From: Oscillospiraceae bacterium
Lineage (GTDB): Bacteria > Bacillota > Clostridia > Oscillospirales > Oscillospiraceae
Direction of reading: 5' to 3'
Assembly (NCBI GenBank): GCA_017409205.1
Contig: JAFQTF010000004.1
Location: forward strand, 1 to 58,846
Length of the DNA: 58,846 nt
Numbering within the stretch: the first letter of the stretch is position 1; each line of letters opens with the position of its first letter. Both the position numbers and the translations under genes were made by a program. This document shows positions 1 through 58,846 of this stretch, in pieces. A model generated the notes under the pieces. That model saw only the letters and a program-made list of their open reading frames with translations, was not told the DNA's origin and ran no database searches.

Positions 1-321
1 GAATTCTCCGTCAGCAAGGGAGATGCGCATATCAGCAGCAAGCTGATTTCTTTGCTGTTCCTGATCCGGGAGACACAATCTGTCCGGGATGCCTGCAGCC
101 GTATGCAGATTTCCTACTCCACCGCCTGGAATATGCTCAACACCGCAGAAAATGCGCTGGGTTATCCGCTCCTCCTGCGCAACAAGGGCGGCCCCTCGGG
201 CACAGGAAGCCTCCTGACCGAGAAAGGGCAGGAATTGCTCAGCGCCTATGCGCAGTTTGAAAGTGCCGCAAAGGAGAATATGGAAAAATTGTATGATTCC
301 TATCTGCGGGATATCCTATAA
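1..321 (+). CDS. ModE-like winged-helix transcriptional regulator (5' end outside window)
   Basis: The reading frame is open from base 1, so the gene starts upstream; an in-window TTG at 52 is not needed. The visible 106 residues contain a LysR/ModE-type helix-turn-helix: SVRDACSRMQISYSTAWNML, then the segment ending LLTEKGQELL. This is the N-terminal DNA-binding domain of ModE-family molybdate regulators, and the chain stops after it, so it lacks the C-terminal molybdate-binding TOBE domains. Such short ModE-N proteins are common in clostridia, and what they sense is usually not known. A strong hairpin follows at 343-374. The family call is good; the target genes and ligand are unknown. Confidence 0.75.
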   Translation, partial: EFSVSKGDAHISSKLISLLFLIRETQSVRDACSRMQISYSTAWNMLNTAENALGYPLLLRNKGGPSGTGSLLTEKGQELLSAYAQFESAAKENMEKLYDSYLRDIL

Positions 322-342
322 CAACTGAACAATGCAAAGCAG

Positions 343-379
343 CAGCCTGATACCACCCCAATGGTATCAGGCTGAAACT
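343..379 (+). terminator. Intrinsic terminator after the ModE-like gene
   Basis: A perfect 13-bp stem (CAGCCTGATACCA / TGGTATCAGGCTG) with a 6-base loop lies 21 bases after the stop codon. A short T run follows a few bases later. Confidence 0.7.
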
Positions 380-491
380 ATTTTTGGGCTACCAATGAAA
401 TCTGGTGTAAATCCAGTGTCCCTTCTATTGTAATCTTGTAGCTGTTCGTAGCCGCTGGTACAGAAGCGATGGCGTCACAATTTTAATGTAT

Positions 492-755
492 TTATTCCTC
501 ATAAATCGCTATCATCATTTTGACTCCCAAACAAAAGCTGTTTTGAAACAGCAGACATTCTGCCGTAGCCTGGAATTCCCGTACACGGTCCTGGTAACGG
601 GAGAACAGGTCTTTCTGTGCGTCCGTCATGGTTGCCAGTAGCTTTTCTTCATTTCTGCTGATCAGCTGGAGCAGTTCCTTGTATTCTGGACTGGGCGAAG
701 TATCGTATTCTGCTGGGTCAAGATTTCCATACCAGAATTCTTCTAAGATGTTCAT
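492..755 (-). CDS. DUF6809 family protein
   Basis: An 87-residue acidic, helical protein beginning MNILEEFWYGNLDP, with a central segment on the pattern EYKELLQLISRNEEKLLATM. The start sits just after a purine-rich AAGGAGGAAG on the minus strand. The sequence fits the small DUF6809 family, found widely in Firmicutes and often near mobile or accessory genes. No biochemical function is known. No signal peptide or membrane segment is visible. Its place beside the tRNA scar at 933-1318 suggests accessory DNA, but that is inference. Confidence 0.65.
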   Translation of the reverse strand: MNILEEFWYGNLDPAEYDTSPSPEYKELLQLISRNEEKLLATMTDAQKDLFSRYQDRVREFQATAECLLFQNSFCLGVKMMIAIYEE

Positions 756-932
756 TGGGCTTCCTCCTTGATTTTGGTATTGCTATTGTAGCGGAGCAAG
801 CTCTATGAGTCGAATGTGCCGCAAAATAGTCCTGGTTCATTGCGAACCAGGGTGCGATGTTCAGACGTATATATTTACCCGAATGCTAGTCCGTTTTGGA
901 TGCTTTACATATTGCAAATTAGTATTTACAAG

Positions 933-950
933 AACCCGGAGGTCGTAGGT
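933..950. repeat. Second copy of the tRNA-Met-derived core
   Basis: The 18 bases AACCCGGAGGTCGTAGGT are identical to 1279-1296, which is part of the tRNA-Met 3' half. This copy continues into unrelated AT-rich sequence (ATACTATAAA), so it is a bare core, as expected for an attachment-site remnant. The distance between the copies is 346 bp. Confidence 0.6.
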
Positions 951-1273
951 ATACTATAAAAGCAAAATGAAATAGTTCGTAAACTACTAGAAAAACCAGG
1001 AAATCCGATACTTTTACGGCTAATATTCGTTCGAGAGGGATTCGACTAAAAATGAAGAAAATTTCTGATTTTTACGAACGAGAAGTCTAGACTTTGCTTA
1101 TTTTTCGTTAGCTATCTGAACTTTTTGACGGAATTCTATGGGGTTAATTTGGGGTTAGTTTATTTGTATATGAATTGAATTATTCGAATTTATACGATAG
1201 AAAAGTTGCGATATTACTACGTATTTGCGTAATTTACAGAAGTTTTTAGATATTTTATAAAAACTAGCCGTCG

Positions 1274-1318
1274 CTCATAACCCGGAGGTCGTAGGTTCGA
1301 GTCCTGCCTCCGCAACCA
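1274..1318 (+). pseudogene. 3' half of a tRNA-Met(CAT), probable attachment-site scar
   Basis: Bases 1274-1280 read as the anticodon loop CTCATAA (anticodon CAT, 1276-1278). They are followed by the 3' anticodon stem CCCGG, a variable loop, a T arm GTAGG-TTCGAGT-CCTGC, the 3' acceptor strand and a genomic CCA ending at 1318. The 5' half is missing: the sequence before the loop does not pair with CCCGG. A tRNA broken exactly at the anticodon loop is the usual product of tyrosine-integrase elements using a tRNA gene. The same bases read backwards give a spurious WLRRQDSNLRPPGYE protein that is often mis-annotated. Confidence 0.75.
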
Positions 1319-1322
1319 TGTC

Positions 1323-1358
1323 CCCACCGTAAGTTTGATAGACTTACGGTGGGTTTTT
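1323..1358 (+). terminator. Intrinsic terminator behind the tRNA remnant
   Basis: An 11-bp perfect stem (CCCACCGTAAG / CTTACGGTGGG) is followed by five T residues. It was probably the terminator of the original tRNA-Met gene. Confidence 0.75.
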
Positions 1359-1828
1359 CTTTTTATTTGCCCTAAAAAGGTTAGAAATACCCTATAATTG
1401 CAGCAAAATCGCCACCCGGGGAGATTCAATCCCGAAGGTGACGATTATTTTTTTGCTTATTTTCCGGGAGAGAAGTAATAAATCGTGTAACGAGGAGTAA
1501 ATAATTTAGCGAATAGCAAATAATTTCGCAAATTACCTCGCACGTAATCATTCAGAATAAACACAGAAAGTATGTTTACCAGACAAACTTTACCGCAGCT
1601 GTACATATATGCAGACAATTCCTCCGGGGTGCCGTAACTCCACCCAAAGTTGAAGCCTTGATAAAAACGCAGGTTGTGCCAATCCGACGGGACGAAGTAC
1701 ACCTCGCAGAACATAAAACATCAAGTTCAACGGCTTCTTCTACAGAATAGCATAACCAAGCCTGTTTGAATAGCGTTTTTTAGCGGATTTTCTGATCTGC
1801 TTACTTGGCATGCCCATTTTACAGAAAA

Positions 1829-1862
1829 AGTGCATCCGTCGCCGGATGCACTCATTCTTTTC
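1829..1862 (+). terminator. Hairpin with T-rich tail
   Basis: A 10-bp perfect stem AGTGCATCCG/CGGATGCACT with loop TCGC precedes a T-rich tail. No plus-strand gene precedes it in this window, so its parent gene is unknown or lost. Confidence 0.5.
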
Positions 1863-1966
1863 CGATGCTACCCATTCGGGTTTGCCACTAACTAAGTGAC
1901 ATTACCCGCGGGGCCGCGTTTGCGGCACTGCGGGGGATTTTTGTTGGATTTCTATCAGAAAAGACC

Positions 1967-2746
1967 CTAAGTTCTGCTGTCTGCCCAATGCTTGTAGACA
2001 GTCAGGCCGCCGTTTTTGCGCAGGTAGGACAGGTGCTCCTTTGCAGCGTTTTCGTCTCCGTCCCGGATGGCCGTCATGGCCAGAACCTTTTTGATCTCAA
2101 GACGGCGCAGATTGTACTGGGCACGGGCGAAGGCAGTTTCCAGAGAATCGGTGTCCACCTGTTTTCCTGTGAGACAGGCCAGATGATGCCGGTGCAGATT
2201 TCTCATTTCCGTCAGGTTTGCGGCCAGATCCGCCTTTTTCAGCCGGCAGGCATCGATGATCCCCTCCAGCCGGGCCAGGGAAGCGGCCGCCTTGTCCGTA
2301 TCCTGCAGAGCCAGATAAAAACCTGCCCGGTTGGCGGCGTAAAGCCCCTGCACCGCCAGATTGTCCGCCGGGGGATCTGTCAGCAGGGAAATGGCAGTCT
2401 CGTAGTCTCCGGCGGCGGCATAACCGTCAGCCAGATAACTGCGGCTGATGGCGATGTTGTTCTCGCCTTTCATCTTGTCCGGAACGGCCTGATAGCCCTG
2501 GATGAACTTCTTGGGATCCAGCTCCATGTGCAGATAGCCCAGAAGCCGGGTGTTCTCCGAAGCGGCCAGAATATTACCCATCAACAGGGCAGCAATGGAA
2601 CCGATGGCCAGCGTCAGGACGGTGGCGATGATGGGAACGAAAATAGGGTAGTTCTGGTCCTGGGCCCACACCGCTGCGGCAATACCCATGGAGAGGGCCA
2701 GCATACCGTAGAACCCCAGTTTGCTTTTTCTGAATGCCTGGATCAT
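1967..2746 (-). CDS. Membrane protein with C-terminal TPR-like helical repeats
   Basis: A 259-residue protein. Two hydrophobic helices near residues 12-28 and 34-58 anchor it, and the rest is soluble and alpha-helical. The soluble part looks like tetratricopeptide repeats, for example ISRSYLADGYAAAGDYETAI and ANRAGFYLALQDTDKAAASL. Such proteins usually scaffold protein-protein contacts on the cytoplasmic face of the membrane. The start ATG is preceded by GGAGGTGATCAGAT on the minus strand and by a consensus promoter (2775-2803). No enzyme motif is visible and the partner is unknown. It stands alone. Confidence 0.6.
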   Translation of the reverse strand: MIQAFRKSKLGFYGMLALSMGIAAAVWAQDQNYPIFVPIIATVLTLAIGSIAALLMGNILAASENTRLLGYLHMELDPKKFIQGYQAVPDKMKGENNIAISRSYLADGYAAAGDYETAISLLTDPPADNLAVQGLYAANRAGFYLALQDTDKAAASLARLEGIIDACRLKKADLAANLTEMRNLHRHHLACLTGKQVDTDSLETAFARAQYNLRRLEIKKVLAMTAIRDGDENAAKEHLSYLRKNGGLTVYKHWADSRT

Positions 2747-2774
2747 ATCTGATCACCTCCGAAAGAATACCTCC

Positions 2775-2803
2775 ATTATACCCCCGGAATCGGGACAGTG
2801 CAA
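2775..2803 (-). promoter_or_regulatory. Promoter of the TPR-like membrane protein gene
   Basis: On the minus strand TTGCAC (2798-2803), a 17-base spacer, then TATAAT (2775-2780), close to the sigma-A consensus. It lies 28 bases before the start codon. Confidence 0.65.
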
Positions 2804-2887
2804 GAGCTGCGAAGAAATTTCATGCAGAAACGTGTCAGGTGCAAAAAACAAAAATGACCGATTTGTCTGAAATAGTCGAAAAGGGTA

Positions 2888-2916
2888 TTCCAATTTCCGG
2901 GCAAGTGGTATATAAT
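2888..2916 (+). promoter_or_regulatory. Promoter of the MBL-GntP-glycerate kinase genes
   Basis: A perfect TATAAT at 2911-2916 with a weak -35 (TTCCAA, 2888-2893) and 17-base spacing. Transcription would begin near 2923, which rules out a translation start at 2915 and supports one near 2984-2990. Confidence 0.5.
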
Positions 2917-2989
2917 GTCAAATATACAGTTGAGAACCGGCAACAAATTATGGAAAATAACCAAGCTGCGGCGGAAAGGTTGGATGGAT

Positions 2990-3820
2990 ATGCTGTCGCT
3001 CACTGCTCTGATGGATAACAAGCCCACGGAACACAAGGCCCTGATCGCGGAGCACGGCCTGTCCCTCCATGTGCAGTACGGAGACTGCCGGCTGCTGTTT
3101 GACTGCGGCTCCGGTGCCAATCCGCTGCGCAATGCCCACCGGCTGGGCGTGGATCTGAAGGATCTGGATGCGGTGATCCTCAGCCACAGCCATTATGACC
3201 ATGCTGCTGGTTTCCGGGATCTGACGGAATCCGGACTGGGCAGCCGGGATCTGTACACCGGCCCCAATTTCTTTGAAGCGAAATATGCAAAGAACGGTGT
3301 GCGGTTTACCAACCTGGCCTGCGGTTTTGACCGGGATTTTTTGAAGACGCATCAGATTTGCCACCACGAAATTCAGGGGCTTCAGAAAATTTATCCCGGT
3401 GTGTGGCTGATCTCCGGCTTCCCCCGGATCCACAGCTTTGAAACCATCCCGGAGCGGTTTGTCCGCCGGACAGATTCCGGTTTTGTTGCCGATGATTTCG
3501 GTGATGAGGTATGCATGGCACTGGATGTGGAAGATGGACTGGTGGTGCTGGTGGGCTGTTCCCACCCCGGCATCCTGAACATGATGACCCAGGTCAGTGC
3601 TTTGCTGAAAAAGCCCATCCGTGCCGTTTTCGGAGGGACCCATCTGGTGGAGGCGGATGCACAGCGGATCGATGCCACAGTGTGCAGACTTCAGGAAATG
3701 GGTTTGGAAATTCTGGGGCTGAGCCATTGCTCCGGCGATGCTGCAGACTGTGCCATCTGTGCAAGAACAGATATTCAGGGCTGTCATCTGGGCACCGGCG
3801 ACTGCATTTTCTTTGACTGA
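2990..3820 (+). CDS. MBL-fold metallo-hydrolase
   Basis: About 276 residues with the metallo-beta-lactamase metal-binding signature SHSHYDHAAG near residue 64-73 and later metal-site segments VGCSHPGI and FGGTHL. The arrangement resembles the subfamily annotated as dihydropterin-6-methyl-(ribofuranosyl)-aminobenzene-5'-phosphate synthase-like. Most bacterial members have no proven substrate. The start is taken at 2990 (MLSLTALMD), about 10 bases after GAAAGG; 2984 is also possible. Sixty-five bases separate it from the GntP permease gene, so the two are probably cotranscribed. A role in sugar-acid metabolism is only suggested by this context. Confidence 0.75.
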   Translation: MLSLTALMDNKPTEHKALIAEHGLSLHVQYGDCRLLFDCGSGANPLRNAHRLGVDLKDLDAVILSHSHYDHAAGFRDLTESGLGSRDLYTGPNFFEAKYAKNGVRFTNLACGFDRDFLKTHQICHHEIQGLQKIYPGVWLISGFPRIHSFETIPERFVRRTDSGFVADDFGDEVCMALDVEDGLVVLVGCSHPGILNMMTQVSALLKKPIRAVFGGTHLVEADAQRIDATVCRLQEMGLEILGLSHCSGDAADCAICARTDIQGCHLGTGDCIFFD

Positions 3821-3885
3821 GGCGGCATCCAATATTGTAAATTGAGGTCAGAAGACCTTGATAATTTAGAAGGAGGAAAGAAACT

Positions 3886-5241
3886 ATGCAAACATTCCTG
3901 TTATTCGCAACCATCATTATCGCAGTTATTCTGATGGTCCTGGCAATCTCCAAGCTGAAGATGCATCCCTTCATTGTCATGCTTGTGATTGCAATGGTTG
4001 TCGGCCTGTTCTGGGGCATTGTGGACCCCGCCTCCGGACTGACACCCACCGAAGTTGTCAACCAGGTCAAAAATGGTTTCGGCAGCATCATGACCAGCAT
4101 CGGTATCGTCATTCTCTGCGGTACCATCATCGGCACCATTCTGGAAAAGACCGGTGCAGCTCTGACCATGGCAAATGCCATTCTGAAGCTGGTCGGTGAA
4201 AAGAACAGCGTTGTTGCCATGGGTGCCATGGGTTACGTCACCGGTATCCCCGTGTTCTGTGACTCCGGCTTCGTCGTTCTGTCTCCCATCAGCCGTGCTC
4301 TGGCACAGCAGTCCAATGTTTCCCTGGCCGTCATGGGCACTGCCCTGTCCGGCGGCCTGTATGCCACCCACTGCCTGGTTCCTCCCACCCCCGGTCCCAT
4401 CGCCATGGCCGGCACGCTGGAAGCTGACCTGGGCCTGACCATTCTGGTGGGTCTGCTGGTCTCCATTCCCGCTGTCATCGTGGCCATTCTTTACGCCAAG
4501 AAGGTGGCCAGCAAGATCAACATTCCCGCAAACTCCGAGTTTACGCTGGAAGAACTGCAGGCCAAGTACGGCAAGCTGCCCGGCACCTGGCAGAGCTTTG
4601 CTCCTCTGCTGCTGCCCATCATCCTGATCGGCATCGCCTCCATCGTTGACTTCCCCAGCAAGCCCCTGGGCACCGGCACCCTGTACCAGATCGTCATGTG
4701 CGTCGGTAATCCCGTAGTGGCTCTGCTGATCGGTGTATTCCTGGCCATGTCCCTGATCCCCGCAGAAGAAAAGAAAAATACCCTGAATTGGGTCACCCAG
4801 GGCGTTACCGATTCCGCCGGCATCCTGGCCATTACCTGCGCAGGCAGCTCCTTCGGTGCGATCCTGAAGTGCATGCCCATCGCCGGTTCCGTGGGTGCAC
4901 TGGTCAACTCCGGCCTGGGCGTTCTGATCCCCTTCATCATCGCCATGATCCTGAAGCTGGCTATGGGTGCTTCTACGGTTGCCATGATCACCACCGCCGG
5001 CATGATGGCTCCCATGATGGAAGTAATGGGCTTCACCTCTCCTCTGGCAAAGGTCATGGTCGTTCTGGCCATCGGTGCCGGTTCCATGGTCGCTTCCCAT
5101 GCCAACGACTCCTACTTCTGGGTGGTGTCCCAGTTCTCCGACATGAAGACCGACGAGGCTTACAAGTGCCAGACCGGCATGACCGCTGTGATGGGTCTGA
5201 CCATCATTGCGCTGCTGTTCGTCCTCTCTCTGTTCGTCTGA
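3886..5241 (+). CDS. GntP-family permease (gluconate/glycerate type)
   Basis: A 451-residue polytopic membrane protein with around a dozen hydrophobic helices. It matches the GntP family of proton-coupled sugar-acid symporters: GYVTGIPVFCDSGFVVL and THCLVPPTPGPIA are the typical conserved blocks, and length is normal. An AAGGAGGAAAG site precedes the ATG. The next gene encodes a glycerate 2-kinase, so D-glycerate or a related hydroxy-acid is a more likely substrate than gluconate, which is inference from context. A strong terminator separates the permease from the kinase, suggesting the kinase is made at a lower level or has its own promoter. Confidence 0.9.
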   Translation: MQTFLLFATIIIAVILMVLAISKLKMHPFIVMLVIAMVVGLFWGIVDPASGLTPTEVVNQVKNGFGSIMTSIGIVILCGTIIGTILEKTGAALTMANAILKLVGEKNSVVAMGAMGYVTGIPVFCDSGFVVLSPISRALAQQSNVSLAVMGTALSGGLYATHCLVPPTPGPIAMAGTLEADLGLTILVGLLVSIPAVIVAILYAKKVASKINIPANSEFTLEELQAKYGKLPGTWQSFAPLLLPIILIGIASIVDFPSKPLGTGTLYQIVMCVGNPVVALLIGVFLAMSLIPAEEKKNTLNWVTQGVTDSAGILAITCAGSSFGAILKCMPIAGSVGALVNSGLGVLIPFIIAMILKLAMGASTVAMITTAGMMAPMMEVMGFTSPLAKVMVVLAIGAGSMVASHANDSYFWVVSQFSDMKTDEAYKCQTGMTAVMGLTIIALLFVLSLFV

Positions 5242-5258
5242 TTTCTCCGGTATCCTGC

Positions 5259-5287
5259 AGGCAGGGCAATTTATTGCCCTGCCTTTT
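5259..5287 (+). terminator. Terminator between GntP permease and glycerate kinase genes
   Basis: A 12-bp perfect stem (AGGCAGGGCAAT / ATTGCCCTGCCT) with a 2-base loop, followed by TTTCT. It probably gives partial termination inside the operon. Confidence 0.75.
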
Positions 5288-5324
5288 CTAAAATGAAATC
5301 AATTCCCGGAAAGGAACTTTAACT

Positions 5325-6557
5325 ATGGATAAGACTTTGCGCGCCCATGCCGATGCCATTGTGGCGGCTTCCATCAAGGCGGTGCAGCCGGATGAAGCGG
5401 TCAGCCGGGCACTGACCGGACAGGAATTTCCCGGCAGAGTGCTGCTGGTGGCAGCCGGCAAGGCAGCCTGGCAGATGGCCAAAGCGGCCCACGATTGTCT
5501 GGGAGACCGGATCGAAAGCGGCGTGGTCGTCACCAAGTATGACCATGTGATGGGCCCCATCGCCAATTTCACCTGCTGCGAGGCAGGTCATCCCGTTCCC
5601 GATGAAAACTCCTTCGCCGGCACCCAGAAGGCACTGGATCTGGTATCCGGACTGAAACCGGAGGATACGGTGCTGTTCCTGCTGTCCGGCGGCGGCAGTG
5701 CGCTGTTTGAAAAGCCCCTGGTGCCCGGGGATGTTCTGCAGGACATCACCGGCCAGCTGCTGGCCTGCGGTGCGGACATCGTGGAGATCAATACCATCCG
5801 CAAGCGGCTGTCCGCCGTCAAGGGCGGCCGGTTCGCCCAGTGCTGTATGCCGGCCCGGGTGTTCTCCATCGTCCTCAGCGACATTCTGGGAGACCCGTTG
5901 GATATGATCGCCTCCGGACCTGCGGTGCCGGATACCAGCACCTGCGCTCAGGCGGTGGCCATTGCGGAAAAATATAGCCTGAAGCTGACAGAGGAAGCCT
6001 GGGATCTACTGCGCCGGGAGACCCCCAAGGAGCTTACCAATGTGACCACGCAGATCAACGGCTCAGTCCGGGAACTGTGTGTGGCGGCAGGAAAGGTCTG
6101 CCGGGAGCTGGGCTATGAGCCGGTGCTGCTGACGGATCAGCTGTGCTGTCAGGCAAAGGAAGCCGGTTCCTTCCTGGCCTCCATCCTGAAGACCCATGCC
6201 GGTGACGGAAAGAAGTGGGCCTTCATTGCCGGCGGCGAGACGGTGGTTCACCTGACCGGCCACGGCAAGGGCGGCCGAAATCAGGAGCTGGCCCTGTCTG
6301 CGGCAGCAGGCATTGCCGGGATCCCCGGTGCTGCGGTGTTCAGCGTGGGCAGCGACGGTACGGACGGCCCCACCGATGCAGCCGGCGGCTATACGGACCA
6401 CGAAACGGCTGCGGAACTGAAGGCACTGGGACTGGATATCTACCAGGTGCTGCAGAACAACGATGCATACCATGCCCTGCAGAAGGCAGGCGGCCTGATC
6501 ATCACCGGCCCCACCGGTACCAATGTCAACGACGTGGCAGTGGCCCTGCTGGGCTAA
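5325..6557 (+). CDS. Glycerate 2-kinase (DUF4147/MOFRL type)
   Basis: A 410-residue protein of the bacterial/archaeal glycerate 2-kinase family, which phosphorylates D-glycerate to 2-phosphoglycerate with ATP. The N-terminal DUF4147 domain shows VLLVAAGKAAWQMAKAA and the glycine-rich LLSGGGSAL; the C-terminal MOFRL domain shows GGRNQELAL and SVGSDGTDGPTDAAGG. Length is normal and no key block is missing. The GntP permease upstream would supply the substrate, and the product enters lower glycolysis. The start is supported by GGAAAGGAAC upstream. Confidence 0.92.
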   Translation: MDKTLRAHADAIVAASIKAVQPDEAVSRALTGQEFPGRVLLVAAGKAAWQMAKAAHDCLGDRIESGVVVTKYDHVMGPIANFTCCEAGHPVPDENSFAGTQKALDLVSGLKPEDTVLFLLSGGGSALFEKPLVPGDVLQDITGQLLACGADIVEINTIRKRLSAVKGGRFAQCCMPARVFSIVLSDILGDPLDMIASGPAVPDTSTCAQAVAIAEKYSLKLTEEAWDLLRRETPKELTNVTTQINGSVRELCVAAGKVCRELGYEPVLLTDQLCCQAKEAGSFLASILKTHAGDGKKWAFIAGGETVVHLTGHGKGGRNQELALSAAAGIAGIPGAAVFSVGSDGTDGPTDAAGGYTDHETAAELKALGLDIYQVLQNNDAYHALQKAGGLIITGPTGTNVNDVAVALLG

Positions 6558-6573
6558 AAGTGGAATAAACAAA

Positions 6574-6601
6574 GGGCTGTTGCAAAATGCTGCAACAGCC
6601 C
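6574..6601. terminator. Hairpin between glycerate kinase and convergent reductase gene
   Basis: An 11-bp perfect stem GGGCTGTTGCA/TGCAACAGCCC. There is no T run on the plus strand and only a T-rich tail on the minus strand, so it may act weakly for both converging units. Confidence 0.5.
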
Positions 6602-6726
6602 TAAAAATATGTAATTGTCTGCATCCTGCGGATGGAGGGGCGGTCAATGACCGCCTGCAGGCGACTGGCAGTCGCCTTTACAGATTCCATTGCCGATTTT
6701 TCGTATTTTGCAGCAGTTTCTGCTTT

Positions 6727-7923
6727 TTACTTTGCAACCGGGGGAACTTCGATGACCAAGTCGCTGAGAGGGAAGGAGCAGCAGGGGTGGATGTAGCCGT
6801 AGAGCAGGTCGGCTTCCCGTCGTCCATCCACGGACTTAGGTGTGTAGATGTCGCCAGATACCAGCTTGGAATGACACCACCCACATTCACCACTGCGGCA
6901 ATGGGCAGGGGCGGCGATACCGGCGGCTTCCAGAGAGCGGAGCAGGGAAACATCGCTGGGAGCGGTGATGGTCTGCTCTGTTCCGGCAATACGGACTGTC
7001 ACCTTGAAGGCAGGGGCCACATTTTCGGGATAATCCGCTTCCTTGGCAGGGCCAAAGTATTCGCCAAAAAGTTCGTTGCGGATGAACTTCTTCCGCAAAC
7101 CCAGAGTCTCGATTTCCTTGTCAACGAACTTGCGCATGACCTGAGGACCGCAGACGAAGAGGGAAAATGCTCCTTTGGGGGCGTATTTTTTAATCAGCTC
7201 GGCAGTGATAAAGCCGTGTTCATGGCCCTCCCGTTCTTCGTGGCTGAAGATGTTGACCAGCTTGATTCGAGCGCAGTTGGCTTCCAGTTCCTTCAGATCC
7301 TTCTGGAAGATGGTGTCCTCCAGAGTGCGGCTGCCGTAGAGAATGGTCAGATCGCAGTCCTCATCGCCGTCTGCAATAGCCATGGCAAGAGCGCGGAAGG
7401 GGGTGATGGAACTGCCGCCCACCACAGCCACAACTGTGGTAGCATCCCGCAGAGGCTCATAGGTAAAGTTGCCCAGAGGCTCGGAGGCAGTCACCTCGGT
7501 ACCAATCTGCCAGTTGTCGTGGATGAACTGGGAGGCAAGACCGCCTTCTACCTTCTGAATGGTCAGCATATAGATGCCCTCCAGAGATTCCCGGGGAGAA
7601 GAAGCAAGGGAATAGGGGCGGGTCAGGGCCATGCTGCCGATCTTCAGTGTGATCGACAGGTACTGACCGGCGCTGAACCAGGCAAGAGCCTTGGTGCCCT
7701 TTTCTTCGTTGGGAGCAAGATAGTAACGCTTGGCATTACAGGCTTCCTCTTCAATTTTGACTACCTTCAGATACTGCACCTTGGGATGCAGGGCGTTGGC
7801 GATTTGGTTAGGAACATAGGAATTGGTGGCAGGCAGGGGCTTGGCAGGGGCAGCTTTAATTTTTGCCTGACGGGTGGGATTCATCTTGGTGAAATCCATG
7901 GGGTTCAGTTTCCACAGTGCCAT
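6727..7923 (-). CDS. FAD/NAD(P)-binding oxidoreductase with C-terminal 2Fe-2S ferredoxin domain
   Basis: About 398 residues. The order is an N-terminal lead, a ferredoxin-reductase-type FAD domain (RPYSLASSP), an NAD(P)-binding domain (VVGGSSITPFRAL, FVCGPQVM) and a plant-type 2Fe-2S domain with cysteines in CRSGECGWC near residues 342-350 and a further pair near 380 (HPCCSFP). This layout passes electrons from NAD(P)H through FAD to an iron-sulfur centre and on to a partner. The ATG at 7923 follows GGAGGT by seven bases and lies one base after the stop of the CrtI-like gene, so the two are translationally coupled. The partner is probably that flavoprotein. Confidence 0.85.
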   Translation of the reverse strand: MALWKLNPMDFTKMNPTRQAKIKAAPAKPLPATNSYVPNQIANALHPKVQYLKVVKIEEEACNAKRYYLAPNEEKGTKALAWFSAGQYLSITLKIGSMALTRPYSLASSPRESLEGIYMLTIQKVEGGLASQFIHDNWQIGTEVTASEPLGNFTYEPLRDATTVVAVVGGSSITPFRALAMAIADGDEDCDLTILYGSRTLEDTIFQKDLKELEANCARIKLVNIFSHEEREGHEHGFITAELIKKYAPKGAFSLFVCGPQVMRKFVDKEIETLGLRKKFIRNELFGEYFGPAKEADYPENVAPAFKVTVRIAGTEQTITAPSDVSLLRSLEAAGIAAPAHCRSGECGWCHSKLVSGDIYTPKSVDGRREADLLYGYIHPCCSFPLSDLVIEVPPVAK

Positions 7924-7924
7924 A

Positions 7925-9445
7925 TTAAGCACCTCCTTTCAGTCTCTTGACGACCTTCTTGGCTACGGTATCGCCCATGATATAGGCGCAGCTGTAGCCG
8001 TCGCCCCGGATGTAGTGACCGCCGCAGAAGTTCAGGCCGGGAATGGCATAGTCAGCCTTTTCACCGGCAATACGGGCCATCAGGTTGTCCCAGCCGGAGA
8101 GCTTGTAGCCGTAAATGGTGCCCTCAGGGGTGCCCAGATAGCGGGCGAAAGTAACGGGCGTGGCCACGCTGATCTCCTCGATATGGGGCATGATGGAGAT
8201 GCCAAGAACCTTTTCCGCATCCTCAATGTACTTCTTTGCCAGATCGTTTTTGTACTTCTTGTAATCCTGGGGCTTCAGATCCTTGGGAACATCATGACCA
8301 AAGATCGGCATGGTGAAGAACAGGGTGCAGGTACCTTCGGGAGAAGAATCGGGGATGACATTGTTCAGGCAATTGACGATGTACAGGCCGTCCTCTGCAC
8401 GGGTATCATGCTGAACTCTGGGATTGGGATGACCCATGATAAATACGGTATAATCCTCCAGTCCCAGCTCTTCCGCGGTGCAGTCCAGACCCAGATAAAT
8501 GGTCACGACAGAAATGCCGAATTCCCGGGCATTTGCCAGTTTCAGATTCTGCTCGGGAATCTTGTCCAGCTGGCTCATGTTGAAGACGTTGTGGGGGATG
8601 ACATTGGAGATCACTTCTTTGGAATAGAGCTTCTCTTCGTTGGCAACCACGCCTGCCACGCTGCCATCGTCGTTGTACAGGAATTGAGTAACTTCGCTGT
8701 TGTACCAGACCTCGCCGCCGTGCTTCTGGATCACGTCGATCAGGGACAGGGAAAGCTCATGACTGCGGTGCTTGGGCATAGCGGCACCATCCACCATATA
8801 GCCATAGAGCATATTCAGGAAGTGCATGGCATTCAGTTCATCCGTGGGAACGCCCAAATAGCCCCAGTAGGTGCAGATGATATTCTGTGCCTTTTCGGGA
8901 ATGCCGCAGGCAGTCATGACCTGCTCCACACTGTGGCCGGCGGTACGCATGAAATCGGAATGCTTCAGGAGCATGACCAGACCGTTGGGGTTGCCTTTGG
9001 TGGCATAGATGTAATCGATGGCGGCATCAATTTTGGGTTTCAGGTCCACGAACTTACGGACACTGGCTTTACTTCCGGGAACAGCGGCATCCACGCTGTT
9101 GCAGAAGTCTTCAATTCCGGCTTCCAGACGAACATCGTAGCCATTTTCCCCCTTGACGATGGCACGGAACAGATGACCTGTTTCATAGCACCAGTTGGGC
9201 TTTGCACCCAAATCATCAAAGACCTTATAGACAAGGTCTGGCTTGTCAGCGGTACCCACGCTGCACAGTTCGTGCAGGGAAGGCTCAAACTCAAAGCGGC
9301 CTCTGCGGAAGCTGGTGGCACAACCGCCGGGGATATTGTGCTTTTCCAGAAGCAGTGTTTTCAGTCCGGCTTTCGCGGTGTTGGCGGCAGCTGCCAGTCC
9401 ACCATTACCGGCACCCACCACAATGACATCGAAATGCTTATCCAT
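7925..9445 (-). CDS. Phytoene-desaturase/retinol-saturase-like FAD oxidoreductase
   Basis: A 506-residue flavoprotein of the CrtI/phytoene dehydrogenase superfamily. It has an N-terminal Rossmann motif VVGAGNGGLAAA (glycines 11, 13, 16), then LLEKHNIPGGCATSF, and a C-terminal NFCGGHYIRGDGYSCAYIMGD block for FAD. There are no carotenoid genes nearby, so carotenoid synthesis is unlikely. In anaerobes such proteins more often reduce isolated or conjugated double bonds in lipids, steroids or xenobiotics. The coupled NAD(P)H-FAD-2Fe-2S reductase downstream fits a reductive role. An operator for the divergent GntR regulator lies just before its ribosome-binding site. Confidence 0.82.
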   Translation of the reverse strand: MDKHFDVIVVGAGNGGLAAAANTAKAGLKTLLLEKHNIPGGCATSFRRGRFEFEPSLHELCSVGTADKPDLVYKVFDDLGAKPNWCYETGHLFRAIVKGENGYDVRLEAGIEDFCNSVDAAVPGSKASVRKFVDLKPKIDAAIDYIYATKGNPNGLVMLLKHSDFMRTAGHSVEQVMTACGIPEKAQNIICTYWGYLGVPTDELNAMHFLNMLYGYMVDGAAMPKHRSHELSLSLIDVIQKHGGEVWYNSEVTQFLYNDDGSVAGVVANEEKLYSKEVISNVIPHNVFNMSQLDKIPEQNLKLANAREFGISVVTIYLGLDCTAEELGLEDYTVFIMGHPNPRVQHDTRAEDGLYIVNCLNNVIPDSSPEGTCTLFFTMPIFGHDVPKDLKPQDYKKYKNDLAKKYIEDAEKVLGISIMPHIEEISVATPVTFARYLGTPEGTIYGYKLSGWDNLMARIAGEKADYAIPGLNFCGGHYIRGDGYSCAYIMGDTVAKKVVKRLKGGA

Positions 9446-9460
9446 ATGGTTCCTCCTTTT

Positions 9461-9473
9461 CTGGTAATACCAG
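9461..9473. promoter_or_regulatory. GntR operator 1 (in the leader of the CrtI-like gene)
   Basis: CTGGTAATACCAG, a perfect palindrome around a central base. It is identical to 9601-9613. It fits the TGGT-N3-ACCA pattern known for FadR-subfamily GntR regulators and sits between the predicted start of transcription and the ribosome-binding site, where a bound repressor would block elongation. Confidence 0.75.
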
Positions 9474-9488
9474 TAGATTTCTAACTAT

Positions 9489-9517
9489 AGAATAACATTT
9501 GGTGGTATATATTTCAA
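9489..9517 (-). promoter_or_regulatory. Promoter of the CrtI-like/reductase operon
   Basis: On the minus strand TTGAAA (9512-9517), a 17-base spacer and TATTCT (9489-9494). The predicted transcript start near 9482 lies about ten bases ahead of operator 1. Confidence 0.6.
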
Positions 9518-9600
9518 GAATTCATCAAAAAATCAGCGTTATTTGGAAAATTACAGTTGCATATTTGATGGAAATCCCGTAAGATAGGATTAACTGGTCA

Positions 9601-9613
9601 CTGGTAATACCAG
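9601..9613. promoter_or_regulatory. GntR operator 2 (before the regulator gene)
   Basis: The same 13-bp palindrome CTGGTAATACCAG, with an extra half-site AACTGGT directly upstream (9592-9598). It lies nine bases before the GGAGGT site of the regulator gene, which suggests autoregulation. Confidence 0.75.
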
Positions 9614-9633
9614 TTAACATTGGAGGTAGTCCT

Positions 9634-10338
9634 ATGGGTTTTGCAAAAATAACCAATGTATCTTTAACAGAGCGATTTGTGCAGCAGGTTGAGAATATGA
9701 TCCTGTCCGGCGAATTGGCAGTGGGAGAAAAACTTCCCTCGGCCAGAGACTTATGTATCAAAATGGGAATCAGCCGCCCGGTGGTTTCCGCGGGACTAAT
9801 TGAACTGGAAAAGCTGGGATTCGTGGAGATCCTGCCGAGAAAAGGAGCCTTTGTATGTGACTACCGACGCAAAGGCACTGTGGAGACCCTGCTTGCCATT
9901 ATGCGCTACAATGGTGGTGCTATGCGCCGCAATGAAGTGGTTTCTTTGCTTCAGGTGAGGAAGTCTTTGGAAACCCTTTGTATGGAACAGGTGATCAACC
10001 ATTCTTCCGATGAGGAATTGGAGAATCTTGGTTTGTATCTGGACGCCATTGCAAAGGCAGAAAATCCGGAGAAGACTGCAGAAGCAGTGTTTGCTTTTCA
10101 CCATGAACTGGCAGTTCTCAGCGGCAATATGCTTTTGCCTCTATTATACCATTCTTTCCGGATAGAAAGCCTTTATCTGTGGACCATTTGCGGCAAGCAT
10201 TTTGGATGCAGGCAATTGTATGAAACGAAACTGTCTTTGTATCAGGCATTGCTGAATCGTGATATGGCAACAGCAACAACCGTCACAGCCGGGAGTATTC
10301 AGACGGCACTGGAGCAGCTGTCCATGTTTATATCCTGA
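9634..10338 (+). CDS. GntR-family (FadR-like) transcriptional regulator
   Basis: A 234-residue regulator. The N-terminal winged helix is typical GntR: GELAVGEKLPSARDLCIKMGISRPVVSAGLIELEKLGFVE in outline. The C-terminal part is an all-helical ligand-binding domain of the FadR/FCD kind, though its metal-binding histidines are not clear to me. The gene diverges from the CrtI-like/reductase operon, and both units carry the same 13-bp palindrome, so this protein most likely represses both until a substrate of the oxidoreductase binds. The start follows GGAGGT with good spacing. Confidence 0.88.
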   Translation: MGFAKITNVSLTERFVQQVENMILSGELAVGEKLPSARDLCIKMGISRPVVSAGLIELEKLGFVEILPRKGAFVCDYRRKGTVETLLAIMRYNGGAMRRNEVVSLLQVRKSLETLCMEQVINHSSDEELENLGLYLDAIAKAENPEKTAEAVFAFHHELAVLSGNMLLPLLYHSFRIESLYLWTICGKHFGCRQLYETKLSLYQALLNRDMATATTVTAGSIQTALEQLSMFIS

Positions 10339-10912
10339 AAAATGATTTAAACCGGAGCAACTGGTTTCAGATCACAGGTTGAACAGATATTCTTCTGTAA
10401 TGCAACCAATTTTGAATAACTATTTTGTGGTATATCCAATAGCGGTAGTGTTGTTGTGGAGGCAGGCCTCAAACCTACCTTGGTGAAATAACGAATGCAA
10501 CGCTCAGCGATTTTGCGTTGCATTTTCCTCTCGGCGCGGCTTGGCGCAGCGAATAACGTGGTATATGCCATAAAAAGCACCAGATTTCGAAAGAAATCCG
10601 GTGCTTTTTAACTTTTTATCCCAAATCGGAGGGGTTCGAAAGTACTGTGGGGTAAATTTGGGGTTGGGTGGAAAAAACTTCGGGCAAGCTCCGAACTTTT
10701 TTGACCAAAAACAAGAAAGATACGGATGCCTATTAGAGAATGTAGAACTTTTCAGAAAGTTTGGAAAATAGTAGATTTGACCTGTAGCCTTCGAACGGGT
10801 ATTGTTCAGAGGCTGTTTTTGTTTATAGTTTAATGTATTTCATTGAATAATCCAACCATGTGATGAATGTGGTAATGAAAGGGATTACAGAAAGGTACGC
10901 GGTGATATTTTA
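10339..10912. other. Intergenic region with a bidirectional terminator, no gene
   Basis: No supportable gene. It contains a terminator (10572-10611), a weaker hairpin with a T tail (10679-10702) and a GC-rich palindromic stretch near 10500-10550. A TGTGGGGTAAATTTGGGGTT motif at 10646-10665 resembles 1138-1157 beside the tRNA scar. Such stretches are sometimes leftovers of integrase 3' ends, but here both are too short and interrupted to prove it. Confidence 0.4.
10572..10611. terminator. Bidirectional intrinsic terminator
   Basis: AAAAAGCACC...GGTGCTTTTT stem with one mismatch and loop GAAA, T run on both strands. It resembles the terminator at 12619-12655. Confidence 0.75.
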
Positions 10913-10941
10913 TTGACACATTATTCCGCGATGTATAAAAT
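10913..10941 (+). promoter_or_regulatory. Promoter of the small ORF-DUF523 unit
   Basis: TTGACA (10913-10918), a 17-base spacer and TAAAAT (10936-10941). It is followed 34 bases later by a 59-codon frame. Confidence 0.65.
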
Positions 10942-10974
10942 GGGAACTAAGAATAACAGAAGGGGTATAGTAAT

Positions 10975-11154
10975 ATGGCCGGTTTGGAATGGGCAAAGCC
11001 CAGTTCACATATAACCAGTATGAGGTATAGTGAAACTTGCCCAAAGATTAAAACGGTTTTCTCCGGTGGAAAAATACGTATTGCCTGTAAACAGTCTGCC
11101 AAAGCGACAAGCTTGGATCGAATGAGAAAAGGGGAGGATATGGCTTCATTATGA
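10975..11154 (+). CDS. Possible 59-aa protein translationally coupled to DUF523
   Basis: A start ATG nine bases after AAGGGG opens a frame of 59 codons without an internal stop. It ends in TGA overlapping the ATG of the DUF523 gene (ATGA, 11151-11154). A consensus promoter lies just upstream. The product is basic, with two cysteines, and has no signal peptide or known motif. The overlap is the usual mark of translational coupling. I do not recognise the protein; it could be a real small protein or a leader peptide. Confidence is limited because codon use is ordinary. Confidence 0.4.
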   Translation: MAGLEWAKPSSHITSMRYSETCPKIKTVFSGGKIRIACKQSAKATSLDRMRKGEDMASL

Positions 11155-11567
11155 AAGTTTGCGTTAGCGCATGCCTTCTTGGCGAGAACTGTAAATACAA
11201 CGGCGGGAACAATTTCAATCCTGCTGTGGCGGAATATGTGAAAGGCATGGATATTATGCCGATATGCCCGGAAATGCTGGCCGGGATGGGCTGCCCAAGA
11301 ACACCCATTGAGATCGTTGATGGGGTGCTGATGGATCGCAACGGAAACAATGTGGATGCCGCCCTGCGGGAGGCGGTGGCGAAGACCATGGAGACGATCC
11401 GGAAGGAAGATATCCGGTGTGCGGTCCTGCAGTCCAGAAGCCCCACCTGCGGTGTGAATCAGATCTATGACGGTAGCTTTTCCGGAAGGTTAATTCCCGG
11501 CTCCGGTGTGCTGGCCCAGGTGTTGATGGATGAGGGATATCAGGTAATTGATGCGGAAGATATATAG
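11151..11567 (+). CDS. DUF523 family protein
   Basis: A 138-residue protein beginning MKVCVSACLLGENCKYNGG, the hallmark of DUF523, with ICPEMLAGMGCPR and SRSPTCG further on. Several conserved cysteines suggest a metal or iron-sulfur site, but no reaction has been proved to my knowledge. The length is typical for the stand-alone domain. Its own ribosome-binding site (GGGGAGGA) is 12 bases away, rather far, so coupling to the overlapping 59-codon frame may help initiation. An ADP-ribosylglycohydrolase gene follows after 232 bases. Confidence 0.9.
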   Translation: MKVCVSACLLGENCKYNGGNNFNPAVAEYVKGMDIMPICPEMLAGMGCPRTPIEIVDGVLMDRNGNNVDAALREAVAKTMETIRKEDIRCAVLQSRSPTCGVNQIYDGSFSGRLIPGSGVLAQVLMDEGYQVIDAEDI

Positions 11568-11799
11568 GCGGGCGTTTGGAATATCCGTTGAGACGGTCAG
11601 AAAGGGTAGTGCCAATATGCACGCAGATGCCATTATCGACCCGGCCGGCGCCTGTTCCGGGGCAGCAGGCTGGAAGAAGCGCATGGATGAAGCGTTCAGA
11701 AAGCGAGGGGGATAATGTGTTCGAACACATTGTCCTGAAAGGAAAGATCATTGCCCGGCCCCGCAGGCAACCGGCGATGCGGCGAAAAGGAGGATTATT

Positions 11800-12600
11800 A
11801 TGTACGGAGCGATTTTAGGCGATATCATCGGCAGTCCCTACGAATTTGACCGGAGCGACAAGACCAAGGACTTTCCTCTGTTCTCCGGACGTTCTGAATT
11901 TACAGACGATACCGTGATGACCATTGCAGTGGCAGATGCCTTTCTGTCGGTTCAGCCGGAAATGGAAGATGATGTCATCCGGCAGCAGGTGGCTATGAAG
12001 ATGCAGAAATTCGGCCGTCTGTATCCCTATGCCGGTTATGGCGGACGGTTCCGCCGGTGGCTTCGGGATCAGCATCCGGAGCCGTACAACAGCTGGGGCA
12101 ATGGCTCTGCCATGCGTGTTTCCTCTGTTGGATGGCTCTATGATGATCTGAAACAGGTGCGCCGGATGGCCCGGCTGTCTGCAGAAGTGACCCACAACCA
12201 CCCCGAGGGCATCAAGGGTGCCGAAGCAACGGCATCCGCCATCTTCCTGGCCAGAACCGGCAGTACCAAGGCAGAGATCAAGGCTTACATCGAGGACAAC
12301 TTCCATTACGATTTGAGCCGTACCTGCGACGAGATCCGTCCCGGTTATTATCATGTAGAATCCTGTCAGGAAACCGTTCCGGAAGCCATCACATCATTCC
12401 TGGAAGGGGAATCCTTCGAGGATGTGATCCGTACAGCGGTGTCCCTGGGCGGTGACTGCGATACATTAACCTGTATCGCCGGTTCTATGGCAGAAGCATA
12501 CTATGGCGTTCCGGAGGAACTGAAGGCAGAGTGCCGAAGAAGACTGCCGGAAGATCTGCTGGAAGTGCTTATGCAATTTGATGCCCGGCTGCTTTCCTGA
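11800..12600 (+). CDS. ADP-ribosylglycohydrolase family protein (DraG-like)
   Basis: A 266-residue protein of the ADP-ribosylglycohydrolase fold, which removes ADP-ribose from modified proteins or small molecules using a two-Mg site. Metal ligands are visible in MYGAILGDIIGSPYEF, FTDDTVMTIA and GGDCDTLTCIAGSMAEAYYG. Length is normal for the minimal domain. AAAAGGAGGATT precedes the ATG. No ADP-ribosyltransferase partner is seen nearby, so a general repair or NAD-metabolism role is as likely as a defined regulatory pair. A strong bidirectional terminator follows. Confidence 0.9.
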   Translation: MYGAILGDIIGSPYEFDRSDKTKDFPLFSGRSEFTDDTVMTIAVADAFLSVQPEMEDDVIRQQVAMKMQKFGRLYPYAGYGGRFRRWLRDQHPEPYNSWGNGSAMRVSSVGWLYDDLKQVRRMARLSAEVTHNHPEGIKGAEATASAIFLARTGSTKAEIKAYIEDNFHYDLSRTCDEIRPGYYHVESCQETVPEAITSFLEGESFEDVIRTAVSLGGDCDTLTCIAGSMAEAYYGVPEELKAECRRRLPEDLLEVLMQFDARLLS

Positions 12601-12618
12601 CATATACAGTTCCAATAA

Positions 12619-12659
12619 AAAAGCACCGGATTCCTTGCAGGAATCCGGTGCTTTTCTGA
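12619..12659. terminator. Bidirectional terminator between DraG-like and clostripain genes
   Basis: A 16-bp perfect stem (AAAAGCACCGGATTCC / GGAATCCGGTGCTTTT) with loop TTGCA serves both converging genes. Confidence 0.85.
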
Positions 12660-12681
12660 CTGCATTGCAGGTCTGAAAATA

Positions 12682-15123
12682 TCAGGGGGCAGGGGGCGTC
12701 CAATACTGCTGATTGTAAATATCCGTGAACAGATAGGTCAGGCTGGCAGCTGCCTCATCAACATATACATCGCTGATCTCCAGTTCTCCGTCCACCACCA
12801 GCTGATCGCCCAGCATATAGCTGTTCAGATATTCGCCATCATAGCTGTAGTAATCGCAGACAAAATCGATCACATCGCCGTCTGTGACAGCATCCATGGT
12901 CTTGGCAACGGTCTGCGTTTCGCCGTCCTTGTAGATCCGACGCACACCAACTACGCTGCCGAAGGGATCGGCATCGGTAAACTCCACCACCAGTTCTGCC
13001 CGTTCGCCATTATAGAGCACAGGGATCCGTCCGGTAATGCTGTAATGGGTGCCATCGTCTACAGTGGACTCGTGATAATAGGCAACAGGCTGCTGGTTCA
13101 CGGCGAGCCAGGTGGTTTCTGCCGGAGCCAGAAGATTGCCGTAGTCATCAAAATCATAAACAGTATCCATACCCATGTCGATGAAGCCCATGCCGTCATC
13201 GTAGAACAGGTTGGTGTGGAGCGTCTGCACCAGTGCCCACTGATTTTCCGGCAGGGAAATACAGCCGTTGTCCCAAACCAGAGAAGCTGCATCAAAGCGG
13301 TTTGCACGCAGATAATCCAGCATCTGCCCATCGTCCATGGCGCGGTCGCTCAGGAAACCGGTGTTGCTGCCGGTCAGCCCGGAAATGCTGCTGAAATCAC
13401 CGCCCAGGAAGCTGCCCAGCAGCTGCTCCATCATATCCGTGCTGCCATAGGAGTTGCTTCCGCCGCCCATCATATCCATCAGAGAGGGCAGGGGAGAGGC
13501 GGTGCCGCCGGAGGCTGCCTGACCGCTGACCTCCATACTGGCAAAGACCTGGATACAGCGGACATATTCTTCATCCATGCCGATCTGTGCATAGGTATTC
13601 ACAGCATCGTCTACTAGAGAGGCCTTGCGGAAGGGGAAATAAATGGAGAGACCGTAGGAATTGGTCATATTGGAGGAGGTGCGGTTGTATTTTACAGCAC
13701 TCAGCAGAGCATCTGCCAGTTTATCACCTTCCGGGGTGTCCATATTCCTGGCCAGGTGTACCAGATCCACCTGATCGATGCGGCTGGAGGCGCCGAATTC
13801 CCGGCTGCCGCTGCGGGCATTGGATACCCGGGCATAATCCTCATTGCGGATCAGATCGCAGGTGGTGGCGGAGAAATCTGCAAGAGCATCCGGAATGGTC
13901 AGTTCTGCCTCTGCCAGATCCACGATGGAAAGGGTGGTGGACTGACCGGGGGTCTTTTTGGCACAGGTGTCCACGAAGTCATCAATGATCTCCCGGCCAA
14001 TTTCCAGGGTGGACAGGGAAGTGTTGTCGGAGAGACTGGTGAGCCAGTTGGTATAGTACCAACCGATGCCGGGCTCCGTTTCCTCGCTGGCAATGAGATA
14101 GTCGGCGTGTTTTGCAAGCATCAGGGCGGTCTCGGTGGTGGCCATCAGGCAGGCGTCAAAGCCCACAAAGTCGAATTTTACGCCGCCGTCAGTCAGCGCC
14201 TGATCGATCTCGGCCAGATCCATGGAGCCGGAGGAGGCGAACTTTTCATCGTAGCCATAGCCGCTGACGGAACCGCCGCCGTGATCCCAGAAGATCAGGG
14301 CCTGCCGGTTGGCAGGGTACTTTTTGGCACACCAGCGGATAAAGGAGGACAGGGTGTCCGGATCCGTCATGGGTTTGTTGCCCACATCATCATCCAGGCA
14401 GACCATGCCGTCATTTCTGACCTGCCAGATCTGGTTGGTGCGGCTGCTGAGGGCATTGTTCTGCCATTGCTTGCAGCCTCCGGAGTAGACAATAAGATTG
14501 ATCTTGTCACTCAGGGTGGCATCCAGCATTTCCTGCAGATCAGAGGTGGCCATGCGGCTGCGGGATTCCAGGTCGGTGCCGCAGAGATAGACCATGATGG
14601 TCATCTCGTCCCGGCCTTTGCCCAGAATTTCGGTGTATTTTTCCCGGGCACCGTCTGCAACGGAGGTATCCAGGGAACCGGCGTTGCTGCCGCTGTCCCA
14701 TCCGGTGGATACGGATCCGCCTCCCAGACCGCCCAGCAGGGATTCCCAGTCAGCGGAGGAAACGGTTTGCCCATAGGACTGGCTGTAGCCGCCCTGGGGG
14801 GTATAGTCAGGGATATTGTAATCCGCCGGCGTGCCGGGATCTCCCAGCAGGCTGGTCAGTCCGCCACCGCCGCCCAGAAGAAGCACCAGCAGCAAAATAA
14901 TGAGCTTGGGAAAGCCACCGCCGGAACGGGTGGTGCGGCCGCTGCTCTGCCGCGCGGGCCGGAAAGAGCCGGCGCCGGGGCGCTTGCCGCTGCCGCCGCT
15001 GATGCCCTGCCCCCGGCCTGCGCTGCCTACCGGGCCGGTGCCCAGCCCGCTTCCCCGGCGGCGGATGGGTTTTCCGGCGCCGGATATGTTTTTCTGACGT
15101 CCTCTGGGTCTGTTGGGTGCCAT
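12682..15123 (-). CDS. Clostripain-family (C11) cysteine peptidase, membrane-anchored
   Basis: An 813-residue protein. Residues 1-70 are rich in Gly, Arg and Ser and very basic. Residues about 72-88 form one membrane helix, and the remainder should be outside the cell. The peptidase C11 core begins at EMTIMVYLCGTDLESRS; the catalytic dyad is predicted as His281 in FWDHGGG and Cys325 in FDACLM. C11 enzymes cleave after Arg/Lys and self-activate. The last 200 residues form a C-terminal domain of unknown role with repeated acidic motifs. A low-complexity basic tail on the cytoplasmic side is unusual for a secreted protease. Single gene with its own promoter. Confidence 0.88.
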   Translation of the reverse strand: MAPNRPRGRQKNISGAGKPIRRRGSGLGTGPVGSAGRGQGISGGSGKRPGAGSFRPARQSSGRTTRSGGGFPKLIILLLVLLLGGGGGLTSLLGDPGTPADYNIPDYTPQGGYSQSYGQTVSSADWESLLGGLGGGSVSTGWDSGSNAGSLDTSVADGAREKYTEILGKGRDEMTIMVYLCGTDLESRSRMATSDLQEMLDATLSDKINLIVYSGGCKQWQNNALSSRTNQIWQVRNDGMVCLDDDVGNKPMTDPDTLSSFIRWCAKKYPANRQALIFWDHGGGSVSGYGYDEKFASSGSMDLAEIDQALTDGGVKFDFVGFDACLMATTETALMLAKHADYLIASEETEPGIGWYYTNWLTSLSDNTSLSTLEIGREIIDDFVDTCAKKTPGQSTTLSIVDLAEAELTIPDALADFSATTCDLIRNEDYARVSNARSGSREFGASSRIDQVDLVHLARNMDTPEGDKLADALLSAVKYNRTSSNMTNSYGLSIYFPFRKASLVDDAVNTYAQIGMDEEYVRCIQVFASMEVSGQAASGGTASPLPSLMDMMGGGSNSYGSTDMMEQLLGSFLGGDFSSISGLTGSNTGFLSDRAMDDGQMLDYLRANRFDAASLVWDNGCISLPENQWALVQTLHTNLFYDDGMGFIDMGMDTVYDFDDYGNLLAPAETTWLAVNQQPVAYYHESTVDDGTHYSITGRIPVLYNGERAELVVEFTDADPFGSVVGVRRIYKDGETQTVAKTMDAVTDGDVIDFVCDYYSYDGEYLNSYMLGDQLVVDGELEISDVYVDEAAASLTYLFTDIYNQQYWTPPAP

Positions 15124-15156
15124 GATGTAGCCTCCTGTAGTATACGGATTTTTATC

Positions 15157-15186
15157 AGTATATCATATTTCTTTTACCGGAGGCAA
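15157..15186 (-). promoter_or_regulatory. Promoter of the clostripain gene
   Basis: On the minus strand TTGCCT (15181-15186), an 18-base spacer and TATACT (15157-15162), followed by AGGAGG before the ATG. Confidence 0.55.
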
Positions 15187-15300
15187 GATACTGCCGAAAA
15201 AAACAGAATTCTGCGGCTGCCGGATAAAGTTGTGTGCAATTGTTTGCTATTTGCACAAAATCAGGAGAAATACCCGGAAAAATTCCGGCAGCTGTATTTA

Positions 15301-15329
15301 TTGAAAACTTTCCGGGGAACAGGTATACT
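15301..15329 (+). promoter_or_regulatory. Promoter of the NCS2 permease gene
   Basis: TTGAAA (15301-15306), a 17-base spacer and TATACT (15324-15329). The leader is only about 30 bases, which excludes a riboswitch and sets the translation start at 15366. Confidence 0.7.
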
Positions 15330-15365
15330 GTCAGAGAATCCAAGAAAGAGAGGTTTTCATCTGCT

Positions 15366-16730
15366 ATGAATTCTGAAAACAATACGCAGGCTGTCTATGA
15401 TGTCAGCACTCTGGGTACCGGCAAGACTCTGGTGCTGGGCCTGCAGCATCTGTTTGCCATGTTCGGCGCAACGGTGCTGGTGCCTGCCATCACCGGTCTG
15501 AATGTATCCACCACACTGCTGTTTGCCGGTCTGGGAACATTGCTGTTCCATTTGGTCACCGGCCGGAAGGTGCCTGCCTTCCTGGGCTCCTCCTTTGCCT
15601 TCCTGGGCGGTTATGCAGCCATTGCTCCCGTCATTGACGGCGTGCCCAGCGCGGAGCTGCTGCCCTATGCCTGCTTCGGTGTGGCGGCTGCCGGCCTGGT
15701 GTATCTGGTGCTGGCTGCCATGTTCAAGTTCTTTGGCGCAGCCAAGGTCATGCGTTACTTCCCGCCCATCGTCACCGGCCCCATCATCATCTGCATCGGT
15801 CTGTCTCTGGCAGGCTCCGCCATCAACAACTGCCGCACCAACTGGCTGGTGGCGATGGTGGCTATTCTGGTGGTTGTGTTCTGCAACATCTGGGGAAAGG
15901 GCATGGTGCAGATCGTGCCCATCCTGCTGGGTGTTGTGGCGTCCTATGTGTTTGCTGTGGCCGTAGATCCCGCTGCCCGGGCCGGTGTTGCTCAGGCAGT
16001 CGCTGATGCTGACTGGTTTGGTCTGCCTGTGATCTGGGAAAATACCGTGTTCTCCATTTTCGGCGGAGAATTCGACGGCGGCCTGCTGCTGACCTCCGTT
16101 ATCACCATTGCGCCCATCGCACTGGCTGCCATTGTGGAGCATGTGGGTGATATGTGCGCCATTTCTTCCACTGTCGGCAGAAATTTTGTGGCAGCTCCCG
16201 GTTTGCACCGTACCCTTGCCGGCGATGGCCTGGCAACCATCGTGGCATCCCTCTTCGGTGCCCCTGCCAACACCACTTATGGCGAGAACACCGGCGTGCT
16301 GGCGCTGAGCAAGGTCTATGATCCCAAGGTGGTCCGTCTGGCCGCTATTTTTGCCATGGTGCTGTCCTTCTGCCCCAAGTTTGCAGCTCTGATTGTTGCT
16401 ATGCCTGCTGCCACCATGGGCGGCGTGAGCCTGGTGCTGTACGGCATGATCTCCGCTGTGGGTGTCCGCAATGTGGTGGAAAATCAGGTGGATTTCACCA
16501 AGAGCCGCAATGTGCTGATCGCTGCCATGATCCTTGGACTGGCTGTGGGTGTCAGCTACAACGGCGCCATTATGATCCCTGTGGGTTCTGTTACCATCAG
16601 CATGTCCGGTCTGGCTGTTGCTGCACTGGTGGGCATTTTTATGAATGCCGTACTGCCGGGCAAGGACTATGAGTTTGGTGTCAACGAGCAGGGAGATACC
16701 TCCGTCAATTTCGGTTCCCGTCACAAGTAA
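15366..16730 (+). CDS. NCS2-family nucleobase:cation symporter (uracil/xanthine permease)
   Basis: A 454-residue membrane protein of the nucleobase-ascorbate (NCS2) family, with about 14 hydrophobic segments. Family blocks include LVLGLQHLFAMFGATVLVP at the start and ALAAIVEHVGDMCAISSTVGR in the middle; the glutamate in VEHVGD corresponds to the substrate-contacting residue of UraA. LFGAPANTTYGENTGVLAL also fits the uracil branch. It probably imports uracil with protons. The start is taken at 15366 because a strong promoter overlaps any upstream start. No pyrimidine genes adjoin it. Confidence 0.9.
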   Translation: MNSENNTQAVYDVSTLGTGKTLVLGLQHLFAMFGATVLVPAITGLNVSTTLLFAGLGTLLFHLVTGRKVPAFLGSSFAFLGGYAAIAPVIDGVPSAELLPYACFGVAAAGLVYLVLAAMFKFFGAAKVMRYFPPIVTGPIIICIGLSLAGSAINNCRTNWLVAMVAILVVVFCNIWGKGMVQIVPILLGVVASYVFAVAVDPAARAGVAQAVADADWFGLPVIWENTVFSIFGGEFDGGLLLTSVITIAPIALAAIVEHVGDMCAISSTVGRNFVAAPGLHRTLAGDGLATIVASLFGAPANTTYGENTGVLALSKVYDPKVVRLAAIFAMVLSFCPKFAALIVAMPAATMGGVSLVLYGMISAVGVRNVVENQVDFTKSRNVLIAAMILGLAVGVSYNGAIMIPVGSVTISMSGLAVAALVGIFMNAVLPGKDYEFGVNEQGDTSVNFGSRHK

Positions 16731-16739
16731 TTCAGAAAA

Positions 16740-16765
16740 CCCCGGAGCTGCGCTCCGGGGTTTTT
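16740..16765 (+). terminator. Terminator after the NCS2 permease gene
   Basis: CCCCGGAG/CTCCGGGG stem at 16740-16760 followed by five T residues. Confidence 0.85.
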
Positions 16766-16786
16766 GTGTAAAAAAAGATATCATTC

Positions 16787-16803
16787 CTGTGACATTGTCA
16801 CAG
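16787..16803. promoter_or_regulatory. 17-bp palindrome in the nitroreductase promoter
   Basis: CTGTGACATTGTCACAG is perfectly symmetric around a central base and lies 20 bases ahead of a perfect TATAAT (16824-16829), covering or adjoining the -35 region. This position suits a repressor or activator site. The TGTGA/TCACA arms resemble CRP/FNR-family sites but with one base less spacing. Confidence 0.6.
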
Positions 16804-16862
16804 AACCGGAAACACCTTCCTGTTATAATAAAATCACAAAAAACAACAGAGGAGGCGCCGAT

Positions 16863-17729
16863 ATGAATTACACCGCTTTGATTGAAAACAGAAGATCCGT
16901 CCGGGAATTTGCCGATACCGAAGTCCGCTTTGACCAGCTGGACATCCTTCGCCGCTACTACCAGCATCAGGTCCGCCGTCTGATCCCGGAGCTGAAGACT
17001 CAGCTGTATTTCTTCGGCACCGATACCCGGGCAGCACTGGAAGGTGCTGCCGGCTATAACCAGTTTCTGGTGGGTTCTCCCCAGTATCTGGTGCTGATGT
17101 CGGAGGCACATCCTCAGGCGGGACTGAATGCCGGATATATCATGGAGGATCTGATCCTGAAACTGACGGACATGGATCTGAACAGCTGCTGGATGACGTT
17201 CACCGACAGTGAAATGGTGAAGGAGGCGCTTGGCATCGTATCCGATCTCCATGTGGCAGCCATTGCAGCCTTCGGTTACGGAAAGAAGTCCACCCGCCGC
17301 CTGCGGCTGAACTTCCGCAGTATGTCCGATGTGGACATCGTTGCAAAGCACCGTTATATGGAGCCCAAGAAGGGCATCAGCCAGCTGGTATTCCGGGAGA
17401 CCTGGGGCAATACCCACAAGGTTCTCGACAGCATCGGCTTTTATGAGGATATGCTGTGGGAGGCGTTTTACGCAGCCAGTCTGTCTCCCAGCTATCTGAA
17501 CCGGCAGGCCTATGGCTTCCTGTTGCATGATGGCCGGATCACCCTGGTGAGCACCCCGGATGATTATACTCCCGAGACCGATGGCAGTCTCAGCCTGGGC
17601 ATTGTCCTGCTCCACTTCAGCGCGGTGGCCGAAAAATGGGGCGGAAAAATCAAATGGCAGTTTGGCGAAAGAGCTGCAAAACCGGAACTGCCCGAAGGGT
17701 ATCAGGCTGTTGCCAGCTGCATTCTGTAA
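16863..17729 (+). CDS. Nitroreductase family protein
   Basis: A 288-residue protein starting MNYTALIENRRSVREF, the usual N-terminus of FMN-dependent nitroreductases, where the RRS arginines bind the FMN phosphate. It matches the TM1586-like branch, with two fused nitroreductase-like halves in one chain. The AGYIMEDLILKLTDMDLNSCW block is the conserved central helix. It probably reduces nitro or quinone compounds with NAD(P)H; the natural substrate is not known. GAGGAGG precedes the start. It is monocistronic, behind a perfect -10 box and a 17-bp palindrome, so it is likely inducible. Confidence 0.82.
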   Translation: MNYTALIENRRSVREFADTEVRFDQLDILRRYYQHQVRRLIPELKTQLYFFGTDTRAALEGAAGYNQFLVGSPQYLVLMSEAHPQAGLNAGYIMEDLILKLTDMDLNSCWMTFTDSEMVKEALGIVSDLHVAAIAAFGYGKKSTRRLRLNFRSMSDVDIVAKHRYMEPKKGISQLVFRETWGNTHKVLDSIGFYEDMLWEAFYAASLSPSYLNRQAYGFLLHDGRITLVSTPDDYTPETDGSLSLGIVLLHFSAVAEKWGGKIKWQFGERAAKPELPEGYQAVASCIL

Positions 17730-17965
17730 ATCAAAATGAAACAAAAGAATCCGTTTGGGTGGATGTCCGTAAAAAGACAAACCGCCAATGGGATTTTAAG
17801 CCACTCCTCATTTTTAGTCTGATGGAGCATAATTTAAGTTTGTTTACCTGAATCTATCTGATCACAATTATCTTGACACAAAAAACAGGCACAGCAGAGA
17901 AAACTGCTGTGCCTGTTAAGCGTTTTATGCGTTCTGCCGACTTGTGGCAGTTTGGGCCTGCTGAA
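17730..17965. other. Convergent intergenic region with minus-strand terminator
   Basis: No gene. The only clear element is the terminator at 17878-17917. No obvious plus-strand terminator for the nitroreductase gene is seen. Confidence 0.5.
17878..17917 (-). terminator. Terminator of the GH79-like gene
   Basis: A 14-bp perfect stem AACAGGCACAGCAG/CTGCTGTGCCTGTT, followed on the minus strand by a TTTTTT run. Confidence 0.85.
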
Positions 17966-19474
17966 TTACAGGACGAAGAAGGCACAGCTGCCCGGGGCAA
18001 GCTGTACAGTGCCGGAAGCGGCTTCGCCGGTGAGAGCGGGCAGTTCATCCTGTTCACCCAGAGTCAGGGGCTGTCCATTCAGGTACAGAATGGGGCTGCG
18101 CATATTGCCATTGCCATCCAGAACGTACTTGGTTGCTTTTCCTGGCAGTTCCACGGTGGTCACATCGGTCTGGGAGTTGTTGACAACCAGCCAGACGCAG
18201 CCTTCCTTTCCATCCTTGCGGGAGTGACAGTAGACGTGGGCACCTTCGGAAACGGGGATCCCGCTGTCAAATACGGTAGTTCCCATCAGGGTGTTCCACA
18301 GAAGAACGGCAAAGTAGTTGGGCCGGGGCAGGAAACTGCCGTGCTTCAGCCAGCCATAGTCGGAGGAAGCCAGGGTGTTGTGGAATACGATGCCGTCAGT
18401 AACGGTGGCGAATGCGCCCAGTTCATTCAGTGTGCGCAGCACCTCCAGATAGGTGGAAGCCCAGGTGTCGCCGCCGCCGCCGGCATCGCCGGATTCGGTG
18501 ACCCACATGGGAGCGCCGGGGGTGTACTTATCCCGGAAGGCAGCGTATGCTTTGGCGCAGCGGGTGGCCATGGCCAGATAATCTTCGCCCATGGCTTCGT
18601 CGGCGGACCAGTGGGAGGAAGGCATCATGGATTCCAGACGTTCGGAAATGCCGTTGTAATAATGGTAACTGAAAATGTCGGGGCGGGTCTGCGCACCGGC
18701 AAACAGCTCGTCGGTGGTGCAGCTGTACATCACGTCACCAACACCTGCACCGCCCTTGTCACCGGGGCCCATGGCAACGGCACTGGAGTCTGTGGTGCTG
18801 GGGCCTACCACGATGCACTCGGGATAATTCTTACGAACCCAGTTATGGAACAGATCCTGATCCCGAACAAACTGGGCAGGAGTATAGCCCTTGGGCGCAC
18901 CGGAGCCTTCCATCATATTGGGCTCGTTCATGAACTCGACAGCGCTGATGGGTACGCCGTATTCCTTGCTGAAGGCAAAGAGTTGCTCTGCCTGAGCGGG
19001 ATGCCAGGGTTCCTCGGCACTGTGCAGGCCGGGGCAGTTGTTGACGGAGACCAGTAATTTGCCGTCTACAGCCTTGACGAATTCCAGGACACCGATCCAC
19101 TGATCTTTGTGGAGCACACTCTGGTAGCCTTCGGGAATGCCGCCATCGGCATATTTGCCTTCAAAATCATAATAGGTCTTGGTGGACCAGGTACCGGATA
19201 CCCGGATCCACAGGGAACCCAGGGCCTTTGCCAGTTTGCGCAGCCGGGGGTTGTACAGGTCGATGGGGTCGTACCACTGCATCAGACCAGCCACATCCTC
19301 CATGCTCTTCAGAGACGGAAATTTTTCTGTGCCGGCGATCTGCTCCGGGGTGTAGGCCTTCCAGAAGGTGCCGCCGGTGACTTCTGTCATTTCCACGTTG
19401 TAGGATGCAAGTCTGGGATCCACTGTACGGATCACATTCAGATTCCCAGCTGCCAGTTTGATGTGCTTTGCCAT
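17966..19474 (-). CDS. GH79-like glycoside hydrolase (heparanase/beta-glucuronidase type)
   Basis: A 502-residue cytoplasmic glycosidase without signal peptide. The block LYNPRLRKLAKALGSLWIRVSG is the heparanase/GH79 signature segment. Glu184 in VEFMNEPN is the predicted acid/base and Glu327 in WVTESGD the predicted nucleophile of a retaining clan-A barrel. A C-terminal beta domain follows. GH79 enzymes release glucuronic or methyl-glucuronic acid from glycans or glycoconjugates. The divergent GPH transporter and TetR regulator nearby fit uptake and intracellular hydrolysis of a small glucuronide. AAGGAGC precedes the ATG at 19474. Family is likely; substrate is inferred. Confidence 0.75.
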   Translation of the reverse strand: MAKHIKLAAGNLNVIRTVDPRLASYNVEMTEVTGGTFWKAYTPEQIAGTEKFPSLKSMEDVAGLMQWYDPIDLYNPRLRKLAKALGSLWIRVSGTWSTKTYYDFEGKYADGGIPEGYQSVLHKDQWIGVLEFVKAVDGKLLVSVNNCPGLHSAEEPWHPAQAEQLFAFSKEYGVPISAVEFMNEPNMMEGSGAPKGYTPAQFVRDQDLFHNWVRKNYPECIVVGPSTTDSSAVAMGPGDKGGAGVGDVMYSCTTDELFAGAQTRPDIFSYHYYNGISERLESMMPSSHWSADEAMGEDYLAMATRCAKAYAAFRDKYTPGAPMWVTESGDAGGGGDTWASTYLEVLRTLNELGAFATVTDGIVFHNTLASSDYGWLKHGSFLPRPNYFAVLLWNTLMGTTVFDSGIPVSEGAHVYCHSRKDGKEGCVWLVVNNSQTDVTTVELPGKATKYVLDGNGNMRSPILYLNGQPLTLGEQDELPALTGEAASGTVQLAPGSCAFFVL

Positions 19475-19506
19475 ATATCATGCTCCTTTTCTGAATTCAA
19501 AGATAT

Positions 19507-19583
19507 CTGTCAGCCCCCCGGATCATGGTGAATCAAGTGTTCTGTTTTTGAAAGGAGAAAGAACTTTTTTAGGGGGCTGACAG
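19507..19583. repeat. 12-bp inverted repeat in the GH79 leader
   Basis: CTGTCAGCCCCC (19507-19518) and GGGGGCTGACAG (19572-19583) are perfect inverted copies 53 bases apart, upstream of the GH79 gene. They could form a long stem in the mRNA leader or be two binding sites of one regulator. Confidence 0.6.
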
Positions 19584-19681
19584 TTAGCCTTGAACGAGCA
19601 TGATGGCTGGGACTGTATTCAGTATAGCGTATTTTGCCTGTCAAAAACAGGGGCCAAACCGCAGCGTTTGGCCCCCTTTAA

Positions 19682-19730
19682 AAACAAAAAATCCCTCTGT
19701 TTTTGGTAAATACCCCAAAAACAGAGGGAA
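19682..19730 (-). terminator. Terminator of the TetR gene
   Basis: A 15-bp perfect stem (TCCCTCTGTTTTTGG and its complement, 19693-19730) is followed on the minus strand by TTTTTTGTTTTT. A second hairpin, GGGGCCAAAC/GTTTGGCCCC (19650-19675), lies just beyond. Confidence 0.85.
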
Positions 19731-19735
19731 ACGGT

Positions 19736-20317
19736 TTATATTTCAGGCAGGATCTCCGGGCGGATGGGCGGTGTGGTCAGCAGTTTGGCGAAGATATCCG
19801 CCATTTCTGCCACACTCTTTTTATAGCCGGTCTCATGCCAGTCGATGACCAGAGCCATACAGCCGCTGGAGAAGAACAGGACGGTCTCCCGGCTTCGGCT
19901 GGGATTTTCCGCACCGATGCTGTGAAGGATATTGCTGTCCTCTTCCTGGATATGGGTCACGGAACGCTCGATCAACAGGCTGCTTTTGTGATTGGCCTTC
20001 AGCACATCCAGCAGAACAGTTTGCTGCTTCCAGTAATAGAAGAAGTTCTGCAAATCTTCCGGAGGGCCGGGAACGATCTGGTTTTTCGGCATCTGGAAAT
20101 AGATATAGCTGCGATAGATATGGTCGATCAGTGCTGCCAGAACATCTTCTTTGTTGTCAAAAAGACGATAAAAGGTTTTTCGGGAAACCTCCGCGCGTTC
20201 GCACATGCTGCGGACGGAAATGGAAGAAAAAGGCATTTCCTGCATCATGGCAAAAAGCGTATTCTCCAGAATCTGCTGCTGGGCAGCGCCTTTTGCTGTA
20301 GGGCAGCGTTTGTACAT
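19736..20317 (-). CDS. TetR/AcrR-family transcriptional regulator
   Basis: A 193-residue regulator with the N-terminal TetR helix-turn-helix (ILENTLFAMMQEMPFSSISV, then MCERAEVSRKTFYRLFDNKEDVL). The C-terminal helical domain binds an unknown ligand and resembles the TetR_C_7/DhaS-like branch. It lies between the GH79-like gene and a GPH transporter on the other strand, so it probably controls glycoside uptake and hydrolysis. A near-perfect promoter lies upstream and CGAATT half-sites occur in both divergent promoters. Confidence 0.87.
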   Translation of the reverse strand: MYKRCPTAKGAAQQQILENTLFAMMQEMPFSSISVRSMCERAEVSRKTFYRLFDNKEDVLAALIDHIYRSYIYFQMPKNQIVPGPPEDLQNFFYYWKQQTVLLDVLKANHKSSLLIERSVTHIQEEDSNILHSIGAENPSRSRETVLFFSSGCMALVIDWHETGYKKSVAEMADIFAKLLTTPPIRPEILPEI

Positions 20318-20339
20318 GACTCATCACATCCTTTTTTTC

Positions 20340-20368
20340 ATAATAACGGATATCCCGGGGTTTGTCAA
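20340..20368 (-). promoter_or_regulatory. Promoter of the TetR gene
   Basis: On the minus strand TTGACA (20363-20368), a 17-base spacer and TATTAT (20340-20345). The -35 overlaps a CAATTCG element (20366-20372). Confidence 0.75.
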
Positions 20369-20470
20369 TTCGACTAACCCAGACAGGAAACATTCTCTGC
20401 AGTTGGCACACATCCATCGGTTTGGCACCTAGTTTTCGGACGAATTGGAAACTATAATATAGGAAATTCG
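20366..20470. promoter_or_regulatory. Candidate TetR operator half-sites between TetR and GPH genes
   Basis: CAATTCG (20366-20372), CGAATTG (20441-20447) and AATTCG (20465-20470) share the CGAATT core. The last two are inverted and flank the TATAAT (20453-20458) of the GPH transporter promoter, while the first covers the -35 of the TetR promoter. This layout fits autoregulation plus control of the transporter. Confidence 0.45.
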
Positions 20471-20509
20471 GCGATTTTTCGCTGAGGAGATACTAAGGAG
20501 GAAATATCT

Positions 20510-21922
20510 ATGGCAAAAACTGTCCGACTGGACGCCAAAGGCTATCGTAAGTTCGGTATGAGAGATAATCTGGCCTATGCTGCCGGTGACTTTGGCTGCA
20601 ACATGTCCTTCGCCCTGAAGGGCACGATGGCCATCTTCTGGACCCAGTTCATGCAGATGGACTCTCTGGTTTACGCCGGTCTGCTGCTGATCTGCCAGAT
20701 CTGGGACGCCGTCAACGATCCGCTGATCGGCGCTATCATCGACAACGACAAGCGAACTACTTATAAGCGTGGCAAGTTCCTGGCCTATGTGTGGCTGGGC
20801 TCTCTGGGCATGCTGGTGGCAGGCTCCTGCTGCTTCCTGCCCTTCCCCGGCGCTCCCGCCATGGTGAAGAATATTCTGTTTGTCGGCGGCTATATCCTGT
20901 GGGATGCGTTCTACACCATCGCAAATGTGCCCTATGGCTCCCTGATGTCCCTGATTTCCGAGGATGCCGGCGACCGGGCCTCTCTGTCTGCCTGGCGTGG
21001 CGTCGGCGGCATGATCGGCAGCATGCTGCCCATGGTTCTGCTGCCCATCCTGATGTATGAGAACAATATTCTGGTGGGCGAGCGTGTGTTCTTCACTGCT
21101 CTGATTATGGGTGCTGTGGGCTTTGTTTCCTTCCAGTTCATGATCCGCAACACTGTGATCCGTGTCCAGTCCAATGTGGCTGTGGGCGAGGAGGCTGAGA
21201 AGTTCAACATCTTCAAGGCTATGGGCAACTTCCTGAAGAACCGTCCTGCTGTGGGCGCCACTCTGGCTGCCATGGGTATGTTCATTGGTCAGTCCGGCGC
21301 AGCTTCTGCCGTTACTGTTATGTTCCAGTCCTACTTTAAGGATGTTTCCATGTCCGGACTGGTAAGCATGTTCTCTATGCTGCCTGTGCTGTTCTTCACT
21401 CCTTTTGCCCGGAAACTGGCCAACAAGTTCGGCAAGAAGGAAATGTCTGCCTTCGGCGCTGTGATCTGCGTTATTGCCACTGCTGCACTGATCGTGGCTC
21501 CCATTACACCCGATGGCACCGGTATTCTGGTGTATGTGGGCATCCAGTTTATCTATGCCATGGGTCTGGGCCTGTACTCCACGGTGTCCTGGGCGCTGAT
21601 GGGCGATGCCATTGACTATAACGAGTGGAAGACCGGCAAGCGGGAGGAGGGCACTGTTTACTCCCTGCACTCCTTCTTCCGGAAACTGGCACAGGGTATC
21701 GGTCCTTCCCTGTGCATGGTGCTGATGACCTGGGTGGGCTACACCGGCAATGCTGCTGGCGAGACTATGGCCGTGGCTACCAATATCCGTTATCTGGTTG
21801 CTGCCATGTTCTTTACCGGTGCACTGTTCATGTTCATTGGTCTTGCTCTGATCAATAATATGAGCAAGAAGAACCTGACCAGGATGTACAACGAACTGAA
21901 CACCCGCAAAGCTGCCAACTGA
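20510..21922 (+). CDS. GPH-family (MelB-like) sugar:cation symporter
   Basis: A 470-residue transporter of the glycoside-pentoside-hexuronide family in the major facilitator superfamily, with about 12 membrane helices. Typical features are the N-terminal YAAGDFGCNMSF, the cation-site segment WDAVNDPLIGAIIDN, and MGDAIDYNEWKTGKREEGTVYSLHSFFRKLAQGIG in outline. It most likely imports an uncleaved glucuronide or similar glycoside with Na+ or H+, which the GH79-like enzyme would then split. A strong AAGGAGG site precedes the start and codons are highly biased, implying strong expression when induced. Confidence 0.9.
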   Translation: MAKTVRLDAKGYRKFGMRDNLAYAAGDFGCNMSFALKGTMAIFWTQFMQMDSLVYAGLLLICQIWDAVNDPLIGAIIDNDKRTTYKRGKFLAYVWLGSLGMLVAGSCCFLPFPGAPAMVKNILFVGGYILWDAFYTIANVPYGSLMSLISEDAGDRASLSAWRGVGGMIGSMLPMVLLPILMYENNILVGERVFFTALIMGAVGFVSFQFMIRNTVIRVQSNVAVGEEAEKFNIFKAMGNFLKNRPAVGATLAAMGMFIGQSGAASAVTVMFQSYFKDVSMSGLVSMFSMLPVLFFTPFARKLANKFGKKEMSAFGAVICVIATAALIVAPITPDGTGILVYVGIQFIYAMGLGLYSTVSWALMGDAIDYNEWKTGKREEGTVYSLHSFFRKLAQGIGPSLCMVLMTWVGYTGNAAGETMAVATNIRYLVAAMFFTGALFMFIGLALINNMSKKNLTRMYNELNTRKAAN

Positions 21923-21942
21923 TCTGCTTAACAGAAGCCATG

Positions 21943-21973
21943 ATCCCCTCCGGCAAAGTTCCGGAGGGGATTT
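21943..21973 (+). terminator. Terminator after the GPH transporter gene
   Basis: An 11-bp perfect stem ATCCCCTCCGG/CCGGAGGGGAT with a 7-base loop and short T tail. Confidence 0.75.
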
Positions 21974-21997
21974 CCCTGCGAAGAAAGGAGACCTCCT

Positions 21998-22438
21998 GTG
22001 AAATTCTGGCAAAAATTCTGGCAGCTGGTATCCCGAAAGGATCTGGTTTTCGGAACCCTTCTGTTTGTGGTTGTAATTGCCATGGGGGTGTATGAAACCT
22101 GTAACAAGATTACGGTGACTTTTTCCGAAACTGCCGTGGATATCAGCACCAGCAAATATTCCATGAACATTCCCTATGAACTGGTGGAATCCGCAGAACT
22201 GACCCCGCTGCCGGAGGCTGGCCAGGTCATTGATGGTACGGATGACATGGCGGCCCGCACGGGCCACTGGAAAAACAGTCAGTGGGGAGAATATTATATC
22301 TGCGCGGATCTCAATTCCCCGGATTGTGTGGCGGTCCGGCTGAAGGATGGCCGCCTGTTCGCATTCAGCCGGCGCAGTGCCGAAGTGACCCGGGAACTGT
22401 ATGAATTGCTGAGATCCGGTCTTGCATTGTCTGAATAA
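21998..22438 (+). CDS. Small membrane-anchored protein with a bacterial PH-like domain
   Basis: A 146-residue protein starting at GTG (21998), 10 bases after AAGGAG. One N-terminal helix (about residues 15-33) anchors it. The rest is beta-rich and ends YICADLNSPDCVAVRLKDGRLFAFS then a final helix, the pattern of bacterial pleckstrin-homology-like domains, where a curved sheet is capped by a helix. Function is unknown; such proteins often bind membrane or protein partners. It may share a transcript with the GPH gene only through terminator readthrough. Confidence 0.6.
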   Translation: MKFWQKFWQLVSRKDLVFGTLLFVVVIAMGVYETCNKITVTFSETAVDISTSKYSMNIPYELVESAELTPLPEAGQVIDGTDDMAARTGHWKNSQWGEYYICADLNSPDCVAVRLKDGRLFAFSRRSAEVTRELYELLRSGLALSE

Positions 22439-22499
22439 CGGAAAGCACCGCATTTGCGATGCTTTTTTGCGGGATCCGGGCCACTCTACCGCCAGTCGG

Positions 22500-22528
22500 T
22501 TGCGGAAAATGCTGCCGGATGCTACAAT
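22500..22528 (+). promoter_or_regulatory. Promoter of the XRE-membrane regulator gene
   Basis: TTGCGG (22500-22505), a 17-base spacer and TACAAT (22523-22528), ending only 20 bases before the ATG. Confidence 0.5.
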
Positions 22529-22548
22529 ACCGGCAGGAGGCGATGGAT

Positions 22549-23721
22549 ATGTACGCCATAGACAAGGAAAAATTCGGCACCTTCGTGGCGCAGCTGCGAA
22601 GAGAAACCAATATGACCCAGAAAGAACTGGCGGAAAGACTCTATATTTCCGATAAGGCAGTGAGCAAATGGGAGCGGGGCCTCAGCATCCCGGATGTTGC
22701 CCTGCTGGTGCCTTTGGCAGAACAGCTGGGAGTGACGGTGACGGAACTTCTGGAATGCCGCCGGATTCCACAGGAAGAGCCGATGGATTCGGAGCAGACG
22801 GAAGAACTGGTGCAGAAAGTCATCGGTCTGACAGCGGAGGAAAGCAGAAACAACCGTCCCGGGCTGGGCTGGTGGCTTTTGGGCAGCATTGTAGCCGGTG
22901 GAATGGAACTGGGGCTGATGACCCTGGCAGGAATCCCCTGGGAGGAGATTGTGGCTTCTGTGGGAATCGTGATGCTGCTGATGGCCGTCTTCGGCCTACA
23001 TTTCTGTATCTTTGCCCGGAAACAGTTGCCGAAATACTATGATGAAAACCGGATCACCTGCTATTCCGATGGAATTCTCCGGATGAATCTGCCGGGGGTC
23101 AGCTTCAATAACAGTAATTGGCCTCATATCCTGAGGGCGGCACAGCTATGGTGTCTGCTGGGACTGGTACTGACGCCTGCGCTGTTTTTCCTGTTCCGCA
23201 GCTTTGCGCCCCGGGCCTGGCAGGACAGCTGGCTGTTTGTGATGTTGTTCCTGACCCTGGGCAGCCTGTTTATCCCCATGGTGATGGCTGCGAAAAAATA
23301 TGAATTCGGGGAAGGCGGATCCCGCTCGAAATCCGGAGGCTGGAAACAGTTTGTATGGATTCCCGTTGCTGCTGTTCTTGCGGCGCTTTTGCTGATGACA
23401 GGCAGCTTCAGCAGCGGCTCCGGACTGCGGGTGGGCTGGTCGGAACGGAAAGGTCTGGATTACTGGTCAGCCACCTATATGCACTACGATGGCTGGCGGC
23501 AGCGCACCATCAACTGGGATGGCAAGGCAGAATTGCTCTATGCCGAAATCGAGACCGAGTCCGGAGAACTGGATCTGGCGGTAACGGACGAAGCGGGGAA
23601 TACTCTTTTCTTCCGGGAAAATATTGGTACAGACAGTTTTGAGATCCCTATTTCGGGAAGATGCCGGGTACGCGTCACAGCAGATGGGCACAAGGGCAGC
23701 ATCCATCTTGTCTGGAAATGA
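22549..23721 (+). CDS. Membrane-bound XRE-family regulator
   Basis: About 390 residues. Residues 5-65 form a helix-turn-helix of the Cro/C1 (XRE) type (NMTQKELAERLYISDKAVSKWERGLSIPD). Four to five hydrophobic segments follow, then a C-terminal beta-rich domain predicted outside the cell. This is a one-component transmembrane regulator: DNA-binding head inside, sensor outside. Related proteins often control neighbouring transporter or antibiotic-resistance genes. The start at 22549 lies eight bases after AGGAGG. The EamA-like gene downstream is a possible target. Confidence 0.75.
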   Translation: MYAIDKEKFGTFVAQLRRETNMTQKELAERLYISDKAVSKWERGLSIPDVALLVPLAEQLGVTVTELLECRRIPQEEPMDSEQTEELVQKVIGLTAEESRNNRPGLGWWLLGSIVAGGMELGLMTLAGIPWEEIVASVGIVMLLMAVFGLHFCIFARKQLPKYYDENRITCYSDGILRMNLPGVSFNNSNWPHILRAAQLWCLLGLVLTPALFFLFRSFAPRAWQDSWLFVMLFLTLGSLFIPMVMAAKKYEFGEGGSRSKSGGWKQFVWIPVAAVLAALLLMTGSFSSGSGLRVGWSERKGLDYWSATYMHYDGWRQRTINWDGKAELLYAEIETESGELDLAVTDEAGNTLFFRENIGTDSFEIPISGRCRVRVTADGHKGSIHLVWK

Positions 23722-23750
23722 AAAATCCCGGCTGCGGCCGGGATTTCCTG

Positions 23751-23779
23751 TTGGAAGGCGGCATGATCTGTGCTATACT
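23751..23779 (+). promoter_or_regulatory. Promoter of the EamA-like gene
   Basis: TTGGAA (23751-23756), a 17-base spacer and TATACT (23774-23779). A hairpin (AAATCCCGGC...GCCGGGATTT, about 23724-23746) terminating the XRE gene overlaps its upstream side. Confidence 0.65.
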
Positions 23780-23808
23780 GTAAAAAACAGGAAAAGGAGA
23801 GAGATACC

Positions 23809-24222
23809 ATGTGGATGATCTTTGCGATCGGTTCGGCAGTCTTTGCCGCTCTGACCTCTATTCTGGCAAAAGTGGGTATTGATGGCGTCAATTCCAATCT
23901 GGCCACAGCCATCCGTACCTGTGTCGTTTTGATACTGGCCTGGGGCATGGTGTTTCTGACGGATGCCCAGGGGGGCATAGGCGCCATTTCCCGGAAAAGC
24001 TGGATCTTTCTGATCCTGTCAGGGCTGGCCACCGGCGGCAGCTGGCTGTGTTACTATAAGGCCCTGCAGATCGGCGATGCCTCCAGAGTGGTGCCTGTTG
24101 ATAAATTGAGTGTGGTCATCACCCTGATCCTTGCTGTTGTGTTTCTCCATGAGAAGGTAACGCCCCGATCCGTCATCGGCTGCATCCTCATTGCCGCAGG
24201 TACGCTGCTGATGGTGCTGTAG
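23809..24222 (+). CDS. Single-domain EamA/DMT-family transporter
   Basis: A 137-residue protein with about five membrane helices, equal to one EamA repeat. Full EamA drug/metabolite exporters have two repeats, so this half-size protein probably works as a dimer, like the small members of the superfamily. SGLATGGSWLCYYKALQIGDASRVVPVDKLS is the typical conserved stretch in outline. The substrate is unknown. The ATG at 23809 follows AAGGAGAGAG. Codon 13 upstream also offers an ATG, but it overlaps the -10 box. Confidence 0.8.
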   Translation: MWMIFAIGSAVFAALTSILAKVGIDGVNSNLATAIRTCVVLILAWGMVFLTDAQGGIGAISRKSWIFLILSGLATGGSWLCYYKALQIGDASRVVPVDKLSVVITLILAVVFLHEKVTPRSVIGCILIAAGTLLMVL

Positions 24223-24705
24223 CGGGGGAAAAAGCTCCGAAGATGGTGCGCATAAGAAAGCCGGCAGGCACAACAGTTTCCCGCCGCCTGTTTCTTATAT
24301 AATTTGGTTTTATCTGAGAATACAAAAACAAACAGTTTGGGAAATCTGGAATTTGACAAAGACGCGTGAATATACGAAAAGATAAGTCCAAGTGGTTTGC
24401 TGCAGTATGGGCGGATTTCAGATTGGTTATTGGGCGAAGCCGCTGGATACGGTTAGTGAATGCTTGCCTTTTGCACATGATGGTACCCTGCTTGCAGGTT
24501 CATTGGTTTCCTTCAGTAAAGAATTAAAAGAAGGCAAAGAAGGAAAGGAAACTCCGGCTTGATGAACGGCAAGGACGCGTGTTTATCCACCGTGTCCCGC
24601 TGTATCGTGGGAATGACAATAAAGGCCAGGCTGAAGAATGCAGCCTGGCCTTACCAGTGTAATGCCCCGGCGAAGGCCGGGGCCGTTTTTTGTGATGCAG
24701 GAGGA
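24223..24705. other. 480-bp intergenic region with two hairpins and no sure gene
   Basis: A 51-codon plus-strand frame (24407-24562) reads like protein in its middle (GYWAKPLDTVSECLPFAHDG) but has no ribosome-binding site and follows a stop closely, so it may be a gene fragment. Two hairpins lie at 24624-24653 (GGCCAGGCTG/CAGCCTGGCC) and 24663-24688 (GCCCCGGC...GCCGGGGC). The first serves as the minus-strand terminator of the DUF4429-like gene; the second has a T run on the plus strand. Confidence 0.45.
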
Positions 24706-25134
24706 TCAGAAACCGGAGACTGCGTCCAGTGCCTTGGCAAGATAAGGGGGAGGACTGGTCAGGGGTTGTGTGTTTGTTCCGTACTTGTAGCCCTCCACAC
24801 GCTCGCAGATGAAGTTGTAGACCTGGCGCATCACATGGTTGGTAATGCCGTTGGTCCCATCTTCAAAGGTGAAGGTATTCTCGGAAAAGAAGTTGCTGTT
24901 CTGGTTGTTCATCTGCATGGAGGGAGTCTCCAGCTGAATAAAGCCCATGGCCAGTCTGCTTTCCTTGAACTGAACACCGATGCAGTCGATATAGAAGATG
25001 GTCTTTTCGCCGTCGTTGGCATTGCCGGAAAAAATACTGCCAGCGGTCAGGGCGGTATGTATGACGCACTTGTTGTCATATACCTCGATGCAGCGTCCTC
25101 TTACGCCATATAATTTGCAGATCAAATTTGCCAT
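24706..25134 (-). CDS. DUF4429-like protein
   Basis: A 142-residue soluble protein beginning MANLICKLYGVRGRCIEVYDNKC, with GEKTIFYIDCIGVQFKESR and GFIQLETP. This pattern matches the PH-like DUF4429 domain. The usual C-terminal SHOCT helix is replaced by a short tail. The family lacks a proven role. It lies 46 bases downstream of the amidohydrolase gene on the same strand with its own GAGGAG site, so the two are probably one transcript. Confidence 0.55.
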   Translation of the reverse strand: MANLICKLYGVRGRCIEVYDNKCVIHTALTAGSIFSGNANDGEKTIFYIDCIGVQFKESRLAMGFIQLETPSMQMNNQNSNFFSENTFTFEDGTNGITNHVMRQVYNFICERVEGYKYGTNTQPLTSPPPYLAKALDAVSGF

Positions 25135-25180
25135 ACGGTGTCTCCTCTTTCTGTGAATAATGATTTGGGGTGCAGAGTAT

Positions 25181-25972
25181 TTACAGCTTCAGCAGCTTCA
25201 GCGCGTTTCTGAAGCAGATCTTCTCGCGGTCCTCCCGGGAAATGTCCAGAGTTTCCAGAAGCCGCAGTTCCCATTCCGGCCGATGCCAGGGCATATCGGA
25301 GCCAAACAGAATCTTCTCCGGGCCATGTTTGTCAATGATGGCCTGGGCGATGGGCCTGGGGATACATCCGTAGCCCATGGATGTATCAAAGTACAGGTTT
25401 TCACCGCAGAGCCGGTCGATGACTTCCGGCCCTATACCGTAGCCGCCCCAGTGGGCGGCAATGACCGGTACATCCAGCCATTTCAGGGCACCGGTGAGAT
25501 GCTCCGGCATACAGTGATAGGGGGGCGCAAATCCGATATCCTGTCCTGCATGGAAAACGGTGATGAGTCCCAGCTGAGAGATTTTGCGGTAAATGGGCTT
25601 CATACGATCTTCGTCTGCGAAAAAACACTGATACTCCGGATGGAATTTCACACCCTTCAGTCCCGCGTCAGCGATCCGCTCCAGCTCATCCAGCGCATCC
25701 GGTGCATCGGGATGGACGGAGCCGAAGGCGGCGATCCGGCTGCTGCGGTTCATTTCCATGGCGTAATCATTGACGTTGTGCTGCTGTCTGGGATTGGTGG
25801 CGATGGACAGCACAACAGACAGATCCACACCGTCACGCTGCATTTCGGAGAGCAGGGAGTCGGCAGTGCCGTCCGTCCGGGGGATCATGCCGCCGGAGCC
25901 ATGGGACAGGGATGCCACAGCACGGGAGGCGATCTTCGGAGGAAAGGCGTGGGTGTGAAAATCGATCAGCAT
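25181..25972 (-). CDS. Amidohydrolase-2 family metal-dependent hydrolase
   Basis: A 263-residue TIM-barrel hydrolase starting MLIDFHTHAFPP; the H-x-H pair at residues 6-8 binds the metal. Further ligands are in KGVKFHPEYQ, VFHAGQ and IAAHWGG, with the catalytic Asp in ILFGSDMPWHRP. Members act as hydrolases or non-oxidative decarboxylases of aromatic or hydroxy acids; the reaction here cannot be told from sequence. The ATG at 25972 lies nine bases after AAGGAG, whereas the TTG nine bases upstream has no room for a site. It diverges from the T-box operon, so a link to aromatic acids is possible but unproved. Confidence 0.82.
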   Translation of the reverse strand: MLIDFHTHAFPPKIASRAVASLSHGSGGMIPRTDGTADSLLSEMQRDGVDLSVVLSIATNPRQQHNVNDYAMEMNRSSRIAAFGSVHPDAPDALDELERIADAGLKGVKFHPEYQCFFADEDRMKPIYRKISQLGLITVFHAGQDIGFAPPYHCMPEHLTGALKWLDVPVIAAHWGGYGIGPEVIDRLCGENLYFDTSMGYGCIPRPIAQAIIDKHGPEKILFGSDMPWHRPEWELRLLETLDISREDREKICFRNALKLLKL

Positions 25973-25998
25973 AGTATTCAACTCCTTTGTATTTTTGT

Positions 25999-26026
25999 AT
26001 TATACCACAGGGAGAAAAAACTGCAA
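25999..26026 (-). promoter_or_regulatory. Promoter of the amidohydrolase gene
   Basis: On the minus strand TTGCAG (26021-26026), a 16-base spacer and TATAAT (25999-26004). Confidence 0.6.
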
Positions 26027-26129
26027 TATCCTGGGCGAATTTTTCTGACACATACATTTGTGCACCCGGGGATGACAAAACGCACAGAAACGGCACTCTA
26101 GATTTGTATATTTTTTCAAGTTTTCTCAA

Positions 26130-26158
26130 TTGACTTGAACACAGTGAAGTGGTAAACT
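26130..26158 (+). promoter_or_regulatory. Promoter of the T-box/arylacetate operon
   Basis: TTGACT (26130-26135), a 17-base spacer and TAAACT (26153-26158). Transcription would start near 26165, just before T-box Stem I. Confidence 0.65.
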
Positions 26159-26164
26159 AAGCAT

Positions 26165-26436
26165 TACATACCGAAAACGCGTTGATGAAAACCAGTACAC
26201 GCCCATTCGTTTCGACAGAGAACTGCCGGTCGGTGCAAGGCAGCGGGAACCGCGGCGTGGAATTCCTTTCGGAGCGGCTTTGCTGAGGTGGGAAAATCCC
26301 AAGGTAGGCGAAGACGGGTAGGGCCCGATACAGCCTGCGGATCTGTCAGGATCCCATGAGGCTCCCGCGCGGGAGTAAACTGAGGTGGTACCACAGGAAT
26401 TTCTTGTCCTCTGCTTATGCAAGCAGAGGATTTTTT
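26165..26436 (+). promoter_or_regulatory. T-box riboswitch leader, specifier UUC (tRNA-Phe)
   Basis: A full T-box leader. The conserved T-box AACTGAGGTGGTACCACAG lies at 26378-26396; its UGGU (26386-26389) would pair with the ACCA end of an uncharged tRNA. The terminator is CCTCTGCTT/AAGCAGAGG (26408-26429) with six T residues. In Stem I, CACGCC (26198-26203) pairs with GGCGTG (26254-26259). AGTA before the helix and GAA (26260-26262) after it form the loop-E motif of the specifier loop, so the next triplet, TTC at 26263-26265, is the specifier: Phe. The AGAGA motif (26217-26221) and apical GCC-GGC loop are also present. Uncharged tRNA-Phe should switch on the genes downstream. An out-of-register reading would give UGG (Trp), which fits the helix less well. 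Confidence 0.9.
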
Positions 26437-26471
26437 GTTTCCTATTTACAGAATAAAGGCAGGAGAGAAAA

Positions 26472-28109
26472 ATGGTTATTACAGATTTTTTGGAACGAAA
26501 TGCCCGGCTCTATGGACATGAAACTGCACTGGTGGAGATCAACCCGTCCGAGGAACGGGACAAGGCTGTCACCTGGTGGGATTTTAATCTGATCGAAAGC
26601 GCCAGCCAGGATGCACCTTACCGCCGGGAACTGAGCTGGAAGGATTTTGACCGCCGGGCAAACCGGTTTGCTAACCTTTTGCTGAGCCGTGGCCTGAAGA
26701 AGGGTACCAAGGTAGCGGTGCTTCTGATGAACTGTCTGGAATGGCTGCCTATTTACTTCGGTATTCTGAAGGCCGGCTGCCTGGCTGTGCCCATGAATTT
26801 CCGGTACAGCAGCGATGAAATCAAGTATTGCCTGGATTTGGCAGATGTGGAAGTGCTGGTGTTCGGCCCGGAGTTTGTCAGCCGTATGGATAGCATCGAG
26901 AAGGAGATCCCCGGCGTGCGGATGCTGTTTTATGTGGGCAGCGATGGCCCCGCCTATACCGAGGACTGCATCCGGCTCATGGGCTTCTGCTCCTCCAGCG
27001 CACCTCCCATTGCTCTGGATGAGTTGGATGATGCTGCCATTTATTTCTCGTCCGGTACCACCGGCTTCCCCAAGGCTATTTTGCACAATCACCGGGCGCT
27101 GGTACATTCCTGCCTGACGGAACAGAACCACCACTCCCAGAACCGGGAAGATGTGTTCCTCTGCATCCCGCCTCTGTATCACACCGGCGCCAAGATGCAC
27201 TGGTTCGGCTCTCTGCTCAGCGGCTCCAAGGCGGTGCTGCTGCGGGGTGTCAAGCCGGAGTGGATCCTCCGGGCGGTGACAGAGGAGAAATGCACCATCG
27301 TCTGGCTGCTGGTGCCCTGGGCCCAGGATCTGCTGGATGCCATTGATGACGGCCGGGTGGATCTGAGCAAGTTCCGGCTGGAGCAGTGGCGGCTGATGCA
27401 CGTTGGAGCCCAGCCGGTGCCGCCCAGCCTGATCCGCCGCTGGATGAAGGTTTTCCCGGATCATCAGTACGATACCAACTATGGCCTGTCCGAATCCATC
27501 GGCCCCGGCTGTGTCCATCTGGGTGTGGAAAATGTCCATAAGGTTGGTGCCATCGGCAAGCCCGGCTATGGCTGGCAGACGAAGATCGTGGACGATCACG
27601 ACATGGAAGTGGTTCCCGGTGACGTGGGCGAGCTGGTGGTTAAGGGCAATGGCGTTATGCAGTGCTACTATAAAAATCCCGAAGCTTCTGCGGAAGTGCT
27701 GAAGGACGGCTGGCTCTACACCGGTGATATGGCCCGTGAAGATGCAGATGGCTTTATCTATCTGGTTGACCGGAAGAAGGATGTGGTCATTTCCGGCGGT
27801 GAGAACCTGTATCCCGTTCAGATCGAAGATTTCCTGCGATCCTTTGATAAGATCAAGGATGTGGCAGTCATCGGCCTGCCGGATGCCCGTCTGGGTGAGA
27901 TCGCTGCAGCCATTATTGAGGTCAAGGAAGGGGAAGTCTGTACCGAGGCGGAGATCAACGATTTCTGCATGGAGCTGCCCCGCTATAAGCGCCCCCGGAA
28001 GATCTTCTTCGATACCGTTCCCCGGAATCCTACCGGTAAAATTGAAAAGCCTGCCCTGCGGGCAAAGTACTGCGGCGGGCGTCTGGTGGAAGCGCAGATC
28101 ACCGGTTAA
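26472..28109 (+). CDS. AMP-forming acyl-CoA synthetase (probable arylacetate/aryl acid ligase)
   Basis: A 545-residue member of the ANL superfamily, which makes an acyl-AMP and then an acyl-CoA from a carboxylic acid, ATP and CoA. Motifs in order are YFSSGTTGFPKA near residue 191, TNYGLSESIG, YTGDMARED, RKKDVVISGGENLYP near 434 and PTGKIEK with the catalytic lysine near 523. It is the first gene after the Phe T-box and is followed by a symporter, indolepyruvate oxidoreductase and a second ligase, so an aromatic acid is the likely substrate. AGGAGAG precedes the ATG. Confidence 0.85.
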   Translation: MVITDFLERNARLYGHETALVEINPSEERDKAVTWWDFNLIESASQDAPYRRELSWKDFDRRANRFANLLLSRGLKKGTKVAVLLMNCLEWLPIYFGILKAGCLAVPMNFRYSSDEIKYCLDLADVEVLVFGPEFVSRMDSIEKEIPGVRMLFYVGSDGPAYTEDCIRLMGFCSSSAPPIALDELDDAAIYFSSGTTGFPKAILHNHRALVHSCLTEQNHHSQNREDVFLCIPPLYHTGAKMHWFGSLLSGSKAVLLRGVKPEWILRAVTEEKCTIVWLLVPWAQDLLDAIDDGRVDLSKFRLEQWRLMHVGAQPVPPSLIRRWMKVFPDHQYDTNYGLSESIGPGCVHLGVENVHKVGAIGKPGYGWQTKIVDDHDMEVVPGDVGELVVKGNGVMQCYYKNPEASAEVLKDGWLYTGDMAREDADGFIYLVDRKKDVVISGGENLYPVQIEDFLRSFDKIKDVAVIGLPDARLGEIAAAIIEVKEGEVCTEAEINDFCMELPRYKRPRKIFFDTVPRNPTGKIEKPALRAKYCGGRLVEAQITG

Positions 28110-28150
28110 GGGCTTTCCCGTTAATTCAGAACAGAAAAGAGGCATCCTCT

Positions 28151-29719
28151 ATGGATATGGCAATTAAATTCGGCATGCTGGTTATATTTTTTGGAATTAT
28201 GATCGGAACCGGTTTTTACTGCCGGAAACATTCAACAGATATCGACGGCTTTGTGCTGGGCGGACGCAGTGTCGGCCCCTGGCTGACAGCCTTTGCCTAC
28301 GGCACTTCCTATTTTTCAGCGGTTGTGTTTGTTGGCTATGCCGGTCAGTTCGGCTGGAAATATGGCATCGCGGCAACGTGGGCGGGCATCGGCAATGCGC
28401 TCATCGGTTCGCTGATGGCCTGGGCAGTTCTGGGCAGACGCACCAGAGTAATGACCCAGCATCTGGACAGCGCCACCATGCCCCAGTTTTTTGAGGCCCG
28501 GTTCAACAGCAGGGCGCTGAAGCTTGCCTCTTCCGTCATTATTTTCATTTTCCTCATCCCTTACACGGCATCGCTTTACAATGGTCTGAGCCGTTTGTTC
28601 GGCATGGCCTTTGAGATCGACTATGCTGTTTGCGTCATCGTCATGAGTATTCTGACGGGCATCTATGTGATTGCCGGCGGCTATATGGCCACCGCCATCA
28701 ATGATTTTATTCAGGGCATGATTATGCTGGTGGGCATTGTGGCAGTGATCGCTGCAGTGCTGAAGGGCCAGGGCGGACTGATGGCAGCAATGGATGGTCT
28801 GGCAAGCGTCAGTGATCCGGCAGTTTCGGAAACACCCGGCGTTTTCAATTCCTTCCTGGGCCCCGATCCTGTGAATCTGCTGGGCGTGGTGCTCCTGACC
28901 AGCCTCGGTACCTGGGGCCTTCCTCAGATGGTGCAGAAGTTTTACGCCATCAAGAGCGAAAAGGCAATCAACAAGGGTATGATCATTTCTACGGTATTTG
29001 CCATGGTGGTGGCAGGCGGATGCTATTTTCTGGGCGGCTTCGGACGGCTGTTTTCCGACAGAGTTGATATTGCCGCGGATGGTTATGATGCCATTATCCC
29101 TGCCATGCTGTCGGATCTCTCTCCTTTCCTCATCGCGGTTGTGGTGATCCTGGTGCTGTCGGCGTCCATGTCCACCCTGTCTTCTCTGGTGCTGGCTTCC
29201 TCATCCACCCTGACTCTGGATTTTATTAAGGGAAGCATTGTGAAGGATCTGGAGGAAAAAAAGCAGCTGCTGATTATGCGCGTGCTGATCGCTGTGTTCA
29301 TCGCCATTTCTGCGGTGATCGCCATAGTGCAGTACAATTCCAATGTGACGTTCATCGCTCAGCTGATGGGTGTCAGCTGGGGCGCTCTGGCAGGTGCATT
29401 CCTGGCGCCCTTCCTGTATGGACTGTACTGGAAGAAAGCTACGACGGTTTCTGTCTGGTGCAGTTTCCTGTTCTCCACAGTGGTGATGCTGGCCAATATT
29501 GCAGCCAGACAGGCCTTCCCGCCCTTGCTGCAGTCTCCCATCAATGCCGGCGTGTTCTGCATGCTGGCAGGTCTGGTGATGGTTCCTGTGGTAAGCCTTT
29601 TCACCAGGCCGCCCCAAAAGGAATACATTGAACGTGTATTTTCCTGCTACGATAAAAAAGTGGTGGTATCTGTCACAGATGCCATTGGCGAACCCATTCA
29701 CAAGGAGGAAGAGCAATGA
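28151..29719 (+). CDS. Sodium:solute symporter (SSS family)
   Basis: A 522-residue membrane protein with about 13 helices of the SSS family. Typical blocks are VLGGRSVGPWLTAFAYGTSYFSAVVFVGYAGQFGW in outline, IAGGYMATAINDFIQGMIML (the SSS signature) and VLSASMSTLSSLVLASSSTL, where the serines and threonines help bind Na+. In this operon it may import phenylacetate, indoleacetate or another aryl acid; sister proteins carry proline, acetate, pantothenate and others. The stop overlaps the start of iorA by four bases, so production is coupled to the oxidoreductase. Confidence 0.87.
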   Translation: MDMAIKFGMLVIFFGIMIGTGFYCRKHSTDIDGFVLGGRSVGPWLTAFAYGTSYFSAVVFVGYAGQFGWKYGIAATWAGIGNALIGSLMAWAVLGRRTRVMTQHLDSATMPQFFEARFNSRALKLASSVIIFIFLIPYTASLYNGLSRLFGMAFEIDYAVCVIVMSILTGIYVIAGGYMATAINDFIQGMIMLVGIVAVIAAVLKGQGGLMAAMDGLASVSDPAVSETPGVFNSFLGPDPVNLLGVVLLTSLGTWGLPQMVQKFYAIKSEKAINKGMIISTVFAMVVAGGCYFLGGFGRLFSDRVDIAADGYDAIIPAMLSDLSPFLIAVVVILVLSASMSTLSSLVLASSSTLTLDFIKGSIVKDLEEKKQLLIMRVLIAVFIAISAVIAIVQYNSNVTFIAQLMGVSWGALAGAFLAPFLYGLYWKKATTVSVWCSFLFSTVVMLANIAARQAFPPLLQSPINAGVFCMLAGLVMVPVVSLFTRPPQKEYIERVFSCYDKKVVVSVTDAIGEPIHKEEEQ

Positions 29720-31446
29720 AACAACTGATGCTGGGCAACGAAGCGGTTGCCCGTGGATTATACGAAGCCGGATGTATGTTCGTCTCCAGCTATCCCGGTA
29801 CACCCAGTACCGAAATCACAGAGGCGATTGCAAAATACCCCGAGGTTTATGCCGAATGGGCACCCAACGAAAAGGTGGCTATGGAGGCGGCTTTCGGTGC
29901 ATCGCTGGCAGGCCGCCGTTCCTTCTGCGGTATGAAGCATGTGGGCCTGAACGTGGCGGCGGATCCGCTGTTCACCATTTCCTATACCGGTGTCAATGCC
30001 GGTATGGTCATCGGTGTTGCCGATGATGCCGGTATGCACTCCTCTCAGAACGAGCAGGATTCCCGGTACTATGCCAAGTCTGCCAAGATTCCCATGCTGG
30101 AACCTTCAGATTCCGCCGAGGCCATTGCCTATGCAAAGGCGGCCTATGATATTTCCGAAAAGTTCGATACCCCCGTTCTGCTGAAGATGTGCACCCGTGT
30201 TTCCCATTCCCAGAGTGTGGTGGAAACCGGTGAACGGGTGGAGCAGCTGAAGGAATATCAGAAGGACATTGCCAAGTATGTCATGATGCCCGGCAATGCC
30301 AAGAAGCGTCATCCCGTTGTGGAGGCCAGAACTGCGGCACTGGTGGATTTTGCGGAAAACACGGAACTCAATCGCGTTGAAGAGGGCTGGGACCACAAAA
30401 TGGGCATCATCACCTCATCCACTTCTTACCAGTATGTGAAGGAAGTGCTGGGTGACAGATATCCCGTTATGAAGCTGGGTATGATCTGGCCTATGCCTGA
30501 CGAAAAGATCAGGGTATTCGCCGCTTCTGTAGAAACACTGGTTATTGTGGAGGAACTGGAAGGTTTTATCGAATCCCACTGCCGGGATCTGGGGCTTGCC
30601 TGTGTGGGTAAATCCAATTTCTCCAACATTGGTGAACTGATGCCGCTGGATGTGGCAAAGCAGCTGAGCACGCCCTGGGAGACTGGTGTGAAGCTGGAAG
30701 AGAACATTCCGCCCCGGCCTCCTGTTATGTGCGCCGGCTGTCCCCATCGCGGCCTGTTCTATACATTAAAAAAGAATAAGCTGACAGTCCTGGGCGATAT
30801 CGGCTGTTATACTCTGGGCGCGGTGGCACCTCTGGGCGCAGTGGACAGCGTTATCTGCATGGGTGCTTCTGTTTCAGGCCTCCACGGCTTCTCCAAGAGC
30901 CAGAACGGCGCCATGGACAACAGGACCGTGGCGGTGATCGGTGATTCCACCTTCATACACTCCGGTATCACAGGCCTTGTGAATATGGCCTATAACGAGT
31001 CCAACGCGACGGTCATCATCGTGGACAACTCCATCACCGGTATGACCGGTCATCAGCAGAATCCCACTACCGGCTTCAACCTGAAGGGGGATCCCTGCAC
31101 CAAGATCGATCTGGAAACACTGTGCCGGGCTGTTGGCATCAGGCGTGTCCGTGTTGTGGATCCCTACGATCTGGCCCAGTGTGATGCGGCCATCAAGGAA
31201 GAACTCTCTGCCAATGAGCCCTCCGTCATCATTTCCCGCCGGCCCTGTGCATTGCTGAAGTACGTCAAGCATAAGGCCCCCCTGACTGTGGATACTGAGA
31301 AGTGTGTTGGCTGCAAGGCCTGCATGAAGATCGGCTGTCCTGCTGTCAGTATCGTAAACGGCAGAGCCAAGGTGGATGCCACCCAGTGTGTGGGTTGCGG
31401 TGTCTGCCAGCAGCTGTGCAAGTTCGGCGCTCTGAAGGAGGTCTAA
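29716..31446 (+). CDS. iorA: Indolepyruvate:ferredoxin oxidoreductase, alpha subunit
   Basis: A 576-residue thiamine diphosphate enzyme subunit. The N-terminal pyrimidine-binding domain has LLGNEAVARGLYEAG-like sequence and SYPGTPSTEI; the TPP-binding half shows CAGCPHRG near residue 338 and GDIGCYTLG near 360; the C-terminus carries two 4Fe-4S motifs, CVGCKACMKIGC and CVGCGVCQQLC (residues about 528-576). With IorB it interconverts aryl pyruvates and CoA with arylacetyl-CoA, CO2 and reduced ferredoxin. The reaction is reversible. Position behind a Phe-specific T-box suggests the carboxylating, amino-acid-forming direction. The start overlaps the symporter stop (ATGA). Confidence 0.95.
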   Translation: MKQLMLGNEAVARGLYEAGCMFVSSYPGTPSTEITEAIAKYPEVYAEWAPNEKVAMEAAFGASLAGRRSFCGMKHVGLNVAADPLFTISYTGVNAGMVIGVADDAGMHSSQNEQDSRYYAKSAKIPMLEPSDSAEAIAYAKAAYDISEKFDTPVLLKMCTRVSHSQSVVETGERVEQLKEYQKDIAKYVMMPGNAKKRHPVVEARTAALVDFAENTELNRVEEGWDHKMGIITSSTSYQYVKEVLGDRYPVMKLGMIWPMPDEKIRVFAASVETLVIVEELEGFIESHCRDLGLACVGKSNFSNIGELMPLDVAKQLSTPWETGVKLEENIPPRPPVMCAGCPHRGLFYTLKKNKLTVLGDIGCYTLGAVAPLGAVDSVICMGASVSGLHGFSKSQNGAMDNRTVAVIGDSTFIHSGITGLVNMAYNESNATVIIVDNSITGMTGHQQNPTTGFNLKGDPCTKIDLETLCRAVGIRRVRVVDPYDLAQCDAAIKEELSANEPSVIISRRPCALLKYVKHKAPLTVDTEKCVGCKACMKIGCPAVSIVNGRAKVDATQCVGCGVCQQLCKFGALKEV

Positions 31447-31448
31447 CC

Positions 31449-32021
31449 ATGGAAACAAAAAGCATTATGATCGTTGGTGTCGGCGGACAGGGAAGCCTGC
31501 TGGCCTCCAAGCTGCTGGGACGTCTCTTGCTGACCCGGGGCTATGATATCAAAGTTTCCGAGGTTCATGGTATGAGCCAGCGGGGCGGCAGTGTTGTCAC
31601 CTATGTCCGTTACGGCGACAAGGTCTATTCTCCTGTCATTGACAAGGGCCAGGCCGATTGTATCGTGTCCTTTGAACTGCTGGAGGCTGCCCGGTGGACG
31701 GAATACCTGAAGCCCGGTGGCAAGATCATCGTCAATACCCAGCAAATCAATCCGATGCCCGTCATCATCGGTGCGGCGGAATATCCCGGCGATCTGGTGG
31801 AAAAGATGCAGTCTACCGGCATCGATGTGGATGCCTTTGATGCACTGTCTTTGGCAGAGCAGGCAGGCTCTCCCAAGGCCGTGAACATCGTCCTGATGGG
31901 TCACTTGTCCCGGAATTTTGACTTTACCGAGGAAGAGTGGCTGACTGCTCTGGAGCAGAGCGTTGCCCCCAAATTCCTGGAAATGAACAAGAAAGCCTTC
32001 ACCCTGGGCAGAAATGCCTGA
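31449..32021 (+). CDS. iorB: Indolepyruvate:ferredoxin oxidoreductase, beta subunit
   Basis: A 190-residue partner of IorA with the gamma-type domain of 2-oxoacid oxidoreductases: SIMIVGVGGQGSLLASKLLG at the start, EVHGMSQRGGSVVTYVRYG and the final helix. Length equals that of the stand-alone IorB of archaea and clostridia. It begins two bases after the iorA stop with GGAGGTC overlapping the end of iorA, so the two are made together. The start is at 31449; an upstream extension would overlap iorA and is not supported. Confidence 0.93.
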   Translation: METKSIMIVGVGGQGSLLASKLLGRLLLTRGYDIKVSEVHGMSQRGGSVVTYVRYGDKVYSPVIDKGQADCIVSFELLEAARWTEYLKPGGKIIVNTQQINPMPVIIGAAEYPGDLVEKMQSTGIDVDAFDALSLAEQAGSPKAVNIVLMGHLSRNFDFTEEEWLTALEQSVAPKFLEMNKKAFTLGRNA

Positions 32022-32097
32022 TATCGTTTTTAATTGAAGAAGCCTTCGCTATGGACAGAAATGCCCGACGAGACTCCGTAAAAAAGGAGAAAAAACT

Positions 32098-33396
32098 ATG
32101 GCAAACTACTACCAGCCCGAAATCGAAACCATGCCCTATGAGCAGCTGCGTCAGCTGCAGAACGAACGACTGCTGAAGCAGGTGCAGCATGTTTGGGACA
32201 ACGTTCCCTACTACCGTCAGAAAATGGAAGAAAAGGGTGTGACCCCGGCGGATATTCAGTCTGTCGATGATCTGCACAAGCTGCCCTTCCTGACCAAGGC
32301 AGATTTGCGGGATGCCTACCCCTATGGTCTTATGGGTAAACCCAAGTCAGAATGTGTCCGGATCCATTCCACCTCCGGTACCACCGGCAAGCGGGTCATG
32401 GCCTTCTACACCCAGCACGACATCGACCTGTGGGAAGACTGCTGCGCCCGTGCCATTGTGGCCGCAGGCGGCACCAAGGAGGATGTGCTCCATGTGTCTT
32501 ATGGTTACGGCCTGTTTACCGGCGGTATGGGCCTGCATGGCGGCGGCCACAAGGTGGGCTGCCTGACCCTGCCCATGTCCTCCGGCAATACCGACCGGCA
32601 GCTCCAGTTCATGGAAGACCTGGGCAGCACCATCCTGTGCTGCACCCCCTCCTATGCCCAGTACCTGGCAGAATCCATTCATGAGCGGGGCCTACAGGAC
32701 AAGATCCATCTGAAGGCCGGTATCTTCGGTGCCGAAGCATGGAGCGAGGATATGCGCCGGGATATTGAGAACCGCCTGGGCATCAAAGCCTATGATATTT
32801 TTGGTCTGACGGAGCTTTCCGGTCCCGGTGTTTCCTTTGAATGTGAAGAGCAGACCGGCATGCACATCAATGAAGATCATTTCATCGCAGAGATCATTGA
32901 TCCGGATACCGGTGAGGTCCTGCCTCTGGGAAGCAAGGGTGAGCTGGTGTTCACTTCCCTGACCAAGGAAGCATTTCCCCTGCTGCGCTACCGCACCCGG
33001 GATATCTGCATGCTGAGCCGGGAAAAGTGCTCCTGCGGCAGAACCTTCGTGAAGATGGCCAAGCCCATGGGCCGCAGCGATGATATGCTGATCATCCGCG
33101 GAGTCAATGTCTTCCCCTCTCAGATCGAGACGGTGCTGCTCCAGAAGGGTTATCCCGCCAACTACCAGATCATTGTGGACCGTGTCAACAATACCGATAC
33201 ATTCGAGGTCATGGTGGAAATGAATCCCGAGCTGTTCTCCGACTCTCTGGCAAAGATCACCAGCGCAGAAAAGGAACTGGTTTCCGCTCTGAAGGCCATG
33301 CTGGGTATCTCTGCCAAGGTCAAGCTGGTGGCACCCAAGTCCATCACCCGCAGCGAAGGCAAGGCTGTCCGCGTTATCGACAAGCGCAAGATCTAA
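32098..33396 (+). CDS. paaK: Phenylacetate-CoA ligase family protein
   Basis: A 432-residue AMP-forming ligase of the PaaK family, converting phenylacetate or a similar arylacetate to its CoA ester. Motifs: RIHSTSGTTGKRVMAFYT (P-loop), DIFGLTELSGPG, YRTRDICMLSREKCSCGRT and SDDMLIIRGVNVFPSQIE, and an RSEGKAVRV lysine near the C-terminus. Length is normal. A paaK-type gene beside iorAB and an ACT protein is a recurring anaerobe arrangement. No aerobic paa ring-opening genes are present, so phenylacetyl-CoA is not destined for ring cleavage. AAGGAG precedes the ATG. It is the second ligase of the operon. Confidence 0.9.
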   Translation: MANYYQPEIETMPYEQLRQLQNERLLKQVQHVWDNVPYYRQKMEEKGVTPADIQSVDDLHKLPFLTKADLRDAYPYGLMGKPKSECVRIHSTSGTTGKRVMAFYTQHDIDLWEDCCARAIVAAGGTKEDVLHVSYGYGLFTGGMGLHGGGHKVGCLTLPMSSGNTDRQLQFMEDLGSTILCCTPSYAQYLAESIHERGLQDKIHLKAGIFGAEAWSEDMRRDIENRLGIKAYDIFGLTELSGPGVSFECEEQTGMHINEDHFIAEIIDPDTGEVLPLGSKGELVFTSLTKEAFPLLRYRTRDICMLSREKCSCGRTFVKMAKPMGRSDDMLIIRGVNVFPSQIETVLLQKGYPANYQIIVDRVNNTDTFEVMVEMNPELFSDSLAKITSAEKELVSALKAMLGISAKVKLVAPKSITRSEGKAVRVIDKRKI

Positions 33397-33408
33397 GGAG
33401 GCTACACT

Positions 33409-33840
33409 ATGAATATTCATCAGATTTCTGTGTTCCTGGAAAACCGTACCGGCCAGTTGGCGGAGATTACCAAATTGCTGGCAGAAAGCAATGTGGATAT
33501 CCGCGCCATTTCCATTGCAGAAACAGCAGACTATGGCCTGGCCCGTATGATCGTGGACGACTCCCATAAGGCGAGCACGATCCTGCTGCAGCACGGCGAT
33601 ATTCTTTCCATGACCCCTGTCTGGGCAGTGGAAGTACCTGACCGCCCCGGCGGACTGTCTGAGCTGCTGGCGGTTCTGGCAGATGCCCATGTGGACGTGG
33701 AATACATGTATTCGCTGTTTGCCCACAAGGATGACCATGCCTATATGGTCATGCGGATCAGTGACGAACCCAAATTCATCAGCACACTGGGCGACCGTCA
33801 GATCAAGATCATGACCAAGGCAGAACTTGACCTGAAATAA
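33409..33840 (+). CDS. Tandem ACT-domain protein
   Basis: A 143-residue protein made of two ACT domains: MNIHQISVFLENRTGQLAEITKLLAESNVDI, then WAVEVPDRPGGLSELLAVLADAHVDVEYMYS in outline. ACT domains bind amino acids and regulate enzymes allosterically. It lies 12 bases after paaK, with AAGGAGG, and is the last gene before a strong terminator. Stand-alone proteins like this often follow paaK in anaerobes. It probably senses Phe, Tyr or Trp and tunes the ligases or the oxidoreductase; that target is inferred. Confidence 0.87.
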   Translation: MNIHQISVFLENRTGQLAEITKLLAESNVDIRAISIAETADYGLARMIVDDSHKASTILLQHGDILSMTPVWAVEVPDRPGGLSELLAVLADAHVDVEYMYSLFAHKDDHAYMVMRISDEPKFISTLGDRQIKIMTKAELDLK

Positions 33841-33849
33841 ATCTTAAAA

Positions 33850-33877
33850 TGCCTGCCGTTTTGCGGCAGGCATTTTT
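33850..33877 (+). terminator. Terminator of the T-box operon
   Basis: TGCCTGCCG/CGGCAGGCA stem (33850-33872) with five T residues, nine bases after the ACT-protein stop. It marks the end of a 7.7-kb unit beginning at 26165. Confidence 0.88.
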
Positions 33878-33947
33878 GACTGAATCCGGTATGGAACCGT
33901 GCGATGGTATGCGTGATAACCAATCATTTGGGATAGCCTGCCTATGA

Positions 33948-34115
33948 AAACAGAGTGAAATCGATGTTCTGCGGAAGGAACTGAGCGCAAAGGTGCAGAA
34001 ATACAGCTTTGGCCTGCCGACCTTCTGCCACTTTACGCCGGAGGAACGGAAGAAAATGAAAGGGGAGCTTTGTCACCCTTTTTATTTTTGCGAAAACATA
34101 GTCGTATTGTGTTGA
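33948..34115 (+). pseudogene. Gene fragment in the intergenic gap
   Basis: A 55-codon open stretch without start codon reads as protein at first (SEIDVLRKELSAKVQKYSFG, then LPTFCHFTPEERKKMKGEL) and then loses coding character before a stop. It follows a TGA directly. I do not recognise the family. It is probably a remnant of a deleted gene. Confidence 0.3.
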
Positions 34116-34789
34116 AAATGTCCTCAGCACGCGGACAAATGGAGCGGAGAACTACATTTCGGTGGCATGTGGTCGGAAGAAAAAATGCAATGCAGGAATA
34201 CAATCAACCAGATAGTATCGATTGCAAGAAAACTTGCAAAACGATGAAAAGGATAATTGGTTGCAAAAAATCGTATTTTGTTAGTAATTGAAGGGGAAAA
34301 TCTGGAAAGATCAGGGGATGAGAATTCGAAAATGTCCCGGGATTTGCTGTTTGTGTCACATGCCGAGGAGTAGGATCGGAGAATTTGGGAAAGCTGATAA
34401 AAGAAACGGTAAAGAACAGGAACGTGTTATGGGATTTTCACAGAATAAAAAAGATGATGAGAAAGCATCAGAAGATCCGGATCACCCAGACTGTTTCGAA
34501 GAAACCGGAAATCAAAAAAATTACGTAATATTTTGTGAAGTATTTATTAAGAGTGGCTTGACGAAAACGATTAGGGATGGTAGAATGTGGGTGAAAGATT
34601 TGTTTCATTTTGGGCCGGAATGAATAAATCGCTGTATATACATGATAAGTATTTCAGAAGATCTGTTCAGACCGGGAACGACCGTCTGGTTCCGCTGAAT
34701 TCAGCAGCAACGGAACAGGGCGTTTTTCAGTTTCCGTGTGGCCTTTAGCCAGAGACAAATCAATCGAATAACAAATTGGAGGGAAAAAC
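34116..34789. other. AT-rich gap holding the C69 operon promoter and long leader
   Basis: Frames here are short, lack ribosome-binding sites and use atypical codons, so I call no gene. The useful content is the promoter at 34558-34586 and a leader of about 200 bases with nested hairpins near 34660-34725. Confidence 0.5.
34558..34586 (+). promoter_or_regulatory. Promoter of the C69/DUF6305 operon
   Basis: TTGACG (34558-34563), a 17-base spacer and TAGAAT (34581-34586). The first ten bases, TTGACGAAAA, recur in the promoter at 42931 ahead of the second C69 dipeptidase. Confidence 0.65.
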
Positions 34790-36640
34790 ATGAAACATAT
34801 GAGACGGCTTCTGTGCCTGATCATGGCTGTCGTTATGCTGTCCACTGCAGTTATCGCAGCCAACGCATGTACCACCGTTGCTGTCGGTAAGGACGCTTCC
34901 GATACCGGCGCTGTTCTGGTGGCACACACCTGCGACGGCTGGTACGACCATCGTATCCAGATCGTTGAAGGCGGCAAGCACTCCGCCGATGAGGTCGTTG
35001 AGATCTACGGCGACCCCTGCACCCTGACCAAGAGCGATGTTACCCTGACCGGTACCATTCCTCAGGCAGAAGAGACCTACACTTACTTCAACATTGGCTA
35101 CCCCTTCATGAACGAGAAGGGCGTCATCATGAGTGAGTTCACCTGGTCCGGTGACTACAACAACTTCTACAACGGCACTGGTATGTTCTACATTGCAAAC
35201 CTGGAAATGCTGGGTCTGCAGCGTGCTGCCACCGCTAAGGAAGCTTGTGAAGTCATGGGTGCTCTGGCTGAAGAGTATGGCTACATCGACGGCGGCGAAT
35301 GCCTGCTGGTCGCTGACCAGAACGAAGTGTGGATCTTCGAGATCTGCGGCCCCGGCCCCCTGTGGACTCCCGAATCCGACGCTCCCGGCGCACACTGGGC
35401 TGCCCGTCGTGTTCCCGATGACAAGGTCTATGTCGGTGCTAACCGTTCCCGTCTGGGCGTCCTGGACTTCGACGATCCCGACACCCTGGTTTCCACCAAC
35501 ATCACTGCATGGCCCGAGCAGCTGGGTCTGTGGTCCGAAGGTGAAGAGTTCAACTACACCGACATCTTCAACCCCACTCCCTACGGCTACATGTTCTATG
35601 CATCCCGCCGCGAGTGGAGAGCTTTCTCTCTGATCGCTCCCTCTCAGGAATTCCCCGTTGTTGACCGCTGGAACCACTATGACTTCGCCATCACTCCCGA
35701 TGAGCCCGTCTCCAAGGAACTGATCATGCGCGACATCTACAGCGATCACCTGGAAGGCACCCCCTACTCCACCACTGAAGGCCCCGCAGCTGGTCCCTAC
35801 GGCAACCCCCATCGCCTGCAGGTCCAGAGCAGCCAGAAGCCCGAGACCGGCGAGGACTGGGAGCGTATCATTGCTCAGTTCCGCTGCACCTACTCCTTCG
35901 TTGCTGAACTGCGTCAGGATATGCCCGGCGAAATCGGCTCCGTCCTGTGGTTCGGTCAGGACTCCCCCGACACCACCGTTTATGTTCCCATCTACGCTGG
36001 TGTGACCGAAGTTCCCGTTGAATGGGCAACCGGCGACCGCAAGAACTTCGACCAGGATTGCGCATGGTGGGCATTCAACTTCGTCAACAACTACGCACAG
36101 CTGAACTGGAACGCAATGTATCCCGTTATCCGCGAGCGTAAGTTCGAGATCGAAGACGCTCTGTTCGCTGAGCAGGCTGAAGTCGACGCAAAGGCTCTGG
36201 AACTGTACAACGCCGGCAATGTTGACGGTGCAAGAAAGTACCTGACCGAGTACGTCTGCGAAACTCTGAACGAAGTCAATGATGCCTGGTGGGCATTTGC
36301 TTGGGAACTGGTTGGCCACTACTACGATGGTATCCGCATCGAAGAGGATGGCTCCTCCACCACTCTGGGCTACCCCACTGAATGGCTGATCGAGGTCGGC
36401 TACGGCCAGTCTTCCCTGGACGACATCGCTATGCTGAATGGCGAGACCGCTGAGGAAGCTCCCGCTGAGACCGAGGCTGCTACCGAGGCTCCCGCTGTTG
36501 AGACCGAGGCTGCTCCCGCTGAGACTGCCGCTCCCGAAGTCAACACCACTTCCAGCAACTCCTCCGCACTGCTGATCGGTGTCGTTGCTGTCGTTGCTGT
36601 CCTGGCAATCGCATTCTTCGTCCTGAAGAAGAAAAAGTAA
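34790..36640 (+). CDS. Membrane-anchored C69-family dipeptidase (PepD-like) 1
   Basis: A 616-residue secreted peptidase of family C69. A signal peptide (residues 1-26) ends ANA just before Cys27, the expected N-terminal nucleophile of CTTVAVGKDAS. Later family blocks are FTWSGDYNNFYNG, GECLLVADQNEVWIFEICGPG, ARRVPDDKVYVGANRSRLG and WWAFNFVNN. After the domain comes an Ala/Glu/Thr/Pro-rich linker of repeated EAPAETEA type, one membrane helix and KKKK at the end, fixing the enzyme to the outer face of the membrane. C69 enzymes release dipeptides or amino acids. Very strong codon bias suggests high expression. It shares its design with the gene at 44464. Confidence 0.9.
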   Translation: MKHMRRLLCLIMAVVMLSTAVIAANACTTVAVGKDASDTGAVLVAHTCDGWYDHRIQIVEGGKHSADEVVEIYGDPCTLTKSDVTLTGTIPQAEETYTYFNIGYPFMNEKGVIMSEFTWSGDYNNFYNGTGMFYIANLEMLGLQRAATAKEACEVMGALAEEYGYIDGGECLLVADQNEVWIFEICGPGPLWTPESDAPGAHWAARRVPDDKVYVGANRSRLGVLDFDDPDTLVSTNITAWPEQLGLWSEGEEFNYTDIFNPTPYGYMFYASRREWRAFSLIAPSQEFPVVDRWNHYDFAITPDEPVSKELIMRDIYSDHLEGTPYSTTEGPAAGPYGNPHRLQVQSSQKPETGEDWERIIAQFRCTYSFVAELRQDMPGEIGSVLWFGQDSPDTTVYVPIYAGVTEVPVEWATGDRKNFDQDCAWWAFNFVNNYAQLNWNAMYPVIRERKFEIEDALFAEQAEVDAKALELYNAGNVDGARKYLTEYVCETLNEVNDAWWAFAWELVGHYYDGIRIEEDGSSTTLGYPTEWLIEVGYGQSSLDDIAMLNGETAEEAPAETEAATEAPAVETEAAPAETAAPEVNTTSSNSSALLIGVVAVVAVLAIAFFVLKKKK

Positions 36641-36665
36641 TATCCTTCCCCTCTGCTGACTATAT

Positions 36666-36691
36666 GGGCTTACTGCGCAAGCAGTAAGCCC
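36666..36691 (+). terminator. Hairpin between the C69 and DUF6305 genes
   Basis: An 11-bp perfect stem GGGCTTACTGC/GCAGTAAGCCC with loop GCAA but no T run. It more likely sets mRNA stability or partial termination than full termination. Confidence 0.5.
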
Positions 36692-36730
36692 CGTATGGCA
36701 TTTATTTATTCTTAAAGGAGACTATTTATC

Positions 36731-37369
36731 ATGAAGATGACTCGTGTTATCGCTTTCCTGCTGGCAATGATGATGGTTCTGTCCGCCTGCGGCGGCTCCT
36801 CCGCACCCGCTGCCACCGAGGCTCCCAAGGCTGATGCTCCCGCTGCTGATGCTCCCGCTGCTGCACCCGCCGCTCCCGCTGCTCCCGCCGAATTCTCCGG
36901 CAAGCTGCAGGCTCCCTTCGCAATTACCTCCTGCGGTCAGTCCCCCGGCGCTACCATGCTGAACGTTGTCGCTACTCAGGCTGGCCTGGCTTCCGTCAAC
37001 AACAACAACATGGCTGCTGCTGATCTGCCCGCTGACACCAAGACCCTGATCATCACCACCGGCACCTCCGGCAAGGGCATGGGCGCTGCTGGCACCGATG
37101 TCAACATGGAGCTGGAGCGCTGTGTTGCTCTGGCTGACGCTGCCAAGGCCGCTGGCATGCTGGTCTGCTGCGCTCACGTTGAGGGTATGTCCCGCCGTAC
37201 CGACGCCAATGACCAGGCTTCCATCGATGGCATCCTGGCTATCGCTGATGTCGTTCTGATCATCGAAGATTCCGACTCTGACGGCTTCTTCACCGATTAC
37301 TGCAACGCCAACAGCCTGCCTCTGCTGAAGGTTGCTCAGGCTCTGGACGCTGGCTCCGTTATGGAATAA
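36731..37369 (+). CDS. DUF6305 family lipoprotein
   Basis: A 212-residue lipoprotein. The lipobox LSAC places the lipidated cysteine at residue 20, followed by a spacer of Ala/Pro repeats (APAADAPAA type) to about residue 54. The folded domain starts GKLQAPFAITSCGQSPGATMLN and includes TLIITTGTSGKGMGAAGTDV, matching DUF6305. Members are found beside membrane transporters and poly-gamma-glutamate genes. The fold may be an extracytoplasmic binding protein, but this is not shown. It has a strong AAAGGAG site and nearly exclusive use of favoured codons. The transporter gene follows. Confidence 0.75.
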   Translation: MKMTRVIAFLLAMMMVLSACGGSSAPAATEAPKADAPAADAPAAAPAAPAAPAEFSGKLQAPFAITSCGQSPGATMLNVVATQAGLASVNNNNMAAADLPADTKTLIITTGTSGKGMGAAGTDVNMELERCVALADAAKAAGMLVCCAHVEGMSRRTDANDQASIDGILAIADVVLIIEDSDSDGFFTDYCNANSLPLLKVAQALDAGSVME

Positions 37370-37388
37370 TTCTCGACACTTTGGCCCC

Positions 37389-37414
37389 ATGCCGACAGGG
37401 AATCCTGTCGGCAT
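37389..37414 (+). terminator. Hairpin between DUF6305 and transporter genes
   Basis: ATGCCGACAGG/CCTGTCGGCAT perfect stem without T run; probable mRNA-processing or stabilising structure. Confidence 0.45.
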
Positions 37415-37457
37415 GACCTGAAAAATGCCTGAATTTTAGAAAAGGAGTGCATTTCTA

Positions 37458-38801
37458 GTGCAATTTACTATGTATCATCACGCCTTCGTGGTGATCGCGG
37501 TGATTGTGGTTGCATTTATCGGAGCTAAGAAGTTCAAGCTCAATACTGAGCTGACTCTGCTGACTGCTTCTGTTGCTGCACTGCTGGCTCACCTGGTCAC
37601 TCCCATGGGCGTTGACGCACGCTCCGCGCTGCCCTTTACCGAGATCATCCGTCACTTTGTTGAAGGCACCTTTACTTACTTCGACGTATGCATGACCTTC
37701 CTGTCCGCTACCTTCTTTATGACTCTGTACAAGGAAGCAGGCGGCATTGACTATCTGGTTCGTGTTATCGTCGGCAAGTTCTACAAGAAGCGCACCGTCC
37801 TGCTGCTGATGCTGATGATCATCATGATGATCCCCGGCGCAGTTACCGGTTCCGGTGCTACCACCGTTCTGACCGTTGGCGGTCTGGTCGGTGCTGTTCT
37901 GGCTACCATGGGTGTCAAGGAAGACCGCCGCGTTGCTCTGGTCTTCATGCTGGCTGCCATGTCCGCCGCATGCCCCCCCATCAACCTGTGGGCTATGATG
38001 GCCGCCGCCGGCGCCAACATGCCCTACACCGGCTTCGGCACCCCCCTGCTGCTGCTGACTGGTATCGGCGCTCTGTTCTCCACCTTCTATCTGACCCGTG
38101 GCTGCAAGTGCGACAGTGAGATCGAAGACGTGGTCAAGACTCTGCCCGAAGCACCCAAGGGTTGGAATCTGCTGAAGGCTCTGGTTCCCTTCATCGTTCT
38201 GCTGGTTGCTATCCTGGGCGCCCGCGTCCTGCCCGCTTACTGGCCCATCATTGGTATGCCCATGATCTTCGGCTTCTCCGCTCTGGCCGTTGTTCTGGTC
38301 AGCCCCAAGAAGGTCAATTTGATGGAAATCGGTCTGACCACAGTTTCCAACCTGAAGGAACTGGTCGGCATCATGGTCATGGTTGGTATCCTGAACCAGA
38401 TCCTGACTCTGACCGGCGCCCGCGGCCTGATCTCTCTGGGCGTTGTCATCCTGCCCATCTGGCTGCTGTTCGCTGCTCTGTGGATCATCCTGCCCGTTTC
38501 CGAAGGTGTCCTGCAGTACGCTGTTGCTCCTCTGTTCGGTGTCCCCCTGATCATGCTGTTCAACATGCTGGGCTATAACCCCGTTATCGCTCTGTCCTGC
38601 TGGGCTGTCATGTGGCCTGTTGGTGACTGCCTGCCTCCCACCGCTGTTGTCGGTAAGGCATCCGTCATGCAGATGAACTACAAGGGTGACTACTACAAGG
38701 GCTTCCTGAAGAACGTTCTGGTGCCTGCTCTGGTCGTTCTGGCTCTGTGCACCATCGTCATGATTTTCAACAAGCCTATCGGCTCTTTCCTGGGGGTGTA
38801 A
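37458..38801 (+). CDS. Ion-transporter-superfamily permease (TRAP large-subunit-like)
   Basis: A 447-residue membrane protein with about 12 helices, starting at GTG. The segments MIPGAVTGSGATTVLTVGGLVG and MSAACPPINLWAMMAAAGANMP are re-entrant-loop-like signatures of the ion transporter superfamily that includes TRAP large subunits (DctM). No classical TRAP periplasmic protein adjoins it, but the DUF6305 lipoprotein and the 55-aa membrane protein could stand in for the binding and small subunits. Substrate is unknown; an organic acid or amino acid such as glutamate is suggested by the pgs genes nearby. AAAAGGAG lies before the start. Confidence 0.72.
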   Translation: MQFTMYHHAFVVIAVIVVAFIGAKKFKLNTELTLLTASVAALLAHLVTPMGVDARSALPFTEIIRHFVEGTFTYFDVCMTFLSATFFMTLYKEAGGIDYLVRVIVGKFYKKRTVLLLMLMIIMMIPGAVTGSGATTVLTVGGLVGAVLATMGVKEDRRVALVFMLAAMSAACPPINLWAMMAAAGANMPYTGFGTPLLLLTGIGALFSTFYLTRGCKCDSEIEDVVKTLPEAPKGWNLLKALVPFIVLLVAILGARVLPAYWPIIGMPMIFGFSALAVVLVSPKKVNLMEIGLTTVSNLKELVGIMVMVGILNQILTLTGARGLISLGVVILPIWLLFAALWIILPVSEGVLQYAVAPLFGVPLIMLFNMLGYNPVIALSCWAVMWPVGDCLPPTAVVGKASVMQMNYKGDYYKGFLKNVLVPALVVLALCTIVMIFNKPIGSFLGV

Positions 38802-38804
38802 TGC

Positions 38805-38972
38805 ATGTTAGTATACATTAACGGTTTTATTACTCTGTGCACTTACGGCATTGCCCTGTTCTTCCTGATCTCCATCGTTCGTACCTTCCTGAAGACTAAG
38901 AACGTTCAGGATGCTATCGTTTACGCTGTGATGATGGTTCCCTTCATTCTGCGTATGCTGCGCCTGAAGTAA
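38805..38972 (+). CDS. 55-aa membrane protein, possible small transporter subunit
   Basis: A 55-codon gene fits exactly between the permease stop (three bases away) and the AAGGAGG of the next gene. GGGGGTG lies seven bases before the ATG. The product has two hydrophobic stretches, about residues 6-23 (GFITLCTYGIALFFLISIV) and 37-51 (IVYAVMMVPFILRML), joined by a basic loop RTFLKTKN and ending in a positive tail. It uses the same favoured codons as its neighbours, which supports translation. Its place right after a TRAP-like large subunit suggests an accessory subunit. Not recognised as a named family. Confidence 0.72.
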   Translation: MLVYINGFITLCTYGIALFFLISIVRTFLKTKNVQDAIVYAVMMVPFILRMLRLK

Positions 38973-38985
38973 GGAGGTAGTGCAC

Positions 38986-40158
38986 ATGAAGAAGATGAAT
39001 ATCAATACCGTCAAGGTTATCGCTCTGTGCGTCATCGCATTCTGCATGGCCGTTGCCGGTTTCCTGTTCGCTGAGCATCGTAACTTCAAGGAGACCGTCG
39101 TTGTCAGCGAAGGCTGCACCGAAGTCAAGAAGCTCTCCGACTACAGCACCGCTATCAAGCCCGGTTCCATCAATGACTGCAACGTCTATATTTACGATTC
39201 CGGCGTCGAAGGCGGTACCTTCCTGATCATCGGCGGCTCTCATCCTGAAGAGCCCACCGGCCCCATGGTTGCACAGCTGATTGCTGAGAACCTGAAGGTC
39301 AAGCAGGGTCGTGTGTTTATCATCACCCATGCCAATACTTCCGCTTCCACCATCACCCGTATCGGTGAGGCTTACCCCCGGTTCTTCAACGTGGAGACCA
39401 AGTGGGGCACCAAGAGCTGGCGTATGGGCCAGCGTCATGCTGCCGAGCTGGACTCCTGGCCTGATCCCGAGGTTTACATCCACTACCCCTCCGGCCAGAA
39501 CCTGGCCAACGTGGATATCCGTAACCTGAACCGTAACTGGCCCGGTAAGGAAGACGGTCTGATCTCCGAGCGTACCGCATTTGCCATCATGGAAATGATC
39601 CGCAATGAGGGTATCGACTATACTCTGGACTACCACGAAGCTGAGCTGGAGTACTCCGTTGAGAACACTCTGGTTGCTCACGACAAGGGCTTCGACGTTG
39701 CATCCATGGTCTCCATGACCCTGACTGCAGAAACCTTTGACGTGCCCATCGGCATGGAATTCTCTCCTGCTGCTCTGCGTGGCCTGTCTCACCGTGACAT
39801 CGGTGACCACTCCGATGCAGCTTCCTTCCTGGTTGAGGTTGCTGAGCCCATGCTGGACCGTATCCGCGGTATCACTGACGAAAAGCTGCTGATGGAAGGT
39901 AAGGATATTTTTGTCATCAAGGCTGGTGAGCATGGTCTGCTGTATGCTCCCATGGACGAGAATGGCTGGCCCATCGAGAAGCGCGTTGCCCGTCACGTTG
40001 CTACCACCGCCAAGCTGATCGAGATGTACACCATGATGCATCCCGACCAGGCTGTCGTTGTGGAAGGCCTCCCCGCATACGAGGATCTGCTGGTCGATAT
40101 CGGCTGCTACTACCACAACCCCTACGCTGCTGATCCCAGCCGCGTTTACTACGACTAA
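38986..40158 (+). CDS. AstE/aspartoacylase-like zinc hydrolase (M14 superfamily), membrane-anchored
   Basis: About 390 residues. An N-terminal helix (about 8-27) acts as signal anchor, so the catalytic domain should be outside. The zinc ligands fit the succinylglutamate desuccinylase/aspartoacylase branch: His86 and Glu89 in GGSHPEEPTG, and His217 in LDYHEAE, with NLNRNWPG between. Such enzymes split N-acyl amino acids or act as carboxypeptidases. Location between a transporter and pgsBC suggests action on a gamma-glutamyl or N-acyl-amino-acid product outside the cell, followed by uptake; that is inference. The start is at 38986, eight bases after AAGGAGG. Confidence 0.8.
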   Translation: MKKMNINTVKVIALCVIAFCMAVAGFLFAEHRNFKETVVVSEGCTEVKKLSDYSTAIKPGSINDCNVYIYDSGVEGGTFLIIGGSHPEEPTGPMVAQLIAENLKVKQGRVFIITHANTSASTITRIGEAYPRFFNVETKWGTKSWRMGQRHAAELDSWPDPEVYIHYPSGQNLANVDIRNLNRNWPGKEDGLISERTAFAIMEMIRNEGIDYTLDYHEAELEYSVENTLVAHDKGFDVASMVSMTLTAETFDVPIGMEFSPAALRGLSHRDIGDHSDAASFLVEVAEPMLDRIRGITDEKLLMEGKDIFVIKAGEHGLLYAPMDENGWPIEKRVARHVATTAKLIEMYTMMHPDQAVVVEGLPAYEDLLVDIGCYYHNPYAADPSRVYYD

Positions 40159-40175
40159 TCTCTATTCGTGACTCC

Positions 40176-40209
40176 GAGCCCTCCTGCCACAAGGCGGGAG
40201 GGCTCTTTC
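40176..40209 (+). terminator. Terminator separating the transporter genes from pgsBC
   Basis: A stem of 13 pairs (GAGCCCTCC-GCC arms, 40176-40205) with a short T-containing tail, only 28 bases before pgsB. It may lower pgs expression rather than isolate it. Confidence 0.65.
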
Positions 40210-40233
40210 AATTTAAGAATTGTGAGGTCAAGT

Positions 40234-41316
40234 ATGCTGTATGTGATTGTTGCTCTGACAATTGGTTATCTTGCGTTTCTTCTGTGGGAGAAGCGAACGA
40301 ATGATAAGGCACTGGCCTCCTTCCGCTATGTGATCCATGTCAACGGCATCCGGGGCAAGACCAGTGTCTGCCGTCTCATCGACGCACATCTGCGGGGTGC
40401 AGGCTATCGGGTCTTTACCAAGACCACAGGATCAACGCCCTGTTGGATCGGTACGGACGGCATTGAGCATGAGATCCGCCGCCTTGGCAATGCCAACATC
40501 GGCGAGCAGCTTTCCATCATCCGGAAGGCATACCGGGAGAAAGCAGAGGTGCTGATCATTGAGTGTATGGCAGTTCAGCCGGAACTGCAGCAGGTGGCTC
40601 AATATGCCCTTGTGAAGGGAAATATGAATGTAATCACCAACGTTCGGTACGACCATATTTTTGAAATGGGCGAATCTCTGGAGGAGATCGCGGAAGCATT
40701 GAGTGGTACAATCCCCAAAAACGGCGTTCTCTTTACTGCGGACGAGGTGTTTTATCCCTATTTCTGCGAAAAGGCAGATGCGTTGAATACAGAAGTGATC
40801 CTCTGCAAGCCGGAGGATTGCAACGAAAATGAAGCTATTGCATGCGCACTGGGAGAGAAGCTGGGAGTTCCTGCCGGCAGCTTCCGGGAGCATACATCCA
40901 ATTACATAGAAGATTTTGGCGCTCAGAAGATGTATCATCTGGAAAACGGACGGTTTCTGAACCTGTTTTCTGTAAATGATCCCCAGTCTACCCGCAAGGT
41001 GCTGGACGTCCATATACCGGAGGCATCGGATGTGACCTTTTTATACAATAACCGGGCGGACCGCCCTGACCGACTTCTGCTGTTTCTGCGGTATTTCTTC
41101 CCGGAAACGCACTGCCGCAAGATCATCGTAATGGGTGAGGCAAGAGGCCTTGCCCTTCGTCTGCTGAAAAAACATGGTTATACAAAGACCACAGAGGCAA
41201 AGAACTGGAAACACGCCCTTTCTCTCAGCGGGGGAGGGGACATTGTGGGCATTGGAAATATCAAGGGACAGGCCTACGAAATGATCGAATTTTTTGAAGG
41301 AGGGGAAGGAAAATGA
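40234..41316 (+). CDS. pgsB: Poly-gamma-glutamate synthase subunit PgsB/CapB
   Basis: A 360-residue Mur-ligase-like ATPase that joins glutamates through gamma-amide bonds. One N-terminal membrane helix (LYVIVALTIGYLAFLLWEK) precedes the phosphate loop VNGIRGKTS near residues 37-45, then FTKTTGSTPCW and the conserved IECMAVQPELQ and TNVRYDH blocks. Length is slightly shorter than the Bacillus protein. The start at 40234 follows GAGGT. It overlaps pgsC by four bases. A PgsA/CapA exporter subunit is not visible in the window. Codons are less biased than in the transporter genes upstream. Confidence 0.92.
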   Translation: MLYVIVALTIGYLAFLLWEKRTNDKALASFRYVIHVNGIRGKTSVCRLIDAHLRGAGYRVFTKTTGSTPCWIGTDGIEHEIRRLGNANIGEQLSIIRKAYREKAEVLIIECMAVQPELQQVAQYALVKGNMNVITNVRYDHIFEMGESLEEIAEALSGTIPKNGVLFTADEVFYPYFCEKADALNTEVILCKPEDCNENEAIACALGEKLGVPAGSFREHTSNYIEDFGAQKMYHLENGRFLNLFSVNDPQSTRKVLDVHIPEASDVTFLYNNRADRPDRLLLFLRYFFPETHCRKIIVMGEARGLALRLLKKHGYTKTTEAKNWKHALSLSGGGDIVGIGNIKGQAYEMIEFFEGGEGK

Positions 41317-41741
41317 ATGAGCTTGCAGTACTGGCGCTTCTGGTGAGCCTTATCTTTACGGAATTTACCAATCTGCTGCCCGGCGGCATAATCGTCCCCT
41401 TCTACTTTGCTCTCTATCTGGATGATCCGGTCAAAATTGCTGCAACGGTGGCATCCGCCCTGATCGCTGTGGTGATAATGCAGATTTTGTCCAGATACAC
41501 CATTCTGTATGGGCGCAGAAAATTTGCCATGTATCTGATCATCGGCATATTGGAGAAGATTGTATTTACGTATTTCTACTTTGGTAATTCCTACATGTTC
41601 TACAATCTCTCCATGACCATTGGTTATCTGGTTCCGGGTATTCTGGGCAGAGAAATGGAGAAGCAGGGAATTCTGAAAACCCTGGGTTCCCTGACCATTG
41701 TGGTACTGGTGATTCGGCTGCTGCAGATCCTGCTGCTGTAA
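41313..41741 (+). CDS. pgsC: Poly-gamma-glutamate biosynthesis protein PgsC/CapC
   Basis: A 142-residue protein with four to five membrane helices, including the conserved ending of the first segment TNLLPGGIIVPFYFALYLDDP. It forms the membrane core of the polymer synthase with PgsB. The start overlaps the pgsB stop (ATGA, 41313-41316), preceded by GGAGGGGAAGG. Length equals the Bacillus homologue. Confidence 0.92.
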   Translation: MNELAVLALLVSLIFTEFTNLLPGGIIVPFYFALYLDDPVKIAATVASALIAVVIMQILSRYTILYGRRKFAMYLIIGILEKIVFTYFYFGNSYMFYNLSMTIGYLVPGILGREMEKQGILKTLGSLTIVVLVIRLLQILLL

Positions 41742-41753
41742 AGGAGGCAGGCC

Positions 41754-42824
41754 ATGAAGAAAAAAGAACTTCTGCGGCTGATGACGCTCGTGGTGCTGCT
41801 GATATCACTGTTGTTGCTGGATATAACAAAGAGCACCGTCCCCACGGGAGACAGAGACCAGAAGCTGAAGGCTTCGCAAAAGGCGGCAGACTGTTTCGAT
41901 GCTATTTATCGCCTGAAGCTGGATCGGAATCTGGAAATGAATGAGACAGCGGATATCAACCGCACCGGCATGATCGGTCTGGAGTATTCCTTTATCACCA
42001 CCACCATCGGAAATCTGGAGGCAAAGCGGACTGCGACCAATCCCAATATGGCGGCAGTGGTGGTGGATATGTTTACGGAGCTGGGCCTTCAGCCCGGTGA
42101 CAAAATTGCAGTGAACTGCTCCGGTTCCTTTCCGGCGTTGAATATTGCGGTGATGTGCGCAGCAGAGGTCATGGAGCTGGATCCGTATCTGATCTCTTCC
42201 TTTGGCGCTTCCACCCACGGCGCCAATGACCCGGAGCTGACCTGGCTGGACATGGAACATCATCTTGTTGGGCTGGGCCTACTGAGTCATCCCAGCGACC
42301 TGTTCTCCATCGGCGGCATGGAGGATCTGGGCAAGGAAATGCCGCCGGAACTGATCGATACCATTGTTTCCCGGATCAGAGGATATGGCTATGAACAGTT
42401 TTACCATGAGGATCTGCTGGAAAATATCCGCCAGCGCTACCATATCTACCGGCAGCAGGGGGATGTGAAATGCTTTATCAATGTGGGCGGAAATGATGCT
42501 TCCTTCGGTGACAGCAGTGTTATGATCCACACGGATGGGGGTATCCTTACGGAGCTTTCCGAGAAGGACAATTCCACAGGCCTGGTCCAGCTGTTTTTGA
42601 AGGACGGGATCCCGGTGATCCATTTGCTGAATATGAAGAGCCTGGCAACAGAATACGGTTTGCCCATCGACCCGCTGCCACTACCCCAGCCGGGAGAAGG
42701 CGACGTCTACAGTGAGATCCGCTACCGGAAGGAAATTGCAGTGATAGGACTGACAGCGGCGGCAATTCTGCTTTGGCTGAGCCGGGATAGTGCGGAGAAG
42801 AAAAAGACTCTGTACAAAATATAA
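41754..42824 (+). CDS. Poly-gamma-glutamate system protein (PgsW-like)
   Basis: A 356-residue protein with an N-terminal membrane helix (LMTLVVLLISLLLLDI) and a C-terminal helix near 325-342, the bulk between them lying outside. It begins 12 bases after pgsC with AAGGAGG. Placement and features (IGLEYSFITTTIGNLEAKRTATNP, SGSFPALNIAVMCAAEVM) agree with the family annotated as poly-gamma-glutamate system protein in anaerobes that carry pgsB-pgsC but lack Bacillus pgsE. Its function is not defined; it may replace the PgsA exporter subunit. Confidence 0.78.
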   Translation: MKKKELLRLMTLVVLLISLLLLDITKSTVPTGDRDQKLKASQKAADCFDAIYRLKLDRNLEMNETADINRTGMIGLEYSFITTTIGNLEAKRTATNPNMAAVVVDMFTELGLQPGDKIAVNCSGSFPALNIAVMCAAEVMELDPYLISSFGASTHGANDPELTWLDMEHHLVGLGLLSHPSDLFSIGGMEDLGKEMPPELIDTIVSRIRGYGYEQFYHEDLLENIRQRYHIYRQQGDVKCFINVGGNDASFGDSSVMIHTDGGILTELSEKDNSTGLVQLFLKDGIPVIHLLNMKSLATEYGLPIDPLPLPQPGEGDVYSEIRYRKEIAVIGLTAAAILLWLSRDSAEKKKTLYKI

Positions 42825-43194
42825 AAACAAATGTCTTTCTGATGCGGACGGCCTTCGGAGCTTATCTGTGCATCAGGAATCGAGCACAGGAGAAAATGCA
42901 AAATATATTGTAATAATATGCACGAGATACTTGACGAAAAATGATGCTGGTGCTAAAATAAACCTGAAGGATTTTATGCAACTGGTGGCAATTTGAACAT
43001 AAGCGGGAAAACCACGCCCTTTTATTTTGGGGATATTATCAATGAAATGCCGCAACAAATGACGGCAAACTGTCACACAGACCAAAAATCGTAATAAATA
43101 CCCGGAGAAATCACAGGCGAATACCCATAAATCTGTCCTTTTCAGAATTCCTCCGGCACTGTCCGTCAGAGAAAAACCTGAAAAGCGAGGCGTT
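42825..43194. other. 370-bp gap with promoter and long leader of the PpiC-C69 pair
   Basis: No gene. A near-consensus promoter lies at 42931-42959. The untranslated leader of about 230 bases is AT-rich without a strong terminator hairpin. Confidence 0.5.
42931..42959 (+). promoter_or_regulatory. Promoter of the PpiC/C69 operon
   Basis: TTGACG (42931-42936), a 17-base spacer and TAAAAT (42954-42959). It shares TTGACGAAAA with the promoter at 34558. Confidence 0.7.
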
Positions 43195-43197
43195 ATG

Positions 43198-44367
43198 ATG
43201 AAGAAGATCCTGAGTATTCTGCTTGCAGCGGCGCTGCTGCTGACCACCATGGCCGGCTGCGGCGGACAAAAGGAACCCGAAGCAAAGGAAATACCGGACA
43301 TTGTCCCAACCATGTTCCAGGAGATCACCGGCATTCCCCATGATAAAACCGTTGTGACAGTGAGCAGCACCGAGGTGCCTGCGGAACTGTATTTTTATTG
43401 GGTTTGCTATGTGTGCAGTTCCCTGGAGTACAATATTCTGAATGACTACAGCAATTACGGCATGTATGGCGGCTGCATCGACCGTGAGACCATGAGTGTG
43501 GACTGGAACAGCGAATATGCTGGTATCCCGCTGATGGAATATGCACTGTCCCAGGCTGAGGGCACCATGAAGTACTATATGTCCATTGAGGAACTGGCAG
43601 AAGATCTGGATGCCGGTCTTACAACCAACAATCTGGTGGACATAGAGGCCTCCTTCCAGGCAGCCATGGAGGAAATGGGCGGTAAGGAAGCCTTCCTGAA
43701 TTACCTGCAGATGCTGGGTATCGGACGGGAGACCTTTGACCGGCTTTCCGCTTCCAGCTTCCTGTATATCAATCTGCTGGATCTGGTGTTCCGGGAGGAA
43801 AGCCCGATCTACCTGGCAGAAGAGGATTATAACAAGTACGCAACCTACGCCGACCATATTTTGATCGCCAATCAGGACATGCGGACCGGCGAAGCTCTGC
43901 CTCCCACCCAGTCTGTGGAAAAGTATCAGCTGGCGGATTCCCTGCTGGAACAGATCCTGGCGGCGGAAGATCCTCAGGCTAAGTTTGCAGAACTGGCAGA
44001 CGAATACAGCGATGATCCCGGCCGGGAGCAAAATCCCACCGGTTATATCTATACCGCGGGCACCATGGTCGAGGAATTCGAGATGGCAGCTTCCCAGCTG
44101 CTGCCCGGTGAATTCAGTGATGTGGTTCAGAGCGACTACGGCTTCCATATTATTCTCCGCAGGGACCTGTTGGAAGCGCTGAAGGCAGACGAGACCCAGA
44201 AGCTGGAGATTGCCAGAGAGTATCTGGATCAGCAGCTGGTCCAGAAGCGCAGCGCCTCTGAGGTGGTCTATGATGACTGCCTGAAGGAGATCGACTGGGT
44301 AGCATTCTATGAGGACTACATCGAAAAAGTGGATGCCATTGCGGCAGGGATGCAGCCTGCGCAGTAA
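43198..44367 (+). CDS. PpiC/PrsA-type peptidyl-prolyl isomerase lipoprotein 1
   Basis: A 389-residue lipoprotein; the lipobox TMAGC puts the lipidated cysteine at residue 21. The middle is helical like the chaperone part of PrsA/SurA. The C-terminal third carries a parvulin domain: YATYADHILI, then FAELADEYSDDPGREQNPTGYIYTAG and QSDYGFHIILR. Such lipoproteins fold exported proteins on the outer membrane face. The gene lies 96 bases before a secreted C69 dipeptidase, which is the likely client. It shares GIPxxKTVxTVS near its N-terminus with the lipoprotein at 46451. Confidence 0.82.
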   Translation: MKKILSILLAAALLLTTMAGCGGQKEPEAKEIPDIVPTMFQEITGIPHDKTVVTVSSTEVPAELYFYWVCYVCSSLEYNILNDYSNYGMYGGCIDRETMSVDWNSEYAGIPLMEYALSQAEGTMKYYMSIEELAEDLDAGLTTNNLVDIEASFQAAMEEMGGKEAFLNYLQMLGIGRETFDRLSASSFLYINLLDLVFREESPIYLAEEDYNKYATYADHILIANQDMRTGEALPPTQSVEKYQLADSLLEQILAAEDPQAKFAELADEYSDDPGREQNPTGYIYTAGTMVEEFEMAASQLLPGEFSDVVQSDYGFHIILRRDLLEALKADETQKLEIAREYLDQQLVQKRSASEVVYDDCLKEIDWVAFYEDYIEKVDAIAAGMQPAQ

Positions 44368-44463
44368 TTTGTGCTTTCCGGAGTTTTAGCGGGCTCCGAG
44401 GCAGATAACATGGAGGCAGGAAACTGCTTCCGGAGGAACCAAAAGGAAATAAGGAGGAAAACT

Positions 44464-46329
44464 ATGAAACTGATGAGAAAACTGGTATGTCTGGTTCTGG
44501 CCATCGTGATGCTGTCTACCGCAGCTATCTCCGCCAGCGCATGTACCACCATCGCAGTTGGTAAGGATGCTTCCGCAGACGGCTCCACCATGGTTGCCCA
44601 CTCCGTTGACGGCTGGTACGACGAGCGTATCGAGATCGTTGAAGGCGGCACTCATGCTGAAGGCGAAATGGTAGACATCTACCGTGACCCCTGCCAGGAC
44701 GGCTATCGTGCTGTTGAACTGGTGGGTCAGATTCCCCAGGTCGCTGAGACCTACACCTATTTCGACACCGGTTACCCCTTCATGAATGAGAAGGGCGTTA
44801 CCATCGGCGAGCACACCTGGAGCGGTGACTACAACGCCTTCTACAATGGCGAAAACGCTCTGTTCATGATTGCAAACCTGCAGGCTCTGGGTCTGCAGCG
44901 CGCTTCCACCGCTAAGGAATGCGTCGAGATCATGGGTGCTCTGGCTGAAGAGTGGGGCTATGCCGACGGCGGCGAGACCCTGCTGGTTGCTGACAAGAAC
45001 GAAATCTGGATCTTCGAGATCTCCGGCCCCGGCATGCTGTGGACCAAGGATTCCGGCAAGCCCGGCGCCCACTGGGCAGCCCGTCGCGTGCCTGATGATG
45101 AGATCCACTCCGGCGCAAACCGTTCCATCCTGCGTGAGATCGACTTCAACGATCCCGAAAACTACATGTGGTCCACCGATATCACCGAGTACCCCAAGGA
45201 ACTGGGTTACTGGACCGAAGGTGAGCCCTTCAACTACTCCATCATCTTCGACACCGTCGAGGGCAACGAAGCTTACACCTGCTCCGGCCGTGTCTGGCGT
45301 GTTTACGACCTGCTGGCCCATTCTCAGGGCTTTGAGATCTGCAACGAAGAGCAGGCTCTGACTCAGCTGCCCTTCTCCGTCAAGCCCGATGAGAAGGTCA
45401 CTCTGCAGGACATCTTCGCTGTTTACTATGACCACTACGAAGGCACTCCCTTCGACATGACCGTTGGTCTGGCTGCCGGCCCCTGGGGCAACCCTGTCCG
45501 CTACAGATCCAATGCTGCCAATGTTCCCGAGGATGTGAAGAAGTTTAACTGGGAGCGTTCCATCGCTATCTATCGTTGCTCCTACTCCTTCGTTTCCCAG
45601 ATGCGTCAGGATATGCCCGAGGAAATCGGCACCCTGCTGTGGTACGGCGCTGACTCCCCCGACACCACTGTCCATGTTCCCATCTACGCCGGTACCACCG
45701 AGGTTCCCGAGCAGTGGAGCCAGAGCAACCGTTGGGAATTCGACCGCAACAGCGCATGGTGGGCATTCAACTTCGTCAACAACTGGGCTACCACCGGTTG
45801 GAACGTCATCTATCCCGAAATCGCTGCAAAGCGTGACGAGATGGAAGCCAAGTTCATCTCCGAGATCCCCGAAGTCGACGCTGAGGCTCTGAAGCTGTAT
45901 GAGGCCGGTAACATCGACGGCGCAAAGAAGGTCCTGACTGAGTACGTCAATGAGACCATGAACTACACCTACAACGAGTGGTGGAGCTTCGCTGATTACC
46001 TGATCGGCCGCTTCAACGATGGTATGACTGTCGATGCTGAGAACCGCTCCACTTCCGGCTTCCCCTACTCCATGGAATACCTGGATGCTGTTGACTACGG
46101 CCACAGCCATCTGAACCAGTGGCTGGCTATCCCCGGCAATGCTCCCGCTGAGGAACCCGCTGAGACCGAGGCTCCCGCTACTGAGGCTCCTGAGACCGAA
46201 GCTCCCGCTACCGAGGCTCCCGTTGCTGAGGCTCCCGCTTCCAACAGCACCGGTTCCCTGATCCTGGGTATCGTCATCGGCGCAGCCGCAGCTGCTATCG
46301 TTGCCTTCCTGCTGAAGAAGAAGAAGTAA
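44464..46329 (+). CDS. Membrane-anchored C69-family dipeptidase (PepD-like) 2
   Basis: A 621-residue paralogue of the protein at 34790, with the same plan: signal peptide ending ASA before Cys27 (CTTIAVGKDAS), the C69 catalytic domain (HTWSGDYNAFYNG, GETLLVADKNEIWIFEISGPG, GANRSILREIDF), an EAPATEAP-type linker, one membrane helix and a KKKK end. It differs in the segments lining the predicted pocket, so substrate preference may differ. AAGGAGGAAAACT precedes the ATG at 44464; upstream in-frame codons are not supported. It is the second gene behind the promoter at 42931 and is terminated at 46369. Codon bias is strong. Confidence 0.9.
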   Translation: MKLMRKLVCLVLAIVMLSTAAISASACTTIAVGKDASADGSTMVAHSVDGWYDERIEIVEGGTHAEGEMVDIYRDPCQDGYRAVELVGQIPQVAETYTYFDTGYPFMNEKGVTIGEHTWSGDYNAFYNGENALFMIANLQALGLQRASTAKECVEIMGALAEEWGYADGGETLLVADKNEIWIFEISGPGMLWTKDSGKPGAHWAARRVPDDEIHSGANRSILREIDFNDPENYMWSTDITEYPKELGYWTEGEPFNYSIIFDTVEGNEAYTCSGRVWRVYDLLAHSQGFEICNEEQALTQLPFSVKPDEKVTLQDIFAVYYDHYEGTPFDMTVGLAAGPWGNPVRYRSNAANVPEDVKKFNWERSIAIYRCSYSFVSQMRQDMPEEIGTLLWYGADSPDTTVHVPIYAGTTEVPEQWSQSNRWEFDRNSAWWAFNFVNNWATTGWNVIYPEIAAKRDEMEAKFISEIPEVDAEALKLYEAGNIDGAKKVLTEYVNETMNYTYNEWWSFADYLIGRFNDGMTVDAENRSTSGFPYSMEYLDAVDYGHSHLNQWLAIPGNAPAEEPAETEAPATEAPETEAPATEAPVAEAPASNSTGSLILGIVIGAAAAAIVAFLLKKKK

Positions 46330-46368
46330 TCCTTCCGGGATCACGTCGGATTCCTAAGTAAATAACCT

Positions 46369-46400
46369 GGGGCTTACCGTGAAAACGGTAAGCCCCTTTT
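46369..46400 (+). terminator. Terminator of the second C69 gene
   Basis: GGGGCTTACCG/CGGTAAGCCCC stem with TTTTT. Confidence 0.88.
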
Positions 46401-46403
46401 TAC

Positions 46404-46442
46404 GCAAAAAAATCCCCGGCAGAGGCATTTCTGCCGGGGATT
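46404..46442 (-). terminator. Terminator of the PpiC-type lipoprotein 2 gene
   Basis: AATCCCCGGCAGA/TCTGCCGGGGATT stem (46411-46442), followed on the minus strand by a TTTTTTT run. Confidence 0.85.
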
Positions 46443-46450
46443 CAAATTGT

Positions 46451-47665
46451 TTAGTTGGATGCGGTCTCTGCAGCGGCAGCCTCAGCCCGGGCAGCCTCAC
46501 CGGCAGCGGTAGCATTTTCGATGGCGATTTGTTCCACCATGACGGAGTACTTGGAATAGAAGTCACCCACATCGATATCCTTGACATCATCCATGACCTT
46601 AACAGTGGCTTCACCGGCCAGGATGGACAGCAGAGCGGTCAGATGCTTTTCTGCCAGGGAAACACGCTGCTCGGGATCTTCGTCCAGAGCTTCCAGCAGA
46701 TCCTTGCGCAGGATAATGTGGTAGCCATAGTCGCTTTCCACGATGTCGCTGATTTCGCCGACCTCCAGGGCGTTGGCAGCATTCTCGAAGGATTCTACCA
46801 TGGTGCCGGGGGTGAAGATGTAGCCGTTGGGATTGGAAGGACGTCCGGTATCCTCGCTGTACTGGTCAGCCAGTTCACCAAACAGGGTGAGCGGGTCGTC
46901 GGATTCCCGCAGGGCGGCCAGAGTCTGCTCAGCAAGCGTTTTCTGGTGACCCAGAAGATCGGGGCTCAGAGGCTTGCCGGAGTCGGGATCAATGGTCATA
47001 AAGAGGATGTGGTCGGCATAGGTGGCGTAGTTGTTGTACTTTTCAGGGGCCAGATACAGCTCAGTGCCCTCCTGAAGAACCTGCACCAACAGGTTGTCGA
47101 AGAGGAAGCTGGACGCAGACATATCCTCAAAAGTTTCCTGGGTAATACCCAGCTTTCTGAGGTAAGCATCGAATTCTTCCTGACCGCCAAGCTCGGCAAT
47201 GGCAGCATTCAGGCTTTCCACGATGGAAGCCTTGTCCTTGTCATCCAGACCGGCATTGTGCTTCTGTGCCATAAGTTCGATGGCGGTATAGAAAGCGATG
47301 GTGGACTCGGTTTCTTCCCGAACGTATTCAGACAGGGTCAGTCCATTCTGGAAATCTTCTCCCCAGTTCAGGCTGCCGTCGTCATTGACAATATCCGCAT
47401 ACATGCCATAATAGGCGTTGTAGTTGATGATGTTATATTCCAGAGAGGCGCACAGATAGGCCATCCAGTACAGATATTCCTCAGCAGTGACTTCCACGCC
47501 GCTGACGGTCATGACGGTCTTTTCAGACGGAATACCTGTCACTTCATAAAAAATACCGGCAGTACCTCCCGTAACTTCCTCGGTTCCGCCGGGATTCTGG
47601 CTGCAGCCTGCAAGCATCGTCAGGATCATCGCCAGGGCCAGCAGACAGCTTACCCATTTTTTCAT
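46451..47665 (-). CDS. PpiC/PrsA-type peptidyl-prolyl isomerase lipoprotein 2
   Basis: A 404-residue paralogue of the lipoprotein at 43198. The lipobox LAGC puts the lipidated cysteine at residue 21. The parvulin domain reads NYATYADHILFMT, then FGELADQYSEDTGRPSNPNGYIFTPG and ESDYGYHIILR. The C-terminus is Ala/Glu-rich. It is transcribed towards the second C69 gene from its own strong promoter. The start is taken at 47665 (MKKWVS) because the lipoprotein signal begins there and GAGGG lies upstream; a longer frame to 47722 would add an uncharged-poor, non-signal extension. Confidence 0.82.
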   Translation of the reverse strand: MKKWVSCLLALAMILTMLAGCSQNPGGTEEVTGGTAGIFYEVTGIPSEKTVMTVSGVEVTAEEYLYWMAYLCASLEYNIINYNAYYGMYADIVNDDGSLNWGEDFQNGLTLSEYVREETESTIAFYTAIELMAQKHNAGLDDKDKASIVESLNAAIAELGGQEEFDAYLRKLGITQETFEDMSASSFLFDNLLVQVLQEGTELYLAPEKYNNYATYADHILFMTIDPDSGKPLSPDLLGHQKTLAEQTLAALRESDDPLTLFGELADQYSEDTGRPSNPNGYIFTPGTMVESFENAANALEVGEISDIVESDYGYHIILRKDLLEALDEDPEQRVSLAEKHLTALLSILAGEATVKVMDDVKDIDVGDFYSKYSVMVEQIAIENATAAGEAARAEAAAAETASN

Positions 47666-47773
47666 ATTGCTTTCCCTCACATTTCTATGTTCTGTGTGCC
47701 ATATCCGAAAGGATTCCTGCAAAAGAGATGGAAATAATTGAATTTACAATTTTTTGCAGAATGGCATGCAGAA

Positions 47774-47802
47774 ATTATACCATGTAAAAGCATTTCTGAC
47801 AA
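47774..47802 (-). promoter_or_regulatory. Promoter of the PpiC-type lipoprotein 2 gene
   Basis: On the minus strand TTGTCA (47797-47802), a 17-base spacer and TATAAT (47774-47779). Confidence 0.75.
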
Positions 47803-47879
47803 CAGAAAAATATCGAGTTTATAAAACCTTTTCCAGGAAAAAACCGTACTGTAAAATAAGACGTATCCTGATGATTTAC

Positions 47880-47908
47880 TTGCTTTTTGGGGGGATATAA
47901 GGTATACT
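47880..47908 (+). promoter_or_regulatory. Promoter of the C39-like/SleB wall hydrolase gene
   Basis: TTGCTT (47880-47885), a 17-base spacer and TATACT (47903-47908); a second TATAAT lies at 47912-47917. Confidence 0.6.
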
Positions 47909-47955
47909 CTCTATAATGGATGAATATGCGGCCCAAAAACAGAAAGGAGGTTCCG

Positions 47956-49107
47956 ATGAAACGATTCAGAAAAAGCGTCTGTATGCTGCTGTCATTGTGT
48001 GTACTGACGGGATTTTTGCTGATCCCGACAGGGGAGGAGTCCCTTGTCCATTCTGAGGATCCCCTCCTGCAGCAGGAGCGTGCAGCTCATCCGGCTTCGG
48101 ATCTGCTTGCCCCCACAGAGCCGGTCATTGTGGAAACAGAACCTCAGGTGCCGGAAGAACCGGAAATCACACGCCCCCGGGTTTCTTCTGAAAACATGGG
48201 ATTCAATGGGATCCCGATCTATTATCAGACGGATTATCCGGATGATATTTATGGTTTCAGTACGATTGCGGACAGTGGCTGCAGCGCGACCTGTCTGGCA
48301 ATGGTTGCTTCTTATATGACCGGCTATGAGTATCTGCCGGATGAGATCGCCCGCTACTTTGGCGGAGCAGCTGAGAACAACATTGCCCGTCTGGAGATTG
48401 GCTCGGAAACACTGCAGCTGCCCTTTAGAAAGGCGAAAAACTGGCATGAGACCATTGCCGCCATTCAGGAGGGAAAGATCGCCATCCTGCTTATGGGTGC
48501 AAAATCTCTGTTTACCGATTCCCAGCACTTTATTCTGGTGACCGGTATCAACAGCGAGGGAAAGATCATGGTTAATGACCCGCTGAAATCCAACTATGAC
48601 AAGTGGGACATCAAGCGGGGTTTGCAGGAAGGCTTTGACAAGGAGGATTTGCTGCTGGGCTACAGCGGCGCCTGGATCTATGACAAAAGCGCCATGCCGG
48701 AAGAACCGTTCCTGTACTATGAACCGGAGCCGGTACGGGGAGAATGCAGATATGACTTTGAGCTGACCCAGGAGGAAATCCGGCTGCTGGCAAAACTCGT
48801 ATGGGTGGAGGCGCAGGGTGAAAGCAATGAGGGCCAGCAGGCTGTGGCAGAAGTGGTTTTGAATCGTATCGCTTCGGACAAGTTCCCCAATAATCTTCGG
48901 GATGTCGTCTACAGCGAAAATCAGTTCCGTTCCGCAAAATTCCTGAAGGATGCACAGCCCTATCAGCTTCAGTATGAAATGGTGGATAACGCCATGTACG
49001 GACCCTATGTGCTTCCGGAAGATGTGCATTATTTTGCTACTACGGCCAAAACCAATAAAGTTTGGGGCAAGATCGGCGGACATATTTTCTGCTATTCGGA
49101 GTATTGA
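47956..49107 (+). CDS. Secreted two-domain protein: C39-like peptidase plus SleB-type cell-wall hydrolase
   Basis: A 383-residue exported protein with an N-terminal hydrophobic signal and a Pro/Glu-rich spacer. Residues about 80-230 form a C39-like papain fold with Cys in DSGCSATCLAMVASYM, His in QHFILVTGIN and Asp in VNDPLKSN. The last 110 residues form a SleB/CwlJ-type hydrolase: LLAKLVWVEAQGESNEGQQAVAEVVLNRI in outline, with the catalytic Glu in VEAQGES, then ENQF and final HYFATTAKTNKVW. It may cut both peptides and glycan of peptidoglycan. SleB acts in spore cortex lysis, but the domain alone does not prove sporulation. AAAGGAGGTT precedes the ATG. Confidence 0.82.
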   Translation: MKRFRKSVCMLLSLCVLTGFLLIPTGEESLVHSEDPLLQQERAAHPASDLLAPTEPVIVETEPQVPEEPEITRPRVSSENMGFNGIPIYYQTDYPDDIYGFSTIADSGCSATCLAMVASYMTGYEYLPDEIARYFGGAAENNIARLEIGSETLQLPFRKAKNWHETIAAIQEGKIAILLMGAKSLFTDSQHFILVTGINSEGKIMVNDPLKSNYDKWDIKRGLQEGFDKEDLLLGYSGAWIYDKSAMPEEPFLYYEPEPVRGECRYDFELTQEEIRLLAKLVWVEAQGESNEGQQAVAEVVLNRIASDKFPNNLRDVVYSENQFRSAKFLKDAQPYQLQYEMVDNAMYGPYVLPEDVHYFATTAKTNKVWGKIGGHIFCYSEY

Positions 49108-49118
49108 TTCCCAATAAG

Positions 49119-49151
49119 AAAACCTGCGAACCAAGGGTTCGCAGGTTTTTT
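49119..49151. terminator. Bidirectional terminator between wall hydrolase and pflA
   Basis: A 14-bp perfect stem AAAACCTGCGAACC/GGTTCGCAGGTTTT with loop AAG and T runs on both strands. Confidence 0.88.
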
Positions 49152-49152
49152 G

Positions 49153-49908
49153 TTATGCAGTTGCGTTTTTCTTTGCCTTCCAGTAGGCGGTGAGGATGAT
49201 CTGCTTGGCAGTCACAGCCTGTTTTCGGGTGGCAGGCTCCACGCCCTTCAGCGGGTAGGGAATGTCCAGCTCATCATATTTGCTGACGCCCATGATGTGA
49301 TAGGGCAGAACATCCAGAGCTTTTACATTGGACAGGGTGCCCAGGAAGGCGCCCAGCCGGGTCAATTGACCGGGGTCATCAGTGATCCCGGGAACCACCA
49401 CATGGCGGATCCACACCGGGATCTGCTTATCATCCAGGTACCGGGCAAAGGCCAGGATGCCGGCGTTGTCATGGCCGGTAAGGATCTTGTGGCCCTCGGG
49501 ATCGATGTGCTTGATGTCAAGCATGACCAGATCCGTCAGCGCCATCAGATCATCCAGCTTCCGGTTGTACTCGGATTCGCCGGGACGGTAGGTGATGCCG
49601 GAGGTATCCAGACAGGTGTGGATCTTTTTCTCTTTTGCCAGCCGGAACAGCTCCAGCAGGAAGTCGATCTGCATCAGGGCTTCGCCGCCGGTGACGGTGA
49701 TGCCGCCTTTGGCATAGAAGGCCTGATTCCGTTCATATTCCCGGATCAGAGACTGGGCGCTGCGCAGAGAGCCGCTGTTCATTTTCCAGGTATCCGGATT
49801 GTGGCAGTACTGGCACCGCATGGGACAGCCCTGAAGAAAAATGACAAACCGAACGCCAGGGCCGTCCACAGTGCCGAAGCTTTCTGTGGAATGGATATAG
49901 CCGTTCAT
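49153..49908 (-). CDS. pflA: Pyruvate formate-lyase activating enzyme
   Basis: A 251-residue radical-SAM enzyme that puts the glycyl radical on PFL. The CX3CX2C cluster is Cys28, Cys32 and Cys35 in QGCPMRCQYCHNPDTW; the N-terminal GYIHSTESFGTVDGPGVR is the PFL-activase signature, and GGITVTGGEAL and MLDIKHIDPEGHKILTG follow. Length is normal. It begins six bases after the glycyl-radical gene and is the last of three genes (pfl large part, glycyl-radical protein, pflA) on one transcript. Its radical target must be the separate 80-residue protein. Confidence 0.95.
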   Translation of the reverse strand: MNGYIHSTESFGTVDGPGVRFVIFLQGCPMRCQYCHNPDTWKMNSGSLRSAQSLIREYERNQAFYAKGGITVTGGEALMQIDFLLELFRLAKEKKIHTCLDTSGITYRPGESEYNRKLDDLMALTDLVMLDIKHIDPEGHKILTGHDNAGILAFARYLDDKQIPVWIRHVVVPGITDDPGQLTRLGAFLGTLSNVKALDVLPYHIMGVSKYDELDIPYPLKGVEPATRKQAVTAKQIILTAYWKAKKNATA

Positions 49909-49914
49909 AGGCGA

Positions 49915-50157
49915 TCAGATCTTCTCGTGGAAGGTACGGGAAATGACTTCGTCCTGCTGCTCCTTGGTCAGCTTCACAAAGTTAACGGCATAGCCGCTGA
50001 CACGGATGGTCAGCTGGGGATACTTTTCGGGATGGGCCTGAGCGTCCAGCAGAGTCTCTTTGGAGAAGACGTTGACGTTCAGATGATGGCCACGCTTTTC
50101 AATGTAGCCATCCAGCAGGGAAACCAGATTGTCGATCTGCTTTTCAGTAGCTTTCAT
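49915..50157 (-). CDS. Stand-alone glycyl-radical domain protein (C-terminal part of split PFL)
   Basis: An 80-residue protein matching only the C-terminus of pyruvate formate-lyase: [17 protein letters not shown], then [18 protein letters not shown] with the radical-bearing Gly55, and [14 protein letters not shown]. It resembles E. coli GrcA (YfiD), which replaces a damaged PFL end. Here, however, the neighbouring large subunit has no glycyl domain at all, so this protein is needed for any activity. The start at 50157 follows AAAGGAGGAAATCCCT. It is the second gene of the operon, ahead of pflA. Confidence 0.92.
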
Positions 50158-50310
50158 AGGGATTTCCTCCTTTTGGGAATTCAGGGTATCTCTTACCTCT
50201 CCCTTTGGAGAGGTGCCCCGAAGGGCGGAGAGGGTATTTTTCCTCTCAGGCACCACAGTTTGGCGGTGCCTGCTCCCCCCCGGAGGGGGAGTTAAGGCAT
50301 TATGTGTGGA
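50158..50310. repeat. REP-like palindromic cluster between the two PFL genes
   Basis: The spacer holds three hairpins: ACCTCTCC-CTTT-GGAGAGGT (50195-50214), an AGGCACC/GGTGCCT stem (50249-50272) and CTCCCCC/GGGGGAG (50273-50291). The CTCTCCCTTTGGAGAGG unit with flanking GCCCCGAAGGGC is the kind of short palindrome dispersed between genes in clostridial genomes. It has no T run. It could stabilise the upstream mRNA or lower downstream expression. It is the only element of this type in the window. Confidence 0.6.
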
Positions 50311-52452
50311 TTATTCGCCGTCCAGACCTTCAAACAGGGTGGGAACATTGGCGCAGGAGTTGCACTCCAGTTCATCGGGCTCCAGACCCAGATCGCTGAG
50401 CTCCATGCCCAGATCACCAAAATCGCCCATGAACAGCTCGTCGTCCTTGCCCAGAGCGCCGGGGATGATGGAGAAGGTATTGGAGATGCCGTCCTGTGCG
50501 TCCTTGAAGCTGAGCTTGGCAACAGAGGACAGGGAAGCGATGGCACCCTTGGTATCCCGGCGGTGCATGGGGTTGGCACCGGGAGCGAAGGCTTCGCCCT
50601 TCTTACGGCCGTCGGGAGTAGAACCGGTGGCCTTGCCGTAAACCACGTTGGAGGTGATGGTCAGGATGGAGGTGGTGGGGATGGAATCGCGGTAGGTGTG
50701 ATTCTTGCGGATGTGCTCCATGAACTTGTGCAGGATCATGTTTGCCAGATTGTCCACACGGTCATCATCGTTGCCGTACTTGGGGAAGTCGCCTTCCACC
50801 TCGTAGTCAACAGCCAGGCCGGTCTCGTCACGGATGACCTTGACCTTGGCATACTTGATGGCGGACAGAGAGTCAGCAACAACAGACAGGCCGGCGATAC
50901 CGGTGGCAAACCAGCGGGTCACCTTCTTGTCATGCAGAGCCATCTGGATCTTTTCGTAGCAGTACTTGTCATGCATATAGTGGATGACGTTCAGGGTGTT
51001 GACATACACCTTGCAGAGCCATTCCATCATGGCGTCGAAGCGCTCCATGACTTCATCGTAGTCCAGATACTCGGAGGTGATGGGACGGTACTTGGGACCC
51101 ACCTGCTTTCTGGAGACCTCGTCCACGCCGCCGTTGATGGCGTACAGCAGACACTTGGCCAGGTTGGCACGGGCACCAAAGAACTGCATTTCCTTACCAA
51201 GTCTCATGGAGGACACGCAGCAGGCGATGGCGTAGTCGTCGCCGTGGGTGTAACGCATCAGGTCGTCGTTCTCATACTGTAGGGAGGAAGTTTCGATGGA
51301 CACCTTGGCGCAGTAGCGCTTGAAGTTTTCCGGCAGACGGGTGGACCACAGAACGGTCAGGTTGGGCTCAGGGCTGGGTCCCAGGTTGTACAGGGTGTGG
51401 AGATACCGGTAGGTCATCTTGGTGACGAAGTGCTTGCCGCAGGTGCCCACACCGGCCAGGGACTCGGTGACCCACTGGGGATCGCCGGAGAACAGGGCGT
51501 TGTATTCGGGGGTACGGGCGAACTTGATGAGACGCAGCTTCATGATGAAGTGGTCCACCATTTCCTGGATCTGCTCTTCGGTAAAGACGCCGTTGCGCAG
51601 GTCGCGCTCGGCATAAATATCCAGGAAGGTAGAAGTACGGCCCAGAGACATGGCGGCGCCGTTCTGCTCCTTGACAGCTGCCAGATAGCCGAAGTACAGC
51701 CACTGGATGGCTTCCTGAACGTTCTTGGCAGGCTGAGAGATATCGAAGCCGTAGGAGGCGGCCATCTTCTTCAGATCCTTCAGAGCGCGGATCTGCTCGG
51801 ACAGTTCCTCACGGTCACGGATGACTTCTGAATACATGGCAGAGTCGGTACGGTTCTTCTGCTCTTCCTTGTCAGCGATCAGATAGTCGATACCGTACAG
51901 GGCTACACGGCGGTAGTCGCCGATGATACGGCCGCGGCCATAGGCATCGGGCAGACCGGTAATGATGTGGCTGCTGCGGCACGCACGCATTTCAGGGGTG
52001 TAGGCATCGAAAACACCGGCATTGTGGGTCTTGCGGTGAATGGTGAAGAATTCCTTCACTGCGGGATCCATGGTATAGCCGTTGTCGGCACAGGCCTTTT
52101 CTGCCATGCGGACGCCGCCGTAGGGCATCATGGCACGCTTGAAGGGCTTGTCCGTCTGGAAGCCCACGATCTTTTCCTTATCCTTGTTCAGATAGCCGGG
52201 ACCATGGGAGGTGATGGTGGAAATGACGTGGGTATCCATATCCAGAACGCCACCGGCTTCCCGTTCCTGCCGGGTCAGATCCATAACCTGATCCCACAGA
52301 TCCAGAGTGTTCTGGGTGGGGCCTGCCAGGAAGGACTCGTCACCGTCGTACATGGTGAAGTTATGGCGGATAAAGCTTCTCAGGTCAATCTCGTGAACCC
52401 AGCTTCCTTCACGGAAACCGGCCCAGCCTTCATAGGGATACTGGTTTACCAT
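50311..52452 (-). CDS. pflB: Pyruvate formate-lyase large subunit lacking the glycyl-radical domain
   Basis: A 713-residue protein with the PFL barrel domain, including the catalytic cysteine pair in [24 protein letters not shown] near residue 410. It converts pyruvate and CoA to acetyl-CoA and formate. Homology to ordinary PFL stops after [12 protein letters not shown]. The last 45 residues are acidic and unrelated, with CXXC (ECNSCANVP), and the glycyl loop is missing. The loop is encoded by the next gene, so the enzyme is split. The ATG at 52452 lies eight bases after AAGGAG; the GTG at 52461 overlaps that site. A near-consensus promoter precedes it. Confidence 0.93.
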
Positions 52453-52504
52453 AATGATCACTCCTTGAAATAATAAGTTAGCTACAGATAACTACTAATA
52501 TAAC

Positions 52505-52532
52505 AGTATACCGATTTTCCGGGAGATGTCAA
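52505..52532 (-). promoter_or_regulatory. Promoter of the split-pfl operon
   Basis: On the minus strand TTGACA (52527-52532), a 16-base spacer and TATACT (52505-52510), a strong sigma-A-type promoter. Confidence 0.75.
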
Positions 52533-52712
52533 CAGGTGGACTCCTGCCAATTTTTACCGGATCAAGCAGACAAAACCTGCCATTATTTGGATACTTTTAT
52601 ACTATAACATATTATCGATTGGAAGGAAAGTAAAAAGACGAAAAATTTTATTAATTATAGAAATATACAATAGACTTCAGGGAAGTGAAAGATTTTGGGG
52701 CGAAAAGCGGCA

Positions 52713-53714
52713 TCAGATCACAATGGCAGACAGCAGATTGAAAATATACCCCACCAGGATGATACCGGCGGTGCAGATCCCGGCAAAAAGACCCAGAAGC
52801 TTCGGCTTGATGGCTTTGCCCAGCATTACCATGGAGGGCAGGGACAGTGTGGTGACAGCCATCATGAAGCTCAATACGACACCCAGCTGGGCACCTTTGG
52901 CCAACAGGGTTTCCGCGATGGGAACGGTGCCGAAAATGTCTGCATACATGGGCACACCGGCCAGGGTGGCCAGGATCACAGCGAAGGGATTGCGGCTGCC
53001 CAGCAGAGTGACGATCCATTGCTCCGGGATCCAGTTGTGGATCACGGCGCCGATGCCGACACCCAGCAGAATATAGGGGAAGACCTTCCGGAAGGTGTTC
53101 AGAACCTGATCTTTTGCATAGACCAGGCGATTTTTCTGGGAAAGGGAGGGGAAATCAATATCCACAGCACCGGCCTGAAAAATGAAGGATGCCACATATT
53201 GTTCCATTCTCAGCTTCTGGATCAGGGTACCGCCCAGAACTGCGATGACCAGGCCCAGCAGCACATAAACCAGAGCGATCCGAAAACCAAAAATGCCGGC
53301 AAGCAGCACAAGACTGCCCAGATCCACCATGGGGGAGGAAATCAGGAAGGAAAAGGTGACGCCCAGAGGAAGCCCGGCTCCCGTAAAGCCCATGAACAGC
53401 GGGATGGAGGAGCAGGAACAGAAGGGTGTCATGGTGCCCAGCAGAGCGGCCATGGTATTGGCTGCCAGACCGTGAAATCGGCCCAGGATCTTTTTGCTCC
53501 GTTCCGGTGGGAAGTAACTTTGGATATAGGAGATCAGGAAGATCAGGGTGCAGAGGAGAATTGTGATCTTCACCACATCGTACAGGAAAAAGTGCAGGCT
53601 TCCTCCCAACCGGGAAGTAATTTCCAGACCGGCCCGAGAAAGCAGCTGCCCCACCAGATCATGAAGCCACTGCATTCCAAGAAGCTGCTTTTGCAGAAAA
53701 TCCCAGAAATTCAT
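52713..53714 (-). CDS. ArsP/UPF0718-like permease
   Basis: A 333-residue membrane protein with about eight to nine helices of the DUF318/UPF0718 permease family. TPFCSCSSIPLFMGF in the middle has the cysteines typical of the group that includes the organoarsenical efflux permease ArsP. VPMYADIFGTVPIAE is the second conserved block. It would pump a metalloid or thiol-bound compound out. It is the last of three genes that start with an ArsR-type regulator and follows a CPDC thioredoxin by three bases, which supports a link with arsenic-like stress. The exact substrate is not provable here. Confidence 0.82.
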   Translation of the reverse strand: MNFWDFLQKQLLGMQWLHDLVGQLLSRAGLEITSRLGGSLHFFLYDVVKITILLCTLIFLISYIQSYFPPERSKKILGRFHGLAANTMAALLGTMTPFCSCSSIPLFMGFTGAGLPLGVTFSFLISSPMVDLGSLVLLAGIFGFRIALVYVLLGLVIAVLGGTLIQKLRMEQYVASFIFQAGAVDIDFPSLSQKNRLVYAKDQVLNTFRKVFPYILLGVGIGAVIHNWIPEQWIVTLLGSRNPFAVILATLAGVPMYADIFGTVPIAETLLAKGAQLGVVLSFMMAVTTLSLPSMVMLGKAIKPKLLGLFAGICTAGIILVGYIFNLLSAIVI

Positions 53715-53717
53715 AGC

Positions 53718-53963
53718 TTATCTCCCGGATTCTTTTTTCAGAAGCTTCACGATTTCCTTCTGGCTGGCGACCTTGCCGGAAACCAACAGCTTGCCGTCCA
53801 CCATCAGACTGGGGGCGGAGAGAACGCCCAGCTTCACGATTTCCATGAGGTCACCGATCTTTTCGATTTCCGCGTCCATGCCCAGCTGTTCCAGCGCAGC
53901 CACGGTGTTGTCGTGCAGACGTGTGCAGTCCGGGCAGCCGGTGCCGATGATCTTTATATTCAT
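53718..53963 (-). CDS. Small thioredoxin-fold protein with CPDC motif
   Basis: An 81-residue protein of the 'redox-active disulfide' thioredoxin family: MNIKIIGTGCPDCTRLHDN, with cysteines 10 and 13, and the cis-proline segment LSAPSLMVDGKLLVSGKV. It likely reduces disulfides or hands thiol-bound metalloid to the permease. Such small proteins are regularly beside UPF0718 permeases. It lies between the ArsR-GTPase gene and the permease, with spacings of 12 and 3 bases and an AGGAGG site. Confidence 0.88.
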   Translation of the reverse strand: MNIKIIGTGCPDCTRLHDNTVAALEQLGMDAEIEKIGDLMEIVKLGVLSAPSLMVDGKLLVSGKVASQKEIVKLLKKESGR

Positions 53964-53975
53964 GGGGATGCCTCC

Positions 53976-55253
53976 TTAATTCTTCAGCTTCATGGGAAGA
54001 CCCACATTCTCCTCCCAGGAGGAGAGGATGCCTTTGATAACTGCCGGGCCGATTTTGGAAATAAATACCAGCTGGGAGACTTCACAGGGGTCACAAGGCT
54101 TGAAGTCGATACGGCTTCCCACCAGATCCACCTGCATCCAGCCCTTGCCCTGAATGCGGAAGAAACCCTTGGAACGGTAGATACTGGGGATAATGGGCTG
54201 GAAGAAGGCGATCAGCTTATCTTTTTCCACTTCGCCCTCAAAGTTCAGGAACAGGGTCTTGGGCTTGTTTTCCTTCAGATTGATGGAGTCCTCGCCCTCT
54301 GCCCACTGGTACAGAAGCAGATCATCCTGCAGAAAATCCATGGGCAGGTGTCCCATGGTGCACGCCTCTAGACGGCAGATGGGATTGATGCAGCGGATCT
54401 TCTCCACAATGGCCTCTGCAGTGGCATCGTCCACCAGATCCCGCTTGGTAACGGCAGCCAGATGACAGTGCTTCAGCTGCCGGTTGACGGTCTCCTCGTC
54501 TTCCACCTGCTGCAGGAAATTCAGAGCGTCCACCATGCACAGAACACCGCCAAAATCAAATTTTTTGCCGGAGGCCACTTCCGCAGCATTCAGGATCTCT
54601 TCCACATTGGAAGGATCCCCCAGACCGGAGCTTTCCACAAACAGGTATTCAAAATCCAGCTGTGCCATTTCGCTGAGGGCGGCCACAAAGCTGAGTTTCA
54701 GGCAGCTGCAGAAAATGCTGCCACGGGTGATCTCGATCATTTTGATGTCGTCATTGCGCAGAATGTCACCGTCAATGCTGAGTTTGCCAAATTCATTCTG
54801 GATGACGCCGACCTTGCGGCCCTTCAGATGATCCAGAATATTCAGCAGCAGGGTGGTTTTGCCGGAGCCCAGAAAACCGGTGAGGACGTAAAGTTTGGGA
54901 TTGTTGGCCATAGGAATGTACTCCTTTTCAACTGTTTTTTTGGGATTGCAGACCGGGCAGGGAAATTCAGAGGCCCGCTCAGTGGTAATGCTTTGCAGCA
55001 GGTCCATGGCGAGGCTGCAGCCATCGTGGTTCAGGCGGTAATGGGTCCATTTGCCCTCTTCCCGTCCCTGAACGATGCCGGATTCGCACAGGATCTTCAT
55101 GTGGTAGGAAAGTGTAGACTGAGGCATGCCGGTGGCATCGATGAGCTTGCAGGCACATTGCTCGCCGGACTGCAGCAATTCCAGGATTCGCTGCCGCCGT
55201 TCATCACAGAAGGCTTTGAATATCTTGGCCCTCTGTTCGTAGATGGTTTCCAT
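53976..55253 (-). CDS. Fusion of ArsR-family regulator and CobW/COG0523 (G3E) GTPase
   Basis: About 425 residues. Residues 1-85 form an ArsR/SmtB winged helix (MPQSTLSYHMKILCESGIVQGREEGKWTHYRL in outline) with the CxC metalloid-sensing motif GEQCACKL, as in As(III)-sensing ArsR. A linker with CPVC follows. From residue 115 it is a G3E GTPase: Walker A GFLGSGKTT (126-134), ESSGLGDP and KRDLVDD. The usual GCxCC metal motif is reduced to FCSC. The ATG at 55253 is preferred over GTG 55262, which overlaps GAGGTG. At the junction an ATG (54911) is preceded by AAAAGGAG with nine bases spacing, so a separate GTPase may also be made. Confidence 0.85.
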   Translation of the reverse strand: METIYEQRAKIFKAFCDERRQRILELLQSGEQCACKLIDATGMPQSTLSYHMKILCESGIVQGREEGKWTHYRLNHDGCSLAMDLLQSITTERASEFPCPVCNPKKTVEKEYIPMANNPKLYVLTGFLGSGKTTLLLNILDHLKGRKVGVIQNEFGKLSIDGDILRNDDIKMIEITRGSIFCSCLKLSFVAALSEMAQLDFEYLFVESSGLGDPSNVEEILNAAEVASGKKFDFGGVLCMVDALNFLQQVEDEETVNRQLKHCHLAAVTKRDLVDDATAEAIVEKIRCINPICRLEACTMGHLPMDFLQDDLLLYQWAEGEDSINLKENKPKTLFLNFEGEVEKDKLIAFFQPIIPSIYRSKGFFRIQGKGWMQVDLVGSRIDFKPCDPCEVSQLVFISKIGPAVIKGILSSWEENVGLPMKLKN

Positions 55254-55263
55254 TGGAATCACC

Positions 55264-55315
55264 TCAAATCAGGATTTCTTGATTTGATGGTAACATTCAA
55301 ATCGAAAAAAGTCAA
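55264..55315 (-). promoter_or_regulatory. ArsR-type promoter/operator
   Basis: On the minus strand a promoter TTGACT (55310-55315), 17 bases, TACCAT (55287-55292). An inverted repeat TCAAATCA (55264-55271) / TGATTTGA (55280-55287) covers the start of transcription, and a third copy TCAAATCG (55297-55304) lies in the spacer. This is the usual geometry for autorepression by an ArsR protein. Confidence 0.7.
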
Positions 55316-55492
55316 TATGATACTGGATGTTAAAAAATGGCCAGCTGCCATTTTACCGTGCCATGGGAAGGGACCACCATCTGGGGAGGCAAACGCGTAT
55401 CGGCTGCGGTTTTTGCGGCTGCGCCACGGACTGCTTTTGAAACAGCGGAAGAAAATTGTTTGGGTTGCTGTATAAAAAACAGATAAGAAATA

Positions 55493-55518
55493 AAAAGCGG
55501 AGGCAAGACCTCCGCTTT
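55493..55518 (-). terminator. Terminator of the carboxylesterase operon
   Basis: AAAAGCGGAGG/CCTCCGCTTTT stem with T-rich flank on the minus strand. Confidence 0.82.
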
Positions 55519-55530
55519 TGGGATATAGAA

Positions 55531-56895
55531 TTATTCGCCTACGGCTTTGTTGGTGACCATGGTATAGGCAAGCTTCACCATGGAAGCCTTACCCATGTGG
55601 GTAGGCTTTTCACCCAGCCGCAGTACCCGCTGCTGATGCTTGTCGGATGCGATCCAGGTGGGCAGTTCGCCGCCCTTGTTGGGATTGCCGGTCCGGACGA
55701 AGTTGCAGAGGTAGCTGACCATCTGCTCGCTCAGTTCCCGGTCCTTATCCTCCATAGGCCGCCAGCAGTTATCCAGAGTGCCGAACCAGTACCACAGGTC
55801 GCTGGAGTGCCAGGCGCCGTTGTCGTCACCGGGCAGGCGGCGGTCAAAGAACCAGGCATAACTGGGTTTCTCCTGAACAGCGCACCAGTTTTTGCCCATG
55901 GCATAGATCATGGGGGGCATGATGTCCTCGCTGGTGGAGCCGCACATATAGGGGATCTGCATGTGGGCTCTGGCTTCCAGAATACCCACACCGGTGCCTG
56001 CAATCAGTTCGCCGTCCAGAACAGGGGAGATGGCTCTGCCTCCGCCCTTGATCTCTTTCTTGCAGCTCTGCCATACGGCGTACAGCTGCTCCGGGGAAAC
56101 GGTGCGGAAGGCGGCCAGATCGGCACAGCCGCAGCGTTCCATGACCGCTTTCCAGAAGGCGTAGTTCCTGTCCGGTTCAGCAGCAGACATCATCTTGGAA
56201 ACACCGCCGCCGCTGGACATGACTGCCTTGGAGAACAGGCCCTGGCTCAGGGGGCTGAGGCAGTGCTGCTGGACACTCATGGCGCCGGCGCTCTGGCCCA
56301 TGATGGTGATGGCATCGGGATCGCCGCCGAAGGAGGCAATGTTGTCTTTTACCCACCGGATGGCAGTGTGCTGGTCATACAGGCCATAGTTGCCGGTTTT
56401 TCCGGCCTCCTGCTTCAGCTCCGGCAGGCAGGCGAAGCCCAGAGGGCCAAGGCGGTAATTCAGTGTCACACCGATGATGCCCTTTGCGGGCCAGACAGGC
56501 TCATCAAAGTGCTTTTCATGGCCACAGCCGCCATTGAAGCCGCCGCCATGGATATAGACCAGAACCGGCAGCCTGTCACCTTCTTTTGCGGTGTCAGGGG
56601 CGAAGATGTTCAGGAACAGGCAGTCCTCACTGTAGGTGTAAGTCTCGCCTCTGCGGAATTCGTTGAAATAGAAGGCCTTCTCCGGCACATCCTCTTCGTT
56701 GTAGAAGGCCCGGGGCTGATAGGCACAGTTGCCGTATCGGGTGGCATTGTAGGTGCCTTCCCAGTGGGTGACCTGCTTCGGATATTCCCAGCGGCCAGCG
56801 GTGGCATACCGGATGCCCTTGTAGGCTGCGGTACCGGCCTGCTTGCCGGGGCAGCCCTGCAGCACGCCGCAGGGGGTATTTACGATATAGTCCAT
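55531..56895 (-). CDS. Type-B carboxylesterase family protein
   Basis: A 454-residue alpha/beta hydrolase of the carboxylesterase type B family. Ser202 in TIMGQSAGAMSVQ is the nucleophile, YIHGGGFNGGCG forms the oxyanion hole, and SEDCLFLNIFAP is the N-terminal family signature. The His is expected in the C-terminal part near DLWYWFGTL. No signal peptide, so it acts inside. It is the last gene of a unit with a GPH transporter and creatininase-family protein, suggesting uptake and stepwise hydrolysis of an esterified substrate. Length is slightly shorter than usual. Confidence 0.87.
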   Translation of the reverse strand: MDYIVNTPCGVLQGCPGKQAGTAAYKGIRYATAGRWEYPKQVTHWEGTYNATRYGNCAYQPRAFYNEEDVPEKAFYFNEFRRGETYTYSEDCLFLNIFAPDTAKEGDRLPVLVYIHGGGFNGGCGHEKHFDEPVWPAKGIIGVTLNYRLGPLGFACLPELKQEAGKTGNYGLYDQHTAIRWVKDNIASFGGDPDAITIMGQSAGAMSVQQHCLSPLSQGLFSKAVMSSGGGVSKMMSAAEPDRNYAFWKAVMERCGCADLAAFRTVSPEQLYAVWQSCKKEIKGGGRAISPVLDGELIAGTGVGILEARAHMQIPYMCGSTSEDIMPPMIYAMGKNWCAVQEKPSYAWFFDRRLPGDDNGAWHSSDLWYWFGTLDNCWRPMEDKDRELSEQMVSYLCNFVRTGNPNKGGELPTWIASDKHQQRVLRLGEKPTHMGKASMVKLAYTMVTNKAVGE

Positions 56896-56905
56896 GGTCC
56901 TCTCC

Positions 56906-57742
56906 TTAGTGGTTGCGGTTCCAGGCAGCGGGCATCCAGGGGTACTTCTTTTCGTTCTCCAGACCGTATTCCTCCAGCTTCCGCAGCTGCTCTACCACAT
57001 GGGGCATATTCATGTTGGCAACCATCTTGTCGATCAGCTCCACGCCCCGCTCTGCCATGGCATCCCGGGTGGCGATGTCGGGGATATCGGGGGTGGACAT
57101 GTGGTCGCCGTTTTCGCCGAAGCAGTAGCCAACGGCAGCGGACTGGTATCCCAGGTTGAACAGATCCTGGAATGCGGCACAGCTCTGGGGATTGGTGTGC
57201 TGATAGCCGGTAACCAGGGGGACGTCATCCAGCCGGTTCATGACCTTATAGGAACCCACGGTGATGGCATGGAAATCCTCCATAAAATTGGTGAGGATCT
57301 TGGCGTTCTTACCCACCTGCATCATGCAGTCCATATACAGGGCAGGAACACCGGTCTCATCATAGAAGTCCCGGATCATGGGACAGATGGTCATGTGGGC
57401 GGGGCCATGGAAGCTGAGGTATACCTGCCGCTTGAAACCCAGCCGCAGCAGGCTCCGGGCGATGGCGCCCAGATAATCGATGCCCTGACGGACAGTGACC
57501 TGCACGGTGCCCCGGCCGGAGGCAGTGGCACCGGCATAGAAATAGGGCAGGCCGGTGAGCACCAGACCATCGCAGGCTTCAGCCATTTTCAGGCAGTAAG
57601 CCTCGCTGATGACGGTCTCACAGTCCAGGGGGAAGCCGCCGTGCATTTCGGTGGTGCCTACGGGAACGATGATGATGTCATTTCTCTGGAGGTAGTCCTG
57701 AACCTCACTGTTCAGCATTTTACCAAGGATACGGGTACGCAT
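56906..57742 (-). CDS. Creatininase-family metal-dependent hydrolase
   Basis: A 278-residue protein of the creatininase/MftE superfamily, which hydrolyses cyclic or N-linked amides with two metals. Ligands lie in VPVGTTEMHGGFPLDCE, SFHGPAHMTI and GENGDHMSTPDI. The Glu-x-His in TEMHGG is the first metal site. Members act on creatinine, formamidopyrimidines or peptides; the substrate here cannot be told. Ten bases separate it from the esterase gene and 71 bases from the GPH transporter gene, and all point the same way. Confidence 0.83.
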   Translation of the reverse strand: MRTRILGKMLNSEVQDYLQRNDIIIVPVGTTEMHGGFPLDCETVISEAYCLKMAEACDGLVLTGLPYFYAGATASGRGTVQVTVRQGIDYLGAIARSLLRLGFKRQVYLSFHGPAHMTICPMIRDFYDETGVPALYMDCMMQVGKNAKILTNFMEDFHAITVGSYKVMNRLDDVPLVTGYQHTNPQSCAAFQDLFNLGYQSAAVGYCFGENGDHMSTPDIPDIATRDAMAERGVELIDKMVANMNMPHVVEQLRKLEEYGLENEKKYPWMPAAWNRNH

Positions 57743-57813
57743 AGTTTGCTCCTTTCAGAAAATGGAAGGCGGCGCAGCTGTGCCGCGCCGCCCGGAAACG
57801 GTGAAGGGTGAAA

Positions 57814-58846
57814 TTACTCGGCGACCTTCGTGGCCTTTGCGGCCTTGGCAGCAGCCATTTCAGCGCGGATCTCGGGAGTAATGTTCCAGACGAACTTGAA
57901 GGCAGCCCAGGAGCCCAGAACGAAGATGCCGGGAACCAGAACACACAGAGCCTTGATGCCGGTCAGAACGGAAGCAGCCTGAACGCCGCCAGCAGCTGCC
58001 AGTGCGGAGTCGTAACCGATCCAGCCCAGAGCCAGAACGGCAGCGGAGTTACCGATGGTCTGGCCGATACGGCGGGTCAGGTTGAAGGTGCCGTAGATGG
58101 AGCCTTCGGTACGCTTGCCGGTGAGGTACTCGTTGTAGTCGATGGCTTCACCCACCATGCCCCACTGCATCTGGATGGACATCATGCCGATACCGGAGGC
58201 CAGAGAGGACCACAGCATGTGGACCATGGCAGGAACATCCATGACCATGTGCAGGCCGAACAGGGAGATGTACAGAACGGAACCGGCCAGCAGGCTGAAG
58301 CGGATCACGGGAACCAGACCGAACTTCTTGGCCAGCATGGGAGAGAAGGCCAGAATGGCGATCATGAAGGGCATAGAGATGACGGAAGTCATGCTCATCA
58401 GAGAAACATCGCCCAGAACGTCAGCGTACATGTAGGTGCCCAGGGTGGAGGTGACATACTGCATGGTGCAGATGCAGATACCGTGGATACACAGAGCCAG
58501 GAAAGCGCGGTTGACCTTGAAGACATTCAGAATGTCGGTGAACTTGATATCGTCAGCTTCCACATTGCTTTCCACAATGTTGCGCTCCTCAGTCAGAGCA
58601 TAGTGACCATAGCAGATGACAGCACCCACAACAGCGCAGACGGTAGCACCGATGGCATAGCCCTTGGGATCGGAATCACCGAACTTGGACAGGAACACGG
58701 GGAAAAGCATAGCGGGCAGCATATTGCCGATCATGCCGCCGACACCACGGGCGGAGGACAGGGAGGCGCGCTCCTGGTCGTTGTTGGCCATGGCGGACAG
58801 CAGGGAGCCCATGGGGATGTTGAACATGGTGTAGGTTGCTTCGTAC
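57814..58846 (-). CDS. GPH-family sugar:cation symporter (N-terminus outside window)
   Basis: The visible 344 residues are the C-terminal two-thirds of a major-facilitator GPH transporter; the frame stays open to the right edge (EATYTMFNIPMGSLLS). Conserved parts are MFNIPMGSLLSAMANNDQERASLSSARGVGG in outline and MVGEAIDYNEYLTGKRTEGSIYGTFNLTRRIGQ. It resembles the GPH gene at 20510 but is a different gene. It probably imports the substrate later attacked by the creatininase-family protein and esterase. The C-terminal tail is Ala/Lys-rich. A GC-rich hairpin (57769-57793) lies between it and the next gene. Confidence 0.88.
   Translation of the reverse strand, partial: YEATYTMFNIPMGSLLSAMANNDQERASLSSARGVGGMIGNMLPAMLFPVFLSKFGDSDPKGYAIGATVCAVVGAVICYGHYALTEERNIVESNVEADDIKFTDILNVFKVNRAFLALCIHGICICTMQYVTSTLGTYMYADVLGDVSLMSMTSVISMPFMIAILAFSPMLAKKFGLVPVIRFSLLAGSVLYISLFGLHMVMDVPAMVHMLWSSLASGIGMMSIQMQWGMVGEAIDYNEYLTGKRTEGSIYGTFNLTRRIGQTIGNSAAVLALGWIGYDSALAAAGGVQAASVLTGIKALCVLVPGIFVLGSWAAFKFVWNITPEIRAEMAAAKAAKATKVAE

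Follow-up and report, generated by a model that had tools for sequence, protein, structure and literature searches.

A T-box operon with a Phe specifier, probably for salvage of arylacetates to aromatic amino acids, in an Oscillospiraceae bacterium and its relatives

Introduction

In gut bacteria, iorAB and paaK genes are commonly read as makers of phenylacetate. T-boxes, for their part, activate genes upon uncharged tRNA and nearly always control amino-acid synthesis or uptake. In the stretch analyzed here (the window: 58,846 nucleotides of contig JAFQTF010000004.1), iorA, iorB and a paaK-like gene lie behind a T-box leader, which raises the question of the direction in which their enzymes work. 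Our study indicates that this is very probably a Phe-responsive T-box operon for the salvage of arylacetates to Phe, or to Tyr in relatives; its regulation says the opposite of the common label.

Results

Organization of the operon

A previous description based on the letters alone (the sequence-only reading) had proposed one promoter, a T-box leader and six close genes ending at one terminator, and this layout was confirmed by an Rfam match, the ORFs and the hairpin. The features are as follows.

26130..26158, + strand: sigma-70-like promoter with TG ahead of the -10 (consensus match only)
26173..26414, + strand: T-box leader RNA (RF00230; 113.1 bits, E 3e-24)
26263..26265, + strand: specifier codon UUC (Phe), in its 3'-anchored place
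26383..26397, + strand: T-box sequence, with UGGU at 26386-26389
26406..26431, + strand: leader intrinsic terminator (terminator-like stem, then T run)
26472..28109, + strand: acs, AMP-binding acyl-CoA ligase, proposed arylacetate-CoA ligase (PF00501 and PF13193)
28151..29719, + strand: sodium:solute symporter family (SSS) transporter, proposed arylacetate uptake (PF00474)
29716..31446, + strand: iorA, indolepyruvate ferredoxin oxidoreductase alpha (TIGR03336, over cut-off)
31449..32021, + strand: iorB, beta subunit (NF005325, over cut-off)
32098..33396, + strand: PaaK-like phenylacetate-CoA ligase (TIGR02155, E 4.9e-154)
33409..33840, + strand: tandem ACT protein, possible amino-acid sensor (PF19571, ACT_8)
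33846..33876, + strand: operon-end hairpin with T run (terminator scan and sequence)

The six ORFs are close-packed on one strand, the widest gap being the 76 nt between iorB and the PaaK-like gene; the final hairpin appears on the minus strand in the scan, and its plus-strand end enters TTTTT. By sequence, both subunits of IorAB exceed curated cut-offs: IorA scored 695.6 against TIGR03336 (IOR_alpha, cut-off 650.9) and IorB 279.3 against NF005325 (cut-off 230), while the TIGR03334 cut-off was missed (181.3 vs 205.8). The second ligase is called PaaK-like because its score against the TIGR02155 equivalog, 512.9 bits, is under the cut-off of 646.3. The acs ligase, which among solved chains comes closest to fatty-acyl- and feruloyl-CoA synthetases, and the symporter were under every NCBIfam cut-off shown and are named through Pfam. 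Since these three proteins stay under curated cut-offs, their substrates are not fixed by family membership, which counts against our assignment. At family level, IorAB and an acid-activating ligase stand in one unit, as in a reductive aryl-acid route. Family profiles detected no kinase, phosphotransferase, aminotransferase or ADP-forming ligase within the six genes; a degradative iorAB-kinase operon would carry an aminotransferase together with a phosphotransferase/kinase or an ADP-forming ligase.

The T-box leader and its specifier

The covariance-model match to RF00230 scored 113.1 bits (gathering score 93), covered the full length of the model with positions 1-219 aligned, and was the only match at the gathering score within the window. 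In an alignment of 20 leaders, 19 of 23 stem I pairs were changed on both sides, and two-sided change cells numbered 79, compared with 25.7 in shuffles. The specifier was placed by a 3'-anchored rule (specifier + 1 nt + 4 nt + NGAGC), which yields the correct amino acid for the host's thrS, metG, MetN, ileS and TrpX T-boxes and also for a tyrS leader. The UGGU of the T-box sequence allows pairing with the NCCA 3' end of tRNAs that have A at position 73, and A73 is present in both tRNA-Phe and tRNA-Tyr. Folding alone predicts a terminator and an antiterminator that exclude each other, the terminator forming in the full 3' part and the antiterminator GAGG/CCUC pairing once that part is shortened; the complete leader folds weakly better than shuffles (z -1.82). 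Terminator-like sites numbered 13 in the scan and 7.9 in shuffles. The promoter-like TTGACT-17-TAAACT has 9 of 12 matches and a TG preceding the second hexamer; such sites are nearly as many in shuffles (5.8) as in the scan (7), so that the promoter call rests on location.

Conservation of the leader and switching between Phe and Tyr

Many of the 80 named loci belong to MAGs recovered from the guts of ruminants or other animals. The intact counts omit 9 of these loci and 4 of 75 class-wide ones. Among the 71 named loci whose upstream DNA is intact, 38 have a leader, and the titles of these 38 carriers all denote MAGs; the 33 without a leader count against our reading. A leader was also present in 10 of 71 intact loci fetched across the Clostridia, in five other family groups, within a non-random draw of 75 loci whose first 55 yielded 3 leaders and whose next 20 included five chosen as kin of the first leader carriers. 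Two loci with identical IorA rows (L016 and L017) are counted twice, and the ten loci L093-L102 form no set of their own. A scan of 21 leaderless named loci at the RF00230 gathering score found no T-box on the operon, and a stem I model run over all 80 named loci retrieved nothing past 39 leaders and two tyrS leaders.

Across 50 leaders the specifier was UUC (Phe) in 27 and UAC (Tyr) in 23, with nothing else and no Trp codon, and at least seven switches between Phe and Tyr were counted on the IorA tree. Other frames give mixed sets: frame -1 reads AUU/AUA (Ile) in 47 leaders yet UUA (Leu) in 3, and the remaining frames read Glu/Gln/Asn, Asn/Ile, Ser/Thr and Pro/His. The UUC specifier and the leaders kept in relatives thus uphold the T-box control and Phe specificity of the sequence-only reading. 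As Tyr specifiers are nearly as frequent as Phe specifiers, 4-hydroxyphenylacetate would be as likely a substrate as phenylacetate; indoleacetate, which that reading had also admitted, finds no support in the leaders, and an aromatic substrate as such has gained comparative support.

The genes that follow the leader bear on the possibility that this is an amino-acid uptake operon, in which the SSS protein imports Phe or Tyr as the true T-box target and the enzymes ride along. PutP is the best family match of the symporter, and transporters are frequently under T-boxes according to the part of PMC2494555 consulted. The leader, however, stands on acs-iorA operons without an intervening symporter in 14 named loci and in five class-wide intact loci (L147, L163, L165, L166 and L174; five and not six, since in L170 the leader precedes sss although the gap rule gave the acs-iorA class). 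In L056 it lies directly ahead of iorA, and in L069, a single species with two leaders, UAC precedes acs and UUC precedes iorA. Among class-wide intact loci the leader is found on 10 of 17 acs-type operons vs none of 54 others. An uptake operon is therefore a very improbable explanation.

A branched-chain twin of the operon in the host genome

In the host genome, two MbcS-like acyl-CoA ligases also lie under T-boxes, one for Ile and one for Val, and VOR genes come after them. The order of ligases and then vorB-vorA(-vorC) was found in this genome and in all four relatives checked, with the Ile specifier AUC and the Val specifier GUC in five of five cases each. Following the same logic in the same genome, this twin is the strongest addition to the evidence on the aromatic operon.

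De novo aromatic routes

A host without its own route to Phe, which would have made the operon a replacement, is ruled out: chorismate synthase (aroC) and chorismate mutase-prephenate dehydratase (pheA) are both present, which counts against our reading and does not fit replacement of a lost prephenate route here. Nor is such loss general, as prephenate dehydratase (PDT) is present in 35 of 44 T-box-bearing genomes tested; it is absent from 9 of these 44 vs 5 of 61 others. In two genomes with UAC leaders (G035 and G036) no match to PDT or PDH was found, and their shikimate cluster aroF-aroB-aroA-aroC-aroEK is intact. PDT, PDH and aroC are all missing from G010, G017 and G021, perhaps merely through incomplete assembly, and PDT is missing from G025 (UUC) and G043 (no T-box), where PDH and aroC are present. 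Three genomes (G205, G247 and G268) count against our reading: their T-box is for Tyr, and the dehydratase of the Phe branch is lost but not the dehydrogenase.

A trpA match over cut-off occurred in 2 of 38 T-box genomes vs 34 of 53 others (Fisher p 3.9e-9), a relation that remains an observation because independent pairs (2.3 in the same direction, 0 opposite, 4.7 with no difference) cannot reach significance. The lack of a trpA match over cut-off in 36 of the 38 genomes, the family name of IorA and the tryptophan heading given to Geobacter iorAB-paaK in the part of PMC2700814 consulted would fit Trp made from indoleacetate as the main product; to this we give almost no credence, as none of the 50 leaders has a Trp codon and the host has a separate UGG T-box ahead of its TrpX-like gene.

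Discussion

From these sequences we infer the following course. The anticodon of uncharged tRNA-Phe would pair with UUC and its NCCA end would stabilize the antiterminator, so that the operon is transcribed. The symporter would import phenylacetate, and probably 4-hydroxyphenylacetate too; the AMP-forming ligases would convert arylacetate to aryl-CoA, which IorAB would carboxylate with reduced ferredoxin and CO2 to arylpyruvate. An aminotransferase encoded elsewhere would complete Phe (or Tyr), a product that the ACT protein may sense. The predicted anabolic direction, already put forward in the sequence-only reading, has gained comparative backing, and the branched-chain twin is built on the same logic.

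The degradative label, under which IorAB and the ligases oxidize Phe or Tyr to arylacetates and yield reduced ferredoxin, has precedents. IOR is reversible, and work cited in the consulted passages of PMC13285125 links it to phenylacetate formation in Bacteroides; the IOR of Bacteroides thetaiotaomicron is there reported as converting Phe to phenylacetate, which counts against our reading. In Clostridioides difficile, the consulted part of PMC7438776 describes CD2382-iorAB-butK, with an aminotransferase and a kinase, under SigL promoters; it shares the IorAB core with the present operon, whereas the aminotransferase, the kinase and the SigL listing are not found here. Inducing degradation during Phe or Tyr scarcity would, moreover, deepen the shortage, the six genes lack all four enzyme types named above, and the twin likewise joins Ile and Val T-boxes to ligases and VOR. 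For these reasons we regard a degradative role as quite improbable. That arylacetyl-CoA is made for another product, coupled to aromatic supply for some obscure reason, would suit the two CoA ligases and an ACT protein without known partner, but it leaves IorAB superfluous after arylacetate activation and the six genes hold no acyltransferase or synthase, which makes it extremely unlikely.

A broader reading, which we favor with moderate confidence, is that gut Clostridia possess a general tRNA-sensing carboxylation system that uses arylacetates for Phe and Tyr, 2-methylbutyrate for Ile and isobutyrate for Val, and that this is the genetic basis of old rumen observations. It would combine UUC/UAC T-boxes with acs-iorAB, and AUC/GUC T-boxes with two MbcS-like ligases and VOR. 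Its aromatic specifier has switched several times, Phe replacing Tyr or the reverse; in L069, Tyr would drive the first ligase and Phe iorAB; and where a few lineages have lost pheA and tyrA, the aromatic branch would stand in their place. On the salvage reading itself, the hosts should consume arylacetates when Phe or Tyr runs short, and a T-box before a 2-oxoacid:ferredoxin oxidoreductase operon would be a rule, readable from sequence, for telling consumers from producers.

The carboxylation chemistry is not new, and earlier work has suggested that ior genes can serve biosynthesis. Our literature searches found no T-box control of an ior operon, although the surveys of Vitreschak 2008 and Gutierrez-Preciado 2009 may include it; the words indolepyruvate, phenylacetate, oxidoreductase and acyl-CoA do not occur in the main text of PMC2494555. 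The Firmicutes aromatic T-box regulons in the consulted part of that paper have Phe and Tyr specifiers, as here, and a change from Tyr to Phe was inferred for a transporter T-box of the Bacillus cereus group. In the archaea Methanococcus maripaludis and Methanobacterium thermoautotrophicum, IorAB has been proposed as a carboxylase of activated aryl acids (among others in the discussion of PMC13285125), a route that the present operon resembles; the passages on it mention no T-box, whereas the present operon places two ligases together with a symporter and an ACT protein under a tRNA-sensing leader. The discussion of PMC13285125 also suggests a biosynthetic role for an IOR that in Bacteroides adjoins an AMP-forming ligase for arylacetates. 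The likeness lies in the gene pairing and the suggested role; the Bacteroides argument relies on ligase type, and the Clostridia operon adds independent evidence from a regulatory RNA. A table in the consulted part of PMC2700814, devoted to biosynthetic operons whose 5' sequences are conserved, includes Geobacter iorAB-paaK. The biosynthetic label and the conserved leader region resemble our case; the tryptophan label differs and counts against our reading, and a T-box is named there for leuA only. Finally, PMC7356843, in the part consulted, cites by title work of Allison (1965) on Phe made from phenylacetic acid in the rumen and describes the synthesis of Leu from isovalerate, the same overall chemistry in gut anaerobes as is proposed for the present operon; genes are not assigned to these syntheses in that part. 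By this analogy the operon and its branched-chain twin are gene candidates for the rumen syntheses, and the T-box rule renders that old physiology testable gene by gene.

The T-box-led operon and its relatives

The six-gene operon described by the sequence-only reading is real, with the only T-box of the window at its head and six closely spaced open reading frames on the same strand between the leader terminator and an end hairpin.

26130-26158: promoter-like site
26173-26414: T-box leader (113.1 bits, gathering score 93)
26406-26431: leader terminator
33846-33876: end hairpin

The genes encode, in order, an AMP-binding acyl-CoA ligase (acs), an SSS symporter (sss), IorA, IorB, a PaaK-like ligase and an ACT-pair protein. 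IorA and IorB exceed their curated cut-offs. The PaaK-like protein falls short of that of TIGR02155, both ligases belong to the AMP-binding family, and the acyl-CoA ligase and the symporter are identified by Pfam family alone. Elsewhere in the window, two C69-family dipeptidase-like genes (34790-36640 and 44371-46329) each score under the NCBIfam cut-off.

Looking for T-box leaders upstream of iorAB in other genomes was a check proposed by the sequence-only reading, and such leaders were found. The best 80 of the 340 loci named by our IorA search were kept, and a stem I model built from 20 leaders, which match it by construction, detected 39 leaders in 38 of these 80 loci, plus two upstream of tyrS. 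Upstream DNA is intact in 71 of the 80, so that the leader is present in 38 of 71: 37 of the 60 with acs in the operon vs 1 of the 11 without it. In stem I, 90.9% of cells are paired (79.2% in shuffles) and 19 of 23 pairs show double changes (10.8 in shuffles). At least 170 of 245 Clostridia genomes have IorA at E <= 1e-120; in a class-wide, non-randomly chosen sample of 75 IorA loci, 71 of them intact, ten carry the leader, in family groups f48 (four), f32 (two), f22 (two), f23 and f34. All ten stand on (sss-)acs-iorAB operons, where they account for 10 of 17 such operons vs 0 of 54 others. Two close relatives of the window, L020 and L033, have the operon without a leader upstream of acs, an apparently recent loss.

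The target of the T-box is not the symporter alone. A symporter-free acs-iorA operon lies under the leader in 14 intact named loci and in five class-wide ones (L147, L163, L165, L166 and L174), and in L056 the leader stands directly on iorA. What all these loci share is iorAB, with acs beside it in nearly every case.

Among intact T-box-less acs-type loci, the palindrome CTTTAAAG occurs upstream of the first gene in 13 of 30, where 0.26 would be expected from shuffled letters, vs 1 of 48 loci with a T-box and 2 of 67 without acs. In 12 of the 13 the distance to that gene is 59 to 105 bases. The palindrome hints at a repressor that would replace the RNA switch. Loci with the palindrome include L039, L042, L043, L045-L048, L050, L053, L084, L085 and L090.

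Specifiers point to phenylalanine and tyrosine

Specifiers were assigned by a rule anchored on NGAGC, with one base and then another four standing between the specifier and this motif. The tyrS gene of L074, which is above its cut-off, has UAC at the same position; L067 has the same arrangement, its tyrS being named from similarity of sequence. At both loci tyrS, with its own UAC T-box (L067:11249-11350, L074:11245-11346), lies directly 3' of a T-box-less ior operon. The rule was applied to the ten T-boxes of the host genome; for most of them the script returned more than one candidate and the one at the usual place was chosen.

T-box specifiers in the host genome. Several of the genes are below cut-off or truncated by the fetched stretch; thrS of L007 and metG are above.
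AUG: MetN-like gene
UUC: ior operon (window)
CUG: leuA-like gene
AUC and GUC: two acyl-CoA ligases
AUC: ileS
ACC: two thrS genes (two T-boxes)
AUG: metG
UGG: TrpX-like gene

Across the leaders of the window, the 39 named and the ten distant class-wide cases, UUC occurs in 27 and UAC in 23, with UAC in all ten distant ones and no sign of a Trp specifier; the operon would therefore serve Phe or Tyr supply. The UGGU bulge is compatible with a tRNA having A73, as tRNA-Phe and tRNA-Tyr presumably do. Parsimony on an IorA FastTree gives at least seven changes between UUC and UAC, L069 being left out of the count, on a tree where 47 of 155 inner branches have support below 80 and gene transfer is a possible source of such changes. 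L069 itself (Candidatus Flavonifractor intestinipullorum) has two T-boxes, UAC (Tyr) before acs (4632-4734) and UUC (Phe) before iorA (6643-6745). The claim of a Phe T-box thus stands for the window and is corrected for the group, where the signal is Tyr no less than Phe.

Direction of the pathway and a branched-chain twin

Since a T-box activates its genes under shortage of the cognate amino acid, a role for this operon in degrading Phe or Tyr would have the wrong sense. Family searches found no aminotransferase, phosphotransferase or kinase among its six genes. The strongest support for a biosynthetic reading is a second system, found while the specifier rule was being checked, when two more host-genome T-boxes proved to sit on acyl-CoA ligases (L183:3207-11756, contig C26, minus strand; relatives L184-L187). 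Its order is an AUC (Ile) T-box, a ligase, a GUC (Val) T-box, a second ligase, a CbiA-like gene and the VOR genes, namely VorB (547.9, against a cut-off of 399) followed by two further subunits, a VorA-like beta and a POR-type gamma. Both ligases combine an N-terminal helix-turn-helix and cupin with the AMP-binding domain, and their best family is MbcS, below cut-off (434.5 and 421.8 vs 850). The order is identical in all four relatives examined, with AUC and GUC each time, and three of them also gave a match for the gamma subunit. Next to the twin, the host genome has a leuA-like gene, identified by family search, under a CUG (Leu) T-box; in the four relatives, where the leader alone was scored, the CUG leader is also present. 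As in L069, where acs has its own T-box, so has the first ligase of the twin. Just 3' of the leuA-like gene, L183:13637-16147 encodes one more AMP-binding ligase, this one with a fused TIM barrel of the xylose isomerase-like kind (PF01261).

The family name of VOR gives the 2-oxoacid of Val as its substrate, and isovalerate is carboxylated to Leu in the rumen, according to PMC7356843. Together with this gene order, these points suggest that the host repeats for Ile and Val the logic of T-box, acid-CoA ligase and 2-oxoacid:ferredoxin oxidoreductase; the genome has two systems of this kind, the ior operon among them. The biosynthetic direction claimed by the sequence-only reading is upheld as the best-supported one by T-box sense, operon content and the twin, its direction and substrates being predicted from sequence, and salvage of arylacetates to Phe or Tyr is the best-supported interpretation. 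In L123, L124 and L125 (genomes G035, G036 and G023) a second, distant IorA (38-41% identical) occurs with IorB and a PaaK-like gene; the stem I model has no match there, and this IorA possibly serves another direction or substrate.

Relation to de novo synthesis

Absence of a shikimate/prephenate route in the host, another point to be checked, is contradicted by its genome (1.76 Mb, 76.6% complete), which has chorismate synthase, adjoined by chorismate mutase-prephenate dehydratase. The operon is therefore an alternative to de novo synthesis, and the host does not depend on it. Among 44 relatives (37 T-box carriers and seven without), the dehydratase is present in 37 and the dehydrogenase in 39; chorismate synthase is present in 19 of a subset of 22. 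Neither prephenate enzyme was matched in G035 (L077) and G036 (L088), both with UAC, where aroF, aroB, aroA, aroC and aroEK lie side by side; since the two genomes agree and the aro cluster is intact, a true loss is likely, though not proven. In f48, genomes G205, G247 and G268 have the dehydrogenase without the dehydratase, and in G105 and G158 the two enzymes occur together.

For tryptophan, trpA over cut-off is missing in 36 of 38 T-box genomes vs 19 of 53 without the leader, a comparison confounded by kinship. Either T-box hosts import Trp, as a UGG T-box on a TrpX-like gene would allow, or some also rebuild it, which the specifiers would not favour.

Comparison with known systems

Two clostridial clusters differ in content: the window operon has none of the aminotransferase, phosphotransferase or kinase genes that set apart C. 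difficile CD2382-iorAB-butK (PMC7438776) and the C. scatologenes cluster for tyrosine fermentation (PMC13285125). PMC13285125 also cites work in which IOR of B. thetaiotaomicron forms phenylacetate from Phe; its own assays show a Bacteroides ligase beside IOR as an arylacetate-CoA ligase, and a biosynthetic role is suggested. Aryl acids feed the aromatic amino acids of M. maripaludis (PMC4162585 and PMC3462420), and PMC7356843 has among its references a title from 1965 on how rumen anaerobes make Phe from phenylacetic acid. Our literature search on T-box with iorA, indolepyruvate ferredoxin oxidoreductase, phenylacetate-CoA ligase or phenylacetate returned no such operon. In PMC2700814, a list of biosynthetic operons that share conserved 5' sequences includes iorAB-paaK of Geobacter, assigned to tryptophan, and does not call its 5' sequence a T-box. 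The chemistry, the T-boxes and the biosynthetic suggestion are thus already known; what appears to be new is the union of these parts, the flipping between Phe and Tyr, the T-boxes in tandem and the twin for branched-chain amino acids.
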